A stretch of DNA of 64,000 nucleotides. It comes from Geobacter sp. FeAm09 (GTDB taxonomy: Bacteria; Desulfobacterota; Desulfuromonadia; Geobacterales; Pseudopelobacteraceae). Location of the stretch: contig NZ_CP042466.1 of NCBI RefSeq assembly GCF_008330225.1, forward strand, positions 558,001 to 622,000, written 5' to 3'. The notes below the pieces were generated by a model. It saw nothing but the letters and a program-made list of their open reading frames with translations, had not been told where the DNA came from and made no database searches. The position numbers and the translations under genes are program-made. Positions 1 to 64,000 of this stretch are shown in pieces (within the stretch, counting starts at the first letter, position 1; every line of letters starts with the position of its first letter).

Positions 1-51
1 AGTGGCAAAATAATGTAGTTATTAATGATGGTTACGTGAATAGTTCCGGTT

Positions 52-67
52 TGGCATGTTCATTGAA
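52..67 (+). promoter_or_regulatory. Possible sigma-54 promoter
   Basis: TGGCAT, five bases, TTGAA resembles the -24/-12 consensus TGGCAC-N5-TTGCA, with GG and the -12 element correctly spaced, but the -12 GC is GA. It lies 58 bases before the start of the small periplasmic gene. A weak call from pattern alone. Confidence 0.25.
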
Positions 68-79
68 ATACCCTATGAC

Positions 80-95
80 ATCAGATCAATCTGAT
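80..95. promoter_or_regulatory. Perfect inverted repeat, likely operator
   Basis: ATCAGAT-CA-ATCTGAT is a perfect 7+2+7 dyad located 30 bases before the ATG of the small periplasmic protein gene. Position and symmetry suggest a dimeric repressor or activator site. The regulator is unknown. Confidence 0.4.
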
Positions 96-125
96 CATAT
101 TTCCATCCAGAAGGAGAGCGACACA

Positions 126-449
126 ATGAAAAGGGATCTTGTCATGGGAATTGCCATTGCGCTGGGGGTGCTTTCAATCGGCGTAGTGTCAGCTTCGGCA
201 GCCACAACCGCATCCTGCTGCAATGAGGAGGGCGCCTGCCTCGATAAATCGTCCGCACAGCAGTATAAGCAGGAGACTGCTGCATTGTCCGATGCCGTGA
301 GAGTCAAGGAGATAGAGTTGTCCCAACTGCTTGGGTATGATTCCACGATTATCGAAGCACGCCAGCTTGAAGCCGAGATTAAGGAACTCAAGGATAGGAT
401 CGGTGTCGTGGCGCAAAAACACGCTATGCAGGATTGCTGCCGCGGTTGA
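126..449 (+). CDS. Small secreted coiled-coil protein with paired cysteines at both ends
   Basis: This 107-residue protein has an N-terminal signal peptide (hydrophobic stretch at residues 7–24, Ala-rich cleavage region). The mature part opens with a Cys-Cys pair and a third Cys (SCCNEEGAC) and closes with DCCRG. Between them lies a charged, helix-favouring segment with heptad-like leucines, so a periplasmic helical hairpin held by metal or disulfides is plausible. The layout recalls small Spy/ZraP-like periplasmic metal-sensing proteins, but no family signature is certain. The ATG at 126 is chosen because AAGGAG lies just upstream and a signal peptide starts there; a longer in-frame extension has neither. 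It is transcribed alone, convergent with the flox operon. Confidence 0.7.
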   Translation: MKRDLVMGIAIALGVLSIGVVSASAATTASCCNEEGACLDKSSAQQYKQETAALSDAVRVKEIELSQLLGYDSTIIEARQLEAEIKELKDRIGVVAQKHAMQDCCRG

Positions 450-465
450 CGATGATACGGCACGA

Positions 466-493
466 GATGAGCCGGGAGGCTCCCCGGCTCATC
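466..493. terminator. Hairpin between convergent genes
   Basis: GATGAGCCGGG and CCCGGCTCATC form an 11-bp stem with a six-base loop, between the stop codons of two convergent genes. There is only a short T-rich stretch after it, so it is a probable bidirectional terminator of moderate quality. Confidence 0.55.
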
Positions 494-497
494 CGGT

Positions 498-1343
498 TTA
501 AAATTCCGCCGGCATGGCCTTGACCTGTTTCGCCGTGAACACCGGGCCATCCTTGCAGACATAAACATTGCCCACGTTGCAGCGGCCGCATTTGCCCAGG
601 CCGCATTTCATGCGGTTCTCCAGGGTCGTGTAGACCTGCTCGTCCGTAAAACCCAGCCGCTCCAGCACCGGCAGGGTGAATTTGATCATGATCGGCGGAC
701 CGCATACCAGAGCGATGGTGTTCTCCGCGCCGGGGGCTGTTTCTTCCAGGATGGTCGGCACGAAACCGACCCTGCCGTCCCAATCCGGTCCGTTGCCCCC
801 CGGATCCACGGTCTTTACCAACCGCACGTCTGCCCGGTCTTGCCATTCCTGCAGTTCCCGCTTGTAGACCAGGTCTGCCTCGGTGCGGGCCCCGTAGACG
901 ATGGTGATGTCGCCAAACTTGTCGCGCCAGTCCAGGCAGTTCCAGATCAGGGTGCGCAGCGGCGGCAGGGCGATGCCCCCCGCCACGAAGACCAGGTTTT
1001 TGCCGAAGAACTCCTCGATGGGGAAGGAGTTGCCGTAGGGACCGCGCACCCCCATGGTGTCCCCCGGCTCCAGGCGCCGCAGGGCCTCGGTCACGCGGCC
1101 CACGGCGCGAAAACAGCACTCGATGGAGCCGGTGCGGGTCGGCGAAGAGGCGATGCAGAAGGTGGATTCGCCGGCGCCGAAGGCGGAGTACTCGGCAAAC
1201 TGCCCGGCACGAAAGGTGAAACCGTCCCTCAGCGCCTCGTCCTGGAAGACCAGCCGCAGGGTGCGCACGTCCGGCGTCTCGTCGATGACCTCGGCAACGG
1301 TGGCCAGGTGGGGGAGGTAGATGTTCTTGTTGTGATCACACAT
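498..1343 (-). CDS. floxA: FloxA-like FAD/NAD(P)H-binding oxidoreductase subunit
   Basis: 281 residues of the ferredoxin-reductase/AsrB/HydG family: an N-terminal FAD-binding beta-barrel (FTFRAGQFAEYSAFG, then GPYGNSFP), an NAD-binding Rossmann half (LVFVAGGIALPPLRTL; ALVCGPPIMIKF) and a C-terminal cysteine cluster MKCGLGKCGRCNVG that binds a [2Fe-2S] centre in relatives. It is predicted to oxidise NADH and pass electrons into the Hdr–Flox complex in the cytoplasm. It is the last gene of the minus-strand hdrCBA-flox operon, the mirror of the known floxABCD-hdrABC order. The start at 1343 (MCDHNKN) is chosen because upstream in-frame codons fall inside a repeat element and encode a low-complexity VSLCLCVSV string. 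The subunit assignment rests on order and domain content. Confidence 0.8.
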   Translation of the reverse strand: MCDHNKNIYLPHLATVAEVIDETPDVRTLRLVFQDEALRDGFTFRAGQFAEYSAFGAGESTFCIASSPTRTGSIECCFRAVGRVTEALRRLEPGDTMGVRGPYGNSFPIEEFFGKNLVFVAGGIALPPLRTLIWNCLDWRDKFGDITIVYGARTEADLVYKRELQEWQDRADVRLVKTVDPGGNGPDWDGRVGFVPTILEETAPGAENTIALVCGPPIMIKFTLPVLERLGFTDEQVYTTLENRMKCGLGKCGRCNVGNVYVCKDGPVFTAKQVKAMPAEF

Positions 1344-1358
1344 TTCTAAAAACCTTTT

Positions 1359-1520
1359 TGCCACAGAGACACAGAGACACAGAGACACAGAGGAAAAACT
1401 AGAGAAAAACCAGGCAGCAAACAATCTTTTGGGTTAAACCAAAGGCACACAATCTTCTTTGGGGGGAAACCATAAGCCTTTGTGTTTTGATTTTCTCCGT
1501 GTCTCTGTGTCTCCGTGGCA
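1359..1520. repeat. CACAGAG palindromic repeat, copy 1
   Basis: A 162-bp imperfect palindrome. The left arm starts TGCCACAGAGACACAG and the right arm ends CTGTGTCTCCGTGGCA; the centre is AT-rich and variable. It fills the gap between the 119-residue gene and floxA, leaving only the ribosome-binding region of floxA outside. Confidence 0.85.
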
Positions 1521-1531
1521 GATTATGAAGT

Positions 1532-1891
1532 TTATAATTTTGCAGCCATCTCGGTAAAGGCCTGGGCCTTGACCTTCAACTCCACCGGCCGGTTGTTGTC
1601 GCCGAAGCCGATGGTGATGACGCCTCCCACCAGTTGATGCTCCATCTCGGCGAACAGGATCGCCGCCGGGTCCACCAGCAGGTTGCCGGACTGGATGAAC
1701 CCCCGCTCCCGGAGCGCCGCCACGAACGCCTCCTGCTCGACCTTGGACACCTTCTTGAAGAGCTGCTTCCTGACCACCGGGCCGCCGAACCACACATCCA
1801 TCATGCGGGTGGTGTCCGACACCAGAGGGTTGTCCTCCGGGGTGGTCATCTGGGCGGCGATGACGTGCCGTATATTGATGAATCGTTCCAT
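1532..1891 (-). CDS. Conserved hypothetical protein in the hdr-flox operon
   Basis: 119 residues, soluble, no signal peptide or membrane segment and no cysteine, so it is not an Fe-S protein. The sequence is rich in Val, Phe and Met with a mixed alpha/beta look (FGGPVVRKQLFKKV; GGVITIGFGDNNRPVELK). I do not recognise a family. It sits between floxB and floxA, with which it must be co-transcribed, so it may be an assembly factor or a small accessory subunit. The ATG at 1891 is the only reasonable start. The 42-base gap to floxB contains a short remnant of the CACAGAG repeat. Confidence 0.65.
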   Translation of the reverse strand: MERFINIRHVIAAQMTTPEDNPLVSDTTRMMDVWFGGPVVRKQLFKKVSKVEQEAFVAALRERGFIQSGNLLVDPAAILFAEMEHQLVGGVITIGFGDNNRPVELKVKAQAFTEMAAKL

Positions 1892-1908
1892 GTAAGACCT
1901 CGTTTTGG

Positions 1909-1919
1909 CCTCTGTGGCA
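1909..1919. repeat. Remnant of the CACAGAG repeat
   Basis: CCTCTGTGGCA matches the outer end of the right arm of the palindromic repeats seen in the other gaps of this operon. The rest of the element is missing, so this looks like a deletion remnant in the gap upstream of the 119-residue gene. Confidence 0.5.
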
Positions 1920-1933
1920 AATATGGCGTTCTT

Positions 1934-2938
1934 TTATTTCTTGCTTATCTCGGAAACAATCGCAGCGATATCGATCCCCACCGGGCAGAAGCGGATGCAT
2001 CTGCCGCAGCCGGTGCACAGGGTCTGGCCGAACTTGTCGTCGTAGTACTTGAACTTGTGCATGATGCGGTTGCGGTAACGCTTGGGCTGGAGGTCGCGCG
2101 GGTTGTGGCCCGAGGCGTGGTGGGTGAATTTCCAGAAACCGCAGGCGTCCCAGCTCTTGCGGCGTTTGCCCGCTTTCTCGGTCCCCTCGTCCACGATGTC
2201 GAAGCAGTGGCAGGCCGGGCAGAGGAAGGCGCAGGCCCCGCAGCCGACGCAGCGCACGGCGATGCTGTCCCAGGCCGGGTCCTCGAAATGGTCGTCCAGC
2301 CACGCCTTGACCTTTTTCAGGTCGAACTTTTCCGTCTGCGGTTCGGCCAGGGGGAGCGCCGGTGCGCCGCTCGGTTCACCGAACAGTTCCTTGTGGCTGT
2401 TGACCAGGGTCTCTCCTTTTTCCGTGAAGGTCTCGCAGGCGTAACCGCCCCCTTCCACCGGGGTCAGGAACAGGTCGCTCCCCTTGGGATCGGCCGGGGA
2501 GAGCCCCACGGCCGTGCAGAAACAGGCGTCGTCGGCCTGCGTGCAGGCCAGGCCGACGATGGTGGTCTTTTGGCGGCGTTCCAGGAAAAACTCGTCCTGG
2601 TAATCCCAGGAGAACACGGCGTCCAGTACCGGGACCGCAGCGGCGTCGCAGGGACGTACCCCTACCAGCACCGTTTCCGGGAAACGTGCGGGGTTTACAT
2701 CGGTCAGGGTGACCTGCTGCCCCTCCTTGCCGTAGGACATGATGTCCTCGCAGACCGGGAAAAAGGTCTCCTTGGCCGAGCGGCGGGGCAACTGGCCGAG
2801 CACGATCCCGGCGGAATCCGCAAACGGCCCGTAGAGCGGTGTGCCGGCCTCCATGCGCGGCGCCACGACACGCTTGCCGTCGGCGATCAACTTGTCCAGC
2901 AGGTGGCCCAGGTTTTGTTGTGAGATGAATTTCTGCAT
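1934..2938 (-). CDS. floxB: FloxB-like [4Fe-4S] dicluster subunit (AsrA/HydB-type)
   Basis: 334 residues. The C-terminal half carries two ferredoxin-type clusters: CVGCGACAFLCPACHCFD and CTGCGRCIRFCPVGID, each followed by Pro. The N-terminal two thirds resembles the AsrA/sulfhydrogenase beta subunit family, including the VGVRPCDAAAVPVLD segment typical of that group. It is predicted to carry electrons between the flavin subunit FloxA and the FloxC/D–Hdr part of the complex. The start at 2938 (MQKFISQQ) is preferred; the longer reading runs into the adjacent repeat. The letter B is inferred from gene order mirroring floxABCD-hdrABC, so B and C could be exchanged. Confidence 0.75.
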   Translation of the reverse strand: MQKFISQQNLGHLLDKLIADGKRVVAPRMEAGTPLYGPFADSAGIVLGQLPRRSAKETFFPVCEDIMSYGKEGQQVTLTDVNPARFPETVLVGVRPCDAAAVPVLDAVFSWDYQDEFFLERRQKTTIVGLACTQADDACFCTAVGLSPADPKGSDLFLTPVEGGGYACETFTEKGETLVNSHKELFGEPSGAPALPLAEPQTEKFDLKKVKAWLDDHFEDPAWDSIAVRCVGCGACAFLCPACHCFDIVDEGTEKAGKRRKSWDACGFWKFTHHASGHNPRDLQPKRYRNRIMHKFKYYDDKFGQTLCTGCGRCIRFCPVGIDIAAIVSEISKK

Positions 2939-2956
2939 GTTAACACCTTTAAAATC

Positions 2957-3103
2957 TGCCACAGAGACACAGAGACACAGAGGAAAACAAAGAGAGAAAA
3001 CCAAAACATTTTCAGGGAAAACCAAAGTCTGAAAGATTCGTTGTGTGTAACCCACAATAACTTTGTTTTTTGCTTTTCTCTGCGCCTCTGTGGCTCCGTG
3101 GCA
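2957..3103. repeat. CACAGAG palindromic repeat, copy 2
   Basis: 147 bp between floxC and floxB. Left arm TGCCACAGAGACACAGAG, right arm ending TCTGTGGCTCCGTGGCA. The right arm shows an internal GCCTCTGTGGC variant of the same heptad theme. Confidence 0.85.
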
Positions 3104-3108
3104 AATAA

Positions 3109-4029
3109 TTATTTTATAAAACTCTGGTCATCCTTCTCGTCGTACATCGCCAGCGGTCCTTTTTCCCGCACCTGGAACCCGGCCTCGTAGTCGTACAACT
3201 CTTTCAGCTCCTTGGCCATCTTGCGGTTCAAGAGATTGAGCGGGATGTCCATGGGGCAGACGCGTTCGCACTCGGCGCAGCCGGCGCAGCGACCGGCCAG
3301 GTGCATGGCCCGGACGATGTGCCAGGCCGTGTTGCCGGCCGGGCGTGGGGTGGTCTCCACCATCTGGGGCTTGTTGCGGTCGCACAGGCACTGCTCGCAG
3401 AAGCAGAACGGGCAGACCTGGCGGCAGGCGTAGCATTTGATGCATTTCTTGAACTGCTCTTTCCAGTAGGCCCAGCGCTCGGCCGGGGTCATGGCCTCCA
3501 GGCGGGCGATCTCGGCACGGTACTTTCCCGCCAACTCTGGGGTGGCCGGCTGCCGATCCGGCACGAAGTCGCATTCCTGCGGCAGGTGGGCATCACATTC
3601 GCGGCACTTGGGGGCGATGGTGTCGCCGGTCAGCTCCTGGGCGGGCTGGGCCGTGGAGGCCAGCACCCCGGCGCAGGGGACGCCGATCAGGTACAATTCC
3701 TCCCGCTTCAGTTGCGATTCCCCCATCAGTCCCACCAACGCCTTCAGGTCGCACCCCTTGACCACGATGCCGATCTTGCCGGTCTTGGGAATTTCCTTCT
3801 TGGCCTTGGTCAGGTAGACAGCCAGGTTGTTGACGCAGGCGGCGGAGAAGATCAACTCTTCCGCCCGTACAGCATCGGTGATGACCACCGGCTGGGCAGA
3901 GCCTTTGCGCCGGGCGGCGGCATACCCCACAACGGCGGAGACGTGGCCTTCCGACAGGATACGTCGCGCCTCGCCCTGGATGGCCTCGGTAATGGCGGCG
4001 TAGATGGATGTGTCGATGGTGTTTGTCAT
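3109..4029 (-). CDS. floxC: FloxC-like [4Fe-4S] subunit with FrhB-like N-terminal part
   Basis: 306 residues. The first half contains GIVVKGCDLKALVGL, a segment shared with the FrhB/coenzyme F420 hydrogenase beta family and related electron-transfer subunits. The second half has cysteine clusters CIKCYACRQVCPFCFC and CAGCAECERVCPMDIP, expected to hold two [4Fe-4S] centres, plus extra cysteines (CRECDAHLPQEC, CEQCLC) that could bind further metal. A cytoplasmic electron-relay subunit of the Hdr–Flox complex is the likely role. It lies between floxD and floxB with a palindromic repeat on each side. The assignment as FloxC comes from order and domain content. Confidence 0.75.
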   Translation of the reverse strand: MTNTIDTSIYAAITEAIQGEARRILSEGHVSAVVGYAAARRKGSAQPVVITDAVRAEELIFSAACVNNLAVYLTKAKKEIPKTGKIGIVVKGCDLKALVGLMGESQLKREELYLIGVPCAGVLASTAQPAQELTGDTIAPKCRECDAHLPQECDFVPDRQPATPELAGKYRAEIARLEAMTPAERWAYWKEQFKKCIKCYACRQVCPFCFCEQCLCDRNKPQMVETTPRPAGNTAWHIVRAMHLAGRCAGCAECERVCPMDIPLNLLNRKMAKELKELYDYEAGFQVREKGPLAMYDEKDDQSFIK

Positions 4030-4054
4030 ATAAAACCCTTAAAATCTTGAAATC

Positions 4055-4215
4055 TGCCACAGAGACACAGAGGAAAAACAAAGAGAGAAAACCAACCACT
4101 ATTTGAGTAAAGCCAAACGCCAAAACAGTTGCGAGGTATAATTCTTCAGAGCCTTTTGTTTTCCCTTCTTGTTTCTCGTCTTTGAATTTCTCCGTGTCTC
4201 TGTGTCTCCGTGGCA
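4055..4215. repeat. CACAGAG palindromic repeat, copy 3
   Basis: 161 bp between floxD and floxC, beginning TGCCACAGAGACACAGAGG and ending GTGTCTCTGTGTCTCCGTGGCA in two blocks. Same ends and orientation symmetry as copies 1 and 2. Confidence 0.85.
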
Positions 4216-4225
4216 GATGTTGATT

Positions 4226-4723
4226 TTAAATAGAATCGTACGCCTCTTGCAATTCCGGTGTATCGATAGCCCCGGACCACTGTTCCTCCAGGGCCAGTTC
4301 CTTGAACTCCTGCATCGGCCCCATGCCCCTGACCCGCTCGGTCAGGTCGGTGACCATCTCCACCCATTTGCCCCCTTCGGCGGCCGAAACCCAGGAAAAT
4401 TGGAGGCGGCCCAGATCGACCCCCACGAACTCCAGAAGCTTCCTGAAGGCGGCGAACCTGCGGCGGGCGTGGAAGTTGCCGGCGATGTAGTGGCAGTCCC
4501 CCGGGTGGCAGCCGGACACCAGGACGCCGTCGGCCCCCTGCTGGAAGGCCTTGAGGATGAAGACCGGGTCGATGCGTCCGGTGCAGGGGAACTTGAGCAC
4601 CCGTACGTTGGCCGGATACTGCAGGCGGCTGGTGCCGGCCAGGTCGGCCCCGGCATAGGTGCACCAGGTGCAGACAAAGGCAATGATCTTCGGTTCGAAG
4701 GCGTGTTTTTCTTTATGGTGCAT
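4226..4723 (-). CDS. floxD: MvhD/FloxD-type iron-sulfur subunit
   Basis: 165 residues of the MvhD family, the small Fe-S protein that docks hydrogenase or Flox modules onto HdrA. The family signature is clear: FVCTWCTYAGADLAG near the N-terminus, VRVLKFPCTGRIDP, and GVLVSGCHPGDCHYIAGN. These cysteines bind a [2Fe-2S] cluster in MvhD. The gene lies directly after hdrA in transcription order, as in other Hdr–Flox clusters. The ATG at 4723 (MHHKEKH) is chosen over an upstream in-frame start that would add residues overlapping the neighbouring repeat. Confidence 0.88.
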   Translation of the reverse strand: MHHKEKHAFEPKIIAFVCTWCTYAGADLAGTSRLQYPANVRVLKFPCTGRIDPVFILKAFQQGADGVLVSGCHPGDCHYIAGNFHARRRFAAFRKLLEFVGVDLGRLQFSWVSAAEGGKWVEMVTDLTERVRGMGPMQEFKELALEEQWSGAIDTPELQEAYDSI

Positions 4724-4748
4724 TGAGAACTTCCTTCTTAAAGCTCGA

Positions 4749-4882
4749 ACCACGGAGGACACAGAGGATCACGGAGGAAAGACAAAATCAAAGTCCTGAA
4801 TATTTGGGGGTGAACCGAAAACAATTCGATTTGTTTTCGCCTTCCTCCGGTTTCCTCTGTGTCCCTCCGTGTCCTCCGTGGT
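4749..4882. repeat. CACAGAG-type palindromic repeat, copy 4 (divergent)
   Basis: 134 bp between hdrA and floxD. This copy uses ACCACGGAGGACACAGAGG at the left and CGTGTCCTCCGTGGT at the right: same layout, but with GGAGGACAC replacing GAGACAC, so it is a diverged subfamily member. Confidence 0.8.
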
Positions 4883-4894
4883 GAATAATAATTT

Positions 4895-6892
4895 TTAAAG
4901 CGCTTCTATCATAGCCACGATCTGCTCATCGGTATACCCGTCCAACTCCACGCTCTTGGATGGGCAGGTGGCCTGGCAGGTGCCGCAGCCGCCGCATACG
5001 CCGGGATTGACGTAGGCCACCACCTTGACCAGGTTGCCCTGGCGGTCGCGGATCTCCTTCTCCTCCACTGCGCCGTAGGGGCAGACCTTCTGGCAGTAGA
5101 AGCACCCCACGCAGCCGGCCTCCCGCACTCGGGCCACGATCGGCTCCCGCTCCAGCTTGTCCTTGGCAAAGAGGGTCATGACCTTGGCCGCGGCGGCCGA
5201 GGCCTGGCTGACGGTGTCGGGGATATCCTTGGGCCCCTGGCAGGCGCCGGCCAGGTAGATGCCGGCCGTGGCGCACTCCACCGGGCGCAGCTTGGCGTGG
5301 GCCTCGGAATAGAAGTGATACTTGTCGTAGGAGATGCCCAGCTTCTGGGCAAGGGTGTCGGCCCCCTTCTGGGGCTGCACGGCCGTAGCCAGCACCACCA
5401 TGTCGGCCTCGATCTCCACCTGCACCCCCACGGCGATATCGCTCCCCATGACCACGATCTTGTCCCCCTTCTGGTAGAGACGGGAGACCATGCCCCTGAT
5501 GTAGACCGCTTCTTCCTCCTCGATGGAGCGGCGCCAGAATTCGTCATAACTCTTGCCCGGCGTACGGGCATCCATGAAGAAGACGTAGGCTTGGCCGTCG
5601 TGTACCTTGTGGTGGTAGAGCATGGTGTGCTTGGCGGTGTACATGCAGCAGATCTTGGAACAGTAGGAGATACCCTTTTCCCGGGCCCGGGAGCCGACGC
5701 ACTGGATGAAGACGATCTGCTTCGGTTCCCTGCCGTCGGAAGGGCGGAGGATCTTGCCGCCGGTGGGCCCGGAGGCGGAGGCCAGGCGTTCGAAGGTCAT
5801 ACCGTCGATCACGTCCGGAATCTTGCCGTGGCCGAATTCTCCGTACCCCTTGATGGCGGAGCCCTTGGGCTTCTCCTCGATGGAGTAGAGATCGAAGCCG
5901 GTGGCGACCACGATAGCGCCCACCGGTTCCACGATCAACCGGTCTTCCTGCTCGTAATCCACGGCGCCGGGGCCGCACACCTTCTGGCAGACCCCGCACT
6001 TGCCGGTCTTGAACTTGGTGCAGTTCTCCCGGTCGATAACCGGCGTGTTGGGCACCGCCTGGGGGAAGGGTACGTAGATGGCCGGGCGCATGCCCAGGTT
6101 CCGGTCGAAGGTGTTGGGGATCTTCTTCTGGGGGCATTTGGTCATGCAGATCCCGCAGCCGGTGCACTTGTCCTCGTCCACCGACCGGGCCTTCCGGCGC
6201 ACCGTGACCTGGAAATTGCCGATGTACCCCTCCACCTGTTCGATCTCGGCATAGGTGTAGAGCGTGATCTTGGGGTGGTTCGCCACGTCCACCATCTTGG
6301 GGGTCATGATGCACTGGGAGCAGTCCAGGGTCGGGAAGGTTTCGGAGAGCTGGGCCATGTGGCCGCCGATGGAGGGTTCCCGCTCCACCAGCACCACCTC
6401 GTGGCCGGCGTCGGCGATGTCCAGTGCCGCCTGGATGCCGGCGATGCCGCCGCCGATGACCAGGGATCGTTTGGTGACCGGCACGGTGATGGTGGGGAGC
6501 ACGCGGTTCTTCTTGACCCGCTCCACCATCATGCCCACGATCTCGATGGCCTTGGCCGTGGCCTCGTCCCGGTCCTCGTGGACCCAGGAACAGTGTTCGC
6601 GGATGTTGGCCATCTCGCACAGGAAGGGGTTCAGCCCGGCGGATTCCACCGCCTTGCGGAAGGTTTTCTCGTGCATGCGGGGCGAGCAGGCCGCCACCAC
6701 CACGTGGGAGAGCCGCTGTTCCTGGATGGCCTTTTTCAGGAGCCCTTGACCGGGGTCGGAGCACATGTATTTGTAATCGGTGGAAAAGGCCACGCCGGGC
6801 AGTGTGCCGACCTGGGCCGCGACCCGCTCCACATCCACGGTCCGGGAGATGTTTTCACCGCAATGGCAGATAAATACGCCTATTCTGGACAT
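4895..6892 (-). CDS. hdrA: Heterodisulfide reductase subunit A homologue
   Basis: 665 residues, the electron-bifurcating flavoprotein subunit. It begins with GVFICHCGENI, has the FAD-binding GGGIAGIQAALDIADAGHEV (about residues 148–167) followed by the HdrA hallmark LVEREPSIGGHMAQL and TFPTLDCSQC, a central ferredoxin-like pair (CTGCGICMTKCPQKKIP; CGVCQKVCGPGAVD) and a C-terminal pair (CVGCFYCQKVCPYGAV; CGGCGTCQATCPSKSV). In characterised Hdr complexes this flavin splits electrons between ferredoxin and a disulfide-type acceptor handled by HdrBC. Here NADH via Flox is the probable donor. Located in the cytoplasm; the physiological acceptor (a DsrC-like or other thiol) cannot be read from this window. 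Confidence 0.93.
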   Translation of the reverse strand: MSRIGVFICHCGENISRTVDVERVAAQVGTLPGVAFSTDYKYMCSDPGQGLLKKAIQEQRLSHVVVAACSPRMHEKTFRKAVESAGLNPFLCEMANIREHCSWVHEDRDEATAKAIEIVGMMVERVKKNRVLPTITVPVTKRSLVIGGGIAGIQAALDIADAGHEVVLVEREPSIGGHMAQLSETFPTLDCSQCIMTPKMVDVANHPKITLYTYAEIEQVEGYIGNFQVTVRRKARSVDEDKCTGCGICMTKCPQKKIPNTFDRNLGMRPAIYVPFPQAVPNTPVIDRENCTKFKTGKCGVCQKVCGPGAVDYEQEDRLIVEPVGAIVVATGFDLYSIEEKPKGSAIKGYGEFGHGKIPDVIDGMTFERLASASGPTGGKILRPSDGREPKQIVFIQCVGSRAREKGISYCSKICCMYTAKHTMLYHHKVHDGQAYVFFMDARTPGKSYDEFWRRSIEEEEAVYIRGMVSRLYQKGDKIVVMGSDIAVGVQVEIEADMVVLATAVQPQKGADTLAQKLGISYDKYHFYSEAHAKLRPVECATAGIYLAGACQGPKDIPDTVSQASAAAAKVMTLFAKDKLEREPIVARVREAGCVGCFYCQKVCPYGAVEEKEIRDRQGNLVKVVAYVNPGVCGGCGTCQATCPSKSVELDGYTDEQIVAMIEAL

Positions 6893-6920
6893 CGATGATT
6901 CCTTTTACCATAAAGGCTTT

Positions 6921-7073
6921 TGCCACAGAGACACGGAGACACAGAGAAAGGCAGGAGAAAATCAAAATCCTTTTGTTGGGAAAAACGAAGGCTGAAAAAC
7001 TCTATTAAGCATTAACCCTAAAGCCTCTCGTTTTTGCTCTTGACGTTCTCCGTGTCTCTGTGTCTCTGTGGCA
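6921..7073. repeat. CACAGAG palindromic repeat, copy 5
   Basis: 153 bp between hdrB and hdrA. Left TGCCACAGAGACACGGAG, right TGTCTCTGTGTCTCTGTGGCA. The hdrA ribosome-binding region (AAAAGGAATC) lies just outside the left end. Confidence 0.85.
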
Positions 7074-7077
7074 GATT

Positions 7078-7965
7078 TTATAAAAGCTGTTTTTCCTTCA
7101 AAAGCGGCATGGGGTTGACGATCAGGGCATCCAGGCCGAGCTTGTCCGCGCCCAGGCCGGTGGCCAGGCCCACCAGTTGGGTGATGTAGAAGACCGGCAT
7201 GGCGTACCGGGTGTCGTAGACCCCCTCGATCTCCTCCTGGCGGATATCCAGGTTGCCGTGGCATAGGGGGCAGGCTACCATGATGCAGTCGGCGCCGGCC
7301 TCCTTGGCCGAATCCAGGATGGCGTGGGAGAGTTGGATGACCACGCCGGGGCGCGACAGGGTGAAGTTGGCGCCGCAGCACTCCAGGCGGTGGCTCCAGG
7401 CTACGGTTTCGGCCCCCACCGCTTTCAAGACGTCCTCCATGATGGTCGGCGCCTCGACGCAATCCAGGTTCGGCACGTCGGTGGGCCGGGTCAGGAGGCA
7501 GCCGTAGTAGCAGGCCACCTTGAGGCCTGCGAGCGGCTTGGTGACGGCCTGTTTCAGGCGATCCAGCCCCAGGTCGCGGGCCAGGATGTCCAGCAGGTGC
7601 TTGACGTTGCCCTTCATGGGCACCGGGGCGTCAATGGCCTTTTCCACCTGCTTGCGTTTGACGTCGTTTTCCGAGAGGACATGCTGGGTGGTCTTGAGCC
7701 GTGAGAAACAGGCGGCGCAGGCGACCGCCAGGTCTCCCCCCACCTTTTCCGCCAGTTCCATGTTTTTGGCGCACAGGGAGAGGGAGAGCAATTCGTCCAC
7801 GTTGTGGGCCGGGGTGGCGCCGCAGCAAAACCAGTCCGGCACCTCGGTCAGGCCGATGCCGAGCTTTCTGAACAGTTCCCGGGTGGAAAGGTCGTATTCG
7901 CCGGCCGAAGCATGGAGGGAACAGCCGGGGTAGTAGGCGTAGCTGAGGGTGTTCCTGGAGGTCAC
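7078..7965 (-). CDS. hdrB: Heterodisulfide reductase subunit B homologue
   Basis: 295 residues with the two CCG domains that hold the non-cubane [4Fe-4S] clusters at the disulfide-reducing site. N-terminal domain: YYPGCSLH, then WFCCGATPAHN and ACAACFSRL. C-terminal domain: CYYGCLLTRP, then LECCGANFTL and VACPLCHGNLD. It partners HdrC (4-bp overlapping start, translational coupling) and HdrA. In Desulfuromonadales without methanogenesis the substrate is not CoM-S-S-CoB; another disulfide or thiol carrier is assumed. No membrane segment is visible. Confidence 0.92.
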   Translation of the reverse strand: MTSRNTLSYAYYPGCSLHASAGEYDLSTRELFRKLGIGLTEVPDWFCCGATPAHNVDELLSLSLCAKNMELAEKVGGDLAVACAACFSRLKTTQHVLSENDVKRKQVEKAIDAPVPMKGNVKHLLDILARDLGLDRLKQAVTKPLAGLKVACYYGCLLTRPTDVPNLDCVEAPTIMEDVLKAVGAETVAWSHRLECCGANFTLSRPGVVIQLSHAILDSAKEAGADCIMVACPLCHGNLDIRQEEIEGVYDTRYAMPVFYITQLVGLATGLGADKLGLDALIVNPMPLLKEKQLL

Positions 7966-8546
7966 AGGGCCTCCCCGTTCCTACGCATCTCCTCGATGCG
8001 GCCGAAGATCTTTTCGATCTCGGTCATGTTCTTGTTTTTCTGATGGAACATCTTGAGTTTGCCCTTGGTGATCAGTTTGGGGCCCAGCATCAGATCCTTC
8101 AGAAACTGGCCGGATTTGACGTTGAACACGGCGGCCAGGCGCATCTCGTACTGGCGGCCGTAGGTGCGGATGTTCTGCAGGAAGAGCCGGTTGGCCAACT
8201 GCACGTAACTCTCCTTGGAGGGCCCTTCGGCATCCCAGGAGAGTTTGCGCAGGGCATCCATGATGGAAGCCAGGTGCACCTTGTTGGGGCAGCGGGTGGA
8301 GCAGGTTTCGCAGGATGCGCAGTACCAGATGGAGCGGCCGGCCAAGATGCGTTGCCACTGGCCGAGCTGGAGCAGTCGCACGACCCGGTTGGGGGGGTGT
8401 TCCATGAAAGTGGCCATGGGGCAGCCGGCCGAACACTTGCCGCACTGGAAGCAGCGCCGCACCGAGGTCCCTGAAAGGGCTTCGACCTTGCGGACGAAGT
8501 CAACATCCATGGTCTCGGTCGAAAGAAGCATCTTCTTCTTTTTCAC
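7962..8546 (-). CDS. hdrC: Heterodisulfide reductase subunit C homologue
   Basis: 194 residues with two [4Fe-4S] motifs: CFQCGKCSAGCPMA and CASCETCSTRCPNKV, the standard HdrC pattern relaying electrons from HdrA to HdrB. There are no transmembrane helices, which separates it from the membrane HdrE/DsrM types. It is the first gene of the operon. The start is a GTG at 8546 giving a Lys-rich N-terminus; ATG codons 5 and 13 residues later are alternatives. The leader upstream contains a hairpin and an A/T palindrome (see those entries). Confidence 0.9.
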   Translation of the reverse strand: MKKKKMLLSTETMDVDFVRKVEALSGTSVRRCFQCGKCSAGCPMATFMEHPPNRVVRLLQLGQWQRILAGRSIWYCASCETCSTRCPNKVHLASIMDALRKLSWDAEGPSKESYVQLANRLFLQNIRTYGRQYEMRLAAVFNVKSGQFLKDLMLGPKLITKGKLKMFHQKNKNMTEIEKIFGRIEEMRRNGEAL

Positions 8547-8556
8547 AGGAATACCC

Positions 8557-8601
8557 TTTTTAGTTAAACTAAAATTCCACCAGTCGGTCGTTGACTGGTG
8601 G
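8557..8601 (-). promoter_or_regulatory. hdrC leader: palindrome plus hairpin
   Basis: Immediately upstream of hdrC are an A/T palindrome (TTTTAGTTAAACTAAAA) and a 9-bp hairpin CCACCAGTC / GACTGGTGG with a 7-base loop. Both lie in the presumed 5' leader. They could be a repressor site and an RNA structure controlling the operon; no known riboswitch is recognised. The remaining divergent region up to phoB holds no gene. Confidence 0.35.
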
Positions 8602-8829
8602 ACATGCGTGCCGCAAAATGTGTCTAACTGTGGAGTTTACAACATAATTTGATACAGTTATTATTGTTTACACAAATGCTTTGAAAAATGCAAGTCAAAA
8701 TTGCTACGGCCGTGGTGTGTTTAGGAAGAGTAAAAATATGTCGCGCCCTGCGTCGCGATTCGGCCAGTGTAATGTTCCCGGTGGGCAAGCGGATAAAAAA
8801 ACTCAAGCCACACAAACATGTTGGCCTTT

Positions 8830-8847
8830 CGTAACACAATCGCAATA
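8830..8847 (+). promoter_or_regulatory. Probable Pho box upstream of phoB
   Basis: CGTAACA-caat-CGCAATA: two heptamers in direct repeat with 11-bp periodicity, the geometry of PhoB sites. The same heptamer recurs upstream of pstS and pstC. An inverted TGTTACA follows at 8854–8860. Suggests autoregulation of phoBR. Confidence 0.5.
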
Positions 8848-8920
8848 ATACTATGTTACAAGAAAGCAAAAAAAGTAAAATACAAGAAAAATCTTTCTGC
8901 TGCGCCTCAGGGAGGCCCCG

Positions 8921-9604
8921 ATGAAAAATATCCTGATAATCGAGGATGAAAAGGATCTGACCGAGCTGCTCGTGTTCAACCTGGAGAAGGAAGGGTTCAA
9001 GATGCAGTGGTCCTATGACGGCCTGGAAGGGCTTGAGGCGGCGCGCCGCGACCCCCCGGACCTGATCGTGCTCGACCTGATGCTGCCGGGCATGATGGGG
9101 ACGGACGTGTGCAAGGAACTGCGCAAGGACGGCCGCACCAGCCAGGTGCCGGTACTGATGCTCACCGCCAAGGGGGAGGAGATCGACCGGGTGGTCGGCT
9201 TCGAGGTGGGGGCCGACGACTATCTGGTAAAGCCGTTTTCCATGCGGGAGTTGCTGCTGCGTATCCGGGCGATCCTGCGGCGATGCGACAGCCAGCCGGC
9301 CTCCTCGGCCGAGGGGGGGATCTCCATCGGGGACATTTCCATCGAGACCGAACGCCACCGCGTGCTGAGCGCCGGGAACGAGGTGGAGCTGACCAGCACC
9401 GAATACAAGCTGCTGCTGTACCTGGCGGAACGCCCCGGCCGGGTGCTGAGCAGGGAACTGCTCCTGCAGAACGTGTGGAGCTACAACAATGTGGGGGACA
9501 CCCGGACCGTTGATACCCATATCACCCGCCTGCGCGGCAAGCTGGGCAAACCGGGCGACCTGATCAAGACCGTACGCAGCTTCGGCTACAAGATAGAGGA
9601 GTGA
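8921..9604 (+). CDS. phoB: Phosphate response regulator PhoB
   Basis: 227 residues: receiver domain (EDEKD acidic pocket near residue 8, phospho-acceptor Asp in VLDLMLPGM, the conserved Lys in DDYLVKPF) and an OmpR-type winged-helix DNA-binding domain (VELTSTEYKLLLYLAE to DTHITRLRGKLG). It is expected to activate the pst genes under phosphate limitation. A good ribosome site (GGGAGG) precedes the ATG. It is followed without a gap by the histidine kinase, and then by pst genes whose upstream regions carry matching direct repeats. Other OmpR-family roles are unlikely given this context. Confidence 0.9.
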   Translation: MKNILIIEDEKDLTELLVFNLEKEGFKMQWSYDGLEGLEAARRDPPDLIVLDLMLPGMMGTDVCKELRKDGRTSQVPVLMLTAKGEEIDRVVGFEVGADDYLVKPFSMRELLLRIRAILRRCDSQPASSAEGGISIGDISIETERHRVLSAGNEVELTSTEYKLLLYLAERPGRVLSRELLLQNVWSYNNVGDTRTVDTHITRLRGKLGKPGDLIKTVRSFGYKIEE

Positions 9605-9606
9605 AG

Positions 9607-11376
9607 ATGGGATTCCGCCTGAAATTGATGTTGTCGTACCTGCTTTTGATCGTGGCGATCGCAGGGAGCTTTTACCTGTACATGGACCATGTGCTGGAGA
9701 CGAACCTGGTGGAGGAGAGCCGGACGAGCCTGCTCGGCCAGGCCAAGCTGGCCCGCCTCCTGGTGATGTCCGACCACCTGAAGCTGCCTCCCCAACAGTT
9801 GGCCGAGACGGTGGGTGCCACCATCAGGGAGCGCCTGACCCTGATCGCCCCCGATGGCCGGGTCATCGGCGATTCGGACGTCAGCGGCGCCAAGCTCGGC
9901 GAGTTGCAGAACCACCTGGACCGCCCCGAGGTGCAGGCGGCCCTCGCCACGGGAACCGGAGTGGCCATGCGCTACTCCGAGACCCTCAAGACCGACATGC
10001 TCTACGTGGCCATGACCTACGGGAGCGGCAGGACCGACGGCTTTGTGCGCCTTGCCATGCCGTTGTCCTACCTCACCAACTCCAGCAAGGCCCTGCATCG
10101 CGTGGTGGGCATCGCCGTGCTGCTGACCACCCTGGCGGCCCTGATCCTGAGCTATATCCTGTCCAATCTGACATCCCGCCCCCTGCGGACCATGGCGGCG
10201 GCGGCGGCCCGTATCGGGCGCGGCGAATCGCCGGTCAGGATGCCGGTGACGACCCATGACGAGGTGGGAGAATTGGCGCGGGTGCTCAACGACATGAGCG
10301 AGCGGATCGAGCAGCAGATGCAGCGGCTCTCCTCGGAGAAGCAGCAGTTGGACACGATCCTGCGCGGCATGGGGGAGGGGGTCATGGTCACCTCGCCCGA
10401 CGGGACGATCGCCCTGGTGAACCCGGCGTTCCGCAGGCTCTTCTCCCTTGCGGGCGATGTGGAGGGGAAAAAGCTCATCGAGATCTCGCGCCATCCCGAC
10501 CTCCTGGCGGCCTTCAATGCCCTGGACGCCGCCGAAGGGGAGGAGTTGATCAGGGAGATCACCATCCAGCCGGGAGAGATCACCCTGTTGACCCACTGGG
10601 CGCCGCTCACCGTGGACGGCAAAAAGAGCGGGGTCGTGGCGGTCTTCCACGACATCAGCGACATGAAGCAGGTGGAGAACATCCGCCGCGATTTCGTCGC
10701 CAATGTGTCCCACGAACTGCGCACCCCGGTGTCGGTCATCAAGGGGTACGCCGAAACCCTTCTGGACGGGGCGTTGCAGTCCGATGGGGATCGGGCCGCG
10801 CGCTTCGTGGAGATCATCCTCAGCCATTCCGAACGGCTGACCGCCCTGATCAACGACATCCTCACCCTCTCGACCCTGGAGTCCAAGGGCCTGATCCTGG
10901 ACCGCCATCCGCTGGACATCTCCGGCACCATGCGCAAGACCTACATGCTGCTGGAGGAGAACGCCCACAAGAAGGACATCAGGATGCAGATCGACATCCC
11001 GGCGGGGCTGCCGCGGGTGCTGGCCGACCAGGGACGCGTGGAGCAGGTGATCGTGAACCTTTTGGACAACGCCATCAAATACACCCCTCCCCAGGGGATG
11101 GTGACCCTGTCGGTCCGCCCGGGCGACAACCCGGGGTTCCTGAAGATCGCCGTTGCCGATACCGGCATCGGCGTCCCGTTCAAGGACCTCCCCCGCATCT
11201 TCGAGCGTTTCTACCGGGTGGACGAGGCCCGCAGCCGCGACCAGGGGGGAACCGGGCTGGAGCTGGCCATCGCCAAGCACATCGTCCAACTGCACGGCGG
11301 GGAGATCTCCGTGACCAACAATGAATTCGGCAAGGGGTCCATCTTCTCGTTCACCCTGCCCATTGCCGCTGCCTGA
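9607..11376 (+). CDS. phoR: Phosphate sensor histidine kinase PhoR
   Basis: 589 residues: N-terminal membrane helix, an extracytoplasmic sensor region of about 120 residues, a second helix near residues 165–190, HAMP linker, a PAS domain (ILRGMGEGVMVTSPDG), HisKA with phospho-acceptor His in NVSHELRTPVSVIKGY, and the HATPase domain (N box NLLDNAIKYTPP, DTGIGVPF). The usual GTGLGLAI of the G2 box reads GTGLELAI, replacing a conserved Gly by Glu. The ATG at 9607 is chosen because AGAGGAG lies 6 bases upstream; a GTG at 9601 also exists. It partners PhoB. The G2 change could be a base error or reduced ATP binding. Confidence 0.88.
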   Translation: MGFRLKLMLSYLLLIVAIAGSFYLYMDHVLETNLVEESRTSLLGQAKLARLLVMSDHLKLPPQQLAETVGATIRERLTLIAPDGRVIGDSDVSGAKLGELQNHLDRPEVQAALATGTGVAMRYSETLKTDMLYVAMTYGSGRTDGFVRLAMPLSYLTNSSKALHRVVGIAVLLTTLAALILSYILSNLTSRPLRTMAAAAARIGRGESPVRMPVTTHDEVGELARVLNDMSERIEQQMQRLSSEKQQLDTILRGMGEGVMVTSPDGTIALVNPAFRRLFSLAGDVEGKKLIEISRHPDLLAAFNALDAAEGEELIREITIQPGEITLLTHWAPLTVDGKKSGVVAVFHDISDMKQVENIRRDFVANVSHELRTPVSVIKGYAETLLDGALQSDGDRAARFVEIILSHSERLTALINDILTLSTLESKGLILDRHPLDISGTMRKTYMLLEENAHKKDIRMQIDIPAGLPRVLADQGRVEQVIVNLLDNAIKYTPPQGMVTLSVRPGDNPGFLKIAVADTGIGVPFKDLPRIFERFYRVDEARSRDQGGTGLELAIAKHIVQLHGGEISVTNNEFGKGSIFSFTLPIAAA

Positions 11377-11412
11377 CCCGGCCCGGTTTCTGTTGCGGAT
11401 AATTTGCCTGTC

Positions 11413-11430
11413 CGTAACGTCACTGTAATA
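11413..11430 (+). promoter_or_regulatory. Probable Pho box upstream of pstS
   Basis: CGTAACG-tcac-TGTAATA, heptamer direct repeats with 11-bp spacing, 51 bases before the pstS start. A further TGTAACG at 11449–11455 may be an extra half-site. Confidence 0.5.
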
Positions 11431-11480
11431 TTTCTCCTGTATTGTTTTTGTAACGATTACATAAACAAAGGAGGATTATG

Positions 11481-12512
11481 ATGTTTGCAACCGTTCGTAA
11501 ATCTGTTCTGACCCTCGCCCTGCTGGCGGTGGTCTGCACCGCGGGCCAGGCCGCCGCGGAGACGCTGATCAACGGGGCCGGGGCCACCTTCCCCTATCCG
11601 CTCTACTCCAAGTGGTTCAGCGAGTACGCCAAGATCGACACCTCGGTGAAATTCAACTACCAGTCCATCGGCAGCGGCGGCGGCATCAAGCAGATCACCG
11701 CCGGCACCGTGGACTTCGGCGCCAGCGACAAGTTCCTCTCCGACGCCGAACTCAAGGCCGCCCCGGGCAAACTCCTGCACATCCCGACCGTCATGGGCGC
11801 CGTGGTCGTCACCTACAACATCCCCGGCGTGCACAAGGGGCTCAAGCTCCGCTCCAGCGACGTGGCCGACATCTTCCTCGGCAAGATCACCAAATGGAAC
11901 GACAAGCGCATCGCCGACGACAACCCGGGCGTGAAACTCCCCAACGAGTCGATCATCGTGGTGCACCGTTCCGACGGCAGCGGCACCACCAGCATCTTCA
12001 CCGACTACCTCTCCAGCGTTAACCAGGAATGGAATGGGAAAGTCGGCAAGGGCGCTTCCGTGAACTGGCCCATCGGCCTGGGCGGCAAGGGCAATGAAGG
12101 CGTCGCCGGCCAGATCAAGAACACCAGGAACTCCATCGGTTACGTCGAGTTGGCCTACGCCTTCGAGAACAAGCTCCCCTATGCCACGCTGATGAACAAG
12201 AGCGGCAAGTTCGTGGAGCCTTCCATCAAGACCACCAGCGCCGCCGCAGCCGGCGCGGTCAAGCACATGCCGGCCGACTACCGCGTGTCCCTGGTCAATC
12301 AGCCGGGCGACGACGCCTACCCCATCGTCGGCTTCACCTGGCTCCTGGTGTACGAACACCAGAAGGATGCGGTCAAAGGGAAGAAGCTGGTGGAGTTTCT
12401 GAACTGGGAACTGCACAAGGGGCAGAAGATGGCCCCCGAGATGCTCTATGCGCCGCTTCCCCCGGCGGTCGTGAAGATGGTTGAGAAAACCATCAAAACC
12501 ATCAAGCACTGA
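11481..12512 (+). CDS. pstS: Phosphate ABC transporter substrate-binding protein PstS
   Basis: 343 residues with a signal peptide (hydrophobic LTLALLAVVCTAGQAAA) and the PstS hallmark INGAGATFPYPLYSKWF right after it; later SIGSGGGIKQITAGTVDFGASD and HRSDGSGTTSIFTDYL form the phosphate-binding loops. Periplasmic; hands phosphate to PstCA. Two ATGs stand in tandem; the second (11481) gives 6 bases to the AGGAGG site and is preferred over 11478. A strong terminator follows, so pstS is likely made in excess over the membrane parts, which have their own Pho box. Confidence 0.93.
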   Translation: MFATVRKSVLTLALLAVVCTAGQAAAETLINGAGATFPYPLYSKWFSEYAKIDTSVKFNYQSIGSGGGIKQITAGTVDFGASDKFLSDAELKAAPGKLLHIPTVMGAVVVTYNIPGVHKGLKLRSSDVADIFLGKITKWNDKRIADDNPGVKLPNESIIVVHRSDGSGTTSIFTDYLSSVNQEWNGKVGKGASVNWPIGLGGKGNEGVAGQIKNTRNSIGYVELAYAFENKLPYATLMNKSGKFVEPSIKTTSAAAAGAVKHMPADYRVSLVNQPGDDAYPIVGFTWLLVYEHQKDAVKGKKLVEFLNWELHKGQKMAPEMLYAPLPPAVVKMVEKTIKTIKH

Positions 12513-12547
12513 TCGGCCATGGGGCGAGCGTTCGCCCCGCCATCCCG

Positions 12548-12583
12548 AAGCGCGGGCCGCCACTACGGCGCCCGCGCTTTTTT
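12548..12583 (+). terminator. Rho-independent terminator after pstS
   Basis: AAGCGCGGG and CCCGCGCTT form a stem around a GC-rich loop, followed directly by a run of T. It should uncouple pstS from pstCAB. Confidence 0.85.
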
Positions 12584-12719
12584 CTTGCCGGCACCCCCCG
12601 GCTCCTGCCGAATGCCGTCGGGAAGGTGCCAAAAAGCACGGCTCCCCGGCCGCCCCCCGCAATTTGACAAAACGGCGACATGTTACAAACTTGATAATGT
12701 TGCCGGATAGTTCCTGCCT

Positions 12720-12737
12720 TGTAACATGTCCGTAACA
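12720..12737 (+). promoter_or_regulatory. Probable Pho box upstream of pstC
   Basis: TGTAACA-tgtc-CGTAACA is the cleanest of three 11-bp-spaced heptamer repeats in this locus. It lies 55 bases before the pstC start, between the pstS terminator and pstC. An inverted TGTTACA is at 12681–12687. Confidence 0.6.
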
Positions 12738-12791
12738 TGATCTTGATAGGATCCAAACAGATAGAGACGAGTAAAAAGATAGGAACCAGAC

Positions 12792-13727
12792 ATGCAGAAC
12801 AGCGCACACGGCATCAAGGGGGACGCCATCTTCCGGGGCTTCACCCTGCTCCTCGCCTGCAGCATCATCGTCATCCTGCTGCTCATGACCGCCGAGATGG
12901 TGAAGGAGAGCCTGCCGGCCATCAAACGTTTCGGCTGGGGCTTCATCGGCGGCAGCACCTGGGACGCCGTCCAGGAGGAGTTCGCCTCGCTCCCCTACCT
13001 TTACGGCTCCGTGGTCTCCTCCATCCTGGCGATCCTCCTGGCCACCCCGCTGAGCATCGGCACCGCCCTGTTCATCACCGAACTGGCGCCCCGCAAGATC
13101 GGCGCCGCCACCGCCGCCCTGGTGGAACTCCTGGCCGCCATCCCCAGCGTCATCTACGGCCTGTGGGGCATCCTGGTCATGACCCCCTGGCTCCAGAGCA
13201 CGATCCAGCCGTTTCTCGTCGATCACTTCGGCTTTCTCCCCTTTTTCCAGGGGGCACCCTACGGGGTCAGCATGCTGGCCGCCGTCTTCATCCTGATGAT
13301 CATGATCGTGCCGATCATCACCTCCATCACCAAGGAGGTCCTGATGGCGGTGCCGGCGAGCCAGAAGGAGGCGGCCGTCGCCCTGGGGGCGACCCGCTGG
13401 GAGATGATCCGCATGTCCGTGCTCCCCTACGGCCGCTCCGGCATCCTGGGAGCGGTGATCCTCGGCCTCGGCCGGGCCATCGGCGAGACCATGGCGGTCA
13501 CCATGGTGATCGGCAACACCCCCAAGATCTCCCTGTCGCTTTTGTCGCCGGCCTACACCATGCCCAGCGTCATTGCCAACGAATTCGCCGAAACCACCAC
13601 CAAGATGCATGCTTCGGCGTTGATGGAAATCGGCCTGATCCTCCTGTTCGTGACCCTGGTGATCAACTTCCTGGCACGCATGCTGCTCTGGAGCGTCACC
13701 CGCAAGTGGAAAGGAGGCGTGGCATGA
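12792..13727 (+). CDS. pstC: Phosphate ABC transporter permease PstC
   Basis: 311 residues with six predicted membrane helices and the permease EAA-type loop EAAVALGATRWEMIRMSVLPYGRSGI that contacts PstB. VELLAAIPSVIYGLWGI is typical of PstC. Inner membrane, phosphate uptake with PstA. Its stop overlaps the pstA start by four bases (ATGA), indicating coupled translation. Confidence 0.92.
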   Translation: MQNSAHGIKGDAIFRGFTLLLACSIIVILLLMTAEMVKESLPAIKRFGWGFIGGSTWDAVQEEFASLPYLYGSVVSSILAILLATPLSIGTALFITELAPRKIGAATAALVELLAAIPSVIYGLWGILVMTPWLQSTIQPFLVDHFGFLPFFQGAPYGVSMLAAVFILMIMIVPIITSITKEVLMAVPASQKEAAVALGATRWEMIRMSVLPYGRSGILGAVILGLGRAIGETMAVTMVIGNTPKISLSLLSPAYTMPSVIANEFAETTTKMHASALMEIGLILLFVTLVINFLARMLLWSVTRKWKGGVA

Positions 13728-14566
13728 TCCTGCGTTCCATTGCCCTGCGCCGCACGGCCAACCTGACCGCCACTCTGCTGATGGGAGCGGCCACGCTCCT
13801 GGTGCTCTTGCCGCTCATCATCATCTTCTACCATATCGTCAAGATGGGCATCAGTTCCATCTCCCTGGACTTCTTTACCCAGATCCCCAAGCCGACCGGC
13901 GAAGCGGGGGGCGGCATGGCCAACGGTATCGCCGGCTCGGCCATCATGATCGGCATGGCGTCGCTGGTGGGGCTCCCCATCGGCATCTTCGGCGCGGTCT
14001 ACCTGACGGAATACGGCACCGGCAAGCTCTCCACCGCGATCCGCTTCTGCGCCGACGTCCTGTCCGGCATCCCCTCCATCATCACCGGCATGGTGGCCTA
14101 CAGCATGCTGGTGGTGCCGCTCAAGGGCTTTTCCGCCCTGGCCGGTTCCTTCGCCCTGTCGCTCATCATGATCCCCATCGTGCTGCGCACCACCGAGGAA
14201 CAGCTCAAGATGGTGCCGGCCACCCTGCGTGAGGCGTCCCTGGCCCTGGGCGTGCCCCTGTGGCGCACCAGCATCAAGGTCACCCTGAGGAGCGCCCTGA
14301 CCGGCGTCATCACCGGCATCCTCCTGGCCATCGCCCGGGTGGCCGGGGAAACGGCGCCTCTGCTCTTTACGGCCCTGGGCAACCAGTTCTGGAGCAAAAA
14401 ACTCACCGAACCCATGGCTGCGCTGCCGCTGCAGATCTTCAACTTCGCCATCTCGCCGTACGAGGATTGGCACCGCCTGGCCTGGGCCGGCGCCCTGGTG
14501 CTGGTGGTGCTGATGTTCGGCCTGAGCCTGGCCGCCCGCTGGCTCGGCAGAAGCAAACATTCCTGA
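13724..14566 (+). CDS. pstA: Phosphate ABC transporter permease PstA
   Basis: 280 residues, six predicted helices. Conserved segments are [18 protein letters not shown] and the EAA loop [21 protein letters not shown], followed by [16 protein letters not shown], all typical of PstA. The start at 13724 overlaps the pstC stop and follows GGAGG. It forms the inner-membrane channel with PstC. Confidence 0.92.
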
Positions 14567-14577
14567 AGGGGCATTTC

Positions 14578-15336
14578 ATGAACCGCAAACTAGCCATACA
14601 AGATCTCAACATCCATTTCGGTGAAAACCATGCCGTCAAAAGTGTCGCCATGGAGGTCGCCGAGAACAGCGTGACCGCCATCATCGGCCCGTCCGGCTGC
14701 GGCAAATCCACGGTGTTGCGCAGCATCAACCGGATGCACGACCTGACCCCCTCCGCCCGGGTGACCGGCACCATCATGCTGGACGACACCGACATCTACG
14801 GCCGCGGCGTGGACCCGGTCACGATCCGCCGCCGGGTCGGCATGGTCTTTCAGAAGCCCAACCCCTTTCCGGCCATGTCCATCTACGACAACGTGATCGC
14901 CGGCTACAAGCTGAACGGCGTGCTGAAGAAGGGGGATGCGGACGAGATCGTGGAGTCGAGCCTGAAGCGTGTGGCCCTGTGGGACGAGGTGAAGGACCGT
15001 CTGCGCACCGGGGCCGTGGAGTTGTCCGGCGGGCAGCAGCAGCGCCTCTGCATCGCCCGGACCATCGCCGTCAAGCCGGAGGTGATCCTCATGGACGAAC
15101 CGGCCTCGGCCCTGGACCCGATCTCGACCCTCAAGATCGAGGAGTTGATCGAGGAGCTGAAATCCAAGTACACCATCGTCATCGTCACCCACAACATGCA
15201 GCAGGCGGCGCGGGTGTCGGACGTGACGGCTTTCTTCTACCTGGGCGAACTGGTGGAGATCGGCGAGACCCGCAAGGTCTTCACCAACCCCGAGAAGAAG
15301 CAGACCGAGGACTATATCACGGGGAGATTCGGCTAA
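14578..15336 (+). CDS. pstB: Phosphate ABC transporter ATPase PstB
   Basis: 252 residues. Walker [10 protein letters not shown] (residues about 38–46), Q-loop [20 protein letters not shown] signature [17 protein letters not shown], Walker [14 protein letters not shown] and the H-loop [13 protein letters not shown]. The PstB-specific NPFPMSIYDNV-like Q-loop region makes the assignment firm. The ATG at 14578 sits 11 bases after pstA. Cytoplasmic, energises PstSCA and with PhoU signals phosphate status to PhoR. Confidence 0.94.
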
Positions 15337-15405
15337 CGGATCGACCGGAGCCCGATGGACAAAAACACACGAAACCGGTTGCCGGGATTGAAAGGATGAC
15401 GATAT

Positions 15406-16077
15406 ATGGAACGTGAACACTTCAGTGCAACATTCGACGCAGAGTTGGACGAACTGCGCACCATGCTGCTTGCCATGGGGGGCAAGGTGGAGATGATGAT
15501 CTCCGGCTCCGTCAAGGCGCTCGTGGAGCGGGATACCCCCCTGGCCGACCGGATCATCGCCATGGACCACGAGGTGAACCACCTGGAGGTCATGATAGAC
15601 GAGCGCTGTCTGGAACTCCTGGCGCTGCGCCAGCCTGCGGCCCGCGACCTGCGTTTCATCACCCTTGCCCTCAAGATCGTCACCGACCTGGAACGGATCG
15701 GCGACCAGTGCACCAACATCGCCAAGCGGGTCAAGGAGCTGAACGAGGAGCCGCCGCTCAAGCCGTACATCGACATCCCCCGCATGGCCCACTGGACCGA
15801 GGTGATGATCAAGGAGTCCCTGGACGCCTTTGTGCGCGGCGACGACGAGTTGGCCATCAAGGTCTGCAACGACGACAATTTCGTGGACGACATCAACGAA
15901 CAGATCCAGCGGGAGTTGTTGACCTTCATGATCGGCGATCCCAACGCCATCTCACGGTCCATCAAGCTCAACTACGTGGCCAAGTCCCTGGAGCGCATCG
16001 CCGACCACGCCACCAACATCGCCGAGATGGTGATCTTCATGGTCAAGGGGAAGGATATTCGGCATACTATTGCCTGA
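15406..16077 (+). CDS. phoU: Phosphate signalling regulator PhoU
   Basis: 223 residues, all-helical, two repeats of the PhoU three-helix bundle with metal-binding acidic motifs (LERIGDQCTNIAKRV about residue 92; LERIADHATNIAEMV about residue 193). It links the Pst transporter to PhoR and damps the Pho response. AAAGGATGA precedes the ATG. The last gene of the operon, followed by a clear terminator. Confidence 0.93.
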   Translation: MEREHFSATFDAELDELRTMLLAMGGKVEMMISGSVKALVERDTPLADRIIAMDHEVNHLEVMIDERCLELLALRQPAARDLRFITLALKIVTDLERIGDQCTNIAKRVKELNEEPPLKPYIDIPRMAHWTEVMIKESLDAFVRGDDELAIKVCNDDNFVDDINEQIQRELLTFMIGDPNAISRSIKLNYVAKSLERIADHATNIAEMVIFMVKGKDIRHTIA

Positions 16078-16120
16078 GAGGGATGGACCCTGCGGCATTT
16101 TTGAAAAAGGCACCCACAAG

Positions 16121-16145
16121 CCCGGATATTTTCCGGGTTTTTTTT
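16121..16145 (+). terminator. Rho-independent terminator after phoU
   Basis: CCCGGA-tattt-TCCGGG followed by eight T residues. Ends the pst-phoU transcript. Confidence 0.88.
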
Positions 16146-16236
16146 GTGTCAAAATGATGCAATGGTGGGTGGCCGGGTGAAGTTCGTGAGCCTTTTATTG
16201 TTTGATTTCAATGGAATAGGGGATTGGCATTTTTAT

Positions 16237-16252
16237 GGTAATTTTTTTAACA
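16237..16252. repeat. GGTAATTTTTTTAACA motif
   Basis: This 16-base T-tract dyad also occurs exactly at 61619–61634 and in variant form at 61685–61701. The rest of the gap from phoU to higA holds no gene. Confidence 0.4.
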
Positions 16253-16321
16253 CTCTGATTTTACGTTGAAATTGGGTTCTGCTGGGTGTAGAAGGGCGAG
16301 AGGCGTGTTGTGGTGTTCGTC

Positions 16322-16361
16322 TCAAATCTACTATTTGGAGCTTTGGCCCCCTTACCTCTCC
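16322..16361. repeat. Direct repeat left of higBA
   Basis: A 40-base sequence containing TATTTGGAGCTTTGGCCCCC. A close copy (about 34 of 40 identical by eye) is at 17241–17280, so the two bracket the toxin-antitoxin module. Confidence 0.65.
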
Positions 16362-16374
16362 ATAAGCTGCTTGA

Positions 16375-16677
16375 TCACGCGGCCAGCGCAATCGGGCGTA
16401 TCTGCCTGACCCGGTGCGCCATGATCTTCTCCGTGATTTTCAGATCGTAGCTCGTCTGGAGGTTCATCCAGTACTGCGGCGTCTGGCCGAACGCTTTGCC
16501 GAACAACACGGCCAGTTCGGCAGTCACCGGGCGCTTGCCATGAATGACATGGGAAATCCTCATGGCGGAGACGCCGATGGAGTTGGCAAAGGCATTTTGC
16601 GATAGCCCAAGCTCTTCAAGGATTTCTTTCAAATATTCTCCGGGGTGGATGGCCGGAAGCCCGTTCTTTGTTGCCAT
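16375..16677 (-). CDS. higA: HigA-type antitoxin (XRE family)
   Basis: 100 residues with the HigA/VapI start (IHPGEYLKEILEELGLSQ) and a helix-turn-helix (QNAFANSIGVSAMRISHVIHGKRP), ending with the EKIMAHRVRQIRPIA tail. It binds and neutralises HigB and represses its own operon. It follows higB on the same strand as in all higBA pairs, but the gap is filled by a 143-bp inverted-repeat element, so translation is uncoupled from higB. The start ATG at 16677 is just outside that element. Confidence 0.88.
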   Translation of the reverse strand: MATKNGLPAIHPGEYLKEILEELGLSQNAFANSIGVSAMRISHVIHGKRPVTAELAVLFGKAFGQTPQYWMNLQTSYDLKITEKIMAHRVRQIRPIALAA

Positions 16678-16695
16678 GCCAGTTCTCCAGTTCTA

Positions 16696-16838
16696 CAGGT
16701 TGTTGAAAAACGTCATGAGGAAGGCCGTATGCCAGGCGCCCGGAACGGAGCGGCCGAGGCGTGACAATAAGTCAGCCGAGGTCGCGAGTACCGCGCAACG
16801 CCGCAGACGGCTCTCCGCAATAGTTTTTCAACAACCTG
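16696..16838. mobile_element. 143-bp MITE-like element between higB and higA
   Basis: Perfect 16-bp terminal inverted repeats CAGGTTGTTGAAAAAC and GTTTTTCAACAACCTG, flanked on both sides by the trinucleotide CTA, which fits a 3-bp target duplication. No coding capacity. The right end abuts the higB stop codon (TAG, made from the CTA flank on the other strand). This is the structure of a non-autonomous transposable element. Confidence 0.75.
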
Positions 16839-17120
16839 CTAGTGATAATCGGTGATCTCTACGTCATACGCATGACCCTCGGCGAAGGTGAAACATACCC
16901 GCCATTGGTCGTTTATCTTGACGCTCCACTGACCTTTTCTGTCTCCCGAAAGCGTTTCAAGGTGGTTTGACGGCGGCATCCGTAAGTCCTCGACCACCGT
17001 GGCATTGTCGAGCTGGTTCAACCGCATGGCCGCACGGGTGACAATGCCTGGCGGTAGCCTTTTCGACTTCCCGGATTCAAAGAACCGTTCGGTTGCTTTG
17101 TCGGCAAAGGTCTTAATCAT
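16839..17120 (-). CDS. higB: HigB-type toxin (RelE superfamily)
   Basis: 93 residues starting MIKTFADKATERFFESGKS, with the HigB-type core LRMPPSNHLETLSGDRKGQ, WSVKINDQWRVCFTF and a C-terminal VEITDYH whose His is typical of these ribosome-dependent mRNA endonucleases. Full length for the family. The ATG at 17120 is chosen over a longer reading because the family begins at MIKTF. Followed by a MITE-like insertion and then higA. An 85-base copy of its 5' end occurs at 17419–17503. Confidence 0.88.
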   Translation of the reverse strand: MIKTFADKATERFFESGKSKRLPPGIVTRAAMRLNQLDNATVVEDLRMPPSNHLETLSGDRKGQWSVKINDQWRVCFTFAEGHAYDVEITDYH

Positions 17121-17240
17121 GGATGCAGTATAAACAAAATGTTTACACTCGGCAAGTAAAATTCTTGTCACGGATTCTCTCCGCGCTGTTGCCGCGCCAG
17201 GCAATTTCTGTGAAAGGCGGGAGGGGTCGGTTTCCAAAAT

Positions 17241-17280
17241 TCAAATTTGATATTTGGAGCTTTGACCCCCTTGCTTCTCC
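17241..17280. repeat. Direct repeat right of higBA
   Basis: Second copy of the 40-base repeat at 16322–16361, in the same orientation, containing TATTTGGAGCTTTGACCCCC. Lies upstream of higB. Confidence 0.65.
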
Positions 17281-17418
17281 CGCCGTCGAACAATACACAA
17301 AATTCTTTGGAAAAGACCCCTTTAGCGATTTAAATTGAGGAAGAGGAACGTGAGGATCAGGCTCAGGTCTACATTCGATATTAAATGAAAAATGTAGACG
17401 CGACCCTTTGAGTATCCC

Positions 17419-17503
17419 CGGGTGACAATGCCTGGCGGTAGCCTTTTCGACTTCCCGGATTCAAAGAACCGTTCGGTTGCTTTGTCGGCAAAGGTCTTAA
17501 TCA
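17419..17503 (-). pseudogene. Duplicate 5' fragment of higB
   Basis: 85 bases identical to 17035–17119, the first 28 codons of higB up to PPGIVTR, but without the last base of the ATG start codon. The fragment is followed by unrelated AT-rich sequence. It is a dead partial copy made by local duplication or recombination, of use mainly as evidence of rearrangement in this patch. Confidence 0.8.
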
Positions 17504-17517
17504 AGGAAGTTTACCTG

Positions 17518-17564
17518 GGGTCGGGTCTACATTCTACATTTTGTGTAGAATGTAGACCCGACCC
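17518..17564. repeat. REP-like perfect hairpin
   Basis: A 21-bp perfect stem with a 5-base loop; the left arm begins GGGTCGGGTCTACATTC. An imperfect relative with GTCTACATTC and GAATGTAGAC-like arms lies at about 17364–17407. Sequences of the GGGTC(G/A)GGTCTACAT kind are common next to REP-associated tyrosine (RAYT) transposases; a RAYT remnant exists at 54232–54412. Confidence 0.6.
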
Positions 17565-17632
17565 TCATGGATTTGCCTTTTTGTGGAGAATAGGGTTCTG
17601 GCCCTTGTGACTCTTATTGGATGTGAGGGAAA

Positions 17633-18076
17633 ATGATAGCTGTTTATGGGAGTTTGGTAGTTCTCTTGCTGTGTATATCTTTCCCGCCGCTGTTTGACCA
17701 CTTTTTGAGAAGCAAGGATGAGCGCAATTGGAAAAGGGCTTTGGGAGGCTATGCTTTGATTACGATTTTAGGAGGCGTGCTACCGGTCTTATTTGGTTGG
17801 CCTCTCTATGTCGATTGGTTTTCCACAATCTTGGCTGTTGCAATTGCAGTAGTTATCGCTCCTGTGACCTTCCTCGGTACTTCTTTTATATTGATCCTGT
17901 TGAACATTGTTATTCCAATGCTCACGCTCTGGAATATGTCACAATACAATAAAGTGAAAGAACCGTTTGAGATGGTTCTCGACAATATCGACTGGCCCAA
18001 ATTCCTTGCGCCGTTAGTGTTGGGTCTCGTTACATTCAGTGCCGGACGGAGGCTGTGCAAAAGGTTCAGAACCTAA
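17633..18076 (+). CDS. Small multi-pass membrane protein, unknown
   Basis: 147 residues with about four predicted membrane helices (residues roughly 3–21, 38–56, 62–95 in two passes, 122–136) and a basic C-terminus (GRRLCKRFRT). No recognised family. Codon use and base composition are more AT-rich than the pst or hdr genes, in keeping with the rearranged neighbourhood, so it may be an acquired gene. It is flanked by REP-like repeats and a convergent small lipoprotein gene. Function unknown; a phage-immunity or transport accessory cannot be argued from sequence. Confidence 0.55.
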   Translation: MIAVYGSLVVLLLCISFPPLFDHFLRSKDERNWKRALGGYALITILGGVLPVLFGWPLYVDWFSTILAVAIAVVIAPVTFLGTSFILILLNIVIPMLTLWNMSQYNKVKEPFEMVLDNIDWPKFLAPLVLGLVTFSAGRRLCKRFRT

Positions 18077-18152
18077 AAGGGGGAGTTCCGGGGACATCCA
18101 TGATAAGTAAAGTCATTTGTTTATATTCAGAGAGCCATAGCACTATTTTGAA

Positions 18153-18395
18153 TCAAAAAAATTTATAACGGGGCTTTCCCGACGAAGCCGGGGGATCGTT
18201 GTCCCATTGTTTTTTGTACTCGCTCCAATCCTTTTTCTCCTGATCGGTTCGAAGTTGCATCTCAAATCTCTCTGTTGCCAATCTATCTTTGAACTTTTCC
18301 TCTTCTGTCCTTGGGTCGTAAACGCAGGCACTCATGACAGAAGACAGAACGACAAGACTGAGAACAGGCAACAGCAAAAAAAACTTTTGAACCAT
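18153..18395 (-). CDS. Small lipoprotein
   Basis: 80 residues. The start MVQKFFLLLPVLSLVVLSS leads to a lipobox (VMSAC) with Cys at residue 23, then a short charged domain (RTEEEKFKDRLATERFEMQLRT split by few hydrophobics) predicted helical. It is probably anchored in the outer membrane or inner membrane by lipid. The start at 18395 is selected for the lipoprotein signal; a longer frame has none. Role unknown. Confidence 0.6.
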   Translation of the reverse strand: MVQKFFLLLPVLSLVVLSSVMSACVYDPRTEEEKFKDRLATERFEMQLRTDQEKKDWSEYKKQWDNDPPASSGKPRYKFF

Positions 18396-18469
18396 TGATT
18401 TTCTCCATTCCCCTGCCGCAAGGAAACGCCCTGGGCTGAATGTCCCGCTTGCCGGGATGAGCCTTTCCC

Positions 18470-19795
18470 CTATCCCTTGATCGGCCACCCCTGCTCATAC
18501 CCCTCGGGAAAGAAATTCTCCCTGGTCCTGTTGTAATAGCCGAACTGCAATTTGGGAAACTCCTGTTTCAACCGCTCCAAGAGCCGGTACATGCCGATCC
18601 CCTTGCCCTCTACCCCCATCTCCTGGTTGTAAAAATCCGGGTCGATGGACAGGTTGCGCATCTGGATCATGTCGATGCCGGTGTCGCCCACGAAGCGCAG
18701 CAGCGCCTCCACCTCCTCCGGGGCGTCGCTGACGCCGGGGGAGACCAGGTAGTTGATCATGGTGAAACGGCCCGCCTGCTTGGCGATGGCCACGGAGCGG
18801 AGCACGTCGGCGAAGGTATACCCTTTGGGACGGTAGTAGCGGTTGTACAACTCTTCCCGCACCGAGTTCATGGAGAAGCGGAAGGAGTCCATGCCCGCGT
18901 CGCACAGAAGCTCCACCCGCTCCGGGATGGAGCCGTTGGAGTTGAAGTTGACCGTGCCGCGGCTGGTGGCCTTCTTCATGCGCTTTGTCGCCTCGGCGAT
19001 GGTGTCGGCCTGGAGGATCGGGTCTCCCTCGCACCCCTGGCCGTAGGAGACGATGGCCTGTTCGGCCTGTTCCAGATGGGGGAGGGCGATCTGACAGATC
19101 TCCTCCGGGGTCGGCACAAAGCCGATGCGCTCGTGGTTGGCCGGGCAGCATTCGGACGGCTGCAGGCTGATGCACCCCAGGCAGGCCGAGTTGCACACTG
19201 GCGAGGTGGGCAGCGGCGCCTCCCAGCGGCGGTAGAAAAGGTTTTTCGCGGCAAAGCAGTGATAGTCCACGGCGCAGCGGGACAATTGCTCCAGCAGGCG
19301 GTTGCCCGGCATCTCCGCCAGCCGTTGGCGCACCAGCGGGTCCAGGGTGCGGTCGTCGTAGTTGACCGGGTTCCAGTTGCTGTTGCCGTCCACCTTGGAC
19401 GCGGCCACCACGAAACAGTCCCGCTCCTCGTCCCACCCCACGGCGGTGTAGGACCAGAGTGGCAGTTGGACCGTCTTGCGCGAGTAGTCGCAGGCGGGCA
19501 GCAGGGTGCGCACGTAGCCGGGCGCCATGAAGGCCGACACCGCCTGGATGCGTCGCTGCCGTTTCCCCTCCCGGACGCTGTCCAGGGTGACGAAGCCCTT
19601 TTCCCGCTCGTCCCAGGCGATGGGCGGCATGGCGGGCATGGTAAAGAGCCGGCTGTCCTCGGGCAGCGGGATCAACTCCACATCCTCGGGCAGCACCGGC
19701 ACGGTGCCGTTCATCCCGGCCATGCACAGTTCGGGATGGTCGTAGATGGTGCCTTTTTCATCGGCGTAGAGCATTTTTGGCAGGTGTCTTGACAC
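18470..19795 (-). CDS. Radical SAM protein, function unknown
   Basis: About 441 residues. The radical SAM cluster motif is CNSACLGC (CxxxCxxC), preceded by an extended N-terminal domain of some 190 residues. After it come YGQGCEGDP, a Gly-rich SAM loop equivalent, NFNSNGSIPERVELLCDAG and FRFSMNSVREELYNRYYRP, all typical of a radical SAM barrel. No second Cys-rich SPASM domain is clear. The start is taken as the GTG at 19795, which has AGAGGA upstream; a TTG at 19831 overlapping the preceding gene is possible. The gene follows a small secreted protein gene; the two may be one transcript. Substrate unknown. Confidence 0.75.
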   Translation of the reverse strand: MSRHLPKMLYADEKGTIYDHPELCMAGMNGTVPVLPEDVELIPLPEDSRLFTMPAMPPIAWDEREKGFVTLDSVREGKRQRRIQAVSAFMAPGYVRTLLPACDYSRKTVQLPLWSYTAVGWDEERDCFVVAASKVDGNSNWNPVNYDDRTLDPLVRQRLAEMPGNRLLEQLSRCAVDYHCFAAKNLFYRRWEAPLPTSPVCNSACLGCISLQPSECCPANHERIGFVPTPEEICQIALPHLEQAEQAIVSYGQGCEGDPILQADTIAEATKRMKKATSRGTVNFNSNGSIPERVELLCDAGMDSFRFSMNSVREELYNRYYRPKGYTFADVLRSVAIAKQAGRFTMINYLVSPGVSDAPEEVEALLRFVGDTGIDMIQMRNLSIDPDFYNQEMGVEGKGIGMYRLLERLKQEFPKLQFGYYNRTRENFFPEGYEQGWPIKG

Positions 19796-19827
19796 GTTTC
19801 CTCTTTCGTTTGAACGTCCGGTTGTGG

Positions 19828-20136
19828 TCAATTGCCGAGCGTCGGCCGGTCGCCCTTAATATTGAGCCATATCCTGTTCGCATCCGTCAACTGCTGCCGG
19901 AGCCTCGACAACTCCTCCTCGGTATAGACCGCCGTTCCCTTGGCGATCTCGGTTTTCAACCGCTCCATCCGCTGTTGGATGGAATCCACGTAATTGGCGC
20001 ATTTTTCGGGATGGATCAGGCAGATATCCTTTTGGCCGGCGTCTTGCGCCGTGGCCGTCTCGTCGGCGCAGGCGGGGGCGGCCGTCAGTATGCAGGATAG
20101 CGCCACCAGGGGGAAAATACGGGGTATGCTTTGCAT
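19828..20136 (-). CDS. Small secreted helical protein
   Basis: 102 residues with a signal peptide (MQSIPRIFPLVALSCILTAAPACA) and a mature domain with two cysteines (CLIHPEKC) and a helix (VDSIQQRMERLKTEIAKG). The start at 20136 gives the signal peptide. Lies immediately upstream of the radical SAM gene on the same strand. No family recognised; the paired cysteines could form a disulfide in the periplasm. Confidence 0.6.
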   Translation of the reverse strand: MQSIPRIFPLVALSCILTAAPACADETATAQDAGQKDICLIHPEKCANYVDSIQQRMERLKTEIAKGTAVYTEEELSRLRQQLTDANRIWLNIKGDRPTLGN

Positions 20137-20263
20137 CGCTACGCCTCCGGGGGGTGTCGTTGGGCTTCTGCGGCATGCCGGTCGCCCGGTGAATGGTGCG
20201 GCCGAGTACAGGGTAAACCTATCCGAAAAGCGAGCCGAAAGCAATAATATTGCGGGGAAACGT

Positions 20264-20296
20264 TTGACAGGCCGGTGCATGGGCGGCTATTTTATA
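20264..20296 (+). promoter_or_regulatory. Likely sigma-70 promoter of nhaA
   Basis: TTGACA at 20264–20269 followed about 18 bases later by an AT-rich -10-like TATTTTATA. Lies 60–90 bases before the nhaA start. Confidence 0.45.
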
Positions 20297-20308
20297 CCGG
20301 AACGAACG

Positions 20309-20338
20309 CGTGCCCAAGCGGGATACCCCGCGGGCACG
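20309..20338 (+). promoter_or_regulatory. Strong hairpin in the nhaA leader
   Basis: CGTGCCC-aa-GCGGG-atac-CCCGC-GGGCACG forms a 12-bp stem with a two-base bulge, ending 16 bases before the nhaA ATG. It lacks a T tract, so it is more likely a translation-controlling structure than a terminator. Confidence 0.4.
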
Positions 20339-20354
20339 GCACAGGGACCGCCCC

Positions 20355-21503
20355 ATGAAACGACGCATCAACCTGCTGCTCGAATTTTCCGTGCCCATGC
20401 TCACCGGCGTGGCGGTAGCCCTTGCCTGGGCCAACCTCGACCCGGCCGGGTATCACACCTTCCTGAAACAACCGCTGGTGGGGGGGCTCTCCTTCCACTT
20501 CATCACCAACGAACTGTTCATGGTGTTGTTCTTCGGCATCGCCGCGGTGGAGATCACCCAGAGCTGCCTGCCGGGGGGCGCCCTCAATCCCCCCTCCCGG
20601 GCCGTCAACCCGCTTCTGGGCACCCTGGGGGGCGTGCTGGGACCGGTGGCGGTCTACCTGGGGCTGAACGCCCTGGCGGGCGGCCCGGAACTGCGCAACG
20701 GCTGGGGCATTCCCACCGCCACGGACATCGCCCTGGCCTGGCTGGTCGCCCGCGCCGCCTTCGGCGCAGCACATCCGGCGGTTTCCTATCTGCTCCTTTT
20801 GGCTGTGGCCGACGACGCGGTGGGGCTGGCCATCATCGCTATCTTCTACCCCGATCCCAGCCACCCGGTGGCGCCGCTCTGGCTGCTGCTCACCGCCCTG
20901 GGGATGCTGGTGGCCTACGCCCTGCGCCGCCTCAGGGTCGCAAGCTACTGGCCCGCCGTGATCTGCGGCGGCGCCCTGAGCTGGAGCGGACTGCACCACG
21001 CCCATCTCCATCCGGCCCTGGCCCTGGTGTTCATCGTCCCCTTCCTCCCCCACCGCCGCCGCGAGACCAAGCTGCTCTTCGAGGAGGACCCGGGCGACCG
21101 CTCGCCCCTCTCCCGGTTCGAGCACGAATGGAAAGCGGTGGTGGACGTGGGGATGTTCCTGTTCGGGCTGGCCAATGCCGGGGTCGGGTTCTCCAGCCTG
21201 GGGACCGCCACCTGGCTGGTCCTGGCGGCCCTTGTCTGCGGCAAGACCCTGGGCATCTTCGGCTTTGGCTGGCTGGCGGCCCGGTTCGGCTTCGGCCTGC
21301 CCCGGGGGATGTACCGCAGCGACCTCCTGGTGGCCGGCATCATCGCCGGCACCGGTTTCACCGTGGCCCTGTTCGTGGCGGGAGAGGCCTTCGCCGATCC
21401 CGCACTCCAGGGGGCGGCCAAGATGGGGGCCATGTTGAGCATCACCGCGGCGGGGATCGCCATGGTGGCGGCGCGGCTGCTGGGGGTCAGGAGGCACAAA
21501 TGA
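20355..21503 (+). CDS. nhaA: Na+/H+ antiporter NhaA
   Basis: 382 residues, about eleven to twelve membrane helices. Diagnostic NhaA segments: FFGIAAVEI, GWGIPTATDIALAWL (Asp of the unwound helix IV) and LLLLAVADDAVGLAIIAIFY with the paired Asp residues of the ion-binding site, plus GIIAGTGFTVALFVAGEAF. Exchanges Na+ for H+ across the inner membrane and supports pH and salt homeostasis. The start is the ATG at 20355 (MKRRINLL), which matches the family; an upstream GTG frame would begin inside the leader hairpin. Confidence 0.92.
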   Translation: MKRRINLLLEFSVPMLTGVAVALAWANLDPAGYHTFLKQPLVGGLSFHFITNELFMVLFFGIAAVEITQSCLPGGALNPPSRAVNPLLGTLGGVLGPVAVYLGLNALAGGPELRNGWGIPTATDIALAWLVARAAFGAAHPAVSYLLLLAVADDAVGLAIIAIFYPDPSHPVAPLWLLLTALGMLVAYALRRLRVASYWPAVICGGALSWSGLHHAHLHPALALVFIVPFLPHRRRETKLLFEEDPGDRSPLSRFEHEWKAVVDVGMFLFGLANAGVGFSSLGTATWLVLAALVCGKTLGIFGFGWLAARFGFGLPRGMYRSDLLVAGIIAGTGFTVALFVAGEAFADPALQGAAKMGAMLSITAAGIAMVAARLLGVRRHK

Positions 21504-21519
21504 ATCACGGGAGGATTGC

Positions 21520-22335
21520 ATGGTGATGTCGTTGTTCGGGAAGGTGAGGGTGGTTTCTCTGGTCGTGTCGCTGCTGCTGGTGTGGGCCGTGTCGGTAACG
21601 GCGACGGAGCCTGCGCCCCTCCTCGATACCATTAAACAGGAGGTGAGTGGCCGCTTCTCCGGTCGCAAACCGCTCCAGTGGGGCGAGACGGTCAGCGGCG
21701 TACGCACCCGGCTGGATACCCGGGACAAGGTGGTCGCCCTGACCCTGGACGCCTGCGGCAGCGGCAAAGGCAAAGGGGTGGATGCCAAACTGATGGATTT
21801 TTTGGCGCAGGAGCGGATACCTGCCACCCTTTTCATCAATGCCCGCTGGATCGACGCCAACCCGGAGCTGTTCAAACGCCTGGCCGCCAACCCCCTGTTC
21901 GAGATAGCAAACCACGGCATGTGGCACAAGCCGGCCTCGGTGGCCGGTCGCTCGGTGTACGGCATCCAGGGCACGAAGGATGCAGGGGAACTGGTGGAGG
22001 AGATCGAACGGAACGCCCGGAAGATCGAGGCGATCACCGGGAAACGGCCCCGGCTCTACCGCTCGGGTACGGCCTATTACGACGAGGTGGCGGTTGAGGT
22101 CGCAGGCGCCCTGGGGCATGAGGTGGCCGGTTTCAGCATCCTGGGGGATGCCGGGGCGACCTACAGCGCCCCCAAGGTGACGGCGGCGCTGGTGAAGGCC
22201 GCCCCCGGGGACGTCATCATCTGCCACATGAACCACCCGGAGAGCGGCACCGGAGCCGGGATCATGGCGGCGGTCCCGGAGTTGCTGCGCCGCGGTTTCC
22301 GTTTCGTCCGCATGTCCGACTATCCGCTGAAATGA
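21520..22335 (+). CDS. Polysaccharide deacetylase family protein
   Basis: 271 residues with an N-terminal membrane anchor or signal peptide (VSLVVSLLLVWAVSVTA) and a NodB fold. Motif 1 is VALTLDACGSG, so the usual Asp-Asp is Asp-Ala; motif 2 is ANHGMWH with the His-x3-His pair; the Arg motif is RPRLYRSGTAYYDE, and the last is DVIICHMNHPE. Such TLDACG proteins form a recognised variant group whose chemistry on glycans is less well tested. Extracytoplasmic. The start ATG has GGGAGGA upstream. It lies 16 bases after nhaA and 9 before the amidotransferase gene, so the three probably form one transcript. Confidence 0.8.
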   Translation: MVMSLFGKVRVVSLVVSLLLVWAVSVTATEPAPLLDTIKQEVSGRFSGRKPLQWGETVSGVRTRLDTRDKVVALTLDACGSGKGKGVDAKLMDFLAQERIPATLFINARWIDANPELFKRLAANPLFEIANHGMWHKPASVAGRSVYGIQGTKDAGELVEEIERNARKIEAITGKRPRLYRSGTAYYDEVAVEVAGALGHEVAGFSILGDAGATYSAPKVTAALVKAAPGDVIICHMNHPESGTGAGIMAAVPELLRRGFRFVRMSDYPLK

Positions 22336-22344
22336 GGTGCTTGC

Positions 22345-23025
22345 GTGTTCCACATCATCCAGAACGACCCGGAGGTCCCGCCGGGAAACATCACTGAACA
22401 CCTCCGGTCTATGGGTATCGCGGCCGGGGTCTGCCACGCCTACCGCAACGAGCCGTTGCCCGCGCCGGAGGATACCCGGGGGGTCATCGTCCTGGGGGGC
22501 GCCATGTGCGCCAACGACGATCAGCGCCACCCCTTTCTCATGCAGGTCAAGGGATTCATCCGTGAGATGGTGGCCCGCCGCGTTCCCTACCTGGGAATCT
22601 GCCTGGGGGGGCAATTGCTGGCGGCGGCCGTGGGGGGTGGGGTAGTCTCCAACCGCTGGGAGGAGTTGGGAACCCTGGAGGTGGAGCTAACGAAGGAGGG
22701 GAGGGAGGACCGGCTCTTTGCGGGGCTCGCCCCCCGGATCGGCACCTTCCAGTGGCACCACGACAGCTTCGATCTCCCCGCCGACGGGGTCCTGCTGGCC
22801 GCTTCCCCGGCCTGTCCGCACCAGGCCTTCCGCGTCGGGTCGTGCGCCTGGGGCACCCAGTTCCACCCCGAGGTGACCGAAGAGATCATCCGCGCCTGGT
22901 GCGCCTGGGACCCGGCCACAAGGGAACGCGCCGACGAACTGGTGGCCGCCTGGCGGGCGGATACCGCCTATGCCGCCACCGCCCGGCGCCTGCTGGAGAA
23001 CTTCGTGGGGGTGGCACGGGGGTAA
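22345..23025 (+). CDS. Class I glutamine amidotransferase-like protein
   Basis: 226 residues of the GATase1 fold. The nucleophile elbow is YLGICLGGQLLAAAVGG with Cys at about residue 91, and the His-Glu pair is FHPEV. Such free-standing proteins (GMP synthase glutaminase-like) hydrolyse glutamine or gamma-glutamyl compounds; the partner is unknown. It starts with GTG at 22345 after AGGTG. The Arg-rich C-terminal part is family typical. Confidence 0.8.
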   Translation: MFHIIQNDPEVPPGNITEHLRSMGIAAGVCHAYRNEPLPAPEDTRGVIVLGGAMCANDDQRHPFLMQVKGFIREMVARRVPYLGICLGGQLLAAAVGGGVVSNRWEELGTLEVELTKEGREDRLFAGLAPRIGTFQWHHDSFDLPADGVLLAASPACPHQAFRVGSCAWGTQFHPEVTEEIIRAWCAWDPATRERADELVAAWRADTAYAATARRLLENFVGVARG

Positions 23026-23048
23026 GGTGGGCCGCTGTGAATCAGAAT

Positions 23049-23111
23049 CCGTAGGGGCGAACTGCTGTTCGCCCAATCAGGAATCAGGGCGCATGCAATG
23101 CGCCCCTACGG
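23049..23111. repeat. Cloverleaf-like palindromic repeat overlapping the sppA stop
   Basis: Outer arms CCGTAGGGGCG and CGCCCCTACGG are perfectly complementary (11 bp). Inside are two more hairpins, GGGCGAAC/GTTCGCCC and GGGCGCAT/ATGCGCCC. The whole folds as a three-way junction, and the sppA stop codon lies inside the right arm. Related GTAGGGGCG repeats are widespread in bacterial genomes. Confidence 0.75.
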
Positions 23112-24062
23112 GCGCCACAGGTACATGAAGCTGCTGCTCCCCAAAGCGTCGAAGCCGCCCAGCGCCTCGGCCAGCCCTTCCTTTTCGGCCGCGCCGGCAT
23201 AGATGCTCCCCTTGTAGCTGCCGGGGCGGTAATAGCTCACCACCCGGGCCTTGCCGTCCCCCGCGGCCGTGCGCATCCGGGCGATGACGTCGTCCAGGTA
23301 GCCGATCCGGTCAATGAGTTTCGCCTCCAGCGCCTGGCCCGCGGTATAGACCCGCCCGTCGGCCAGCTTGCGCAGTTCGTCCCGCGTCAGGCTGTTGCCG
23401 GGCCGCTCCATGATCACATCCAGAAAACGTCCGTAGAGTTGGTCAATGATCTCCTGCCCCAGCTTCACCTCTTCCGGCGTGGCCTTGCGGAAGGGGGACA
23501 TGATGTCCTTCTTGTCCCCGGACTTGACGGTCTGCTCCTCCACCCCGATCTTGCCCATCAGCCCCTCCACGTTGAACTTCACGAGGATCACGCCGATGCT
23601 GCCGGTGATGGCCGTGGGGTGCGCCGTGATCCCGTCGGCCGCCGTGGCCACGTAATACCCCCCCGACGCGCCGGTGGCCACGATGCAGGCCTGCACCGGG
23701 ACGTTCCGGCGTTTCTTGAACTCCATGATGTCGTGGCGGATGATGTCGCTGGCGGTCACGGTGCCGCCGGGCGAGTTGATGCGCAGGATGACGCCGGCGA
23801 TCTCCTTGTCCTGCTCCGCCTTGTGCAGCGATTCGCGGACTAGGGACACCAGGGAGGGGGCGGCGCGTCCCAGCAGGCCTCCCGACTTCTCCTGCTCCGA
23901 AATGGTGCCGCTGATATCCAGCAGCAGGATCTTCTTGGCCCCGTCACCTTCCAGGACCTGTTCGGCCAGGGGGCTGGGGGGCGAGATCAGCGGCACGTTG
24001 ACGAAGGCGCAGCCGGCGAGCAGCAGCGGCAGCAGAAAAAAAGGGATGAGGGCATAACGCAT
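23106..24062 (-). CDS. sppA: Signal peptide peptidase SppA-type serine protease
   Basis: 318 residues, the short form of the S49 family. It opens with a lipoprotein signal (LLPLLLAGC, Cys at residue 18), so it is a lipid-anchored protein facing the periplasm rather than a transmembrane one. The catalytic Ser is in [11 protein letters not shown] and the Lys in [22 protein letters not shown] is the oxyanion-side loop. It degrades cleaved signal peptides or envelope proteins. The stop codon overlaps a palindromic repeat. Confidence 0.88.
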
Positions 24063-24293
24063 GGGGAGCCTCCCGGAAAAAGCATGGTGTCCCCTATGAT
24101 AGCAGCGATTGTTTTTGATTCAAGAGGTGATTTTGCCCGGCAGCCGGAAGCTGCGCCGGCATCTAGTCCTATTTCCTTAATTGTAACGCGTAAACGCAAT
24201 TACAGGATGACAGCTATGTGCTATGCTGCGTGCAGCACCATCAATAAATGTGGCGGACTCCTCTCTGCGTCTTCGCCGGGAACGGAATGTGAC

Positions 24294-25340
24294 GTGAGTA
24301 AAACCCTGCAGGAACTGGCCGAGTATCTCGGCGGCCAGGTTAAGGGCGACCCGGCTGTCGCCATCACGGGGCTTGGGACGCTGGACAACGCGGTGGAGGG
24401 GCAGATCACCTTTCTGGCCAACCCCCGCTATGGCGCCAAGGTCGGGACGACCCGCGCCGCGGCGATCGTCATGCCTCCCACGGCCGAGACCTTCGGCCGC
24501 AACGCCATCGTGGTGGATAATCCGTACCTTGCGTTCGCCATGCTGCTGACGCTCTTCACCTCCCGGCCGCGCAGCGCCAGGGGGGTCATGGAGGGGGCTT
24601 TCGTGGGGCGGGACGTGGTCATCGGCAAGGATGCCTCCATCTACCCCGGCGCCTGCATCGCCGACGGGGTGCGGATCGGCGACCGGGTAACCATCCACGG
24701 GAATGTATCGCTCTACGAGGGGGTGGTGCTGGGGGACGATGTGACCCTGCATTCCGGCGTATCCGTGCGCGAGGGGTGCCGCCTCGGGAGCCGCGTTACC
24801 ATCCACAACGGCACCGTCATCGGTGGAGACGGTTTCGGCTATGCCCCCAACGGGAAGGGGTGGTTCAAGATCCCCCAGATCGGCAACGTGGTCATCGAGG
24901 ACGATGTGGAGATCGGGGCCAACGCAACCGTTGACCGGGCCGCCCTGGAGACCACCCGCATCGGGCGCGGCACCAAGATCGACAACCTGGTGCAGGTGGC
25001 CCACAACTGCGATATCGGCGAGGATTGCATCATCGTCGCCCAGGCCGGCATAGCTGGGAGCGCCCGCTTGGGCAGGCACGTCACCCTCGGCGGCCAGGTG
25101 GCCATCGTCGATCATACCGTGATCGGCGACAACGCCATGATCTCCGGCCAGTCGGGCGTATTCGGCGATGTGGCGGCAGGGGCGGTATTGAGCGGCACCC
25201 CGGCCATGCCTCACCAGGCGCGGCTCAAGTCCGCCGCCATATTCCCCTATCTGCCGGAGATGCGCAAGACACTGGCCAAGCTGGGAAACCGCATGGCGCG
25301 GGTAGAGGAACGACTGGCCCCTGTCACGGCCATAGAGTAG
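24294..25340 (+). CDS. lpxD: UDP-3-O-acylglucosamine N-acyltransferase LpxD
   Basis: 348 residues. N-terminal uridine-binding domain ([26 protein letters not shown]) followed by about ten left-handed beta-helix hexapeptide turns ([19 protein letters not shown] and on) and a C-terminal helix. The catalytic His region is [12 protein letters not shown]. Adds the N-linked acyl chain in lipid A synthesis, cytoplasmic face of the inner membrane. Start: the GTG at 24294 gives the family-typical N-terminus; earlier in-frame codons extend it with unrelated sequence. It stands alone, without fabZ or lpxA beside it, so it may be a second copy. Confidence 0.9.
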
Positions 25341-25370
25341 GCACATGCCGGTGTTCTGAAACAAAACAGG

Positions 25371-25406
25371 CAGCCGATTACGCAATGCATCGGCTGCCTG
25401 TTTTGT
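25371..25406. terminator. Bidirectional terminator
   Basis: Perfect 18-bp arms beginning ACAAAACAGGCAGCCGAT around a 10-base loop, with A on one side and T on the other. Serves lpxD on the plus strand and the His/Met-rich gene on the minus strand. Confidence 0.9.
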
Positions 25407-25437
25407 CCGGGGCGCCTATCGGTGCCGGTATTGTGCC

Positions 25438-25923
25438 CTACTTCACCGTGTACCAGAATTTGGCGCTGCGCACCTTGCCGTCAGCCAGCTTGAATTTGCA
25501 CATCACACCGTATTTCCCCTTCTTGGAAAGGTCGAAGTCGGCGCCGAAATGCCCCTGCATGCCCATCAGGTCCTTGGTCTGCTCGGCCTTGTCCGGCCCG
25601 ATCACCTTGCTCTTCACTTCGCCCGTGGTCAGGGCCTTGCCGCTCTTGGCATCCTTGAACTCCACCATGAGGTGGTGGGTTTCCTTCATCCCCTTGGGCA
25701 TGTCCATGCCCTTCATGTGTTCCTTCATGCTCATGACCTTGAAGGTGGCCTTGACGCCGTCGATCACCTCCTGGTGCGCCGCAGCCCCCATCTGCATCAT
25801 GGAGTGGTCGCCGTGCCCCATGTCCATGGAACCGTGGTCATGACCTTCGTGGTCGGCCGCAAAGGCCGCCGGTGCCGAGAAAGCCAGTGTTGCTGCCGCA
25901 ATCATCAGTAGTTGTTTTTTCAT
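25438..25923 (-). CDS. His/Met-rich periplasmic metal-binding protein
   Basis: 161 residues: signal peptide (MKKQLLMIAAATLAFSAPAAFA), then a His/Met/Asp-rich segment (DHEGHDHGSMDMGHGDHSMM) suited to Cu or Ag binding, then a domain with Met clusters (MSMKEHMKGMDMPKGMKETHH) and an immunoglobulin-like beta fold (HLMVEFKDAKSGKALTTGEV...) resembling YtkA-like proteins. It lies after the cusA gene on the same strand, so a periplasmic metal carrier for the RND pump is plausible. The start at 25923 fits the signal peptide. Confidence 0.75.
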   Translation of the reverse strand: MKKQLLMIAAATLAFSAPAAFAADHEGHDHGSMDMGHGDHSMMQMGAAAHQEVIDGVKATFKVMSMKEHMKGMDMPKGMKETHHLMVEFKDAKSGKALTTGEVKSKVIGPDKAEQTKDLMGMQGHFGADFDLSKKGKYGVMCKFKLADGKVRSAKFWYTVK

Positions 25924-25970
25924 CGTTGTTCTCTCCTTTTTGTTGTTACCGGATTCACCGGGTTTCTCCT

Positions 25971-26093
25971 GACGGGTGCGATTTTTTCGTGAGATCAAGG
26001 AAGGCAAGCCATGCCGCGGAGGCGTAGCAGCGCTACGCCGCACAAGAGCATGGTGAAGCCTGACGCGGATATCGCGGAAAAGGCGCGCCCGTC
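25971..26093. repeat. About 123-bp palindromic repeat with GGCGTAGC core, copy 1
   Basis: The central hairpin GGCGTAGCAGCGCTACGCC is at 26021–26039. Flanks pair imperfectly over the full length (GACGGGTGCGATTTTTTCG against GACGGGCGCGCCTTTTCCG read backwards). The element ends at the cusA stop codon. A sister copy is at 36791–36918. Confidence 0.75.
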
Positions 26094-29000
26094 TAATGTT
26101 TCATCCCCGAATACTTCAGCGTCCCCTTCCGTAACTCCCGCTTTTTCATGAGCACGAAGATCACCGGCGTCATGATGAGCACGTGCACCGCCGAGGAGAT
26201 CATGCCGCCGATCATGGGGGCGGCGATCGGCTTCATCATGTCGGCCCCGGTGCCGGAGGACCACATGATCGGCACCAGGCCGATGAGGGCCACGGCCACG
26301 GTCATGAGCTTGGGCCGCAGGCGGAGCACGGCGCCCTCGAAGGTGGCGTCGTAGATGTCCTGCTCTGTGCAGGGGCCGTTGATCAGCTTCTTGTCCAAGG
26401 CCTCATGCAGGTAGATGACCATCACCACCCCGGTCTCCACGGCGATGCCGTACAGGGCGATGAAGCCGACCCACACCGCCACCGACAGGTTGTATCCCAG
26501 GGCCGCCACCAGGTAGACACCCCCCACCAGGGCAAAGGGGACCGAGAGCATGACCATGCTGGCCTCCAGGGCCGAGTGGAAGGTGAAGTAGAGCAGAATG
26601 AAGATGATAACCATCCCCATGGGTATCAGCACCTGGAGGCGTGCCTTGGCCCGCACCTGGTTCTCCCACTGCCCGGACCAGGCCACATAGTAGCCGGCCG
26701 GCAGCTTGAGCTGTTTCTCCAGCGTCTGCTTAGCCTCGTTGACGAACCCGCCCATGTCCCGGCCGCGCACGTTGAGGAACACGATGGAGCGCAACAGGCC
26801 CCCTTCGCTGTTGATCTCTGGGGCGCCGGTGGAGACTTTGAGCTTGGTCACCAGGGCCAGGGGGACCTGGGCGCCGTCGGCGCTCCCCACCAGGATCTGG
26901 CGGATGGCCGGGATGCTGTCCCGGTAGTCCCGCTCGTAGCGGATGCGGATGGGGAAGCGGTTCCTCCCCTCCACCGTGGTGGAGAGGGTGGCGCCCCCCA
27001 GGGCGGTCTCGATGACATCCTGGACGTCGGCAACGTTGACGCCGTAGCGGGCCGCCGCCTCCCGGTCGATGTCGATGTCCAGGTAATTGCCGCCGGTGAC
27101 CCGCTCGGCCACCACGTCCGCCGCACCCGGCACGGTTTTCAGAATCCCCTCGGCCTGCACGGCCAGATCTTTGAGCACGTTCAGGTCGGAGCCGAAAATC
27201 TTGACCCCCAGGTCGGTGCGTACCCCGGTGGAGAGCATGTTGATGCGGTTGATGATCGGCTGGGTCCAGCCGTTGCGCACACCGATCTGCTGGAGCTTGC
27301 CGTCCAGTTCGGCCACGATGTCGGCCTTTTTCATCCCCGGCCGCCACTGCTCCTTGGGCTTCAGGATGATGATGCTCTCGAACATGGAGACCGGCGCCGG
27401 GTCGGTGGAGGTCTCGGCGCGGCCGACCTTGCCCAGGACATGCTGCACCTCGGGCACGCTCTTGATGATGGCATCCTGCACCTGGATGATGCGTTTGGCC
27501 TCGGTGATGGAGACGTTGGGCAGGGTGACCGGCATGTAGAGCAGCGACCCCTCATCCAAAGGCGGCATGAACTCGCTCCCCAGGTGCATGAACATGGGGA
27601 CGGCGATCCCCAGCGCCACCAGGTTGAGGGCGATGGTGGTCTTCTTCCATTTCAGCACCCAGCGGATTACCGGGGAGTAGAGTTTGATGAAGAACGTGGA
27701 TACCGGGTTGGAGCTCTCCGGCGGCATCTTGCCCCGCATGAAGTAGTACATCAGCACCGGCACCAGGGTGATGGCGATCAGGGCCGAACCGACCATGGAG
27801 AAGGTCTTGGTGAAGGCCAGGGGGTGGAACATCTTCCCCTCCTGGCCCTCCAGTAGGAAGACCGGCACAAAGGAGAGCACGATGATCGCCAGGGAGAAGA
27901 AGATTGCCCTTCCCACCTGCTTGGCGCTGGCGATGATCACCTCAAGGCGCTTCTCCTTGCGCTCCTCCGGCGGCATCTCCGACAGGTGGCGGTAGCAGTT
28001 CTCCACCATGATGACCCCGGCATCCACCAGGACGCCGATGGCGATGGCGATCCCCCCCAGGGACATGATGTTGGAACTGACCCCCATGAACTTCATGGTG
28101 ATGAAGGAGATCAATACCGCGATGGGGAGGGTCAGGACGATCACCAGGGCGCTCTGGAAGTGGAGCAGGAATACCAGAATCACCAGGGAGACCACCACCG
28201 ACTCCTCGGTCAGGGCCTTTTTCAGGGTGTCGATGGCCCGCTCGATCAGGTCGGATCGGTCATAGGAGACCATGATCTTCACGCCCGGCGGCAGTCCCTT
28301 TTCCAGGTCCTTGATCTTGACCTTGACCCGGTCGATGACGTCCTTGGCGTTCTCGCCGTAGCGCATGACCACGATGCCGCCCACGGCCTCACCTTCGCCG
28401 TTCATGTCCAGCATGCCGCGCCGGATGGCGCCCCCCATCTGGACCGTGCCCAGGTTCTTGACGTAGATCGGCGTGCCGCGCATGTCGGCGCCCACCACGA
28501 TGTTCTCCAGGTCGGCCTTGGACTGGACATAGCCGCGCCCCCGGATCAGGTACTCGGCGTCGGCCTGCTCGATGAGCCGCCCCCCCACGTCCTTGTTGGA
28601 GGCCTTGACCGCCTCCATCACCTTGCCCACCTTGATGTTGTAGGCGAACAGCTTGTTGGGGTCCAGATCGATCTGATACTCCCGCACGTAGCCGCCGATG
28701 GAGGCCACCTCGGCCACCCCCTGGACGGTGTTCAACTGGTAGCGCACGAACCAGTCCTGCAGGGTGCGCAACTGTTCCAGGTCGTACCCTTTCCCCTCGA
28801 TGGTGTACCAGAACACGTGCCCGACCCCGGTGCCGTCCGGCCCCAGGGTCGGCACCACGCCGGGAGGGAGCAGGGAGGCGGCGTAGTTGAGCCGCTCCAG
28901 GACCCGGGTGCGGGCCCAGTAGATGTCCGCCTTGTCTTCGAAGATCACGTAGATCATGGAAAAGCCGAAGGCCGACGAGGCGCGCACGGCCTTGACCTGG

Positions 29001-29230
29001 GGCAGCCCCTGGAGGTTGACCGCCAGGGGGTAGGTGACCTGGTCCTCCACCACCTGGGGCGAGCGGCCGGGGTAATCGGTGAACACGATCACCTGGTTGT
29101 CGGACAGGTCAGGGATGGCGTCCACCGGGGTCCTGTACACCGACCAGATGCCGAAGGCTACGATCAGGGCAAAGATCATCAGGACGATGACGCGGTTTTT
29201 GGCGGAGTATTCGATGACTTTTTCGATCAT
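26093..29230 (-). CDS. cusA: Heavy-metal RND efflux permease, CusA/CzcA family
   Basis: 1045 residues, twelve helices in the RND arrangement with two large periplasmic loops. The HME-RND signature is intact: VDAIPDLSDNQVIVFTDYPG at the N-terminus, GRSPQVVEDQVTYPL, GIAIAIGVLVDAGVIMVENC in helix IV (Asp relay) and MWSSGTGADMMKPIAAPMIGG near the C-terminus. Exports monovalent or divalent metal ions with CusB and CusC. Metal specificity is not settled, but the Met/His-rich partners favour copper or silver. Close in length and sequence to E. coli CusA. The last base of the gene touches a palindromic repeat. Confidence 0.9.
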   Translation of the reverse strand: MIEKVIEYSAKNRVIVLMIFALIVAFGIWSVYRTPVDAIPDLSDNQVIVFTDYPGRSPQVVEDQVTYPLAVNLQGLPQVKAVRASSAFGFSMIYVIFEDKADIYWARTRVLERLNYAASLLPPGVVPTLGPDGTGVGHVFWYTIEGKGYDLEQLRTLQDWFVRYQLNTVQGVAEVASIGGYVREYQIDLDPNKLFAYNIKVGKVMEAVKASNKDVGGRLIEQADAEYLIRGRGYVQSKADLENIVVGADMRGTPIYVKNLGTVQMGGAIRRGMLDMNGEGEAVGGIVVMRYGENAKDVIDRVKVKIKDLEKGLPPGVKIMVSYDRSDLIERAIDTLKKALTEESVVVSLVILVFLLHFQSALVIVLTLPIAVLISFITMKFMGVSSNIMSLGGIAIAIGVLVDAGVIMVENCYRHLSEMPPEERKEKRLEVIIASAKQVGRAIFFSLAIIVLSFVPVFLLEGQEGKMFHPLAFTKTFSMVGSALIAITLVPVLMYYFMRGKMPPESSNPVSTFFIKLYSPVIRWVLKWKKTTIALNLVALGIAVPMFMHLGSEFMPPLDEGSLLYMPVTLPNVSITEAKRIIQVQDAIIKSVPEVQHVLGKVGRAETSTDPAPVSMFESIIILKPKEQWRPGMKKADIVAELDGKLQQIGVRNGWTQPIINRINMLSTGVRTDLGVKIFGSDLNVLKDLAVQAEGILKTVPGAADVVAERVTGGNYLDIDIDREAAARYGVNVADVQDVIETALGGATLSTTVEGRNRFPIRIRYERDYRDSIPAIRQILVGSADGAQVPLALVTKLKVSTGAPEINSEGGLLRSIVFLNVRGRDMGGFVNEAKQTLEKQLKLPAGYYVAWSGQWENQVRAKARLQVLIPMGMVIIFILLYFTFHSALEASMVMLSVPFALVGGVYLVAALGYNLSVAVWVGFIALYGIAVETGVVMVIYLHEALDKKLINGPCTEQDIYDATFEGAVLRLRPKLMTVAVALIGLVPIMWSSGTGADMMKPIAAPMIGGMISSAVHVLIMTPVIFVLMKKRELRKGTLKYSGMKH

Positions 29231-29252
29231 AGGGAGAAAACCTTATCTTCTG

Positions 29253-29364
29253 CCACAGAGGCGCAGAGACACAGAGGTACAGAGAGAAAAACAAAACCTT
29301 TTGGGTCGTTTCATATTGATTGTCTCGCTCCTGATTTTCTCCGTGCCTCTGTGGCTCCGTGGCA
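29253..29364. repeat. CACAGAG palindromic repeat, copy 6 (short)
   Basis: 112 bp in the cusB–cusA gap. TGCCACAGAGGCGCAGAGAC at the left, GCCTCTGTGGCTCCGTGGCA at the right. Same ends as the copies in the hdr-flox operon. Confidence 0.85.
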
Positions 29365-29378
29365 AGATTGAATTCACA

Positions 29379-30770
29379 TCACATCTTCATATCATCCATC
29401 TTCAGAGAATCCTTCTTGGCCGGAGCCGGTGCTGTCGGTGCCGGTTTCTTGTCGTCCATCTTCATGCCGGGCATGGTCTCATGACCGCCGCCCCCCTTGA
29501 GCTGGGATTCGGAGTCGATGAGGTAGGCGCCGGAAACCGCCACCTTGTCCCCCGGTTTGAGGCCGGAGAGGACCTGCACCCGGTCGTCGGTGCGCTGACC
29601 GAGCTGTACGTCCCGCGGCTCGAACATGCCGGGGGAGGTCTCGATCCACGCCACCTGGCGCTTGCCCGTATCCATCACCGCCGTGACCGGCACGACGATG
29701 GCCTTGCCCAACCCTATCTTGATCGACGCCCGCACGAACATGTCAGGCTTGAGCTTCATGCCCGGGTTGGCCATCTCCACCCGCGCCTTGACCGTCCTGG
29801 TCTTGGGGTCCAGGAAGGGATAGATGAAGGCGATCCTGCCGCTGAAGGGCTTGCCGGGGAAGGACTGGGACTGGATCTCCACCCGCTGGCCGATCTTGAT
29901 GTTGGGGAATTCGTTCTCGTAGACCTCAATCTCGACCCAGACCCGGGAGAGGTCGGCGATGTTGAACAGCACGTCGCCGGTGTTGACGTACTGCCCCTGC
30001 TGCACCATCTTTTCGATGACCACGCCGGACAGGGGCGTGTAGATCGGCAGGCGGATGTTGGGTTTGCCGGCCCGTTCCAACTCGGCGATCTGGCTCTCCT
30101 TGACCCCGAACAGCATCAGACGCTGTTTGGCCGACTGCACCAGCCCGTCACCGTTCTGGGAGATGGAGGGGATGGGCGAGTTCTTCAACTGGTCGCGGCT
30201 TTTCACCGCCAGGAGGTACTCCTGCTGGGAGGCCAGCAGATCGGGGGAATAGACCTCGGCCACCGGCCTGTTCCTGCCGACGTAGGCGCCCACCGCGCCC
30301 ACGTGCAGCTTGTCGATGCGCCCGGCGATCCAGGCCGTGACCTTGGCCTGGCGCGACTGGTCGTACTGCACGATGCCCACGGCGTTGATCTCCTTGTTCA
30401 GATCCTCCTGCTTCACCTCCACCGTGGCCACGTTGGCCATCACCCGCTGGGTCGGCGAAAGGGAGACATGGCCGATCATTGCGGCCTGCTGCTTCTGCTC
30501 CGGCGTCTGGGTGGCGCTCTGGGCGTCGTTTTGCTTCTTGATCAGTTCCATGCCGCAGATCGGGCAGGCCCCGGGCTTGTCCTTGATGATGAAGGGGTGC
30601 ATGGGGCAGGTCCAGAGCGGTTTGGCGTTCAGTTCCTGCTTGGCGGTGCCGTCGCTTTTGGTCCAGCCGCTCACCTTGCCCAGCTTGCCGCTCTTGTACA
30701 GCCAGCTGGCGACGACGATGGCCAGGACCACCAGGGTCAGGGGGATGGTTATCTTCTTGTTTAAGGCCAT
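29379..30770 (-). CDS. cusB: CusB-type periplasmic adaptor with N-terminal metal-binding domain
   Basis: 463 residues. After an N-terminal membrane helix comes a heavy-metal binding domain WTCPMHPFIIKDKPGACPIC-GMEL (Cys and Met ligands), then the HlyD/MFP barrel-sandwich and coiled-coil region, ending in a Met/His-rich tail (GGHETMPGMKMDDKK and DSLKMDDMKM). It links CusA to CusC and probably samples periplasmic metal. The start at 30770 (MALNKKITI) has an AGGAAAG site upstream; a GTG three codons earlier is a less likely alternative. Confidence 0.88.
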   Translation of the reverse strand: MALNKKITIPLTLVVLAIVVASWLYKSGKLGKVSGWTKSDGTAKQELNAKPLWTCPMHPFIIKDKPGACPICGMELIKKQNDAQSATQTPEQKQQAAMIGHVSLSPTQRVMANVATVEVKQEDLNKEINAVGIVQYDQSRQAKVTAWIAGRIDKLHVGAVGAYVGRNRPVAEVYSPDLLASQQEYLLAVKSRDQLKNSPIPSISQNGDGLVQSAKQRLMLFGVKESQIAELERAGKPNIRLPIYTPLSGVVIEKMVQQGQYVNTGDVLFNIADLSRVWVEIEVYENEFPNIKIGQRVEIQSQSFPGKPFSGRIAFIYPFLDPKTRTVKARVEMANPGMKLKPDMFVRASIKIGLGKAIVVPVTAVMDTGKRQVAWIETSPGMFEPRDVQLGQRTDDRVQVLSGLKPGDKVAVSGAYLIDSESQLKGGGGHETMPGMKMDDKKPAPTAPAPAKKDSLKMDDMKM

Positions 30771-30827
30771 GTGGAGCACCTTTCCTCGTATGAGTTCCTC
30801 GCCCGCGAAGGGAGGGCAGCGTGTTTC

Positions 30828-32135
30828 CTAATGATGGTCGTGATCCGCCATAGTGTAGCCGTTTTCCAGGTCGGCACCTACCGTGGCCTCCAACTGGGCC
30901 AGCCTGATCTGGTAATCGGCCAGGGAGTCGTAGTAGTCCCGCTCGTAGTTGAAGAGCGTCAGCCGGCTGTCCAGAAGGGCCAGAAAATCAACCTTGCCCA
31001 CCCGGTAGGCGATGACCGCCGATTCCAGGGCCTGCTCGGCCTGGGGGATGATGCCCCCCTTGTACAGACCGGCCAGCTTCCGGCGGCGCTCCATCTGGGA
31101 GATCAGGTCGGCGATGGTGCTGCGGATGCTGTTTTTGGCGTCATTCAGTTCGGCCGTGGACATGGCCTGCTCCGAGGCCGACTCGGCCAGCATGGCGTGG
31201 CGCCGCTCCCGTTGCAGCGGCAGGTTGAAGGTGACCCCCAGGCCGTACATGTCCGAGCCGTCGCTCCCCATGGCCGGTTCCCGCTGCATGTATTCGAAGG
31301 AGACGGTGAAATCGGGGAAGAACTCCTTGCGGGCCAGGGCCTGTGCCGCCTGGCTCTTGTCGATCTGGGCCCGCATCCCCTTCAGGAGCGGGCGGTTTTT
31401 CTCGGCCTGTTCCAGCAGTTCCGCGTCGCCGTGGTTGAAGGGGGCGATCTGCGGGTCCGGGATGGCGCCGACGGGGGTGTTCACCGGGCGGTAGAGCAGG
31501 TTGTTCAGCCTGATCTCCAGGCTGCGCCGCTGCTGCTCCAGGGTGATGCGCATGTCCATCAGTTTCGATTTTTCCAACTGGGCCTTGAATATGTCCTGCT
31601 GAACCCCCTGGCCCACCGCGTAGCGGTTTTGGGCGATGGTGATGAAGTCGTCCAGGATGCGGGTGTTCTTGTTCAGGATCTCCAGGGATTTGTCGGTGAA
31701 GTAGATCTGGTAGTAGGTTTCCTTGACCCCCCGGGCGATGTCCAGGATGCGTTCCTTCCGGTTCCAGTGGGAGGCCTCGGCTTCGCGCCGCGCCACGTCG
31801 CTGCGCAGGCCGCGTTTGCCGAACCAGGGGAGTTGCTGGCTGATACCCACGACCTTCTGGGTCATGCTGTCGCGCCTGAAATTGAGAGGATCGGTTACGA
31901 CGCCGTTCTGGATTTTCAGCATCAACATGGGGTCTTCCAGGCTGCCGGCCTGTTTGGCCTTGTTTTCCAGCATCTTGAGGTACGCCTCCGAGGCCGCGAC
32001 CTCGGGGTTATTCGCCAGGGCGGTTTTCACCAGTTCAGGGAGACTCTCCGGTGGCCTGGTTTCGGCCGCGCGGCTGAAGCCTGCCGGAAGCGTGGCGGTG
32101 ACGAGCAGGGCGAGAAGAACGATGGTGGTTTTCAT
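30828..32135 (-). CDS. cusC: CusC-type outer-membrane efflux protein
   Basis: 435 residues of the TolC/OEP family. Signal peptide MKTTIVLLALLVTATLPAGFSRA, then two OEP repeats with long coiled-coil helices (NPEVAASEAYLKMLENKAKQAG; QNRYAVGQGVQQDIFKAQLE) and conserved turns such as LNNLLYRP. Forms the outer-membrane duct of the efflux trimer. First gene of the cusCBA transcript. Ends in ADHDHH, a short His tail. A sigma-54 like promoter sits 43 bases upstream. Confidence 0.87.
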   Translation of the reverse strand: MKTTIVLLALLVTATLPAGFSRAAETRPPESLPELVKTALANNPEVAASEAYLKMLENKAKQAGSLEDPMLMLKIQNGVVTDPLNFRRDSMTQKVVGISQQLPWFGKRGLRSDVARREAEASHWNRKERILDIARGVKETYYQIYFTDKSLEILNKNTRILDDFITIAQNRYAVGQGVQQDIFKAQLEKSKLMDMRITLEQQRRSLEIRLNNLLYRPVNTPVGAIPDPQIAPFNHGDAELLEQAEKNRPLLKGMRAQIDKSQAAQALARKEFFPDFTVSFEYMQREPAMGSDGSDMYGLGVTFNLPLQRERRHAMLAESASEQAMSTAELNDAKNSIRSTIADLISQMERRRKLAGLYKGGIIPQAEQALESAVIAYRVGKVDFLALLDSRLTLFNYERDYYDSLADYQIRLAQLEATVGADLENGYTMADHDHH

Positions 32136-32177
32136 ACGGTGCCTCGGTATCGGTTTCGTGGTCATGCAACAAGATAT

Positions 32178-32193
32178 TACAAAGGGTGTGCCA
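32178..32193 (-). promoter_or_regulatory. Probable sigma-54 promoter for cusCBA
   Basis: On the minus strand: TGGCAC-A-CCCT-TTGTA, close to TGGCACGN4TTGCA, with GG and the -12 dinucleotide ten bases apart. The neighbouring NtrC-type regulator makes this attractive. A TATAAT-like -10 with TGTACA as -35 lies slightly further upstream. Confidence 0.45.
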
Positions 32194-32325
32194 ACGGTGC
32201 AATATACCGATTATACAACGGTTGCTCGGGATGTACAGCGAGGGCGGGGTGAAAGGTCGTGGAATATTCTACAGGGATGGGAGCATATTCTCCAGCAACA
32301 GGAAGGCTGAAAACGTCAAAGACGG

Positions 32326-32476
32326 TTTCTCACAGAGCACACAGAGGCACAGAGAAAATCGTAAAGACTACCTCACGCAAAGCTCGCAAAGGCACAAAGA
32401 AAACCACAGAAATTTGGTTTACCCCTAAAATCAATCGGCCTTTGATGTTCTCCGTGCCTCTGTGAGCGGGTGAGAG
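32326..32476. repeat. CACAGAG palindromic repeat, variant ends, copy 7
   Basis: About 150 bp upstream of cusC and downstream of the response regulator. Arms are TCTCACAGAGCACACAG and TCCGTGCCTCTGTGAG, so the outer bases are TCTC rather than TGCC. The gap holds no gene besides this element and the cusC promoter. Confidence 0.75.
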
Positions 32477-32490
32477 AACAGATTCTGTTT

Positions 32491-33855
32491 TTACTTCTCC
32501 GGAGGAACGATTCCGTACTTCTCCATGCGGTAGATGAGGGTATGGCGGGGGATGCGCAGGAACCGGGCCGCGGCAGTTTGGTTCCAGTGGTTGCGCTCCA
32601 GGGCGGCCACCACCACCTCGTGCTCCAACCGCTCCAGGGAATATCCCTCGGCGGGGAGGTTGATCACCGCCGTTGCCGTGGATGCCGCACCGTTGCCGGA
32701 GCGGATCTTGTCCGGCAGATCCTCCGGGGTGATGGTATCCCCGTTGCGCATGATCAGCAGGCGTTCCACTGTGTTCTCCAATTCCCGCACATTGCCGGGC
32801 CAGCCGTAGTGCACGAGTGTATCCAGGGCCGGGCGGTCGAACGTGACTTGGGTGCTGCCGTGCTTGGCGCAGAAATAGCGGAGCAGGAGCGGTATGTCGT
32901 CCGGCCGCTCCCGCAAGGGGGGGAGGTGGATCGGGATGACCGACAGCCGGTAGTACAGGTCCTCCCGGAAGGTCCCCTCACTCAAAGCCTTTTCCATGTC
33001 CAGGTTGGTGGCGGCCACGAGGCGTACGTCCAATTTGTGCGCCCTGGTCCCCCCCACCGGCTCCACGACCTTTTCCTGCAAGGCCCGGAGCAGCTTGGGC
33101 TGCAATTCCAGGGGGAGTTCCCCCACCTCGTCCAGGAACAGGGTACCCCCCTCGGCCAGTTGGAACCTGCCGGTCTTGTCCTTCACCGCGCCGGTGAATG
33201 CGCCTTTGACGTGGCCGAACAGCTCGCTCTCCAGAAGGTCGCGGGGGATGGCGGCGCAGTTGATGGCCACGAAGGGGGCATCCTTTCGTCCGCTGTGGGC
33301 GTGGATCGAACGGGCCACCAACTCCTTGCCGGTGCCCGATTCGCCGGTGATGAGCACCGCCGCCTCGCTGTCGGCCACCTTGCGCACGATGTCGAAGACC
33401 CGCTCCATCTGGCGCGAGGCCCCCACAATGGTGCGGAAGTCGGAGCGGTCGGCAAGTTGGTCCTTCAGGCGCTTGTTCTCGGCGGCCAGGCCGGTGAATT
33501 GCAAGGCCTTGCCCACGGTGAGCCGCAGCTCGTCCCGGTTGAAGGGCTTGGTGATGTAGTCGTAGGCCCCCAGTTTCATGGCCTCCACGGCGATATCCAC
33601 GGTTCCGAAGGCGGTGATGATCATCACCAGGGTCTCGGGCGACCGTTCCTTGACCGCCTTCAATACCTGGAGCCCGTCCATGCCGGGCATCTTCATGTCG
33701 GTGATCACCAGGGCGGGCGCTTCATCGGCGAACAGCCTCAGCCCCTCCTCGCCGCTGGCCGCGGCAACCACTTGGTAGCCGGCCTCCTGGAGGTTGTATT
33801 CCAATACCCGCCTGAGGGAGGTGTCGTCGTCGATGATGAGGATTTTGGGGGTCAT
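32491..33855 (-). CDS. NtrC-family sigma-54 response regulator
   Basis: 454 residues: receiver (ILIIDDDTSLRRVLEY; phospho-Asp in VITDMKMPGMDGL; YDYITKPF), AAA+ domain with Walker A GESGTGKE, sigma-54 contact loop GAFTGAV, and Walker B GGTLFLDEVGELP, and a Fis-type HTH at the end (NQTAAARFLRIPRHTLIYRM). Partner of the histidine kinase at 34738–35829. Directly upstream of cusCBA, whose leader has a sigma-54 like promoter, so metal-responsive activation like ZraR is likely. The ATG at 33855 has GAGAGG 7 bases upstream. Confidence 0.87.
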   Translation of the reverse strand: MTPKILIIDDDTSLRRVLEYNLQEAGYQVVAAASGEEGLRLFADEAPALVITDMKMPGMDGLQVLKAVKERSPETLVMIITAFGTVDIAVEAMKLGAYDYITKPFNRDELRLTVGKALQFTGLAAENKRLKDQLADRSDFRTIVGASRQMERVFDIVRKVADSEAAVLITGESGTGKELVARSIHAHSGRKDAPFVAINCAAIPRDLLESELFGHVKGAFTGAVKDKTGRFQLAEGGTLFLDEVGELPLELQPKLLRALQEKVVEPVGGTRAHKLDVRLVAATNLDMEKALSEGTFREDLYYRLSVIPIHLPPLRERPDDIPLLLRYFCAKHGSTQVTFDRPALDTLVHYGWPGNVRELENTVERLLIMRNGDTITPEDLPDKIRSGNGAASTATAVINLPAEGYSLERLEHEVVVAALERNHWNQTAAARFLRIPRHTLIYRMEKYGIVPPEK

Positions 33856-33872
33856 AGTGGTCCTCTCGGTGA

Positions 33873-34721
33873 TCACTTCTTCTTCGAGTTGCTGTCAATA
33901 ACAGCAGCCTTCGGCGGCAGATAATTGTCCCCGGTCACAACGCTTCTGCCGGTCTTTTGCTCCAACTCCAAACGCGCTTTTTTGGCGATGCCTCCGCCTT
34001 TCTTGCTGGCAATCTTATTTTCCTCCATGCCGGTGGCCTCGGCCACTTCGGCAATCTGGCGGGTGGAGAGTTCCGCCAGGGCGGTAAAGATCAACTCTGC
34101 CTCGCTCATATGGTCACGCAGATTCTGGGTATTCAGCCCTTTTACCTCTTTGTGCGCCTGCACCGTCAAGCCCGACCATTCCTGATGAATGATGTTGGTC
34201 AGGATGGCAAATTCGGATTCCTTCCTGATGTCATGTTCTTTCCAGTAGTCGGTCAGCTTGTTGCGGGTTTCCTGCCCCATCATCCGCTGCTGAATCCACT
34301 TTTCACTTCTGCCGTGCTGCCGCCAGTATTCCCTGGCCCGGTCCAGCGAACGGGCCGGATCGGTCATGTCCTGCATCCGCTCATAACCTACCCTGGCCAG
34401 CCAAAGCTTGATCGGTTCGGCCTTGGGGCTAGGAACGGACTGGATCAAGCGGAGTAAGACTTCCGGCGAGGCTGTGTCGGTAAGGCGCATCTTGCCGTCT
34501 TCGGCTGGTAGCTTCAACTGGTGACAATCTGTCACCGTTTGACTTCCTTCTCTGTTCAGGCGTTCTTTCAATTTGTTCCAATACTTGCGGGCGGTCTGAT
34601 AGTCCGGCTGTTGCAGCAAGGCACGGATAATGTCCACAACGGAGAAATACCACGTCTCCGTCTGTTCGTCGTAGATTCTGCGAATCTGATAGCCTTCGAA
34701 AAGTGCCGGTTTGTCATTCAT
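33873..34721 (-). CDS. BRO-N/DinD-like protein inserted in the two-component operon
   Basis: 282 residues. The first 110 residues match a BRO-N style domain (YQIRRIYDEQTETWYFSVVD; IIRALLQQPDYQTARKYWNK; LPAEDGKMRLTDTASPEVLL), found in phage antirepressors and in DinD. The rest is a charged helical region with repeated REYWRQHGRSEKW and SEAELIFTALAELSTRQIAEVAEATG. DNA binding is probable. It lies between a sensor kinase and its regulator with gaps of 16 and 17 bases, an unusual place for a phage-type gene. Whether it acts on the neighbouring pathway or is a passenger is open. Confidence 0.72.
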   Translation of the reverse strand: MNDKPALFEGYQIRRIYDEQTETWYFSVVDIIRALLQQPDYQTARKYWNKLKERLNREGSQTVTDCHQLKLPAEDGKMRLTDTASPEVLLRLIQSVPSPKAEPIKLWLARVGYERMQDMTDPARSLDRAREYWRQHGRSEKWIQQRMMGQETRNKLTDYWKEHDIRKESEFAILTNIIHQEWSGLTVQAHKEVKGLNTQNLRDHMSEAELIFTALAELSTRQIAEVAEATGMEENKIASKKGGGIAKKARLELEQKTGRSVVTGDNYLPPKAAVIDSNSKKK

Positions 34722-34737
34722 GTTTCTCCTCGTTCAT

Positions 34738-35829
34738 CTACGATATTTTCGGTAACTGCACCACCACCTTCGTGCCCGTACCGGTTTGGCTCTCTATCTT
34801 CAGAGTACCGCCGTGGGCCTCGACGATCTTTTTCGTTATGGCCAGACCCAGGCCGGTGCCATCCGGTTTGGTGGTGAAGAACGGCTCGAAGATCCGCGCC
34901 AGGGCACTGGCCTCGATCCCCGGACCGCTGTCGTTGAAGTGGATCTCGTGGAGCCCGTCGGCCTGCCGGGTGGCGATGGTTACGGTGCCGCCCGCCGGCG
35001 TGGCCTGCAGGGCGTTGATGACGATATTCAGGAACGCCTGACGCAGTTTCTCGCCGTCGGCGTTGACGAAGAGGTCGCCGGCAGGCGGTTCCAACGTGAG
35101 TTTTATTTTGCGCCCCTTGGCGTCGTTGGCGGTGAGGGTGACGATGGTTTCCAGCTCTTCCCGTAACGAGCAGCGTGCCATCTCCGCCGGCTGGGGGCGG
35201 GCCATGCGCAGGAATTCCTCCACCACCCGATTGAGCCGCTCCGTCTCCTTGATCTGGATTTCAATGAACTCGTGCTTGGGGTCGCCGGGTCGGTAGTCGT
35301 CCCGCAGGATCTCGGCCGTGCCGCGGATGGAGCCGAGAGGGTTCCTGATCTCGTGGGCCAGCACCGCCGCCATCTCTCCCAAGGTGGAGAGCCGCTCCGC
35401 CCGGCGCAACTGCTCCTCGATGGTCATGATCCGTTCCGACTGGGCCTGCAGCTTGTTGTAGGATTCCTCCAGCCCCTGGGCGGTCCGCTGGAGTTCCCGG
35501 CTCCGGGCGCGCTCCCGCTGCGCCAGGAGCCCCGTGACGCCTCCCACCACGTTGTACATGACGATCTCCAGGTACTTCTCCATCTCCAGGGCCAGGCCGC
35601 CCCCCCATTGGAAGAGGATGTGCGGGGCGTAGGCCACGCTGACCGTGAGGGAGCAGAGCAGGCCGCCCCGGAAGCCGAACCAGAGGGCCGCCAGGATGAC
35701 CGGCAGGTAGTAGAAACGCTGGAAGATGTCGTGAAGATAGGGCAGGTGCAGCGGCGTCAGGTAGTGGAGCAGGCTGATGCCCAGGATGGAAAGGCCCAGC
35801 AGGGCGGTGCGCAGGATGGTTGATTTCAT
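34738..35829 (-). CDS. NtrB-like membrane sensor histidine kinase
   Basis: 363 residues with about four N-terminal helices (residues roughly 5–110) and no large periplasmic loop, a coiled-coil linker, then HisKA (LSTLGEMAAVLAHEIRNPLGSI, His in HEIRNP) and HATPase (ADGEKLRQAFLNIVINALQ; DSGPGIEASALARIFEPFFTT; GTGLGLAIT). Membrane-bound, senses by its helices or through a partner. Pairs with the sigma-54 regulator downstream, from which it is separated by the BRO-N gene. Confidence 0.85.
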   Translation of the reverse strand: MKSTILRTALLGLSILGISLLHYLTPLHLPYLHDIFQRFYYLPVILAALWFGFRGGLLCSLTVSVAYAPHILFQWGGGLALEMEKYLEIVMYNVVGGVTGLLAQRERARSRELQRTAQGLEESYNKLQAQSERIMTIEEQLRRAERLSTLGEMAAVLAHEIRNPLGSIRGTAEILRDDYRPGDPKHEFIEIQIKETERLNRVVEEFLRMARPQPAEMARCSLREELETIVTLTANDAKGRKIKLTLEPPAGDLFVNADGEKLRQAFLNIVINALQATPAGGTVTIATRQADGLHEIHFNDSGPGIEASALARIFEPFFTTKPDGTGLGLAITKKIVEAHGGTLKIESQTGTGTKVVVQLPKIS

Positions 35830-35875
35830 GGGTATCTATATAGCGCAACCCCGCGTAAAATTAAACCCAAATCGG

Positions 35876-36065
35876 TTTCTCACAGAGCTCACGGAGGCAC
35901 AGAGGACAACATAAAACAAAGATTTGAGATTTTAAAGCGTCAAAGGCAATTTCTCACAAAGGCTCAAAGAAAACCGCAATAATTTTGGTTTACCCCCAAA
36001 AGGCTCGGTTTTCGATGTTCTCTGTGCCTCTGTGAGCTTGAGCGAGCGAAAGTGAGCGGGTGAGA
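35876..36065. repeat. CACAGAG palindromic repeat, variant ends, copy 8
   Basis: 190 bp between the ABC ATPase gene and the sensor kinase gene. It carries TTCTCACAGAGCTCACGGAG at the left, a second TTCTCACAAAGGCTCAAAG inside, and CTCTGTGCCTCTGTGAGC with an added GAGCGAGCG stretch at the right. It looks like two elements merged or one enlarged. Confidence 0.7.
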
Positions 36066-36077
36066 GGCGTTTTTGAA

Positions 36078-36743
36078 TTACACGACTCGCCCGTCCTTCA
36101 AGGTGATGGTCCGGTCGCTGTGTCTGCCGTTGTCCGGGTTGTGGGTGACCATCACGATGGTCTGGCCGGCGGCGTTCAGTTCGCGGAACAATGCCATGAC
36201 CTCGTCGCTGGTGCGGGAATCCAGGTTGCCGGTCGGTTCGTCGGCCAGCAGGATATGGGGCGTGTTGACGATGGCCCGGGCGATGGCGACCCGTTCCTGC
36301 TCGCCCCCCGAGAGCTGGCTGGGGAGCCGCCCGGCCTTGGCCCCCAGACCGACCCGCTCCAGGGCCTGGCGGGCAGCGGCCTGCTTCTGGGCGTTTTTGG
36401 CCTTGACGATGGCCAGGGGGAGCATGACGTTTTCCAACGCTGTCAGGTAGGGGATCAGGTGGAAGGACTGGAAGACGAACCCAAGGTTCTGAGCCCGGAA
36501 ATCGGCCAGTTTCTCGCCGGGAAGCTGGTAGAGCTTCACCCCGGCCATCTCCACCTCGCCCGATGTGGGGTGGTTCATCCCCCCCAGCACCGAGAGGAGG
36601 GTGCTTTTGCCGGAGCCGGACTGCCCCATGACGGTGATGAATTCTCCGGCCTCGATGGCGATGTCCACGCCGCGCAGCGCTTCGACCGTCTCGCCGCCGC
36701 TGGTGTAGTGCTTGGTCAGATTATTGATTTCAATGAGTGACAT
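36078..36743 (-). CDS. ABC transporter ATPase, LolD/MacB type
   Basis: 221 residues. Walker A GQSGSGKST, Q-loop FVFQSFHLIPYLTALENVML, signature LSGGEQERVAIARAIV, Walker B HILLADEPTGNLD and H-loop VTHNPDNG. Belongs to the MacB/LolD/FtsE group that works with FtsX-like permeases by mechanotransmission rather than by direct transport. Partner of the permease at 36915–38075. Part of the HMA–DUF2318–FtsX cluster. Confidence 0.87.
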   Translation of the reverse strand: MSLIEINNLTKHYTSGGETVEALRGVDIAIEAGEFITVMGQSGSGKSTLLSVLGGMNHPTSGEVEMAGVKLYQLPGEKLADFRAQNLGFVFQSFHLIPYLTALENVMLPLAIVKAKNAQKQAAARQALERVGLGAKAGRLPSQLSGGEQERVAIARAIVNTPHILLADEPTGNLDSRTSDEVMALFRELNAAGQTIVMVTHNPDNGRHSDRTITLKDGRVV

Positions 36744-36790
36744 TATTTGGACTCTCTTGAAAAACGGGTTTTTGTTTATGGCAGACCACC

Positions 36791-36918
36791 GTAAGAAACG
36801 TGGATTTTGTGCAAGATCAAGGCTGTCGAGGGATTGCGCGGAGGCGTAGCAGCGCTACGCCGCACAAAGCAGTCCCGAAGACTTACGCAGATATTGCGCA
36901 AAAGCCGCGTTTCCTTAC
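36791..36918. repeat. About 128-bp palindromic repeat with GGCGTAGC core, copy 2
   Basis: The core GGCGTAGCAGCGCTACGCC at 36843–36861 is identical to copy 1. The outer arms GTAAGAAACGTGGATTTTG and, on the other strand, GTAAGGAAACGCGGCTTTTG pair almost fully. It fills the gap between the ATPase and permease genes and covers the permease stop codon. Confidence 0.78.
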
Positions 36919-38075
36919 AGGGCACGTAGCGCTTCCGTCGGGTCCATCCTGCTGGCATGCAACGCCGGATACAAGCTCGCCAGCAGGCCCAGCACCAGGG
37001 CCAGGGCGATGGAGCCGCCCGCCACCCTGGCATCCCAGAGCAGCTTGGCGTCTTTGGCCTCCGCCATGAAGGGCAGTGCCAGCCGGGCGCCCCCCATGCC
37101 GACTCCGTACCCCAACAGGCCGGCCAGGAGGCTGACCAGGGCCGCCTCCAGCAGGATGATCCGCATGATATGGCTCTTCCTGAAGCCGATGGCGCGGAAG
37201 ACGCCGATCTCGGTGGTGCGTTCGTTGACGCTCCCCATCATGGTGACGAAGACGATCAGGGAGCCGATGAACACCACCACGCCGGCCATGGCGTAGGAGA
37301 AGCGCTTGAACTGGTTCAGGGCCTTGAGGCGCCCCTCCACCACCTGCTGGATGGCCGATACCTTGGCGTCGGGCAGCTTTTCGGCGATCTGGACGACCAT
37401 GTCGCCGATGGGGCAGCCGGAACAGAGCGCCGCCACCTCGGCCAGGGTGATCCTGCCCTCCTTGCCGAGCAGCTTCTGGGCCTTTTTGAGGGGGGCAAAG
37501 ACCAGCGAGTCATCCTGGGAGCCGGTCTGGTCCAGCACCCCGACGACCTTGAATGCCTCTCCCTTGATCCGGAGCGTGTCCCCGCTAGCCGCATTGAGCA
37601 CTTTGGAGGCATCGCTCCCCAGCAGCAGTTGGTTGTCCCCCTTGGGGGCATCGCCGAAAATCCGCCACCACTGTTTCATCTTCAGCTCACTGGCAAAATT
37701 GACCCCCACCAGGAGGACGTCGTGCCCGTTGATGGGGACGCTCCCCAGCACCTTGGGGCTTATGGCCGAAATGTTGCGGTGGTTGGCGATGGTCGTGATG
37801 CGCTCCAGGTCGGCTTCCCGGATCTCCCGCTGGTCGAAGGTCACACCCCCAAGGCTGATGCCGCCGTAGTTCATGGCCAGGCCGTTGCTCTGGGGGGTGA
37901 CCAGGATGTTGGCGCCGAATTCGTCCATCTTGTGCTCGATGTCCCGGGACATGGAGTTGGTGAGGGTGATCAGGGTGACGATAGTCCCGATCCCCACCAT
38001 CAGGCCGATGGTGAGGAAGGCCATCTTGGCTTTGCGGCGCTTGAGATTATTTATGGCGATGGTGTGGAGTCTCAT
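36915..38075 (-). CDS. FtsX/MacB-type ABC permease
   Basis: 386 residues: N-terminal helix (AFLTIGLMVGIGTIVTLITL), a long extracytoplasmic MacB-like domain of about 220 residues, then three helices (FSYAMAGVVVFIGSLIVFVTM; LLEAALVSLLAGLLGYGVG; GSIALALVLGLLASLYPAL) and the EALRAL tail. The periplasmic domain contains CSGCPIGD, two cysteines that could bind metal or form a disulfide. With the ATPase it would act on a periplasmic partner, presumably the HMA or DUF2318 protein encoded upstream. Start ATG abuts the DUF2318 stop. Confidence 0.82.
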   Translation of the reverse strand: MRLHTIAINNLKRRKAKMAFLTIGLMVGIGTIVTLITLTNSMSRDIEHKMDEFGANILVTPQSNGLAMNYGGISLGGVTFDQREIREADLERITTIANHRNISAISPKVLGSVPINGHDVLLVGVNFASELKMKQWWRIFGDAPKGDNQLLLGSDASKVLNAASGDTLRIKGEAFKVVGVLDQTGSQDDSLVFAPLKKAQKLLGKEGRITLAEVAALCSGCPIGDMVVQIAEKLPDAKVSAIQQVVEGRLKALNQFKRFSYAMAGVVVFIGSLIVFVTMMGSVNERTTEIGVFRAIGFRKSHIMRIILLEAALVSLLAGLLGYGVGMGGARLALPFMAEAKDAKLLWDARVAGGSIALALVLGLLASLYPALHASRMDPTEALRAL

Positions 38076-38540
38076 CTAGAAGAACCGCGCCCCTGCCTTG
38101 AGATCGGCCGCCTTGATGGTGATGGTGCCGCCGCTCACCTGGTGGGGAAGGAAGGAGGGATTGCAGCCGCCGCTGGAGTTGGGGCCGATGCGGTCGATGG
38201 CGAATTTCTTATTGCAGTTCTTGCAGAGCATCTGGTCCCCCTGCTGGTCGTACCCCTTCTTTTCCCGGTAGCAGACGTCGCAGGCGTCGAAGGCGGTGCG
38301 GTAGCTGCCGTCCGGGGCCTTGACGACAAAGAAGGCGATGCTCTTGCCCCCGTCATCGAAACGGTAGAAGCGGGCCTTGTCGCCGCTCAACCGGGAAATC
38401 GGGATGGAAACCGTGCCGTTGACGGCCTTGATCTTTTCGTACTTGCCGAGGGAAAAGGCAAACACCCCTGCCGCGCCGATCACCAGCGCCCCGACGATAA
38501 TCCCTGCCCAAACCAGTTTTTTTGCGTAATTCATGCGCAT
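38076..38540 (-). CDS. DUF2318 Cys-rich membrane-anchored protein
   Basis: 154 residues: one N-terminal helix and a periplasmic domain with CDVCYREKKGY (Cys 87 and 90), CKNCNKKF (Cys 106 and 109) and GGCNPSF (Cys 126), the DUF2318 pattern thought to bind Fe-S or metal. Similar proteins occur beside FtsX-like permeases and iron or copper uptake genes (for example the P19-type loci of epsilonproteobacteria). It is preceded by an HMA protein and followed by the ABC permease. Confidence 0.8.
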   Translation of the reverse strand: MRMNYAKKLVWAGIIVGALVIGAAGVFAFSLGKYEKIKAVNGTVSIPISRLSGDKARFYRFDDGGKSIAFFVVKAPDGSYRTAFDACDVCYREKKGYDQQGDQMLCKNCNKKFAIDRIGPNSSGGCNPSFLPHQVSGGTITIKAADLKAGARFF

Positions 38541-38552
38541 GCCCTGCTCCCC

Positions 38553-38981
38553 TTATCTTGTTGTTGTGCCTGCCCCGCAGCCGCCATTCCTGTTTCCGCA
38601 ACACCCCTGTCTGCCGGGGCCGCTGGCGCCCACATCCCTGCCGGTGACCCGCCGGTACTCCTCCGGCGTCACAACCTCCTGGACCGCGCTGGCAAACCCG
38701 GCCTTTTTGACGTTCTCCGCCAGCGCCTCCGGTCTGACCGCCCTGGTGTCGTAGCCGACGATGACCCAGCCGCCCTCCGTATCCACCTCGGTCGCGGCGA
38801 CCCCCTTGATGCCCCGCAGCGCCGTGGTGATCCTGTCGGCGCAACTTCCGCAGGTCATGCCGGCCGTCTTCAGGACCGCCACCGAGTCGGCGGTCGCCCC
38901 GGCCCTGACGCGTACCGCCAGGAGGGCAAGGAACACGATCGCCGTCAAGACCAATGCCGTATTGATGATTCTGTTTTTCAT
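38553..38981 (-). CDS. Heavy-metal-associated (HMA) domain protein, membrane anchored
   Basis: 142 residues. N-terminal anchor or signal (ALVLTAIVFLALLAVRVRAGA), then an HMA ferredoxin-like fold with the metal motif AGMTCGSCADRI (Cys 44 and 47), VAATEVDTEGGWVIVGYDT and a Cys-rich end (GRQGCCGNRNGGCGAG). A periplasmic copper or mercury-type metallochaperone is the natural reading. First gene of the minus-strand metal cluster. An inverted repeat lies upstream. Confidence 0.82.
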   Translation of the reverse strand: MKNRIINTALVLTAIVFLALLAVRVRAGATADSVAVLKTAGMTCGSCADRITTALRGIKGVAATEVDTEGGWVIVGYDTRAVRPEALAENVKKAGFASAVQEVVTPEEYRRVTGRDVGASGPGRQGCCGNRNGGCGAGTTTR

Positions 38982-39128
38982 AGTCGCCCCATTCGGTCGT
39001 GCATGGTCATTTCACCGGCCAAACCACGTTGTTTTCCTGTCTTCAAGGAACATGCCAGCGTGGCTGTATTGTGTAAATAACTGTAATATCGTTCGTATTT
39101 TTGCGGTTTCACGCTGGAATGCATTTTG

Positions 39129-39174
39129 CGTGTGAGGAATATCCGCCAGACGGGTGTGGAATATTCCTCACGCG
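39129..39174. promoter_or_regulatory. Inverted repeat in a divergent promoter region
   Basis: CGTGTGAGGAATAT and ATATTCCTCACGCG face each other across an 18-base loop, between the HMA gene (minus) and the Cys-rich protein gene (plus). Suits an operator for a shared metal-sensing regulator, or a hairpin at the start of either transcript. Confidence 0.45.
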
Positions 39175-39257
39175 GGAATGTGTCGAAACAGGGAAGGATG
39201 CGCCTGACGATTAATCGTTGACAGCGCGGCCCGAATTCTATACGAAGTGAACCAGCC

Positions 39258-39605
39258 ATGCGCCATTTAGTGTATTACCCATTCGCCATCGTCGTCATAG
39301 CGCTCTACCTGCTGCTGCCGGTAAAGGCCTTTGCCCATTGCGACATCCCGGAGGACTGCAATGCCGGGGTCCAGTTTGTACAGACCGGCGACGAGGCCCC
39401 CTGCGGCTCGTGTCCCTGCACGGGAACGCGGCATGCGGATTGCTGCGAAAGCGCCTGCTGCTGCCCCTGCCACGCCCCCTTCGGCCAGCGCGTCACGGTC
39501 GCCTATGCGCCGATGGTCACGTTCCAGCGCAGCCCGGAGATCCGCGGGGAACTGCCCCAGGTCTACCCCTCCATCTACGTGCCCCCGCAGAACCGCATCG
39601 CCTGA
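39258..39605 (+). CDS. Cysteine-rich secreted protein
   Basis: 115 residues with a signal peptide (YYPFAIVVIALYLLLPVKAFA). The mature part has a dense cysteine block (CDIPEDCNAG; CGSCPCTGT; DCCESACCCPC) and a Pro-rich tail (PEIRGELPQVYPSIYVPPQ). Eleven or so cysteines within about 45 residues suggest metal binding. Divergent from the HMA–DUF2318 cluster and possibly controlled with it. No family recognised. Confidence 0.62.
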   Translation: MRHLVYYPFAIVVIALYLLLPVKAFAHCDIPEDCNAGVQFVQTGDEAPCGSCPCTGTRHADCCESACCCPCHAPFGQRVTVAYAPMVTFQRSPEIRGELPQVYPSIYVPPQNRIA

Positions 39606-39744
39606 TCCGGCCATCCGTCGGAGGGCTGCGCCCCTGTTTGGCATCCCTCCTGCATCCACAACCCTCTCATTCATGCTATCCTGCCCCTGCATGGCCCCCG
39701 GCGGCCGGCGGCAGGGGAACATACCAACAAAGGAGTCTGCCAAC

Positions 39745-41124
39745 GTGACAACCGATCAACGCAGTTTTCTGAACTCCCTCTGGGATTTCTTCTGCTCTCT
39801 GAAACTCACCATGTTCCTGCTCATCACCCTGGCGGTCACCTCGATCATCGGGACGATCATCCCCCAGGGGACGCCGCCCCAGGAATACCTGCAACAGATC
39901 TCCCCGGCCAAATTCAAGCTGTACCAGGCGTTGGGCTTCTTCGACATGTACCATTCCTGGTGGTTCATCCTGCTGCTCTACCTGCTGACGGTCAATCTGG
40001 TCGCCTGCTCCATCAAGCGCCTGCCCCATATCTGGAAGACCATCACCCAACCGGTGACGGTACTGGGCAGCGGGCTGGAAAAATCGCTTTCCAGCGTGGT
40101 TTCCTTCAAGGCGGGCGGCGAGCCCGAGGCGCTCCAGGCAAAGGTGTCCGCCTTTCTCAAGGCCGAGTTTGCCGAGCCGGTAGCGACGGAAAGCGACGGC
40201 GCCCGTCACCTGTTTGCCCAGAAGAGCCCCTGGTGCCGCCTCTCGGTCTACTTCGTCCATCTGAGCGTCATCGTCATCTTCATCGGTACGATGATCGGCT
40301 CGCTCTTCGGCTACAAGGGCTTCGTCAACATCATGGAAGGGGAGAGCGTTGCCAAGGCGATAACCCGCTCGGAGAAGGAGATCGATCTCGGTTTTTCGGT
40401 GCTCTGCGAGAAGTTCAGCGTCGCGTTCTACGACAGCGGCGCCCCCAAGGAGTTCAAGAGCATCCTGACGGTCCTGGAGAACGGCAAGCCGGTGCCGGGG
40501 TACGAACATGTTCCGGTCATTGTCAACGAACCGCTGACCTACAAGGGGATCACCTTCTACCAGTCCAGCTACGGCAATGCCGGTGAATATCGCTTTCTGG
40601 TCACCGATCTCGACGGCAAAAACGCCGTGCCGGTAACGGTACCCGCCACCGGTTCGGCAACCCTGCCGGACGGCAGCAGCATGCACGTGCTCGAAACCAC
40701 GCCGGACATCGCTCCCTTCTCTCCCGGCCTCTCCGGCCCGGCGGCCAACATCGAGATCCACACCCGCGGCGGTGCTTCGGAACGGGTGGTGGTCTACGCC
40801 AACCATCCCGAACTGAACATGGAGCATGCGAAACACCACGGCACGGGACCGGTCATCCACTTCAAGGGTGAGGAAAAGCGGATGTACACCGGGCTGCAGG
40901 TGGCGAAGGACCCGGGGGTCTGGGTCGTCTGGCTGGGCTGCCTGCTCATGGTGGTGGGCATTTTTGCCGCGTTCTTCCTGTCCCACCGCCGCATCTGGGT
41001 ACGGATTCAGCACGGAACCGTCACCATGGGAGGCAACGCCAGCAAGAACCAGGCGGCCTTCCAGATGTTCTTCGACGGCCTGGCCGAGAAACTCAAATCA
41101 GAATGCTCAGGGGAGAAAAGATAA
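39745..41124 (+). CDS. resB: ResB-like cytochrome c biogenesis protein
   Basis: 459 residues: three or four N-terminal membrane helices (LTMFLLITLAVTSIIGTIIPQG; WWFILLLYLLTVNLVACSI; SVYFVHLSVIVIFIGTMIGSLFG), a large periplasmic domain and one C-terminal helix. IIPQGTPPQEY is the ResB/Ccs1 hallmark. With CcsA it delivers and attaches haem to apocytochromes c (system II). Starts at a GTG (39745) after AAAGGAG. Stop codon overlaps the ccsA start by one base. Confidence 0.88.
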   Translation: MTTDQRSFLNSLWDFFCSLKLTMFLLITLAVTSIIGTIIPQGTPPQEYLQQISPAKFKLYQALGFFDMYHSWWFILLLYLLTVNLVACSIKRLPHIWKTITQPVTVLGSGLEKSLSSVVSFKAGGEPEALQAKVSAFLKAEFAEPVATESDGARHLFAQKSPWCRLSVYFVHLSVIVIFIGTMIGSLFGYKGFVNIMEGESVAKAITRSEKEIDLGFSVLCEKFSVAFYDSGAPKEFKSILTVLENGKPVPGYEHVPVIVNEPLTYKGITFYQSSYGNAGEYRFLVTDLDGKNAVPVTVPATGSATLPDGSSMHVLETTPDIAPFSPGLSGPAANIEIHTRGGASERVVVYANHPELNMEHAKHHGTGPVIHFKGEEKRMYTGLQVAKDPGVWVVWLGCLLMVVGIFAAFFLSHRRIWVRIQHGTVTMGGNASKNQAAFQMFFDGLAEKLKSECSGEKR

Positions 41125-41978
41125 TGACAAGCTCACTTCTGTTCAACGTCACCACGTTCACCTATCTCGTCTCCATGCTGCTTTTTTTCGCCTTCCTCGC
41201 CAGCCGTGCCAAAGCGCTCGGCACGGCCGGCATCGTGACCGCCTACGCCGGCCTCGTGGCCCAGACCGGGGCTATCCTGCTGCGCTGGAAGGAGTCCTAC
41301 GACATGGGGTACGGCCACGCCCCCCTGTCCAACCTGTACGAGTCGGTGGTCTTCTTCTCCTGGACCATCGTGCTGATCTTCGCCCTGCTCGACCTGAAGT
41401 ACAAATACCGGGTCATCGGCGCCTTTGTCATGCCTTTTGCCCTGTTGGGCATGGCCTGGGCCCAGCTCGGGCTGCACAGCGGCATCGAGCCGTTGGTGCC
41501 GGCGCTCCAGAGCAACTGGCTCCTGTACCACGTGGTCACCTGCTTCCTCGGCTATGCGGCCTTTGCCGTGGCCTGCGGCATCTCCATCATGTACCTGATC
41601 AAGGCCGGCAGCGAGGAGAGGGGCGGCTCCACCCCCGCCGGCGGCCTCATGGGCATGTTTCCGCCCATCCGGGTGCTGGACGACCTGAACTACCGGGCCA
41701 TCATGGTCGGTTTTCCCCTGCTCACCCTGGGCATCATCACCGGCGCGGCCTGGGCCAACTACGCCTGGGGCACCTACTGGAGCTGGGACCCCAAGGAAAC
41801 CTGGTCCCTCATCGTCTGGTTCGTGTACGCCGCGTTTCTCCACGCCCGCTTCACCCGCGGCTGGGTCGGCAAAAAGGCCGCCTGGCTCTCCATCATCGGT
41901 TTCGCGGCCACCATCTTCTGCTACCTGGGGGTCAACCTGTTCCTGTCCGGCCTCCACAGCTACGGCGGAGGGAAGTAG
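41124..41978 (+). CDS. ccsA: CcsA/ResC cytochrome c assembly protein
   Basis: 284 residues, about eight helices. The haem-handling WWD-type motif is WANYAWGTYWSWDPKETWSL and a conserved His flanks it (SNLYESVVFF; WLLYHVVTCFLGYAAF). Exports and presents haem for ligation to CxxCH motifs together with ResB. ATG overlaps the resB stop (TAATG), GGGGAG upstream. Fits the many c-type cytochromes of this lineage, including those encoded at 46.4–48.7 kb. Confidence 0.9.
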   Translation: MTSSLLFNVTTFTYLVSMLLFFAFLASRAKALGTAGIVTAYAGLVAQTGAILLRWKESYDMGYGHAPLSNLYESVVFFSWTIVLIFALLDLKYKYRVIGAFVMPFALLGMAWAQLGLHSGIEPLVPALQSNWLLYHVVTCFLGYAAFAVACGISIMYLIKAGSEERGGSTPAGGLMGMFPPIRVLDDLNYRAIMVGFPLLTLGIITGAAWANYAWGTYWSWDPKETWSLIVWFVYAAFLHARFTRGWVGKKAAWLSIIGFAATIFCYLGVNLFLSGLHSYGGGK

Positions 41979-41989
41979 GCGTTATCCCC

Positions 41990-42019
41990 TTGACAGGCCC
42001 ACGGGAGATTGGGTATAGT
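41990..42019 (+). promoter_or_regulatory. Sigma-70 promoter for the manganese riboswitch operon
   Basis: TTGACA at 41990–41995 and TATAGT at 42014–42019, 18 bases apart; the predicted start lies just before the aptamer. Confidence 0.6.
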
Positions 42020-42028
42020 CGTATCAGC

Positions 42029-42170
42029 ATAAAGGGGAGTAGCTACCGGCCGGAGACATGGCCGGCCCCAGGCCCGTCAATACGGTCGAACGACCCGGGC
42101 TGGGGACGATGATATTCGAAAGCAAGACCTTTATCCAGGTGTTCACGCCGGGGATAAAGGTCTTTTTTTA
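42029..42170 (+). ncRNA. Manganese (yybP-ykoY) riboswitch with terminator platform
   Basis: The aptamer starts AUAAAGGGGAGUAGC and ends AGCAAGACCUUUAU, the signature halves of the yybP-ykoY motif; between them are a GGCCGG hairpin and the CCCGGGC arm. P1 pairs AUAAAGG with CCUUUAU. Overlapping it, AAGACCTTTATCC (42124–42136) pairs with GGATAAAGGTCTT (42152–42164) followed by T's, forming an intrinsic terminator that excludes P1. Mn2+ binding should favour P1 and read-through into htpX-terC-CDF. Confidence 0.88.
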
Positions 42171-42210
42171 TTACCCCCGGCGACAACTCAATCGTCGGAG
42201 GTACATGACC

Positions 42211-43077
42211 ATGTTGAACCGTTTCAAGACCACCCTGCTTCTCACCCTGCTGACCCTGCTGCTGGTCGCCATAGGCGGCGCCATAGGCGGCAAGACCGGT
42301 ATGGCGGCCGCCTTTGCCGTGGCCGCCGCCATGAACTTTTTCTCCTACTGGTTTTCGGACCGGATCGTCCTGGCCATGTACGGCGCCCGGGAGGTCACTG
42401 CCGGCGACAGCCCCTACTTCCACGGCCTGGTGGAGCGTCTGGCCCGTCGGGCTGGCCTGCCCATGCCGCGGGTCTACGTCATCCCCTCGGACAGCCCCAA
42501 CGCCTTTGCCACCGGCCGCAACCCCGAGCACGCCGCCGTGGCCGCCACGGAAGGCATCCTGAATATCCTCACCCCCGAGGAGTTGGAAGGGGTCATGGCC
42601 CATGAGCTGGCCCACGTGAGAAACCGGGACATCCTCATCTCCACCATTGCCGCAACCTTTGCCGGGGCCATCTCCATGCTGGCCAACATGCTCCAGTGGG
42701 GCGCCCTGTTCGGCGCCGGCCGCCGCGACGACGAAGAGGGTGGCGTGGGCGGCCTGATCGGCTCCCTGGCCATGGCCATCGTCGCCCCCATCGCCGCCAT
42801 GCTGATCCAGATGGCGGTCTCCCGCTCCCGGGAGTATCTGGCCGATGCGTCGGGGGCGGAGATCTGCGGCAGACCCCTGGCCCTGGCCAATGCCCTGCGC
42901 AAGCTGCACCGCGCATCGCAGATGATCCCCCTGGAGGAGGCCCGCCCCGCCTCGGCCCATCTCTTCATCGTCAATCCCCTGACCGGCGGTGGCCTGGTTG
43001 CCCTCTTTTCCACCCATCCCCCCATGGAAGAGCGCATTGCCAGACTCGAAGCAGTGGCGTATAAGACAAAGTTCTAG
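42211..43077 (+). CDS. htpX: Membrane zinc protease HtpX
   Basis: 288 residues. Two N-terminal helices, the zinc motif [10 protein letters not shown] (HExxH), a second helix pair ([35 protein letters not shown]) and downstream [11 protein letters not shown], which provides the third ligand. M48 family, degrades damaged inner-membrane proteins. Lies directly behind the manganese riboswitch and before terC. ATG 42211 sits 9 bases after GGAGG; ATG 42205 is an alternative with 3. Confidence 0.88.
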
Positions 43078-43097
43078 AACACAGGGAGGAAGCACCA

Positions 43098-43856
43098 ATG
43101 GAATGGCTCACCGACCCCCAGGTCTGGCTGGCCCTGGCCACGCTGACCGCACTGGAGATCGTGCTCGGCATCGACAACATCATCTTCATCTCCATCCTGG
43201 CCGGCAAACTGCCCAGCCACCAGCAGGAACGGGCCAGGCTGCTGGGCCTGGGGCTGGCCATGTTCATCAGGATCGGCCTCCTGTTTTCCCTGACCTGGCT
43301 GATGGGACTCACCACGCCGCTCTTTTCGGTGCTGGGCAACGAGATCTCGGGCCGCGACCTGATCCTGATCGCGGGGGGGCTGTTCCTGCTGGGTAAAAGC
43401 ACCATGGAGATTCACGGGAAGCTCGAAGGGGAGCAGGCGCACGCCTCCGGTCGCGCCGGGACCACCTTCGGCGGCGTTATCGTCCAGATCCTGATGCTCG
43501 ACATCGTCTTCTCCCTCGACTCGATCATCACCGCCCTGGGCATGGCCAACAGGCTGGCGGTCATGGTTGCCGCGGTGGTGGTGGCGGTGGGTTTCATGAT
43601 GCTCTTCTCGGGAGCGATCAGCGCCTTCGTGGAACGGCACCCGACCATCAAGATGCTGGCGCTCAGCTTCCTGCTCCTGATCGGCGTGGCGCTGATCGGC
43701 GACGGCCTGGACATGCATCTGCCCAAGGGGTACATCTACTTCGCCATGGCCTTCTCCGTCATGGTGGAGTTGCTCAACCTGCGGCTCGGCCGGGGCGGGG
43801 CGCCGGTGCAACTGCATCAGACCTATGAGGAGCCGGTCGATGAAGGTACCCCCTAG
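43098..43856 (+). CDS. TerC-family membrane protein, likely Mn2+ exporter
   Basis: 252 residues, seven or so helices. The family core is EIVLGIDNIIFISILAGKLP (acidic Glu and Asp with Asn) and a matching LMLDIVFSLDSIITALGMAN in the second half. Members such as YkoY and YceF protect against manganese and are often behind yybP-ykoY riboswitches, as here. Inner membrane. Twenty bases after htpX with AGGGAGGA before the ATG. Confidence 0.88.
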   Translation: MEWLTDPQVWLALATLTALEIVLGIDNIIFISILAGKLPSHQQERARLLGLGLAMFIRIGLLFSLTWLMGLTTPLFSVLGNEISGRDLILIAGGLFLLGKSTMEIHGKLEGEQAHASGRAGTTFGGVIVQILMLDIVFSLDSIITALGMANRLAVMVAAVVVAVGFMMLFSGAISAFVERHPTIKMLALSFLLLIGVALIGDGLDMHLPKGYIYFAMAFSVMVELLNLRLGRGGAPVQLHQTYEEPVDEGTP

Positions 43857-43894
43857 GCTGCCCAAACGGGAGTAATGCGGCCAGGAGCGCCATC

Positions 43895-44878
43895 GTGCCG
43901 CTGTTTTTTGTATTCGGCACCTTTCTGTGGTATGGTTGGAACATCATGCACCCACACAATCCCGATAAAAGCATCGCCGCCCGGTTTCGCTACGCCATCG
44001 TGCTCACGGTGGTCACCCTGGCAGCCGAGGTCATCGGCGGCATCTGGACCAACTCCCTGGCCCTGTTGTCCGATGCCGCCCATGTGTTCCTCGACCTGTT
44101 CGCCCTGCTGCTCTCCCTTGGCGCCATCAAGCTGGCCGGGCTCCCCTCGTCCGAGACCCGCACCTTCGGCTGGCACCGGGCCGAGGTCTTCGCCTCTTTC
44201 ATCAACGGGGTGTCGATCTTCCTGATCGCCTTCGGTATCCTCTATGAGGCCGCCGGGCGTCTGCTGCACCCGGAGCCGGTCAACAGCCTCCCCATGTTCG
44301 TCATCGCGGTGGTCGGCCTGGTCATGAACCTGATCGCCGCCTCAGCCCTTCATCGGCATTCCCACGACGATCTCAACGTGCACAGCGCCTTTCTCCACGT
44401 CATCGGCGACGCGGCCGCTTCGGTGGGCGTCATCGTCGGCGGGGTGGTCATGTACTTTTCCCACTGGTATGTACTCGATGCGCTCATCTCCATCGGCATC
44501 GGCTGCGTGGTCTTCTTCGGGGCGTGGCGGGTGTTGCGGGAATCGACCCATATCCTGCTGGAGGGGGTGCCCCGCGGGTTGAAGGTGAGCGAGGTTGCCG
44601 AGGCCATCCGCAGCGTGCCGGGGGTCCGGGATATCCACCACCTCAACGTCTGGTCCATCTGCTCCCATATTGTGGCCCTCTCCGCCCATCTGGACGTGAG
44701 CGACGACTTCAAGTGGCAGCAGGCCGATGTGATCCACGAGGTGGAGCACATGCTCCTGGACCGCTACCACATCACCCACACCACCCTGCAGGTGGAATGC
44801 AGCGCCTGCCTAGCCCGGCCGGTCATCAAGGACCTGAGCCACGCTGCCCGCCACCATCACCACGGCCATGCCCACTGA
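43895..44878 (+). CDS. Cation diffusion facilitator (CDF) transporter
   Basis: 327 residues with six helices. Metal motifs are SDAAHVFLDLF in helix II and HVIGDAAASV in helix V: both HxxxD, the pattern of zinc-type rather than manganese-type CDFs. The C-terminal cytoplasmic domain and His-rich end (HAARHHHHGHAH) are typical. Starts at GTG 43895 with AGGAG 7 bases upstream; an ATG at 43946 would remove 17 residues. Probably the last gene of the riboswitch operon, 38 bases after terC. Confidence 0.88.
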   Translation: MPLFFVFGTFLWYGWNIMHPHNPDKSIAARFRYAIVLTVVTLAAEVIGGIWTNSLALLSDAAHVFLDLFALLLSLGAIKLAGLPSSETRTFGWHRAEVFASFINGVSIFLIAFGILYEAAGRLLHPEPVNSLPMFVIAVVGLVMNLIAASALHRHSHDDLNVHSAFLHVIGDAAASVGVIVGGVVMYFSHWYVLDALISIGIGCVVFFGAWRVLRESTHILLEGVPRGLKVSEVAEAIRSVPGVRDIHHLNVWSICSHIVALSAHLDVSDDFKWQQADVIHEVEHMLLDRYHITHTTLQVECSACLARPVIKDLSHAARHHHHGHAH

Positions 44879-44884
44879 CCCATG

Positions 44885-44909
44885 AAAAAGGGCGCCTTCA
44901 CAGGCGCCC
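44885..44909 (-). terminator. Terminator of the ferritin-like gene
   Basis: On the minus strand a 7-bp GC stem (GGGCGCC pair) with a 6-base loop followed by five T's. May also slow the convergent CDF transcript. Confidence 0.7.
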
Positions 44910-44936
44910 CACGTTTCTTCCGTCACTTCGTATGTC

Positions 44937-45431
44937 TTACAGCGGTTGCAGATTCGAGAATTCTCCCCACTCCAGGAAGCTGCGGGGGGCCTCGATGAAC
45001 TCATAGATATTCTCTATCCTGCGCAGATGCTGCTTCTCCTCCTCTGCCAGCAACACCAGCAACTCCCGCGTATTTTCCTCCGCTTCGGCCTTGGCCATCC
45101 CGTCCAGCAGTCCGATTACCTCCTCTTCCGCCTTCACGATATGCTCGAAAGCATCGGCATCCTGTTTGAACTCCCTGAGGAGGTCGCGGTGGTCAAGTGT
45201 CCGCCGGAAGCCGTTTGTCACCTGTTCGGCCCGGTCAACCAGATGGGTGTCGGTCTCCATGCCGTGCACGCCCTCTTTCAGGCGTTGGAGAGAACCCAGG
45301 TGGCGCTTCTGGTTGTCGGCCAGGAGGTCGAACAACTCTTTCCGTTCGGCATCCACGCTCTCTGCGCCGAGGGCTTCAAAAAAGCGAAGGCCATCCTCTT
45401 GGAAACGGGCCATGAATTCGATTGCGTCCAT
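44937..45431 (-). CDS. Ferritin-like/rubrerythrin-like four-helix protein
   Basis: 164 residues, all helical and rich in Glu and His. Carboxylate and His ligands recur in a rubrerythrin-like spacing (EFMARFQEDGLRFFEAL; DNQKRHLGSLQRL; KAEEEVIGLLDGM; EEEKQHLRRIENIY). A di-iron centre for peroxide handling or metal storage is likely; no rubredoxin-like C-terminus is present. The ATG at 45431 follows GGAGG by 8 bases. Divergent from the unknown gene at 45717. Confidence 0.75.
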   Translation of the reverse strand: MDAIEFMARFQEDGLRFFEALGAESVDAERKELFDLLADNQKRHLGSLQRLKEGVHGMETDTHLVDRAEQVTNGFRRTLDHRDLLREFKQDADAFEHIVKAEEEVIGLLDGMAKAEAEENTRELLVLLAEEEKQHLRRIENIYEFIEAPRSFLEWGEFSNLQPL

Positions 45432-45716
45432 ATCATTCACCTCCTTCGCATAGTGCTATTATAGCACAAGAATCGGGCGCGATGATGCCGCAGAATCGCA
45501 GGCCGCTCTGCCGAAAATCCGTGCACCCTGGCGGTTCGTTAATCACCTGGCGGGGTTTTGGGGCGACGCTGCCGGGAGGCCCCCAGCGGCTGTGCGGGCG
45601 AAAGGGTAATAAAAAACCGGCGGTAGCGCATACGCACCCACCTGTTTTTCCGCAGGGCGTATATCGGCAAGCAAATTGCACCTTTCATGGAAAAATGCAA
45701 CGAAGCGAGGCAGCCA

Positions 45717-46310
45717 ATGACGACGAGCAGCTTTACGACCGACACCACCCGGCATCACACCTCCCCGGGGAGGGATCTCGAATACGCCATCAGGCCCCAG
45801 GGGGCGACGGCGCTTCTGGAACTCGACGGGGTCCTCTCGTCGGGGTGGGCCGGTTCCCTGGCGTCCGCCCTCACGTTGCAGGACATCAGCATTATCCGGG
45901 GGAGCGCCGTCAAGACCAGCGCCCTGAAATGGTCGGCCCGGTTCGAGATCAAGCCGCGCTCGGTGCGCCCGGAAGGGCTGGCCTCCCTGGATGTCCCCTC
46001 CATATTCGGCAAACCGGCGGATTACAAATCCGCGCCCACGATCAGCCTGAAGGATTACCATCTGGAAGTATCCCCCCGGCACGGCGGCTCGCTCTACGCC
46101 CGAATCGTGGGGGCCGACAAGATCGGCTTTCTGGTGGGGATACTGCGGCAACTCAGCTTCTTCTCCCTCTTCCCGGTGGAGATGAAGCTCGAGACCGAGG
46201 GGCTGACCGCGTCCGATCATTTCTGGCTCAAACGGATCGGCAACGTGCAGCCGACGTCGGAGGACATCGCCAATATCCAGGAGAGCCTGTTCGGCCTGCT
46301 GTCCGCCTAG
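45717..46310 (+). CDS. Conserved hypothetical protein
   Basis: 197 residues, cytoplasmic, no signal peptide. An N-terminal Thr/Ser/His-rich stretch is followed by an alpha/beta domain with TALLELDGVLSSGWAGSLA, SARFEIKPRSVRPEG and HGGSLYARIVGADKIGFLVG, which is reminiscent of an ACT-like fold but not assigned. The ATG at 45717 has GCGAGG upstream; one at 45687 has none. The 285-base gap upstream holds no other gene; a small TTGCA/TGCAA hairpin precedes the start. Confidence 0.55.
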   Translation: MTTSSFTTDTTRHHTSPGRDLEYAIRPQGATALLELDGVLSSGWAGSLASALTLQDISIIRGSAVKTSALKWSARFEIKPRSVRPEGLASLDVPSIFGKPADYKSAPTISLKDYHLEVSPRHGGSLYARIVGADKIGFLVGILRQLSFFSLFPVEMKLETEGLTASDHFWLKRIGNVQPTSEDIANIQESLFGLLSA

Positions 46311-46329
46311 TTTTTCTCCCGTCAAGACA

Positions 46330-46373
46330 CACAAGAAAAGCCCCGTTCAAAAATGAGCGGGGCTTTTCTTGTG
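46330..46373. terminator. Bidirectional terminator
   Basis: ACAAGAAAAGCCCCG and CGGGGCTTTTCTTGT form a 15-bp stem between two convergent genes, with T-rich flanks on both strands. Confidence 0.9.
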
Positions 46374-46396
46374 GTACATCCAGCGCTGTCTGGTCC

Positions 46397-48004
46397 CTAC
46401 TTTTTGGCGTCGTCCTTCCTGGCGACCGCCATGGCATCGTTTAAGATCTTGACGCCGGCCTTGGAGGCGGAGATCGAACCGGTCAGGGATTCCCGCGCCA
46501 GGTCGGGGTTGTGGAAGCCGTCGGAGTTTTCGGCGGTCCAGTATTCCCACAGCACGTGGGCCTCTTCATGCTTTTCACGGGCCTGGGCCAGGACGCTCTC
46601 GGTCACGCCCATCCGCTGGGCCGCCGCATAGGTGTCGATCAACTGGCCCAGCCAGTACTCGGCCTTGCGCATCTTGCCCTTGACGTAGTTCTGCACGGCG
46701 TCGATCTGGTACAGTTTCTGTTCGGCGCTGCTGGTGGGGTGGCAGCCGAGGCAGGACTCTTTGACGTGGTTCTTGGGCCGCACCACGCCGTGGTTCGAGA
46801 ACAGCTTGCCGTCCTTGCCCTTCTGTTTGGGCATGTGGCACTGGTGGCACTGGATTCCCGCCTTGTCATGCACGCTGCCGGCGTAGGTTTCGGCCTCCGG
46901 GTGCTGGAATTTGACCAGCCGGGCGCCGGTGACGGCGTGCTTGAAGTCGAAGAAATCAAGCTCCTTGTAATGTTTCAGCAGTTGCAGGGAATTCTTGAGC
47001 GGGAAGTGGTTGGTGCGGCCGTCGTCGTATTTGACCGGCTTGCCGTTGCTCCACTGGGAGCCCGCATTGCAGTTGTACTCCACGTGGCACTGGGCGCACA
47101 TCATGCGCGAGTCGGTCTTTTGCATCACGCCGATCTTGCGGAAACCGTCGCGGAAGGAGATGGTCTTCAGGTCGGTGGCGCCGTTTTTGGCAAAGATGTT
47201 GCCGGCCCGGTCCTTGTCGATGGCCTGGATCAGGGCGTCGCGCACCACCCGCGGTTGGGCCCCGTGGGGGTCATGACAGTGGATACAGCCCACGGCGTTC
47301 TGGGTGTCCTTGGCCACGGCCACGATATCCGAGCTACGGTCCCATTGCGCCTTGGGATCCTTGTCGCCCATGAATTTCCATTTCAGGATATGATCGGAGG
47401 TTTTGCACTGGATGCAGGTCGGGTTCCCGGCCATGGCGGTTTCCGACAGTTTCTTGCCGGTGTCGGTCAGCACGTCCCAGGTTCTGCCGGTCTTGTCGAT
47501 CCCCTTCCAGCCGTCCTTGAACTGGAAACGGCCGCCCTGGAAACGGTCCACGACGAATTGGTCGATGACCATGAATGCGTGGCCCCGGGGCTCGTTGTGC
47601 TCAAAGGTGAAGCCGTGGCCGGCGAGGAGCTTGTCCTGCATGGGGGAGCGGCCGGTGGGGGTGCCCTTCTCCTTGCGGGCGGCCGCCTCGTAGTTGACCG
47701 TGAAGAAGCTGTTGTACTGGCTTTTGTGACATTTGCCGCACAACGCCTGGTCGATGACGGTGACCGGCTTGTTCTTCTCCGGGTCGTTCATGTGCGCGTC
47801 GAGCTTGTCGTGGCAGGTCCTGCAGGAGAGCTTGGCGTGCTTGGAACCCTCCTTCAGCGCCTTGACCTCATCGTGGCAGGAATAGCATTTGTCCCTGCCG
47901 TCGGCGGCTGGCTTGCTCTTGGCGGCAGTGGTCAGGCCGGGAAGCGACAGGACTGCGACCGCGCCGATGACTGCTCCTGCGATGGCCAGGTTTCTCTTCC
48001 GCAT
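46397..48004 (-). CDS. Octahaem cytochrome c nitrite reductase (ONR/TvNiR type)
   Basis: 535 residues with a signal peptide. Eight haem motifs: CYSCH 40, CRTCH 61, CGKCH 89, CIQCK 197, CIHCH 240, CAQCH 303, CHQCH 386, CLGCH 418. The fourth, CxxCK, marks the Lys-ligated catalytic haem of ammonia-forming nitrite reductases. CAQCHVEYNC places Tyr 310 and Cys 312 exactly as the Tyr–Cys crosslinked pair of Thioalkalivibrio NiR. Periplasmic; reduces nitrite to ammonium with six electrons. Last gene of the nap operon, so nitrate and nitrite reduction are encoded together. Confidence 0.9.
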   Translation of the reverse strand: MRKRNLAIAGAVIGAVAVLSLPGLTTAAKSKPAADGRDKCYSCHDEVKALKEGSKHAKLSCRTCHDKLDAHMNDPEKNKPVTVIDQALCGKCHKSQYNSFFTVNYEAAARKEKGTPTGRSPMQDKLLAGHGFTFEHNEPRGHAFMVIDQFVVDRFQGGRFQFKDGWKGIDKTGRTWDVLTDTGKKLSETAMAGNPTCIQCKTSDHILKWKFMGDKDPKAQWDRSSDIVAVAKDTQNAVGCIHCHDPHGAQPRVVRDALIQAIDKDRAGNIFAKNGATDLKTISFRDGFRKIGVMQKTDSRMMCAQCHVEYNCNAGSQWSNGKPVKYDDGRTNHFPLKNSLQLLKHYKELDFFDFKHAVTGARLVKFQHPEAETYAGSVHDKAGIQCHQCHMPKQKGKDGKLFSNHGVVRPKNHVKESCLGCHPTSSAEQKLYQIDAVQNYVKGKMRKAEYWLGQLIDTYAAAQRMGVTESVLAQAREKHEEAHVLWEYWTAENSDGFHNPDLARESLTGSISASKAGVKILNDAMAVARKDDAKK

Positions 48005-48057
48005 GTGGTGATTCTCCTTTCATTGAGGGTCGGGATATCCCGTGTGGCACAGAGTTC

Positions 48058-48426
48058 TTATAGGGACTGCGGTTGTTCGCGGGGTTGCAGGCTGACCGCC
48101 TTGGGGGTTACCGGGCAGACGTATTCGCAGGTGCCGCAGCCGGTGCATTTAGCCGCGTCGATTCTGATCCCCTCACCCATGACCACGGTGATGGCCTGGG
48201 CCTCGCACCGCTCGAAACAGGCGAAGCAGCCGCAGTTCCTGGCCAGGCACCGCTCATTGTGGGCCACGGCCCGCATCCCTTCGTGCGGGGCCGTGACGAA
48301 ATCGGCGGTGTCGCGGATGGTGGGCTGTTCGGGCTCCGGTTCCTTCAGGGCGCCGCTGACCGTGGTGATCGCCTCGCCCAGGGAGTACAGGCTCTTTTTG
48401 AAGAATTCCTTGCGGCTGATGTTCAT
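48058..48426 (-). CDS. NapF-like ferredoxin-type protein
   Basis: 122 residues. The N-terminus (MNISRKEFFKKSLYSLGEAI) resembles a Tat-like or NapF-like start without a clean double Arg. Clusters: CLARNCGCFACFERC and CTGCGTCEYVCPVTP. In E. coli NapF helps NapA cofactor maturation and is cytoplasmic; here location is uncertain. Its start overlaps the napB stop by four bases, so the two are translationally coupled. Confidence 0.72.
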   Translation of the reverse strand: MNISRKEFFKKSLYSLGEAITTVSGALKEPEPEQPTIRDTADFVTAPHEGMRAVAHNERCLARNCGCFACFERCEAQAITVVMGEGIRIDAAKCTGCGTCEYVCPVTPKAVSLQPREQPQSL

Positions 48427-48725
48427 TGCTTTGTCCTGGCCTTCTTTCCGGATGTTTTTGCACCCATATTGCTTCTGACATGGCACTGGGTGCAGTTGAG
48501 GCGGGTGGGGTGCGGCGTCACGGGTGCCCCTTTCAGGCCGGTTTCGTGGCAGGCCAGGCACGCCTTGCCGTTGACGTCGTCGCCCACGACGTGGGGGATC
48601 ATCGGCGGCGCGTCTTCGGCGTTGCGGGCATCGGCATCGTAGTTTTCCTGCTCCTGGGCCAGGGCCGGGAGCGTCAGGACGACAACGCAGGCAACCAGGG
48701 CCGCAATCCTGAACAAGATCTTCAT
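48423..48725 (-). CDS. napB: Small dihaem cytochrome c, NapB family
   Basis: 100 residues with a signal peptide and two haem motifs, CLACH and CTQCH, in the NapB pattern: APPMIPH before the first haem and LNCTQCHV at the second. Shorter than typical NapB (about 130–150). Passes electrons to NapA in the periplasm. Located after the napH remnant in transcription order. Confidence 0.8.
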   Translation of the reverse strand: MKILFRIAALVACVVVLTLPALAQEQENYDADARNAEDAPPMIPHVVGDDVNGKACLACHETGLKGAPVTPHPTRLNCTQCHVRSNMGAKTSGKKARTKQ

Positions 48726-48829
48726 GGGCAACCTCCTGAATGACAAAGGATGGGAATCATTTTTTTGTACCAGGCATCAAAAACCAGCGCCTTGGGGCTC
48801 ACACACGGATGCGGGCGGGTGGCCGCAAA

Positions 48830-49010
48830 CGACCTGCCGGGGGCTGTTGTCCACGACCGCCTCGACGACCACGATGGCCGGCAGCAGGAGCAAAGGGGGC
48901 CACATCAGCAAACATAATGGCACGAGTAACCGCTCCAAGGGGAGAAAAAATTTCAAACAGCGGACCGCCGGCCAGGAAGGAAATCGTCAGCGTCAGGGCC
49001 GTCATCCATC
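48830..49010 (-). pseudogene. Remnant of napH (frameshifted, truncated)
   Basis: In the gap between napA and napB one frame encodes TLTISFLAGGPLFEIFSPLG then AVTRAIMFADVA; the next frame continues LLLLPAIVVVEAVVDNS and then VCGH, where a polyferredoxin NapH protein would read on to WCGHLCPLG. The switch of frame falls within a run of C's around 48895. N-terminal helices and both [4Fe-4S] motifs are missing. Identity is by similarity of the remembered NapH segment, so moderate. Confidence 0.5.
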
Positions 49011-49115
49011 TTCCCTCCCCGAGTGGGAAACCCGGCGTTCGCCGCTTCCCAGGCCGGGGGTGGAATTTTTCGACCATCTCCGTAAGTCGCTGGATTGTCC
49101 TTGTCCTTTTCGTTC

Positions 49116-51434
49116 TTACGCCTTTTCGATCCTCACCGCGCACTTCTTGAAGTCCGGCTCCCCGGATATGGGGCAGTAGGCGTCGATGCACAGTTCGTTA
49201 ATCAGCTTCCCCTCGTCGAAGAAGGCTACGAAGATGTTGCCTTTTTCGGCCAGGCTTCGGCCGTTGAGTTCCACCGGCAGCACGATCGAGCCGCGCCGGG
49301 AGGAAATTTTCACATTTTGGCGATTTTTGACGCCGAGTCTTTTGGCGTCGTCGGGATGCATCTCGCACACCGCCGCCGGGTAGGCGCGCTTGAGTTCCGG
49401 CACACGGCCGGTCATGGTGCCGGTGTGCCAGTGTTCCAGCACACGGCCGGTGCAGAGCCAGAACGGGTACTGCTTGTCGGGCACCTCGGGCGCCGGTTCA
49501 TAGGGGCGGGCCCAGATGACCGCCTTGAAGTGGTCCGGTTTGTTCTTGTAGAATTTGATTCCCTCACCCTGCTTCACATAGGGGTCATGGCCTTCGGCAT
49601 AGCGCCAGAGAGTCTCCCTGCCGTTGACCACCGGCCAGCGCAGGCCGCGGGTCGTGGCATAGGTCGCGTAGGGGGCCAGGTCCTTGCCCTGTCCCTCGTT
49701 GAACTTGCGGTACTCCTCCCACATCTCCGGTTCCACCTGCGTGTAGGGAAAGAGGTTGCCGTGGCCGAGGCGCCGGGCCAGTTCCATGGTCTGCCACAGG
49801 TCGCTTCTTGCCTCGCCCGGCGCGTCCACCAGCTTGAACCACTGCTGGGTGCGGCGCTCGGCGTTGCCGAAGACCCCCTCCTTCTCCACCCATGAGGCCG
49901 AGGGGAGGATCACGTCGGCCAGTTCCGTGGAGCGGGTCGGGTAGATGTCGGAGACGATCACGAAGCGCCCATCCTCCTTTCGGGCGCCCTTGCGGTAGCG
50001 GCCCAGGTTGGGGAGGGACTGGAACGGGTTGGTGACCTGGACCCAGACCACCTTGATGTCCCCCCGGTCCAGGGCGCGGAACATCTCCGTGGCGTTGTAG
50101 GTCGGCTTGGCGGGAATCTTCTTGGGATCGACGCCCCATATTTTGGCGGCCTTTTCCCGGTGTTCGGGATTCGTGACCACCATGTCGGCCGGCAGACGGT
50201 GGGTAAAGGTGCCCACCTCGCGGGTCGTGCCGCAGGCCGAGGGCTGGCCGGTCAGGGACATGGGGTTTTCTCCCGGCTTGCAGATCTTGCCGGTCAGGAG
50301 GTGCACGTTGTACACTAAGTTGTTGACCCAGGTGCCGCGGGTGTGCTGGTTGAAGCCCATGGTCCAGAGGGAAGTGACCTTGCGGTCCTTGTCGGCATAC
50401 AGGTGGGCCAACTCCACGATGGTCTTGGCCGGCACGCCGGAGAGTCCGGCCACGTATTCTGGGGTGTAGGGCTTGAGAAACTCCCGGTACTGTTCAAAAT
50501 CGATCAATTTCGGTTCGTCGGCGAACTTGAACTTGTCCTCCAGGCCGTAGCCGATCTTCTCCTTGCCGCGCTTGAACACCACGCGGTCCTTGATGAATTG
50601 CTCATCGTAGAGTTTGTCGCGGATGATGACGTGGGCGATGGCGTTCAGGAGCGCCAGATCGGTCTGAGGGGTGAACCGGATGTACTGGTCGGCCATCTGG
50701 GAGGTGCGGGTGCGGCGGGTGCCGAAGTCGATGATCTTTACCGCAGGGTTTTTCAGGCGATTGTCGATCATGCGGGAGAAGAGGATCGGGTGGCACTCGG
50801 CCATGTTGGCGCCCCACAGGAAATAGGTGTCCCCCAGGTCCAGGTCGTCGTAGCACCCCATGGGCTCGTCGCTGGCAAAGGTGGTCATGAACCCGGTCAC
50901 GGCCGAGGCCATGCAGAGCCGGGCGTTGGGCTCGATGTTGTTGGTGCCGATCCCCCCCTTGAAGAGCTTGCTGGCGGCGTACCCCTCGAAGACGGTCCAC
51001 TGGCCGGAACCGTACATGGCCACCGAATCGGGGCCGTGCTTGGCGATGGCCTCCTGGAACTTCGAGGCGATCAGGGTCATGGCCTCGTCCCAGGAGGCCT
51101 CCACCATCCTGTCCCCCTTGCGGATCAGCGGCTTGGTCAGGCGGTCCTTGCCGTAGAGCACCTTGGAGAGGAAGTATCCCTTGATACAGTTGAGCCCCCG
51201 GTTGACCGGGGCCTGCGGGTCCCCCTTGGTGGCGACGATCCTGCCGTTTTTGACCCCCACCAGCACGCCGCAGCCGGTGCCGCAGAAGCGGCAGGGGGCC
51301 TTGCCCCAGGTGATGCCGCCCTCCGCAGCCGCCGCATCCCCGGGGCGCAGAGGGCTCAGTGCCGCTGCACCGGCTGCGGCGAATGCGGCCGCGGCCGCGC
51401 TGCTCTTGATGAAATCACGCCTGGAAAGTTCCAT
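49116..51434 (-). CDS. napA: Periplasmic nitrate reductase catalytic subunit NapA
   Basis: 772 residues. Twin-arginine signal SRRDFIKSS, one [4Fe-4S] cluster (Cys 48, 51, 55 and 83 in CRFCGTGCGVLVGV and GLNCIKG), and Mo-bis-MGD binding with the Mo ligand Cys 174 in ARLCMASAV. Other landmarks: MGFNQHTRGTWVNN and GKICKPGENP. Exported folded and reduces nitrate to nitrite. Preceded by its chaperone gene napD. The operon has no napC or napG in view. Confidence 0.93.
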   Translation of the reverse strand: MELSRRDFIKSSAAAAAFAAAGAAALSPLRPGDAAAAEGGITWGKAPCRFCGTGCGVLVGVKNGRIVATKGDPQAPVNRGLNCIKGYFLSKVLYGKDRLTKPLIRKGDRMVEASWDEAMTLIASKFQEAIAKHGPDSVAMYGSGQWTVFEGYAASKLFKGGIGTNNIEPNARLCMASAVTGFMTTFASDEPMGCYDDLDLGDTYFLWGANMAECHPILFSRMIDNRLKNPAVKIIDFGTRRTRTSQMADQYIRFTPQTDLALLNAIAHVIIRDKLYDEQFIKDRVVFKRGKEKIGYGLEDKFKFADEPKLIDFEQYREFLKPYTPEYVAGLSGVPAKTIVELAHLYADKDRKVTSLWTMGFNQHTRGTWVNNLVYNVHLLTGKICKPGENPMSLTGQPSACGTTREVGTFTHRLPADMVVTNPEHREKAAKIWGVDPKKIPAKPTYNATEMFRALDRGDIKVVWVQVTNPFQSLPNLGRYRKGARKEDGRFVIVSDIYPTRSTELADVILPSASWVEKEGVFGNAERRTQQWFKLVDAPGEARSDLWQTMELARRLGHGNLFPYTQVEPEMWEEYRKFNEGQGKDLAPYATYATTRGLRWPVVNGRETLWRYAEGHDPYVKQGEGIKFYKNKPDHFKAVIWARPYEPAPEVPDKQYPFWLCTGRVLEHWHTGTMTGRVPELKRAYPAAVCEMHPDDAKRLGVKNRQNVKISSRRGSIVLPVELNGRSLAEKGNIFVAFFDEGKLINELCIDAYCPISGEPDFKKCAVRIEKA

Positions 51435-51464
51435 ATATTCCTCCTGTGCTGCGAAAATACGACG

Positions 51465-51713
51465 TCAGGACGGCAGCTGCTCCGTATCATCGAAATGGTG
51501 GTAGGCCAGCCTCACCGCCACCACCCCCTCAACCTCATGAAAGCCGGCGAACATCTGGACCTCCCCATCGACCGTATCCGCCTCCAGGACGGCCACGATC
51601 TGCCCGTCCGGCAGCACGCCATGCACCTCGACGCCGTCAAAGGCGGCGATCCGTTGGGCCACATCCTGGGCGCACCCATCAACACAGGTGATGACGACTC
51701 CTGAAACCGGCAT
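51465..51713 (-). CDS. napD: NapD maturation chaperone
   Basis: 82 residues, ferredoxin-like fold of NapD/TorD-like proofreading proteins: PVSGVVITCVDGCAQDVAQR, then VEVHGVLPDGQIVAVLEAD. It binds the Tat signal of NapA until the cofactor is inserted. First gene of the operon, 30 bases before napA, with the sigma-54 promoter about 100 bases upstream. Confidence 0.85.
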   Translation of the reverse strand: MPVSGVVITCVDGCAQDVAQRIAAFDGVEVHGVLPDGQIVAVLEADTVDGEVQMFAGFHEVEGVVAVRLAYHHFDDTEQLPS

Positions 51714-51812
51714 GAATGCTCCTTGGTAAGATGTCGCGTAGCGGATGGTTTCAAGTGTATCACCGGAGCGGTTCTCCGCAATGGCGGCCGAACCCCATCC
51801 GGCGAACAGATG

Positions 51813-51828
51813 AGCAGGGAACGTGCCA
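51813..51828 (-). promoter_or_regulatory. Sigma-54 promoter of the nap operon
   Basis: On the minus strand TGGCACGTTCCCTGCT matches TGGCACGN4TTGCT with GG and GC exactly ten bases apart. It lies 100 bases before the napD start, downstream of two palindromic sites (51925–51951). Confidence 0.72.
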
Positions 51829-51924
51829 GGGATGCGCGTTCCATATAACTTGCCGTAAATAGACGATAATTTTTCTTAATTTTTCTGAATGGCGTTCGGA
51901 GGTGAGGAGGCGTGGCGGGTTTGT

Positions 51925-51951
51925 GTTACCTTGAGGTAACGTTCATGTAAC
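51925..51951. promoter_or_regulatory. Palindromic activator sites upstream of nap
   Basis: GTTACCTTGAGGTAAC (51925–51940) is a GTTAC-N6-GTAAC palindrome, followed by GTTCATGTAAC. They are about 100 bases upstream of the -24/-12 promoter, as expected for a sigma-54 enhancer. A second such palindrome is upstream of the regulator gene itself. Confidence 0.6.
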
Positions 51952-51956
51952 GTCTG

Positions 51957-53326
<1,370 letters not shown>

Positions 53327-53347
53327 GATGCCTCCGTTGGAAATTAC

Positions 53348-53363
53348 GTTACTGAATGGTAAC
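53348..53363. promoter_or_regulatory. Palindrome upstream of the nap regulator
   Basis: GTTACTGAATGGTAAC, the same GTTAC-N6-GTAAC symmetry as at 51925, 22 bases before the regulator start. Suggests autoregulation. Confidence 0.6.
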
Positions 53364-53482
53364 ATAATTCCTGCCGGGACACAGCAAAAAATGATCCGTG
53401 CGGTGGTGTTGACCTTTTGGAAAATAATGGTATGGTGGCTTAAAGATAAAAACCATCCTGTTTGTGCCGAGGAGGGAACACC

Positions 53483-53947
53483 ATGTCGCTGGAAGGGAAA
53501 AAGGCCCCCGCTTTCAATCTTGAGGGGAGCGACGGCGTACGCCATAGCCTGAAACAGTATGCGGGAAAAACCGTGGTTCTGTATTTCTACCCCAAGGACA
53601 GCACCCCGGGTTGCACCAAGGAGGCGTGCGGTTTCAGGGATGACTATGGGAAGCTTGCGGACCGGGGAATCGTGCTTTTGGGGGTCAGCAAGGACAGCAT
53701 CGCCTCCCACGGGAAATTCATCGCCGCCCACCGTCTGCCCTTCGTCCTGCTGTCCGACCCGGACACCACCATGATGCAGGCCTACGAGGCGTTCGGGGAA
53801 AAGGTCATGTACGGTAAAAAGAGCACCGGCACCATCCGCTCCACCGTGGTCGTCGGTCCGGACGGCGTGGTGCAAAAGCACTGGGCCAAGGTGGCCAAGG
53901 CGGAACAGCACCCGGCGGAGGTACTCCGGTTTCTGGAAACGACATAG
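53483..53947 (+). CDS. bcp: Bcp/PrxQ thiol peroxidase
   Basis: 154 residues of the peroxiredoxin Q family. The active site is [15 protein letters not shown], with peroxidatic and resolving Cys five residues apart. VVLYFYPK and [16 protein letters not shown] are family typical. Reduces hydroperoxides in the cytoplasm with thioredoxin. ATG at 53483 after GGAGGG; single-gene transcript. Confidence 0.92.
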
Positions 53948-54231
53948 TCGCCCAAAAGGAGGACGCTTTTCTATCTGCGTGGTGATTAAACGAAACGGAT
54001 GGGGAGTTCGACGGGAAATACCAGGACAAGCCTGAATCCGTGGTGCCTTCGAGGTGCCGTTCGCTTAGTATACCTCAGTCCCGGCCATGTATCCACCGTG
54101 GCAGAGGGCGCACAATACCCTCGGCATGGTGCTGCATGGGCGGCGTTGGACTCCGGCATGCCGCTAGCTCCGCCGTTCAGGTGCCACGGCTTCGGAAAAA
54201 ATTAAGAAAACAGGGGGGTGTCCCTAGTTTT
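53948..54231. other. Gene-free stretch after bcp
   Basis: No credible gene. Composition shifts from GC-rich to AT-rich near 54190, marking the left edge of the transferred region. A short GGGGGGTGTCCC stretch near 54211 is the type of sequence that borders REP-associated transposases. Confidence 0.4.
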
Positions 54232-54412
54232 CTCAGTTTTCCATGAGTACATAGCAGTGGAGAATAAGAGCCAAACTTTGCTTGCCCTTCACGCAAATAT
54301 TCCTTAAACTTCTGACAATCGGCTTTGGTGAAGAAAACCTTGCCCCGCTTGTTGCCACGAGCAGTTACATGATGACAGCGCCTTCATATTCCAGGCGTAG
54401 ATGTCTCGACAT
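54232..54412 (-). pseudogene. Remnant of a REP-associated (Y1) transposase
   Basis: Reading the minus strand from the ATG at 54412 gives MSRHLRLEYEGAV, then after a one-base shift VTARGNKRGKVFFTKADCQ and KFKEYLREGQAKFGS, then after another shift LILHCYVLMEN. These are the first conserved blocks of RAYT/IS200-like transposases (LRLEYPGAVYHVTARGN; LHAYVLMPNH). At least two frameshifts, and the catalytic HUH and Tyr regions are gone. Dead. Confidence 0.7.
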
Positions 54413-54692
54413 TATGCTTCCCTCTTTCGATTAGTTCAGAAACATGCATCTCAAATGCCTCATGTCAAGAGCTGCCCCCTTTAGGGTTTCTTGAACGGTT
54501 TGATGAGGGAGAATAGGGTAGCTCTCTAATCTACCCGGAATTATCCAATGATTTAAAGTGGATTTTTTTTGAGCGAAGGCTGACAGATATGATATTAATA
54601 ACAAATCGTAGGTAAAAGTTGATGGGTAGTACGCTTTGGGGGGCTTAGGAACCGTTGCATCATTTGCGTCAAACTTAGTTATAGGGAAATAT

Positions 54693-55681
54693 ATGCAGGC
54701 AGACTTAATAAAAAATTGTTTAGAGCCATCAGCAAAGACTCGGATAGCGACCTGTTGTTTTCATGCAAACAAATAATCGAGGCAGAGCGTAAAAATGGCC
54801 ATGTCGTGCTTGCATCGAGTTTGGAAAAAATTATTGCCGCTCGCTCTTCTCAAAGCTCTAAAAACTTTTCTAAGCTCCCAACAAGTCGAAGGCATAATGA
54901 TCCTCTCGTTACTGTTATGTCACGTGATGAACTCAGGCATCACATGATACTGAACGAGGATACTGAAAAGAGATTCAGTCGAGTTGAGAAAGAGTTTGCT
55001 GCTCGTGAACGTCTTGCAAAATATGGTTTTTCATACAAAAAGAAAATTCTGCTATATGGACCTCCTGGTTGCGGAAAAACTCTAGGGGCAGAAAGGCTTG
55101 CATGGAATACAGGTCTTCCGCTCATCAAAGTGAGATTTGATGCTATGATCTCCTCATACTTTGGCGAATCTGCATCAAATCTCAGAAATATATTTGATAC
55201 AGTGAAAAATGCTCCTTCCGTATTACTGCTTGATGAATGTGATTTCATTGCTAAATCTCGTAACTTATCAAATGATGTCGGAGAAATTCCTCGTATTGTA
55301 AACACACTGCTTCAACTTTTAGATGATTATAATTCACCTGGCCTTCTTGTGGCTGCAACTAACTTAGATAAGATGCTGGATAGAGCTATTTTTAGAAGGT
55401 TTGACGATGTTTTTGAAGTGCCTATGCCGACCCAAAATGAGATTCACGAGTTGTTAACAACGTCACTATCATCTGTAAAAGTTGAAAGTAATATAAATTA
55501 CAATCATTTGTCTCAAATAATGGTTGGAATGTCTGCTGCTAATGTCGCAACCATTGCTCAGAATGCGGCTAAATCAATAATTTTAGAAGGAAAAAATTGT
55601 GTAACTCAGAAAGACTTGGAATTGGCTCTAAAAGATATTTATCTAAAGGAACAGCAAGGAGACCTCTTCCATGCCGCCTAG
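54693..55681 (+). CDS. ietA: IetA-type AAA+ ATPase
   Basis: 321 residues from a TTG at 54716, or about 329 if the natural start is the ATG at 54693. Walker A YGPPGCGKTLGAERLAW (about residue 114), Walker B VLLLDECDFI, sensor and arginine-finger region AATNLDKMLDRAIFRRFDDV. The ATG at 54693 has GGGA upstream and reads MQADLIK, but an A6 tract at 54710–54715 leaves it one base out of frame; A7 would give MQADLIKKLFRAIS, matching this family's N-terminus. Operon partner of the subtilase downstream (11-base overlap). In IetAS the ATPase restrains the protease. AT-rich. Confidence 0.8.
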
Positions 55682-58244
55682 AACGGATTTCGGTCATTTA
55701 CCCTTACCGTACATTTTGTCCGACCGCGCTTTTCTCCAAGGTAGAGGCCAAGTCCCCGCAGAGTTAGAACATAATCGTCATAATTTTCAGCAACATGGTT
55801 TTCGCTTAGCACAATCAGCTAGAACTGTTACAGGATTCTGGAACGAAAGAAATGACTATCGTCAAGCACATCGATTACCAGTGTTGCCGTCAGGAATCCC
55901 AGTCTTATTGAGAGTCGAACCTGATACGGATCTTGATTTTTTACGCTCTTCCTTTGGTTTTGAAATAGTTTCTGAACAAGAGGAAGGTTTTGTTATTGTT
56001 GCCTCTGAAGAAATTAATCTGAATCGCTTTATTGAAGCCGTGGAGTCGTTCGCACGGAATGAAGCACGAACGGGGAATGCGGCCAAAGTCTACGATTTTA
56101 TTGAAGATCAAACCTGTGAGTCTCGGCTTAGACTTTTGTTATCCGAGCAGCTTATGGAGAACTGGTTCCAAATAGATGATCACTTAGAATATGTCATAGA
56201 TTTCGGTATAGAATGTGCCGGAACAATCACGTTATCTGAGCTGAAACCGAAACAGGAGGGCGAGAGCGACGAGCAATATGATGCGAAGAGGCAGCGTTGG
56301 GAACGTAAACGTGCAGAAGTATATGAAAACTGGGACGAGTTACGGTTAGAACGTGAAACACAATTCATACGAATAGTTGAAGACCATGCTGGTGAAGTCT
56401 TGGGTATGGTAGATGGCGAAGCAGATTATATACCTGATAGCTTTACTATCAGAGTACGAATATCTGGATTGGGGCTGAAGGATTTAGTTTTAAATTATCC
56501 TTTTTTATTTGAGGTTACTGAACCTGATTCACTCCAAAATGAAGTCCCGTGTGCTTCTGAGTCCTTGCCCAACCTTGAATTGGAAATTATACCACCCAAC
56601 GATGATTCTCCATACGTTTGTGTTATAGATAGTGGTATACAGGAGGAACACCCGCTTCTGAAAGATGCCATTGATGGAGCTTCGTCAGAATGCTTCATAC
56701 CTGGGGAGTCGCCTACCGATACTGCTGATTATGTGCGTGAAGGTGGACATGGAACTCGTGTCGCTGGAGCTGTTCTTTATCCGAACGGGATTCCCCGCCG
56801 CACAGCCTATCAGCAGCCATGTCGAATACGTAATGCAAGAGTTTTAGATCACAACAACTCCCTCATTGAACAAATTTTCCCTCCAGCATTAATTTCTCAG
56901 GTTGTGAACCAATACTCATCTCTACAGCCAGCCACTAAAATTTTTAATCACTCAATTTCTGGCTTTGCTCCCTGTCGCCTTCTTCATATGTCTGCTTGGG
57001 CAGCACAAATCGATCTACTCTCCTATAATAGGGATGTGTTGATTATTCAGAGCGCAGGAAACCTTCGGAACTCTTATCCGGGGCCAGTCCGTTATGGAAT
57101 ACTTGATCATATAAGTGCAGGTCGGCCTTATCCGGATTATTTACTTCAAGATTCATGTCGTATTCCGAATCCATCGCAAAGCCTTCAGGTACTGACCGTT
57201 GGTTCGGTTGCTCAAGAAAATATAAATACACCTGACCTCGTTTCGATCGACTCTGCTGAAATGCCATCGGCATTTACCACTACAGGTCTTGGTATTTGGG
57301 GTTCTATCAAGCCAGAGGTTGTAGAATATGGCGGGGGAATGGTTCTTGACGGAGGATATCCGCCTAGTATTTCTACGCCTCCTGAGGTGTGTCCGGAACT
57401 TGTTCGATCAACGTACCCTCATGGTGGCCCTCTTTATTCTCGTGACTGCGTAGGGACATCCTTTTCAGCTCCTAAAGTTGCTCACATTGCAGCCTCTATT
57501 GAGACGATTTTTCCTAATGAGCCTGCTCTTCTATATCGTGCCTTGATCGTGAACTCTGCTCGCTGGCCAAGATGGGCAGAAAATCATCGAAATCCGCTTG
57601 CGGTCATAAGAAAAATCGGTTACGGAATTCCCAATTTGGATCGTGCGACAACTAATTCTCCCTATAGAGTGACTTTGATTACCGCAGGTGAGAGAAGAAT
57701 TAGAGCTCGTGAGGCACAAATTTATCGTGTACCCATCCCTGTTGAACTGCGCAACATTATCGAAGAGCATGATATTAGGATTGATGTGACCCTGTCATAT
57801 GCCGCAAAACCCAAGAGGACCAGAAGAAACATAAAGAATTACTTATCAACTTGGGTTGATTGGAAAAGCTCTAAAGTTGGAGAAACATTCGACTCCTTCA
57901 GTAATAGGGTTTTGCTGGAGGGGGTACGTGGTTACAATGACGGTGAGGGTGAAATTCCGTGGATGCTCCGAGAAAGAGGGGATTGGGGAACAGTTCAAGG
58001 AATAAAGCGTGGGGTAGGAACTGTTCAAAAGGATTGGGCTGTTGTTAAATCAAATCGATTGCCTGAAGATTTTTGTATTGCTGTTGTTGGACACCCGGGA
58101 TGGGATAAAGATGCCGATGCCTCAGCGAAATACTCCCTGGTAGTGAGCTTTGATGCGGTCGAACGTGATATAGAGATATATTCGCAAATTCAGGTGGCTG
58201 TAGAAGCTGTTATTGAAACCGAAGAAATTCAGGTTGAAGTGTAA
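55671..58244 (+). CDS. ietS: IetS-type subtilisin-like (S8) serine protease
   Basis: 857 residues. Catalytic Asp in VCVIDSGIQEEHPLL (about 320), His in GGHGTRVAGAVLY (about 360) and Ser in GTSFSAPKVAHIAA (about 597), with the oxyanion Asn in IQSAGNLRNS. A long N-terminal region of about 300 residues has no signal peptide, and a C-terminal beta domain follows the protease, so it acts in the cytoplasm. Pairs with the AAA+ ATPase; such pairs were described as plasmid-stability toxin-antitoxin (ietAS) and later as antiphage defence. AT-rich relative to neighbours, so likely acquired. Confidence 0.85.
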   Translation: MPPRTDFGHLPLPYILSDRAFLQGRGQVPAELEHNRHNFQQHGFRLAQSARTVTGFWNERNDYRQAHRLPVLPSGIPVLLRVEPDTDLDFLRSSFGFEIVSEQEEGFVIVASEEINLNRFIEAVESFARNEARTGNAAKVYDFIEDQTCESRLRLLLSEQLMENWFQIDDHLEYVIDFGIECAGTITLSELKPKQEGESDEQYDAKRQRWERKRAEVYENWDELRLERETQFIRIVEDHAGEVLGMVDGEADYIPDSFTIRVRISGLGLKDLVLNYPFLFEVTEPDSLQNEVPCASESLPNLELEIIPPNDDSPYVCVIDSGIQEEHPLLKDAIDGASSECFIPGESPTDTADYVREGGHGTRVAGAVLYPNGIPRRTAYQQPCRIRNARVLDHNNSLIEQIFPPALISQVVNQYSSLQPATKIFNHSISGFAPCRLLHMSAWAAQIDLLSYNRDVLIIQSAGNLRNSYPGPVRYGILDHISAGRPYPDYLLQDSCRIPNPSQSLQVLTVGSVAQENINTPDLVSIDSAEMPSAFTTTGLGIWGSIKPEVVEYGGGMVLDGGYPPSISTPPEVCPELVRSTYPHGGPLYSRDCVGTSFSAPKVAHIAASIETIFPNEPALLYRALIVNSARWPRWAENHRNPLAVIRKIGYGIPNLDRATTNSPYRVTLITAGERRIRAREAQIYRVPIPVELRNIIEEHDIRIDVTLSYAAKPKRTRRNIKNYLSTWVDWKSSKVGETFDSFSNRVLLEGVRGYNDGEGEIPWMLRERGDWGTVQGIKRGVGTVQKDWAVVKSNRLPEDFCIAVVGHPGWDKDADASAKYSLVVSFDAVERDIEIYSQIQVAVEAVIETEEIQVEV

Positions 58245-58321
58245 GTTTTGATATTGTTCAGCTTTTATAAGATGGGGACATGCTCGCCCCACTATTCAGG
58301 CGTCACAAATTCAGGATAAAG

Positions 58322-58364
58322 AAAGGGAGGTGGAGCGCAACGGCTACCACCTCCTTTTTCTTTT
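58322..58364 (+). terminator. Terminator after ietS
   Basis: GGAGGTGG and CCACCTCC around a 13-base loop, followed by T-rich sequence (TTTTTCTTTT). Also faces the permease gene on the minus strand. Confidence 0.8.
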
Positions 58365-58385
58365 ATCGGGCGGCCACGCCCGGAA

Positions 58386-59687
58386 TCACATCTTGGGCAG
58401 GAAGAAGAACAGGGACAGGGACAAGAGCGCCAGCACCCACATGCCGGCCTTGACCTCGGCCGCCCGGCCGGTGAACAGTTTGAGCAGGGCGTAGGCGATC
58501 ATGCCGGAGGTCATGCCCACCCCGATGTTGTAGGTGAAGATCATGAGCACCACGGTCAGAAAGGCCGGGATCAGCTCGGTAAAGTCGTCGAAGTTGAGCT
58601 GGGTGATGGGGCGGATCATGAAGGAGCCGATCACGATCAGGGCGATGCCGTAGGCGTGGGGCGGCACGATGGTGAAGAGCGGTGCGAAGAACAGGGAGAG
58701 GGCGAACAGCGCCGCCACCACCAGGGCCGAAAAACCGGTGCGCCCCCCCTCTTCGATGCCAGCTGCCGATTCGATGTAGGCGCCGGTCGTGGTGGTGCCC
58801 AGGAGTGGCGCCGCCATGGTGGCCAGAGCGTCGGCCAGCATCGGTTTCTCGATCTCCGGCAGGTTGCCGTTCTCATCCAGCAGGTCGGCCCGCATGGAGA
58901 GGCCGATGAGCGTACCCACCGTATCCAGGAAGGCCATGATGAATATGACCATGACCACCGGAAAGAAGTGCACATTCAGGGCGCCGGCGATATCCAGCTT
59001 GAACATGATCGGGGAAAGGGAAGGGGGGAGGCTGACGAACCGGGTCGGCAGGGGGGTGATGTGCAGGGCTATGGAGCCGATGGTGGTGGCGATGATGCCG
59101 ATCACCAGCGCGCCACGGATGCGGCGGGCCATCAGCACCACCACGAGGAGAAAGCCGGCCACGGCCAACAGCACCGACGGCTGCGAGATGTTGCCCAGTT
59201 TGACCGGCGCTCCCGGTACCCCGAGCACCACCAGCCCGGTTTCGTTGAGGCCGATGAAGGTCAGAAACAGGCCGATACCCACGGCAAAGCTGGCCTTGAG
59301 CGACAGGGGGATGGATTCCGCCAGCCAACTGCGCACCTTGAAGACCGTAAGCAGCGTGAAGAGCGCCCCGGCGATGAATACGGCCCCTAGGGCCACCTGC
59401 CAGGGATAGCCCATCACCTTGACCACCACAAAGGCGACAAAGGCATTTTCGCTCATGTAGGGGGCGATGGCGAAGGGGCGTCGTGCCCAGAAGGCCATGA
59501 TCACGGTGCCGATCACCGACGCCAGGATCGTGGCCGTGACCGACGGCCCCTTGGGGATGCCTGCATTTTCCAGAATGGCCGGGTTGACGATGATGATGTA
59601 GGCCATGGTCAGGAAGGTGGTGACCCCGGCCAGAGTTTCCTGGCGATAGCTCGTCTTGTGGTGCTCGAACTGGAAAAAGTTTTTCAT
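58386..59687 (-). CDS. NCS2-family purine permease (AzgA/GhxP type)
   Basis: 433 residues, thirteen or so helices. Signature blocks: GVTTFLTMAYIIIVNPAIL, AFWARRPFAIAPYMSENAFV and LLGTTTTGAYIESAAGIEEGG (the AzgA-type substrate loop). Imports adenine, guanine or hypoxanthine by proton symport. The start abuts the stop of hpt, whose product would convert the imported base, so the two act together in salvage. Confidence 0.88.
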   Translation of the reverse strand: MKNFFQFEHHKTSYRQETLAGVTTFLTMAYIIIVNPAILENAGIPKGPSVTATILASVIGTVIMAFWARRPFAIAPYMSENAFVAFVVVKVMGYPWQVALGAVFIAGALFTLLTVFKVRSWLAESIPLSLKASFAVGIGLFLTFIGLNETGLVVLGVPGAPVKLGNISQPSVLLAVAGFLLVVVLMARRIRGALVIGIIATTIGSIALHITPLPTRFVSLPPSLSPIMFKLDIAGALNVHFFPVVMVIFIMAFLDTVGTLIGLSMRADLLDENGNLPEIEKPMLADALATMAAPLLGTTTTGAYIESAAGIEEGGRTGFSALVVAALFALSLFFAPLFTIVPPHAYGIALIVIGSFMIRPITQLNFDDFTELIPAFLTVVLMIFTYNIGVGMTSGMIAYALLKLFTGRAAEVKAGMWVLALLSLSLFFFLPKM

Positions 59688-60239
59688 TTACAATCCCTTC
59701 ACCGCATAGATTCCCGGCGCATTGCGCCAATACCCTTTATAGTCCAGGCCGTAGCCGAACAGGAAGCGGTCCGCGGTCTCGATACCGGTGAAATCGGCCC
59801 GGAAATCGGGGGAGACCTTGCGGTCGTGGCGTTTGTCCACCAGAACCGCCATCAGCACCCGGGCCGCCCCCTGCTCGCGGCAATAGTCGGCAATGGCGGC
59901 CAGGGTAATCCCTTCGTCCAGGATATCGTCCAGGAGCAGCACCGTTCTCCCCCGCAACTCCTGCCGTGGCCGGACGATCCAGTTCAGTCCCGCTCCCGTC
60001 GTCTCCTGGCCGTAGCGGGTGGCGTGGCAATAGTCTATCTCCAGGGGGAACACCAGTCTGGTCGCCAGTTGTCCGGCAAAGATCAAACCGCCGTTCATGA
60101 CACAGAGCAGCACCGGGTTTGCCTCGTTGAGCTGTTCCGTAATCTCGCCTGCCAGACGCCCGATGGCCGCAGCCACCCCCGCCTCCCCGACCAGCAGGTC
60201 GGCCTCCGTCAACACCCGATTCGCTTCATCTACCGTCAT
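59688..60239 (-). CDS. hpt: Hypoxanthine-guanine phosphoribosyltransferase
   Basis: 183 residues. The PRPP-binding motif is VLLLDDILDEGIT, with VMNGGLIFAGQL for pyrophosphate and LVDKRHDRKV / DRFLFGYGLDYKGYWRN for the purine pocket. Converts hypoxanthine or guanine to IMP or GMP. Its start overlaps the prmC stop by four bases; next to a purine permease. Confidence 0.9.
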   Translation of the reverse strand: MTVDEANRVLTEADLLVGEAGVAAAIGRLAGEITEQLNEANPVLLCVMNGGLIFAGQLATRLVFPLEIDYCHATRYGQETTGAGLNWIVRPRQELRGRTVLLLDDILDEGITLAAIADYCREQGAARVLMAVLVDKRHDRKVSPDFRADFTGIETADRFLFGYGLDYKGYWRNAPGIYAVKGL

Positions 60240-61108
60240 GACACATCCTTTCGCTGGGCTCCCACCACGCGCTCGATACCGCCGGGGTCGCGCGCCGTGA
60301 CGGGGTTATCGTAATTATTTGCTTTCCGGAACAGTTCCGCCACCGCCGGGGCCTGGCCGATCCCCACCTCCACCAGCAGCCAACCGGCCGGGTTCAGGTG
60401 TGCCGGGACCGCGGGGATCAGCGTCCGGTAGACGTCCAGGCCGTCCGGGCCGCCGTCCAGGGCGCCGCGGGGGTCGAAGTCCCGCACCTCGGGTTCAAGT
60501 CGGTCGATATCCGCCGTGGGGATGTAGGGGGGGTTGGATACGATCAGGTCGAACGTGCGTCCGGCCACCGGTTCCAGGAGCGAGCCGGCCAGAAACTCCA
60601 CCGTCGCCCCGTTGTGCTCGGCGTTGCGCCGCGCCATCGCCAGGGCGGCCGGGGAGATGTCGATGGCCGTCACGGCTGCCTGGGGCAGGCTATGGGCTAG
60701 GGCAACGGCGATACAGCCGCTGCCGGTGCCGATGTCCAGCACGCTTCGCGCTTCCGGTTGGCGGGCCAGGGCTTCCGTTACCAGGGTTTCCGTGTCGTGG
60801 CGCGGGATGAGCACGTCCGGGGAAACCTGGAACTCCAGGCCGCAGAACTCCTGGGTGCCGAGGATGTGCTGGAGCGGCTCTCGCCGGGCCCGGCGGGCCA
60901 CCATGGCGCGGAATGACGCCAATTCGTCATCGTTGAGCGGTTTGTCGAAATGGAGATAAAGTCCGACCCGGTCCAGGCCGGTAGCGGCGCACAGCAGCCA
61001 CTCGGCTTCAAGCCGGGCGTTTTCGATGCCTTTTGTGCACAGATAGTCTTTGGTCCAGGCAAGGACCTTGATGGTTGTCCACGTTTCCTGAGGTGTCATG
61101 TACGCCAT
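60236..61108 (-). CDS. prmC: Release factor glutamine methyltransferase PrmC
   Basis: 290 residues. N-terminal helical domain (ARLEAEWLLCAATGLDRVGLY), then the SAM-binding DIGTGSGCIAVAL and catalytic NPPYIPTADI, the standard PrmC/HemK motifs. Methylates the GGQ glutamine of peptide release factors. prfA, its usual neighbour, is not in view. ATG at 61108 or 61099. Confidence 0.9.
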   Translation of the reverse strand: MAYMTPQETWTTIKVLAWTKDYLCTKGIENARLEAEWLLCAATGLDRVGLYLHFDKPLNDDELASFRAMVARRARREPLQHILGTQEFCGLEFQVSPDVLIPRHDTETLVTEALARQPEARSVLDIGTGSGCIAVALAHSLPQAAVTAIDISPAALAMARRNAEHNGATVEFLAGSLLEPVAGRTFDLIVSNPPYIPTADIDRLEPEVRDFDPRGALDGGPDGLDVYRTLIPAVPAHLNPAGWLLVEVGIGQAPAVAELFRKANNYDNPVTARDPGGIERVVGAQRKDVS

Positions 61109-61156
61109 TCCAAAAAGAATGGGCGAATACTAACCTATTATGCGGTTCTGCTCCAC

Positions 61157-61200
61157 AAAAAAAGAGCTGCGGCCGGCACGAATGGCCGCCGCCGTTTTTT
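61157..61200 (-). terminator. Terminator after the small zinc-ribbon gene
   Basis: GCGGCC / GGCCGC hairpin with a 9-base loop, followed on the minus strand by AGCTC and seven T's. On the plus side there is a run of six T's but no gene there to end. Confidence 0.65.
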
Positions 61201-61236
61201 CCTTCCGCCCGGGGGCTCTCCGGCGACGGGATGACC

Positions 61237-61425
61237 CTACACCATGAGCACGCCGGTCGGCAGGGAACGGGGCTGTACATCCGCCAGACAATCGGAGAGG
61301 TGAAACGAGTAGCGGCACTTCGGGCATACGGCCCGCCGCGCTTCATGGGGCGCCCCCTTGCGCGGCACGGTGCTGACGAAACCGCAGGAGATGCAGAAAA
61401 TAGTTACCAGGTCTTCTTCCATCAT
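61237..61425 (-). CDS. Small zinc-ribbon-like protein
   Basis: 62 residues with two Cys pairs, CISCG and CPKCRYSFHLSDC, spaced as in a zinc ribbon, and a basic central part (VPRKGAPHEARRAV). Probably cytoplasmic; could bind nucleic acid or protein. Preceded by a long GGAGGAGG site. Unknown function. Confidence 0.6.
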   Translation of the reverse strand: MMEEDLVTIFCISCGFVSTVPRKGAPHEARRAVCPKCRYSFHLSDCLADVQPRSLPTGVLMV

Positions 61426-61905
61426 TCCTCCTCCTTGCCCCTTCGGGATGCTCCCGTTTGCGTCCCGTGGAACGCCTGGGCTCTCCCTGCTGCACGGGGT
61501 ATCTGGAATGGTCTTATCAATATGCGTGCCATGTATATAAAACTAAATAGTATCAGCTAGTTGCCTTGGGGCTGATGTGCCTTGTGCCGTGGCATGGCAA
61601 TGGTTTTGGGGGGGAAGTGGTAATTTTTTTAACAGTCTTTCTTTTTATTCAGCAATATCGGGATGTTGTGTCTGGCGAGGAAAATGTTATTTTTTTTAAC
61701 ATGAAAAAATATTTCAAGTAATATCGAGATGATACGTGTGCAAGAAAAGTGTATTTTCTTTAATCTTTGGCGCCGGCCGTCATTCTCCGTTTGGGATGGC
61801 TCATGTGGCGGCCCACAAAAAAAGAAGGTTTAATTTTGCGCCGCAGTGTGTTACACAGCCACCTGACGGGACAAGATCCGAATTTTACGCATCAGGAGGT
61901 TGCAG
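61426..61905. other. Long gap with T-tract repeats
   Basis: 480 bases without a gene, AT-rich at 61620–61770. Contains two or three imperfect tandem units of about 65 bases, each with a T-tract dyad (GGTAATTTTTTTAACA at 61619, TGTTATTTTTTTTAACA at 61685, TATTTTCTTTAAT near 61751) and a shared AGnAATATCGnGATG block. Probably a regulatory region for ppiB. Confidence 0.45.
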
Positions 61906-62418
61906 ATGTCCGAGCAGAACCCATATGTCATGCTGGAAACGTCCAAGGGCTCCATCAAGATCGAGCTGTTCAGTGATAAGGCGCCAATCACGGTAAAGAA
62001 CTTTCTTTCCTACGTTCGTGAGGGATTTTACGACGGGTTGATCTTTCACCGGGTCATCAGGGATTTCATGGTCCAGGGTGGCGGCATGAGTGAAAACCTG
62101 GAACAGAAGAAGCCCAAGTTCGCCATCAAGAACGAGGCCGACAACGGCCTTTCCAACGAGCGCGGCACCTTGGCCATGGCCCGTACTTCCGTGGTGGACT
62201 CGGCCACCTCCCAGTTCTTCATCAATGTGGTGGACAACTCCTTTCTCGACCACCGGGGCAAGCAACCGGACCTCTACGGTTACTGTGTCTTTGGCAAGGT
62301 CCTGGAGGGGATGGAGACGGTTGACGAGATTCGCGCCGTCAAGACCGGCATGAGCAGGGGCCATTCCGACGTCCCCGTGGAGCCGGTTTTCATCGTGTCG
62401 GCCAAGGTCATCGAATAA
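61906..62418 (+). CDS. ppiB: Cyclophilin-type peptidyl-prolyl isomerase
   Basis: 170 residues, no signal peptide, so cytoplasmic. Cyclophilin core: [33 protein letters not shown] (catalytic Arg), and [15 protein letters not shown]. The C-terminal [18 protein letters not shown] is standard. ATG at 61906 after AGGAGGT. Upstream lie the T-tract repeats. Confidence 0.92.
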
Positions 62419-62450
62419 CGCCTGTTTCTGTACGCCCTCCCCGGCATCGT

Positions 62451-62479
62451 CGCCCCGTTTCCCTCCCGGAAACGGGGCG
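62451..62479 (+). terminator. Hairpin after ppiB
   Basis: CGCCCCGTTTCC and GGAAACGGGGCG, 12-bp stem and 5-base loop, followed by TTGTTGTTC. A likely terminator despite the broken T tract. Confidence 0.7.
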
Positions 62480-62605
62480 TTGTTGTTCATGGGCTGTGGG
62501 GCGGAATTGCATCCTTGAAACTGTATACAATATGAGCTACAGTATGGCTCCCGCTAACGCCGACGCAGGTAACGCCCACATCAGATAGAGGAGGGGAGTA
62601 CAGTC

Positions 62606-63079
62606 ATGAGCAACGATCAGGTCTGCTATACCTTTGATGCGGCCGTGGAGATGGCCATCGAAATGGAGAACGAAGGCTTTCGCAACTATCTCGCCGCCAT
62701 CCGCAGGGTGACGAACAAGGGGGCGCGGGAACTCCTGCGCGATAACGCCCTGGATGAACTGGACCATAAGCACCAGTTGGAAAAGGCGCTGCTGGAAGGG
62801 CGCATGGATGGGGGCGAGGCCCTGGACCAACCGATCCCCACCATGCACCTGGATTATGTCTTCAAAAAGCAGGAACTCGGCCCCGAATCGGGGGTGCGGG
62901 AGGCCCTGGTCTACGCCATTCACCTGGAAAAGGGGGCCGTGGATTTTTACGGCAAGGTTGCGTCGGGATGCAGCGGCGCCCCCATGGGGCAGCTCTTTCA
63001 ACAGCTTTTCAAGGAAGAGAGCCGCCATTTGCAGGCGCTGGAAGACCTTTACGAACAGCACTTCATGACGGAGAACTGA
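62606..63079 (+). CDS. Ferritin-like/rubrerythrin-domain protein
   Basis: 157 residues, four helices with di-iron style ligands: MAIEMENEGFRNYLAAI, DELDHKHQLEKALL, AIHLEKGAVDFYG and KEESRHLQALEDLYEQHF. Probably peroxide or iron handling, without a rubredoxin domain. GAGGGGAG upstream of the ATG. Standing alone between ppiB and the RNase gene. Confidence 0.8.
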   Translation: MSNDQVCYTFDAAVEMAIEMENEGFRNYLAAIRRVTNKGARELLRDNALDELDHKHQLEKALLEGRMDGGEALDQPIPTMHLDYVFKKQELGPESGVREALVYAIHLEKGAVDFYGKVASGCSGAPMGQLFQQLFKEESRHLQALEDLYEQHFMTEN

Positions 63080-63226
63080 TGGCCGGCGGGCATGATGACG
63101 CCCGCATCCATATCGGTGTCCCGTGCGGCAAGTCGTGGGAAGTACGAGTACGAACCGAGCGCACGGGCCTGGTCCTGTCAAGGGGCGCCAGGCGGCAGCC
63201 AATTTCCGCCAGGTGTCCCTTTTTCT

Positions 63227-63254
63227 TTGCTTTCGGTGCTGGAATCTATATAAT
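63227..63254 (+). promoter_or_regulatory. Sigma-70 promoter of the RNase E/G gene
   Basis: TTGCTT, 16 bases, TATAAT at 63249–63254, 55 bases before the ATG. Confidence 0.6.
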
Positions 63255-63308
63255 AACTCATTTAAATGTTGTCACGTGGGCACGTCTCACTTGAAAGGAA
63301 TAGAGGCA

Positions 63309-64000
63309 ATGAGTGATACCGTAAGCAAGAAAATGCTGATCAACGTCATGCACCCCGAAGAGGCGCGGGTGGCCATCGTGCACGACGGTCGCCTGATGGA
63401 ACTCAACATCGAGATCAGCGGCAAGGAGCAGACCAAGGGCAATATCTACAAAGGGGTCGTGTTGAGGGTCGAGCCGGGCCTCCAGGCCGCTTTCGTCGAT
63501 ATTGGGCGGGCCAAGCCGGGTTTTCTCCAGATGGGGGAGCTGCACCCCGACTTCTGGCGGTGGCGCGACGATGTGCCGGAGGACCAGCACAAGCGCCGTC
63601 CCCGCATTCAGGAGGTGCTGCGTCGGGGGCAGGAACTGGTGGTGCAGGTGGAGAAGGACGAGCGGGACACCAAGGGCTCTGCCCTGACCAGCTATCTTTC
63701 CCTGCCGGGGCGCTACATGGTGATCATGCCGGGCAGCGATTCCACCGGCATTTCCCGCAAGGTCGAGCAGGAAGGGGCGCGCAAGAAGCTGAAGGAGATC
63801 GTGGCCGGCCTGAACGTTCCCGAGGGGATCGGCTATATCATCCGCACCGAGGCGGTCGGGCGCACGCCGGAGGAGTTGCAGAAGGATCTGGAAAACCTGC
63901 TGGAGTTGTACGACGATATCAAGACGCGGGCGGCCGAGGCCAGCGGGGCGGGCGAAATCTACCGCGACAGCGGACTGATCATCCGCTCCATCCGCGATTA
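63309..64000 (+). CDS. Ribonuclease E/G, 5' part (runs off the window)
   Basis: The first 230 residues are visible. After MSDTVSKKMLINVMHPEEAR comes the RNase E/G start with an S1 domain (GNIYKGVVLRVEPGLQAAFVD; IGRAKPGFLQMGEL), an extended S1 insert (DFWRWRDDVPEDQHK), VVQVEKDERDTKGSALT, and the RNase H-like segment MVIMPGSDSTGISRKV. The catalytic Asp region lies beyond the edge. Endonuclease for mRNA decay and rRNA processing. ATG preceded by GAGG; a good promoter upstream. Confidence 0.9.
   Translation, partial: MSDTVSKKMLINVMHPEEARVAIVHDGRLMELNIEISGKEQTKGNIYKGVVLRVEPGLQAAFVDIGRAKPGFLQMGELHPDFWRWRDDVPEDQHKRRPRIQEVLRRGQELVVQVEKDERDTKGSALTSYLSLPGRYMVIMPGSDSTGISRKVEQEGARKKLKEIVAGLNVPEGIGYIIRTEAVGRTPEELQKDLENLLELYDDIKTRAAEASGAGEIYRDSGLIIRSIRD

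Follow-up and report, generated by a model that had tools for sequence, protein, structure and literature searches.

Hairpins between the cistrons of a Geobacter hdr/flox operon are probably gene-less copies of a palindromic element that encloses a GxxExxY gene

The hdr/flox operon on the minus strand of Geobacter sp. FeAm09 raises the question of why hairpins of one family should stand in nearly every gap between its cistrons. Within the window, by which we mean the whole 64,000-nucleotide stretch of DNA that was analysed, six of the seven operon gaps are filled by five near-palindromes of 134–162 bp and one collapsed remnant (Table 1), the remaining junction being that of hdrC and hdrB, two genes with a 4-bp overlap in each of the six genomes compared within the genus. 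The preliminary description, which had located five copies and a remnant near 1909–1919 in every gap save this overlapping one, is thus borne out; it had ascribed their density either to targeted spread of a mobile element or to a function in differential stability of the cistrons. The arms are built of ~8-nt units in tandem (CCACAGAG ACACAGAG...); copy 4, with ~9-nt units (ACCACGGAGGACACAGAGG), represents a sister sub-family, and its score with the family model is 55 bits on the better strand versus 92–108 bits for the other four operon copies. The five copies have a GC content of 0.43–0.50 and predicted folding energies of −46.9 to −72.9 kcal/mol on the plus strand and −58.0 to −69.5 kcal/mol on the other. 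Read by eye, the remnant matches both outer ends of the full-length copy carried in the same gap by a same-genus genome (G055); this gap holds a near full-length copy in G051, G023 and G100 as well.

Table 1. Genes and hairpin copies of the hdr/flox operon, and further hairpin copies in the window (window coordinates).
Feature	Coordinates	Strand	Length or sequence	Remarks
Flox-type FAD/NAD oxidoreductase subunit	498..1343	-		Hydrogenase gamma/AsrB-like; under curated cut-offs
Hairpin copy 1	1359..1520		162 bp	Gap flpD-like small subunit/flox
Small subunit, here named flpD-like	1532..1891	-		Conserved across the six same-genus genomes; no match in NCBIfam
Collapsed remnant	1907..1919		GGCCTCTGTGGCA	Gap asrA-like/small subunit
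AsrA/sulfhydrogenase-beta-like Fe-S subunit	1934..2938	-		
Hairpin copy 2	2957..3103		147 bp	Gap FeS protein/asrA-like
Fe-S subunit	3109..4029	-		
Hairpin copy 3	4055..4215		161 bp	Gap mvhD/FeS protein
MvhD/VhuD-like subunit	4226..4723	-		
Hairpin copy 4	4749..4882		134 bp	Gap hdrA/mvhD; sister sub-family
HdrA2-like subunit	4895..6892	-		
Hairpin copy 5	6921..7073		153 bp	Gap hdrB/hdrA
HdrB-like subunit	7078..7965	-		
HdrC-like subunit	7962..8546	-		
Further copy, outside operon	29251..29364		114 bp	
Further copy	32337..32467			Variant arms; second tandem repeat within
Further copy	35887..36037			Variant arms; absent among the model matches listed

Searches of the complete genome placed these copies in a much larger family. 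The arm TGCCACAGAGACACAGAG, allowing ≤2 mismatches, has 69+69 genome matches versus 10+13 for its reversed control, and a covariance model returned 141 rows at E≤0.01 that correspond to at least 77 distinct sites, a lower bound because scoring covered 150 of 661 candidates. Five copies within 6 kb would be rare were 77 sites placed uniformly (p=0.00045, in a placement that ignores the intergenic preference of the family), and the operon is the densest cluster of such sites; however, it is not the sole one, as 15 more pairs of neighbours lie less than 5 kb apart, a number that none of 5000 random draws reached. The distribution is therefore uneven in a general way. Among 39 copies that were read, lengths range from 83 to 243 bp, and 37 do not overlap genes called by a simple caller, while two overlap one. 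Co-directional copies lie closer to the upstream stop codon than to the next start in 27 of 29 instances, a count that excludes the two copies overlapping a called gene and includes two window copies beside a spurious plus-strand open reading frame (1637–2923), hand-assigned as co-directional. The flanks of the copies tend toward inverted (ATC..GAT) and not direct repeats. A single centre motif for all copies was considered and rejected: TTTACCC occurs in 5 of the 39 centres (0.20 expected), and the commonest 7-mers, AGAGAAA and GAGAAAA, in 13.

Comparison with relatives revealed the corresponding operon gaps of same-genus genomes in filled, empty (0–1 bp) and collapsed states, some measuring just 0–1, 20, 23 or 33–34 bp; for instance, the hdrB-hdrA gap is 0–1 bp in G051 and G117 and filled in the other four of the six genomes of the genus. 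In 20 other relatives hairpins occupy 40 of 116 gaps, mostly with other arm types. Since the gaps of relatives are short or hold other hairpin families, those of the hdr/flox operon look like permissive sites that this element has not singled out, and spread targeted at this operon alone was rejected in view of the genome-wide occurrence of the family and the other families in relatives' gaps. In a few instances two species have a copy in common at the same position, namely the FeS-asrA copy of FeAm09 and G051 (centre similarity 0.95) and the asrA-flpD copy of G023 and G051 (centre similarity 1.0), so that part of the spread is not recent. Of the targeted, recent spread envisaged in the preliminary description, mobility accordingly stands, on the strength of the empty and filled sites and of the gene-bearing and nested copies and similar centres described below, whereas the targeting of the operon is not supported.

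The sole PF13366 match of the FeAm09 genome offers a gateway to the likely origin of the family. It is a GxxExxY gene, in an open frame at C1:1329518–1329853 between nuoF and nuoG, whose protein matches TIGR04256 at 2.1e-36 (124.8 bits, curated cut-off 35), and it is flanked by matches to the same arms as in the hairpins at 1329384 (+) and 1329919 (−). The outer left 32 nt of this gene-bearing copy recur identically in two of the 39 gene-less copies, and its right 35 nt differ by ≤1 mismatch from the nearest gene-less copy. The nuoF-nuoG gap measures 582 bp in FeAm09 versus 9 bp in G023, G051 and G117, and contains partial arm remnants in G055 and G100. The gene itself is damaged, with profile positions 3–98 of 117 matched and a frame that ends early. 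In G051 a lone GxxExxY gene lies within a CCACAAAG palindrome at mvhD-FeS, a gap of 34 bp in G117 with flanks matching those of G051. The empty sites lack gene and arms alike, and at the single clean empty-site pair, G051/G117, no target-site duplication was seen by eye. Together with nested copies and one pair of alike centres at different gaps, these observations give good support to the reading of the hairpins as a spreading mobile element that is tolerated between cistrons. As judged from sequence comparison, they are probably MITE-like copies, without the gene, of a palindromic mobile element, the full form of which carries the GxxExxY gene between the same arms.

A survey of other genomes extended the association of gene and arms. 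PF13366 is widespread, with matches in 98 of 117 genomes from the order to which the window belongs and in 25 of 49 from other groups. Among the GxxExxY genes inspected, i.e., the best-scoring of those listed, inverted arms flank 70 of 91 in the order, leaving 21 with no arms by this test, and 22 of 27 outside it (the test omitted 3 of 121 loci). Because the loci have arm families in common, displaced intervals replaced a mismatched-locus control: with equal flank length these yielded 0/174 (order) and 1/126 (elsewhere), in an analysis that omitted 2/31, 9/30 and 3/30 loci at contig ends, and with 250-nt flanks 5/232. Genomes with a CCACRGAG-type arm beside the inspected GxxExxY gene have more such arms (16 vs 42 genomes, p=7e-7, uncorrected for kinship; arms taken from anywhere within the 250-nt flanks, 2 of 91 genes omitted), and arm similarity correlates with the identity of the GxxExxY proteins (r=0.49, reached by 0/2000 permutations). 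Such co-variation of gene and arm would follow from simple linkage too. Across the 49 genomes from other groups, those that carry GxxExxY had no clear excess of one arm pattern (medians 2 vs 0.5, p=0.09). G023 (95 arm matches) and G055 (108) have no PF13366 match at E≤0.001; the gene is hence unnecessary for the persistence of the hairpins, as both genomes keep about 100 arm matches.

PD-(D/E)XK nucleases of the RecB/Cas4-like kind are characterised by the motifs D, ExK and QxxxY. A multiple alignment of 91 GxxExxY proteins has as its invariant residues G-xx-E-xx-Y, D, ExK and QxxxY, and thus includes all three of these motifs. A sequence search of solved structures with one protein as query retrieved none at E≤1, and a search of viral contigs, likewise with one query, gave 16 stretches that fit a pattern, none of them confirmed. 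In the literature searched, as far as its text was available, the family is named only in passing, and we found neither a function for GxxExxY nor a link between such repeats and its gene.

The enclosure of the gene by the hairpin suggests a candidate job for this family. The GxxExxY protein would recognise the arms, probably in hairpin form or as a single strand exposed in replication, and may cut at the hairpin base, which would enable copying or movement of the hairpin, whether in cis or in trans. A copy that landed just past a stop codon, ahead of the next ribosome-binding site, would survive, so that hairpins would pile up between the cistrons of long operons, and loss by deletion between the arms would leave short scars. 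More broadly, we see about an even chance that these are members of a new class of mobile elements that occurs across several bacterial phyla. A GxxExxY PD-(D/E)XK nuclease gene would there lie inside a tandem-repeat palindrome that is recognised and mobilised by the nuclease, the gene-less hairpins would live as parasites of this element, arm families would change in step with the nuclease, and the 23S rRNA IVP four-helix proteins with their 6–7-nt arms would form a parallel class.

Other explanations account for parts of this evidence. GxxExxY might be a passenger, or a gene of the homing type, inserting into palindromes that would arise and spread without it by replication slippage or template switching. 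The two same-genus genomes that have ~100 arm matches and no GxxExxY match would fit this, as would the 23S rRNA IVP genes that likewise lie inside such hairpins and, in one relative (L017), an open reading frame resembling an IS200-type TnpA in such a hairpin; nevertheless, we consider it unlikely in view of the 0–1 mismatches between the outer ends of gene-bearing and gene-less FeAm09 copies, the joint absence of gene and arms from empty sites, and the co-variation of the gene with arm type. The view that selection maintains the hairpins as regulatory structures of the operon, for mRNA processing or differential cistron stability, draws on their strong predicted folding, their intercistronic placement directly past stop codons, and on arm pairs that are formed in 95.7% of cells across 27 copies (reached by 2/500 shuffles) with a covariation score that 5/500 shuffles reached. 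This excess is not proof of RNA function because related copies can produce it, and pairs in which both partners have changed number 3, close to the 2.6 of the shuffles. Given also that the family is genome-wide, and that the same gaps measure between 0–1 and 33–34 bp in some same-genus operons and elsewhere hold unrelated hairpin families, we regard such a regulatory role as quite improbable.

Two further proposals derive from known repeat systems. The class 2 "predicted global regulator binding sites" of G. metallireducens comprise 21 paired sites of three tandem TCTCCGTS[Y] repeats, the paired members lying on opposite strands with variable spacing (PMC2700814). Reading the hairpins as paired sites of a global DNA-bending protein (IHF/HU) in this manner agrees with the right arm, which by eye fits that consensus; yet such binding is itself put forward as a hypothesis in the available part of that paper, and it leaves the enclosed GxxExxY genes, the empty sites and the differing arm families of relatives unexplained, making this reading very improbable. 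Movement as REP/REPIN elements by a RAYT (Y1) transposase is suggested by the similar architecture of dispersed extragenic hairpins and by two PF01797 genes in the genome, but is hardly credible: the present arms are absent from 1500 nt on each side of both loci, on which ground RAYT/REP was rejected for them, and one of these genes (L274) has nearby a different palindrome, resembling that at 17356–17568 of the window.

If the palindromic element with its enclosed GxxExxY gene is real as a class, two such element classes would be the source of a large share of the so far unexplained intergenic repeats in Geobacter and its kin, and the element is one candidate source of the "multicopy intergenic sequences" noted in Geobacter genomes. 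The tie to palindromic elements would also make the role of a widespread protein family testable, and serves as a warning that intercistronic hairpins should not by default be assigned to operon regulation.

Among known systems, MITEs are short, non-coding elements that have terminal inverted repeats and share their ends with a larger, coding relative. The hairpins are likewise short, non-coding and multi-copy with terminal inverted repeats, and a coding relative with the same ends, albeit with a damaged gene, is present in the FeAm09 genome. Inspection of the one clean empty-site pair by eye showed no target-site duplication. The hairpins differ in that the copies are near-palindromic over their whole length, and the coding relative specifies a PD-(D/E)XK-superfamily protein, of the GxxExxY family TIGR04256/PF13366 (PDDEXK_3), with no recognised transposase. 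A parallel is provided by the IVP genes (PF05635), the genes of 23S rRNA intervening sequences: in the window's order 23 of 27 lie between inverted tandem-repeat arms (score 18 or more), with units mostly of 6–7 nt versus ~8 nt in the present hairpins. The IVP protein is a four-helix bundle and not a nuclease. The class 2 sites of G. metallireducens appear to have the same kind of arm, their published consensus fitting the present arms by eye, but they were read as regulator sites, and the part of the paper available mentions no GxxExxY gene, empty sites or mobility (PMC2700814). REPINs are, as far as the available text goes, scattered, non-autonomous hairpins associated with a single protein-coding partner, the RAYT (PMC3116915), and the present hairpins resemble them in all these respects, with their 77 or more sites of extragenic hairpins; no Y1 (HUH) gene beside matching repeats was found at the two PF01797 loci. 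Whereas the REPIN partner is a Y1 transposase (PMC3116915), the partner here is a PD-(D/E)XK protein whose gene lies inside the hairpin, and the arms, unlike those of REPINs, are ~8-nt tandem repeats in copies of 83–243 bp.

The best reading of the hairpins in the minus-strand hdr/flox operon is that they are gene-less versions of a palindromic element bearing a gene for GxxExxY, a family (TIGR04256/PF13366) of the PD-(D/E)XK nuclease superfamily. The operon codes, in order, for HdrC, HdrB, HdrA (94% identical to Pelotalea chapellei, among the nearest named Geobacter kin in a protein search), an MvhD-like protein, an Fe-S protein, an AsrA-like protein, a small subunit and a flox-type oxidoreductase. 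Near-palindromes of 134–162 bp occupy five of its seven gaps and a scar the sixth, with hdrB and hdrC overlapping, exactly the five copies and one remnant of the preliminary description. Their arms are tandem octamers, (C)CACAGAGA..., purine-rich on the left and complementary on the right, unlike copy 4, whose arms are nonamers; in a 27-copy consensus the centre is variable and the ends read ATCTGCCACAGAGACACAGAG...CTCTGTGTCTCTGTGGCAGAT. In 2 of 20 relatives an operon hairpin encloses a GxxExxY ORF (loci L011 and L022, the latter broken across frames), and in a third (L017) a partial one follows asrA behind a left arm of CCACGAAG units, stopping early before insertion-sequence-like DNA. The only PF13366 gene of the window's own genome (G000), whose frame ends early, lies in a copy with window-family arms, between genes that by eye resemble nuoF and nuoG; this gap is 9 bp long in three same-genus relatives (G023, G051 and G117) and retains partial remnants in two others (G055 and G100). 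G051 carries its single GxxExxY gene within CCACAAAG arms in the mvhD-FeS gap of the same operon, a site that is empty in G117. Two other genomes of the genus, each with about 100 arm matches, lack the gene, which fits relics or, alternatively, hairpins that are independent of GxxExxY.

The reading of the hairpins as forms of a GxxExxY element can be set beside the flanks of the gene at large. Of 117 genomes from the window's order, which we take to be Geobacterales, 98 contain PF13366, as do 25 of 49 from other groups. We aligned both flanks of each gene, one as reverse complement, at a non-random set of loci (the best-scoring matches and the next in the list). With 200-nt flanks and a score of at least 20, arms paired at 23 of 29 loci in the order versus none of 174 displaced intervals, and at 17 of 21 loci elsewhere versus one of 126; after adding 60 loci, with gene ends set by profile, 70 of 91 in the order and 22 of 27 elsewhere lay between arms, and 250-nt flanks gave 71 of 89 versus 5 of 232 controls. 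Arm similarity rises with GxxExxY protein identity (r=0.49; arm similarity averages 0.19 where identity is below 40% and 0.85 where it exceeds 90%). CCACRGAG-type arms are far more numerous in genomes with such an arm beside an inspected GxxExxY gene (16 versus 42 genomes, p=7 × 10–7, kinship ignored and the gene's own arms counted); in other phyla, genomes that have GxxExxY could not be told from those that lack it by one arm pattern (p=0.09). The most unexpected by-result is that an unrelated protein shares this arm architecture: genes for 23S rRNA IVPs (PF05635; present in 45 of the 58 genomes scanned, in 39 of them above the family cut-off) lie between inverted arms at 18 of 27 loci of the order at score 20 (control 1/162) and at 23 of 27 at score 18 (3/162), the arms being by eye mostly 6–7-nt tandem units (L148–L177).

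A first arm search of G000 gave 69+69 matches, and a covariance model at least 77 distinct hairpin sites across its 4.10 Mb. The genome-wide search proposed in the preliminary description reveals a dispersed family, more clustered than under random placement, and the density claimed for the operon exceeds chance: it is the densest 6 kb, with five copies (p=0.00045, assuming uniform placement). Of 39 paired copies from 18 G000 stretches and the window, 29 have co-directional neighbours, 5 convergent and 3 divergent ones, two window copies having been assigned by hand, and the remaining 2 overlap a called gene; the co-directional excess over background gaps was not significant in this set (p=0.09). 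In 27 of the 29 co-directional copies the distance to the stop codon upstream is the shorter one (median 15 nt, versus 44 nt to the following start). Six of the 39 contain, by eye, another palindrome of type TTACATGGATGAACAGG, and are elements nested within elements. At loci L092, L094, L095, L099 and L104 a second palindrome family (TTACATGGATGAACAGGATGAA...) is nested in copies of the first; the GxxExxY gene of locus L210 is flanked by a similar unit, ACAGGATTTACATG.

A protein search gave 80 loci, from which 20 of same-group relatives entered a survey of 116 gaps: 38 fell short of 50 bp, a hairpin with a score of at least 18 was present in 40 (0 of 120 coding controls) and the other 38 were of different kinds. 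The window arm type occurs in 8 of the 40 hairpin gaps (at most 2 mismatches per arm), the rest having other tandem units, e.g., GACGCGGAT, GGTTAAG, AACGGAGC and GTTCAAC. Across six same-genus operons (G000 and five others), two have 0–1 bp between hdrB and hdrA and the other four a filled gap. G000 has a 42-bp scar in the asrA-small subunit gap, where G051, G055, G023 and G100 have a near full-length copy and G117 has 64 bp that include one arm; the element is missing from some gaps of relatives, and others are filled there too. Identical copies in the same places, held beforehand to argue against recent targeted spread, are represented by near-identical centres in 2 of 27 same-gap pairs (1.0 and 0.95); two more are moderately alike (0.61 and 0.60), and the 27 have a median of 0.24, versus a median of 0.17 in 183 different-gap pairs, one of which, from different species, reaches 0.59. 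These similarities, with the filled, scarred and empty gaps, show that inheritance and turnover both occur. The hdrB-hdrA gap of L014 and L027 (about 420–475 bp) holds by eye a response-regulator-like ORF, and L015, L016 and L017 have similar gap lengths. Palindrome GCGGCGTAGCGCTGCTACGCC, in the hdrA-mvhD gap of G100 (L181) and before flox in G051 (L178), fits the motif GRCGTAGCGCTGCTACGCC of a G. metallireducens short RNA family (PMC2700814).

Coordinates of the features discussed
Feature	Sequence	Position	Strand
Part of the hdr/flox operon that holds the hairpins	window	1359–7073	minus
Different palindrome (GGGTCGGGTCTACATTCTACA)	window	17356–17568	
Y1_Tnp gene with flanking GGGTCGGGTCTACATTCTACA-like sequence (L274)	G000:C1	3107859–3108182	
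IS200/IS605-type TnpA-like ORF (by eye) within CAGAG-type palindrome, hdrA-mvhD gap	L017	7996–8790	

The evidence comprises common ends of gene-bearing and gene-less copies, presence or absence in close relatives, scars, nesting and gene-arm linkage. GxxExxY would bind the arm repeats and cut the hairpin or its base. Its D...ExK...QxxxY pattern, invariant in 91 proteins, is that of RecB/Cas4-like nucleases.

Searches of open-licence PMC papers, judged by title and abstract opening, turned up no report joining GxxExxY to palindromic repeats, and earlier ones may exist elsewhere. Genome papers describe multicopy sequences in 12% of G. bemidjiensis intergenic regions (PMC2996986), a catalogue of such sequences in P. 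carbinolicus (PMC3543383) and, in G. metallireducens, class 2 paired repeats TCTCCGTS[Y] regarded as putative regulator sites (PMC2700814); by the consensus quoted there, these have the same kind of arm as the window hairpins. A Y1_Tnp gene is flanked on either side by sequence similar to the GGGTCGGGTCTACATTCTACA palindrome, which suggests that a RAYT/REP-like system may coexist in G000. At the one clean empty/filled site no target duplication was seen. We do not count the window hairpins themselves as REPINs, since the Y1 partner that defines these was looked for and not found with the window arms, nor as MITEs, since their element encodes no known transposase; we regard them as akin to the MITE/REPIN kind while belonging to neither.
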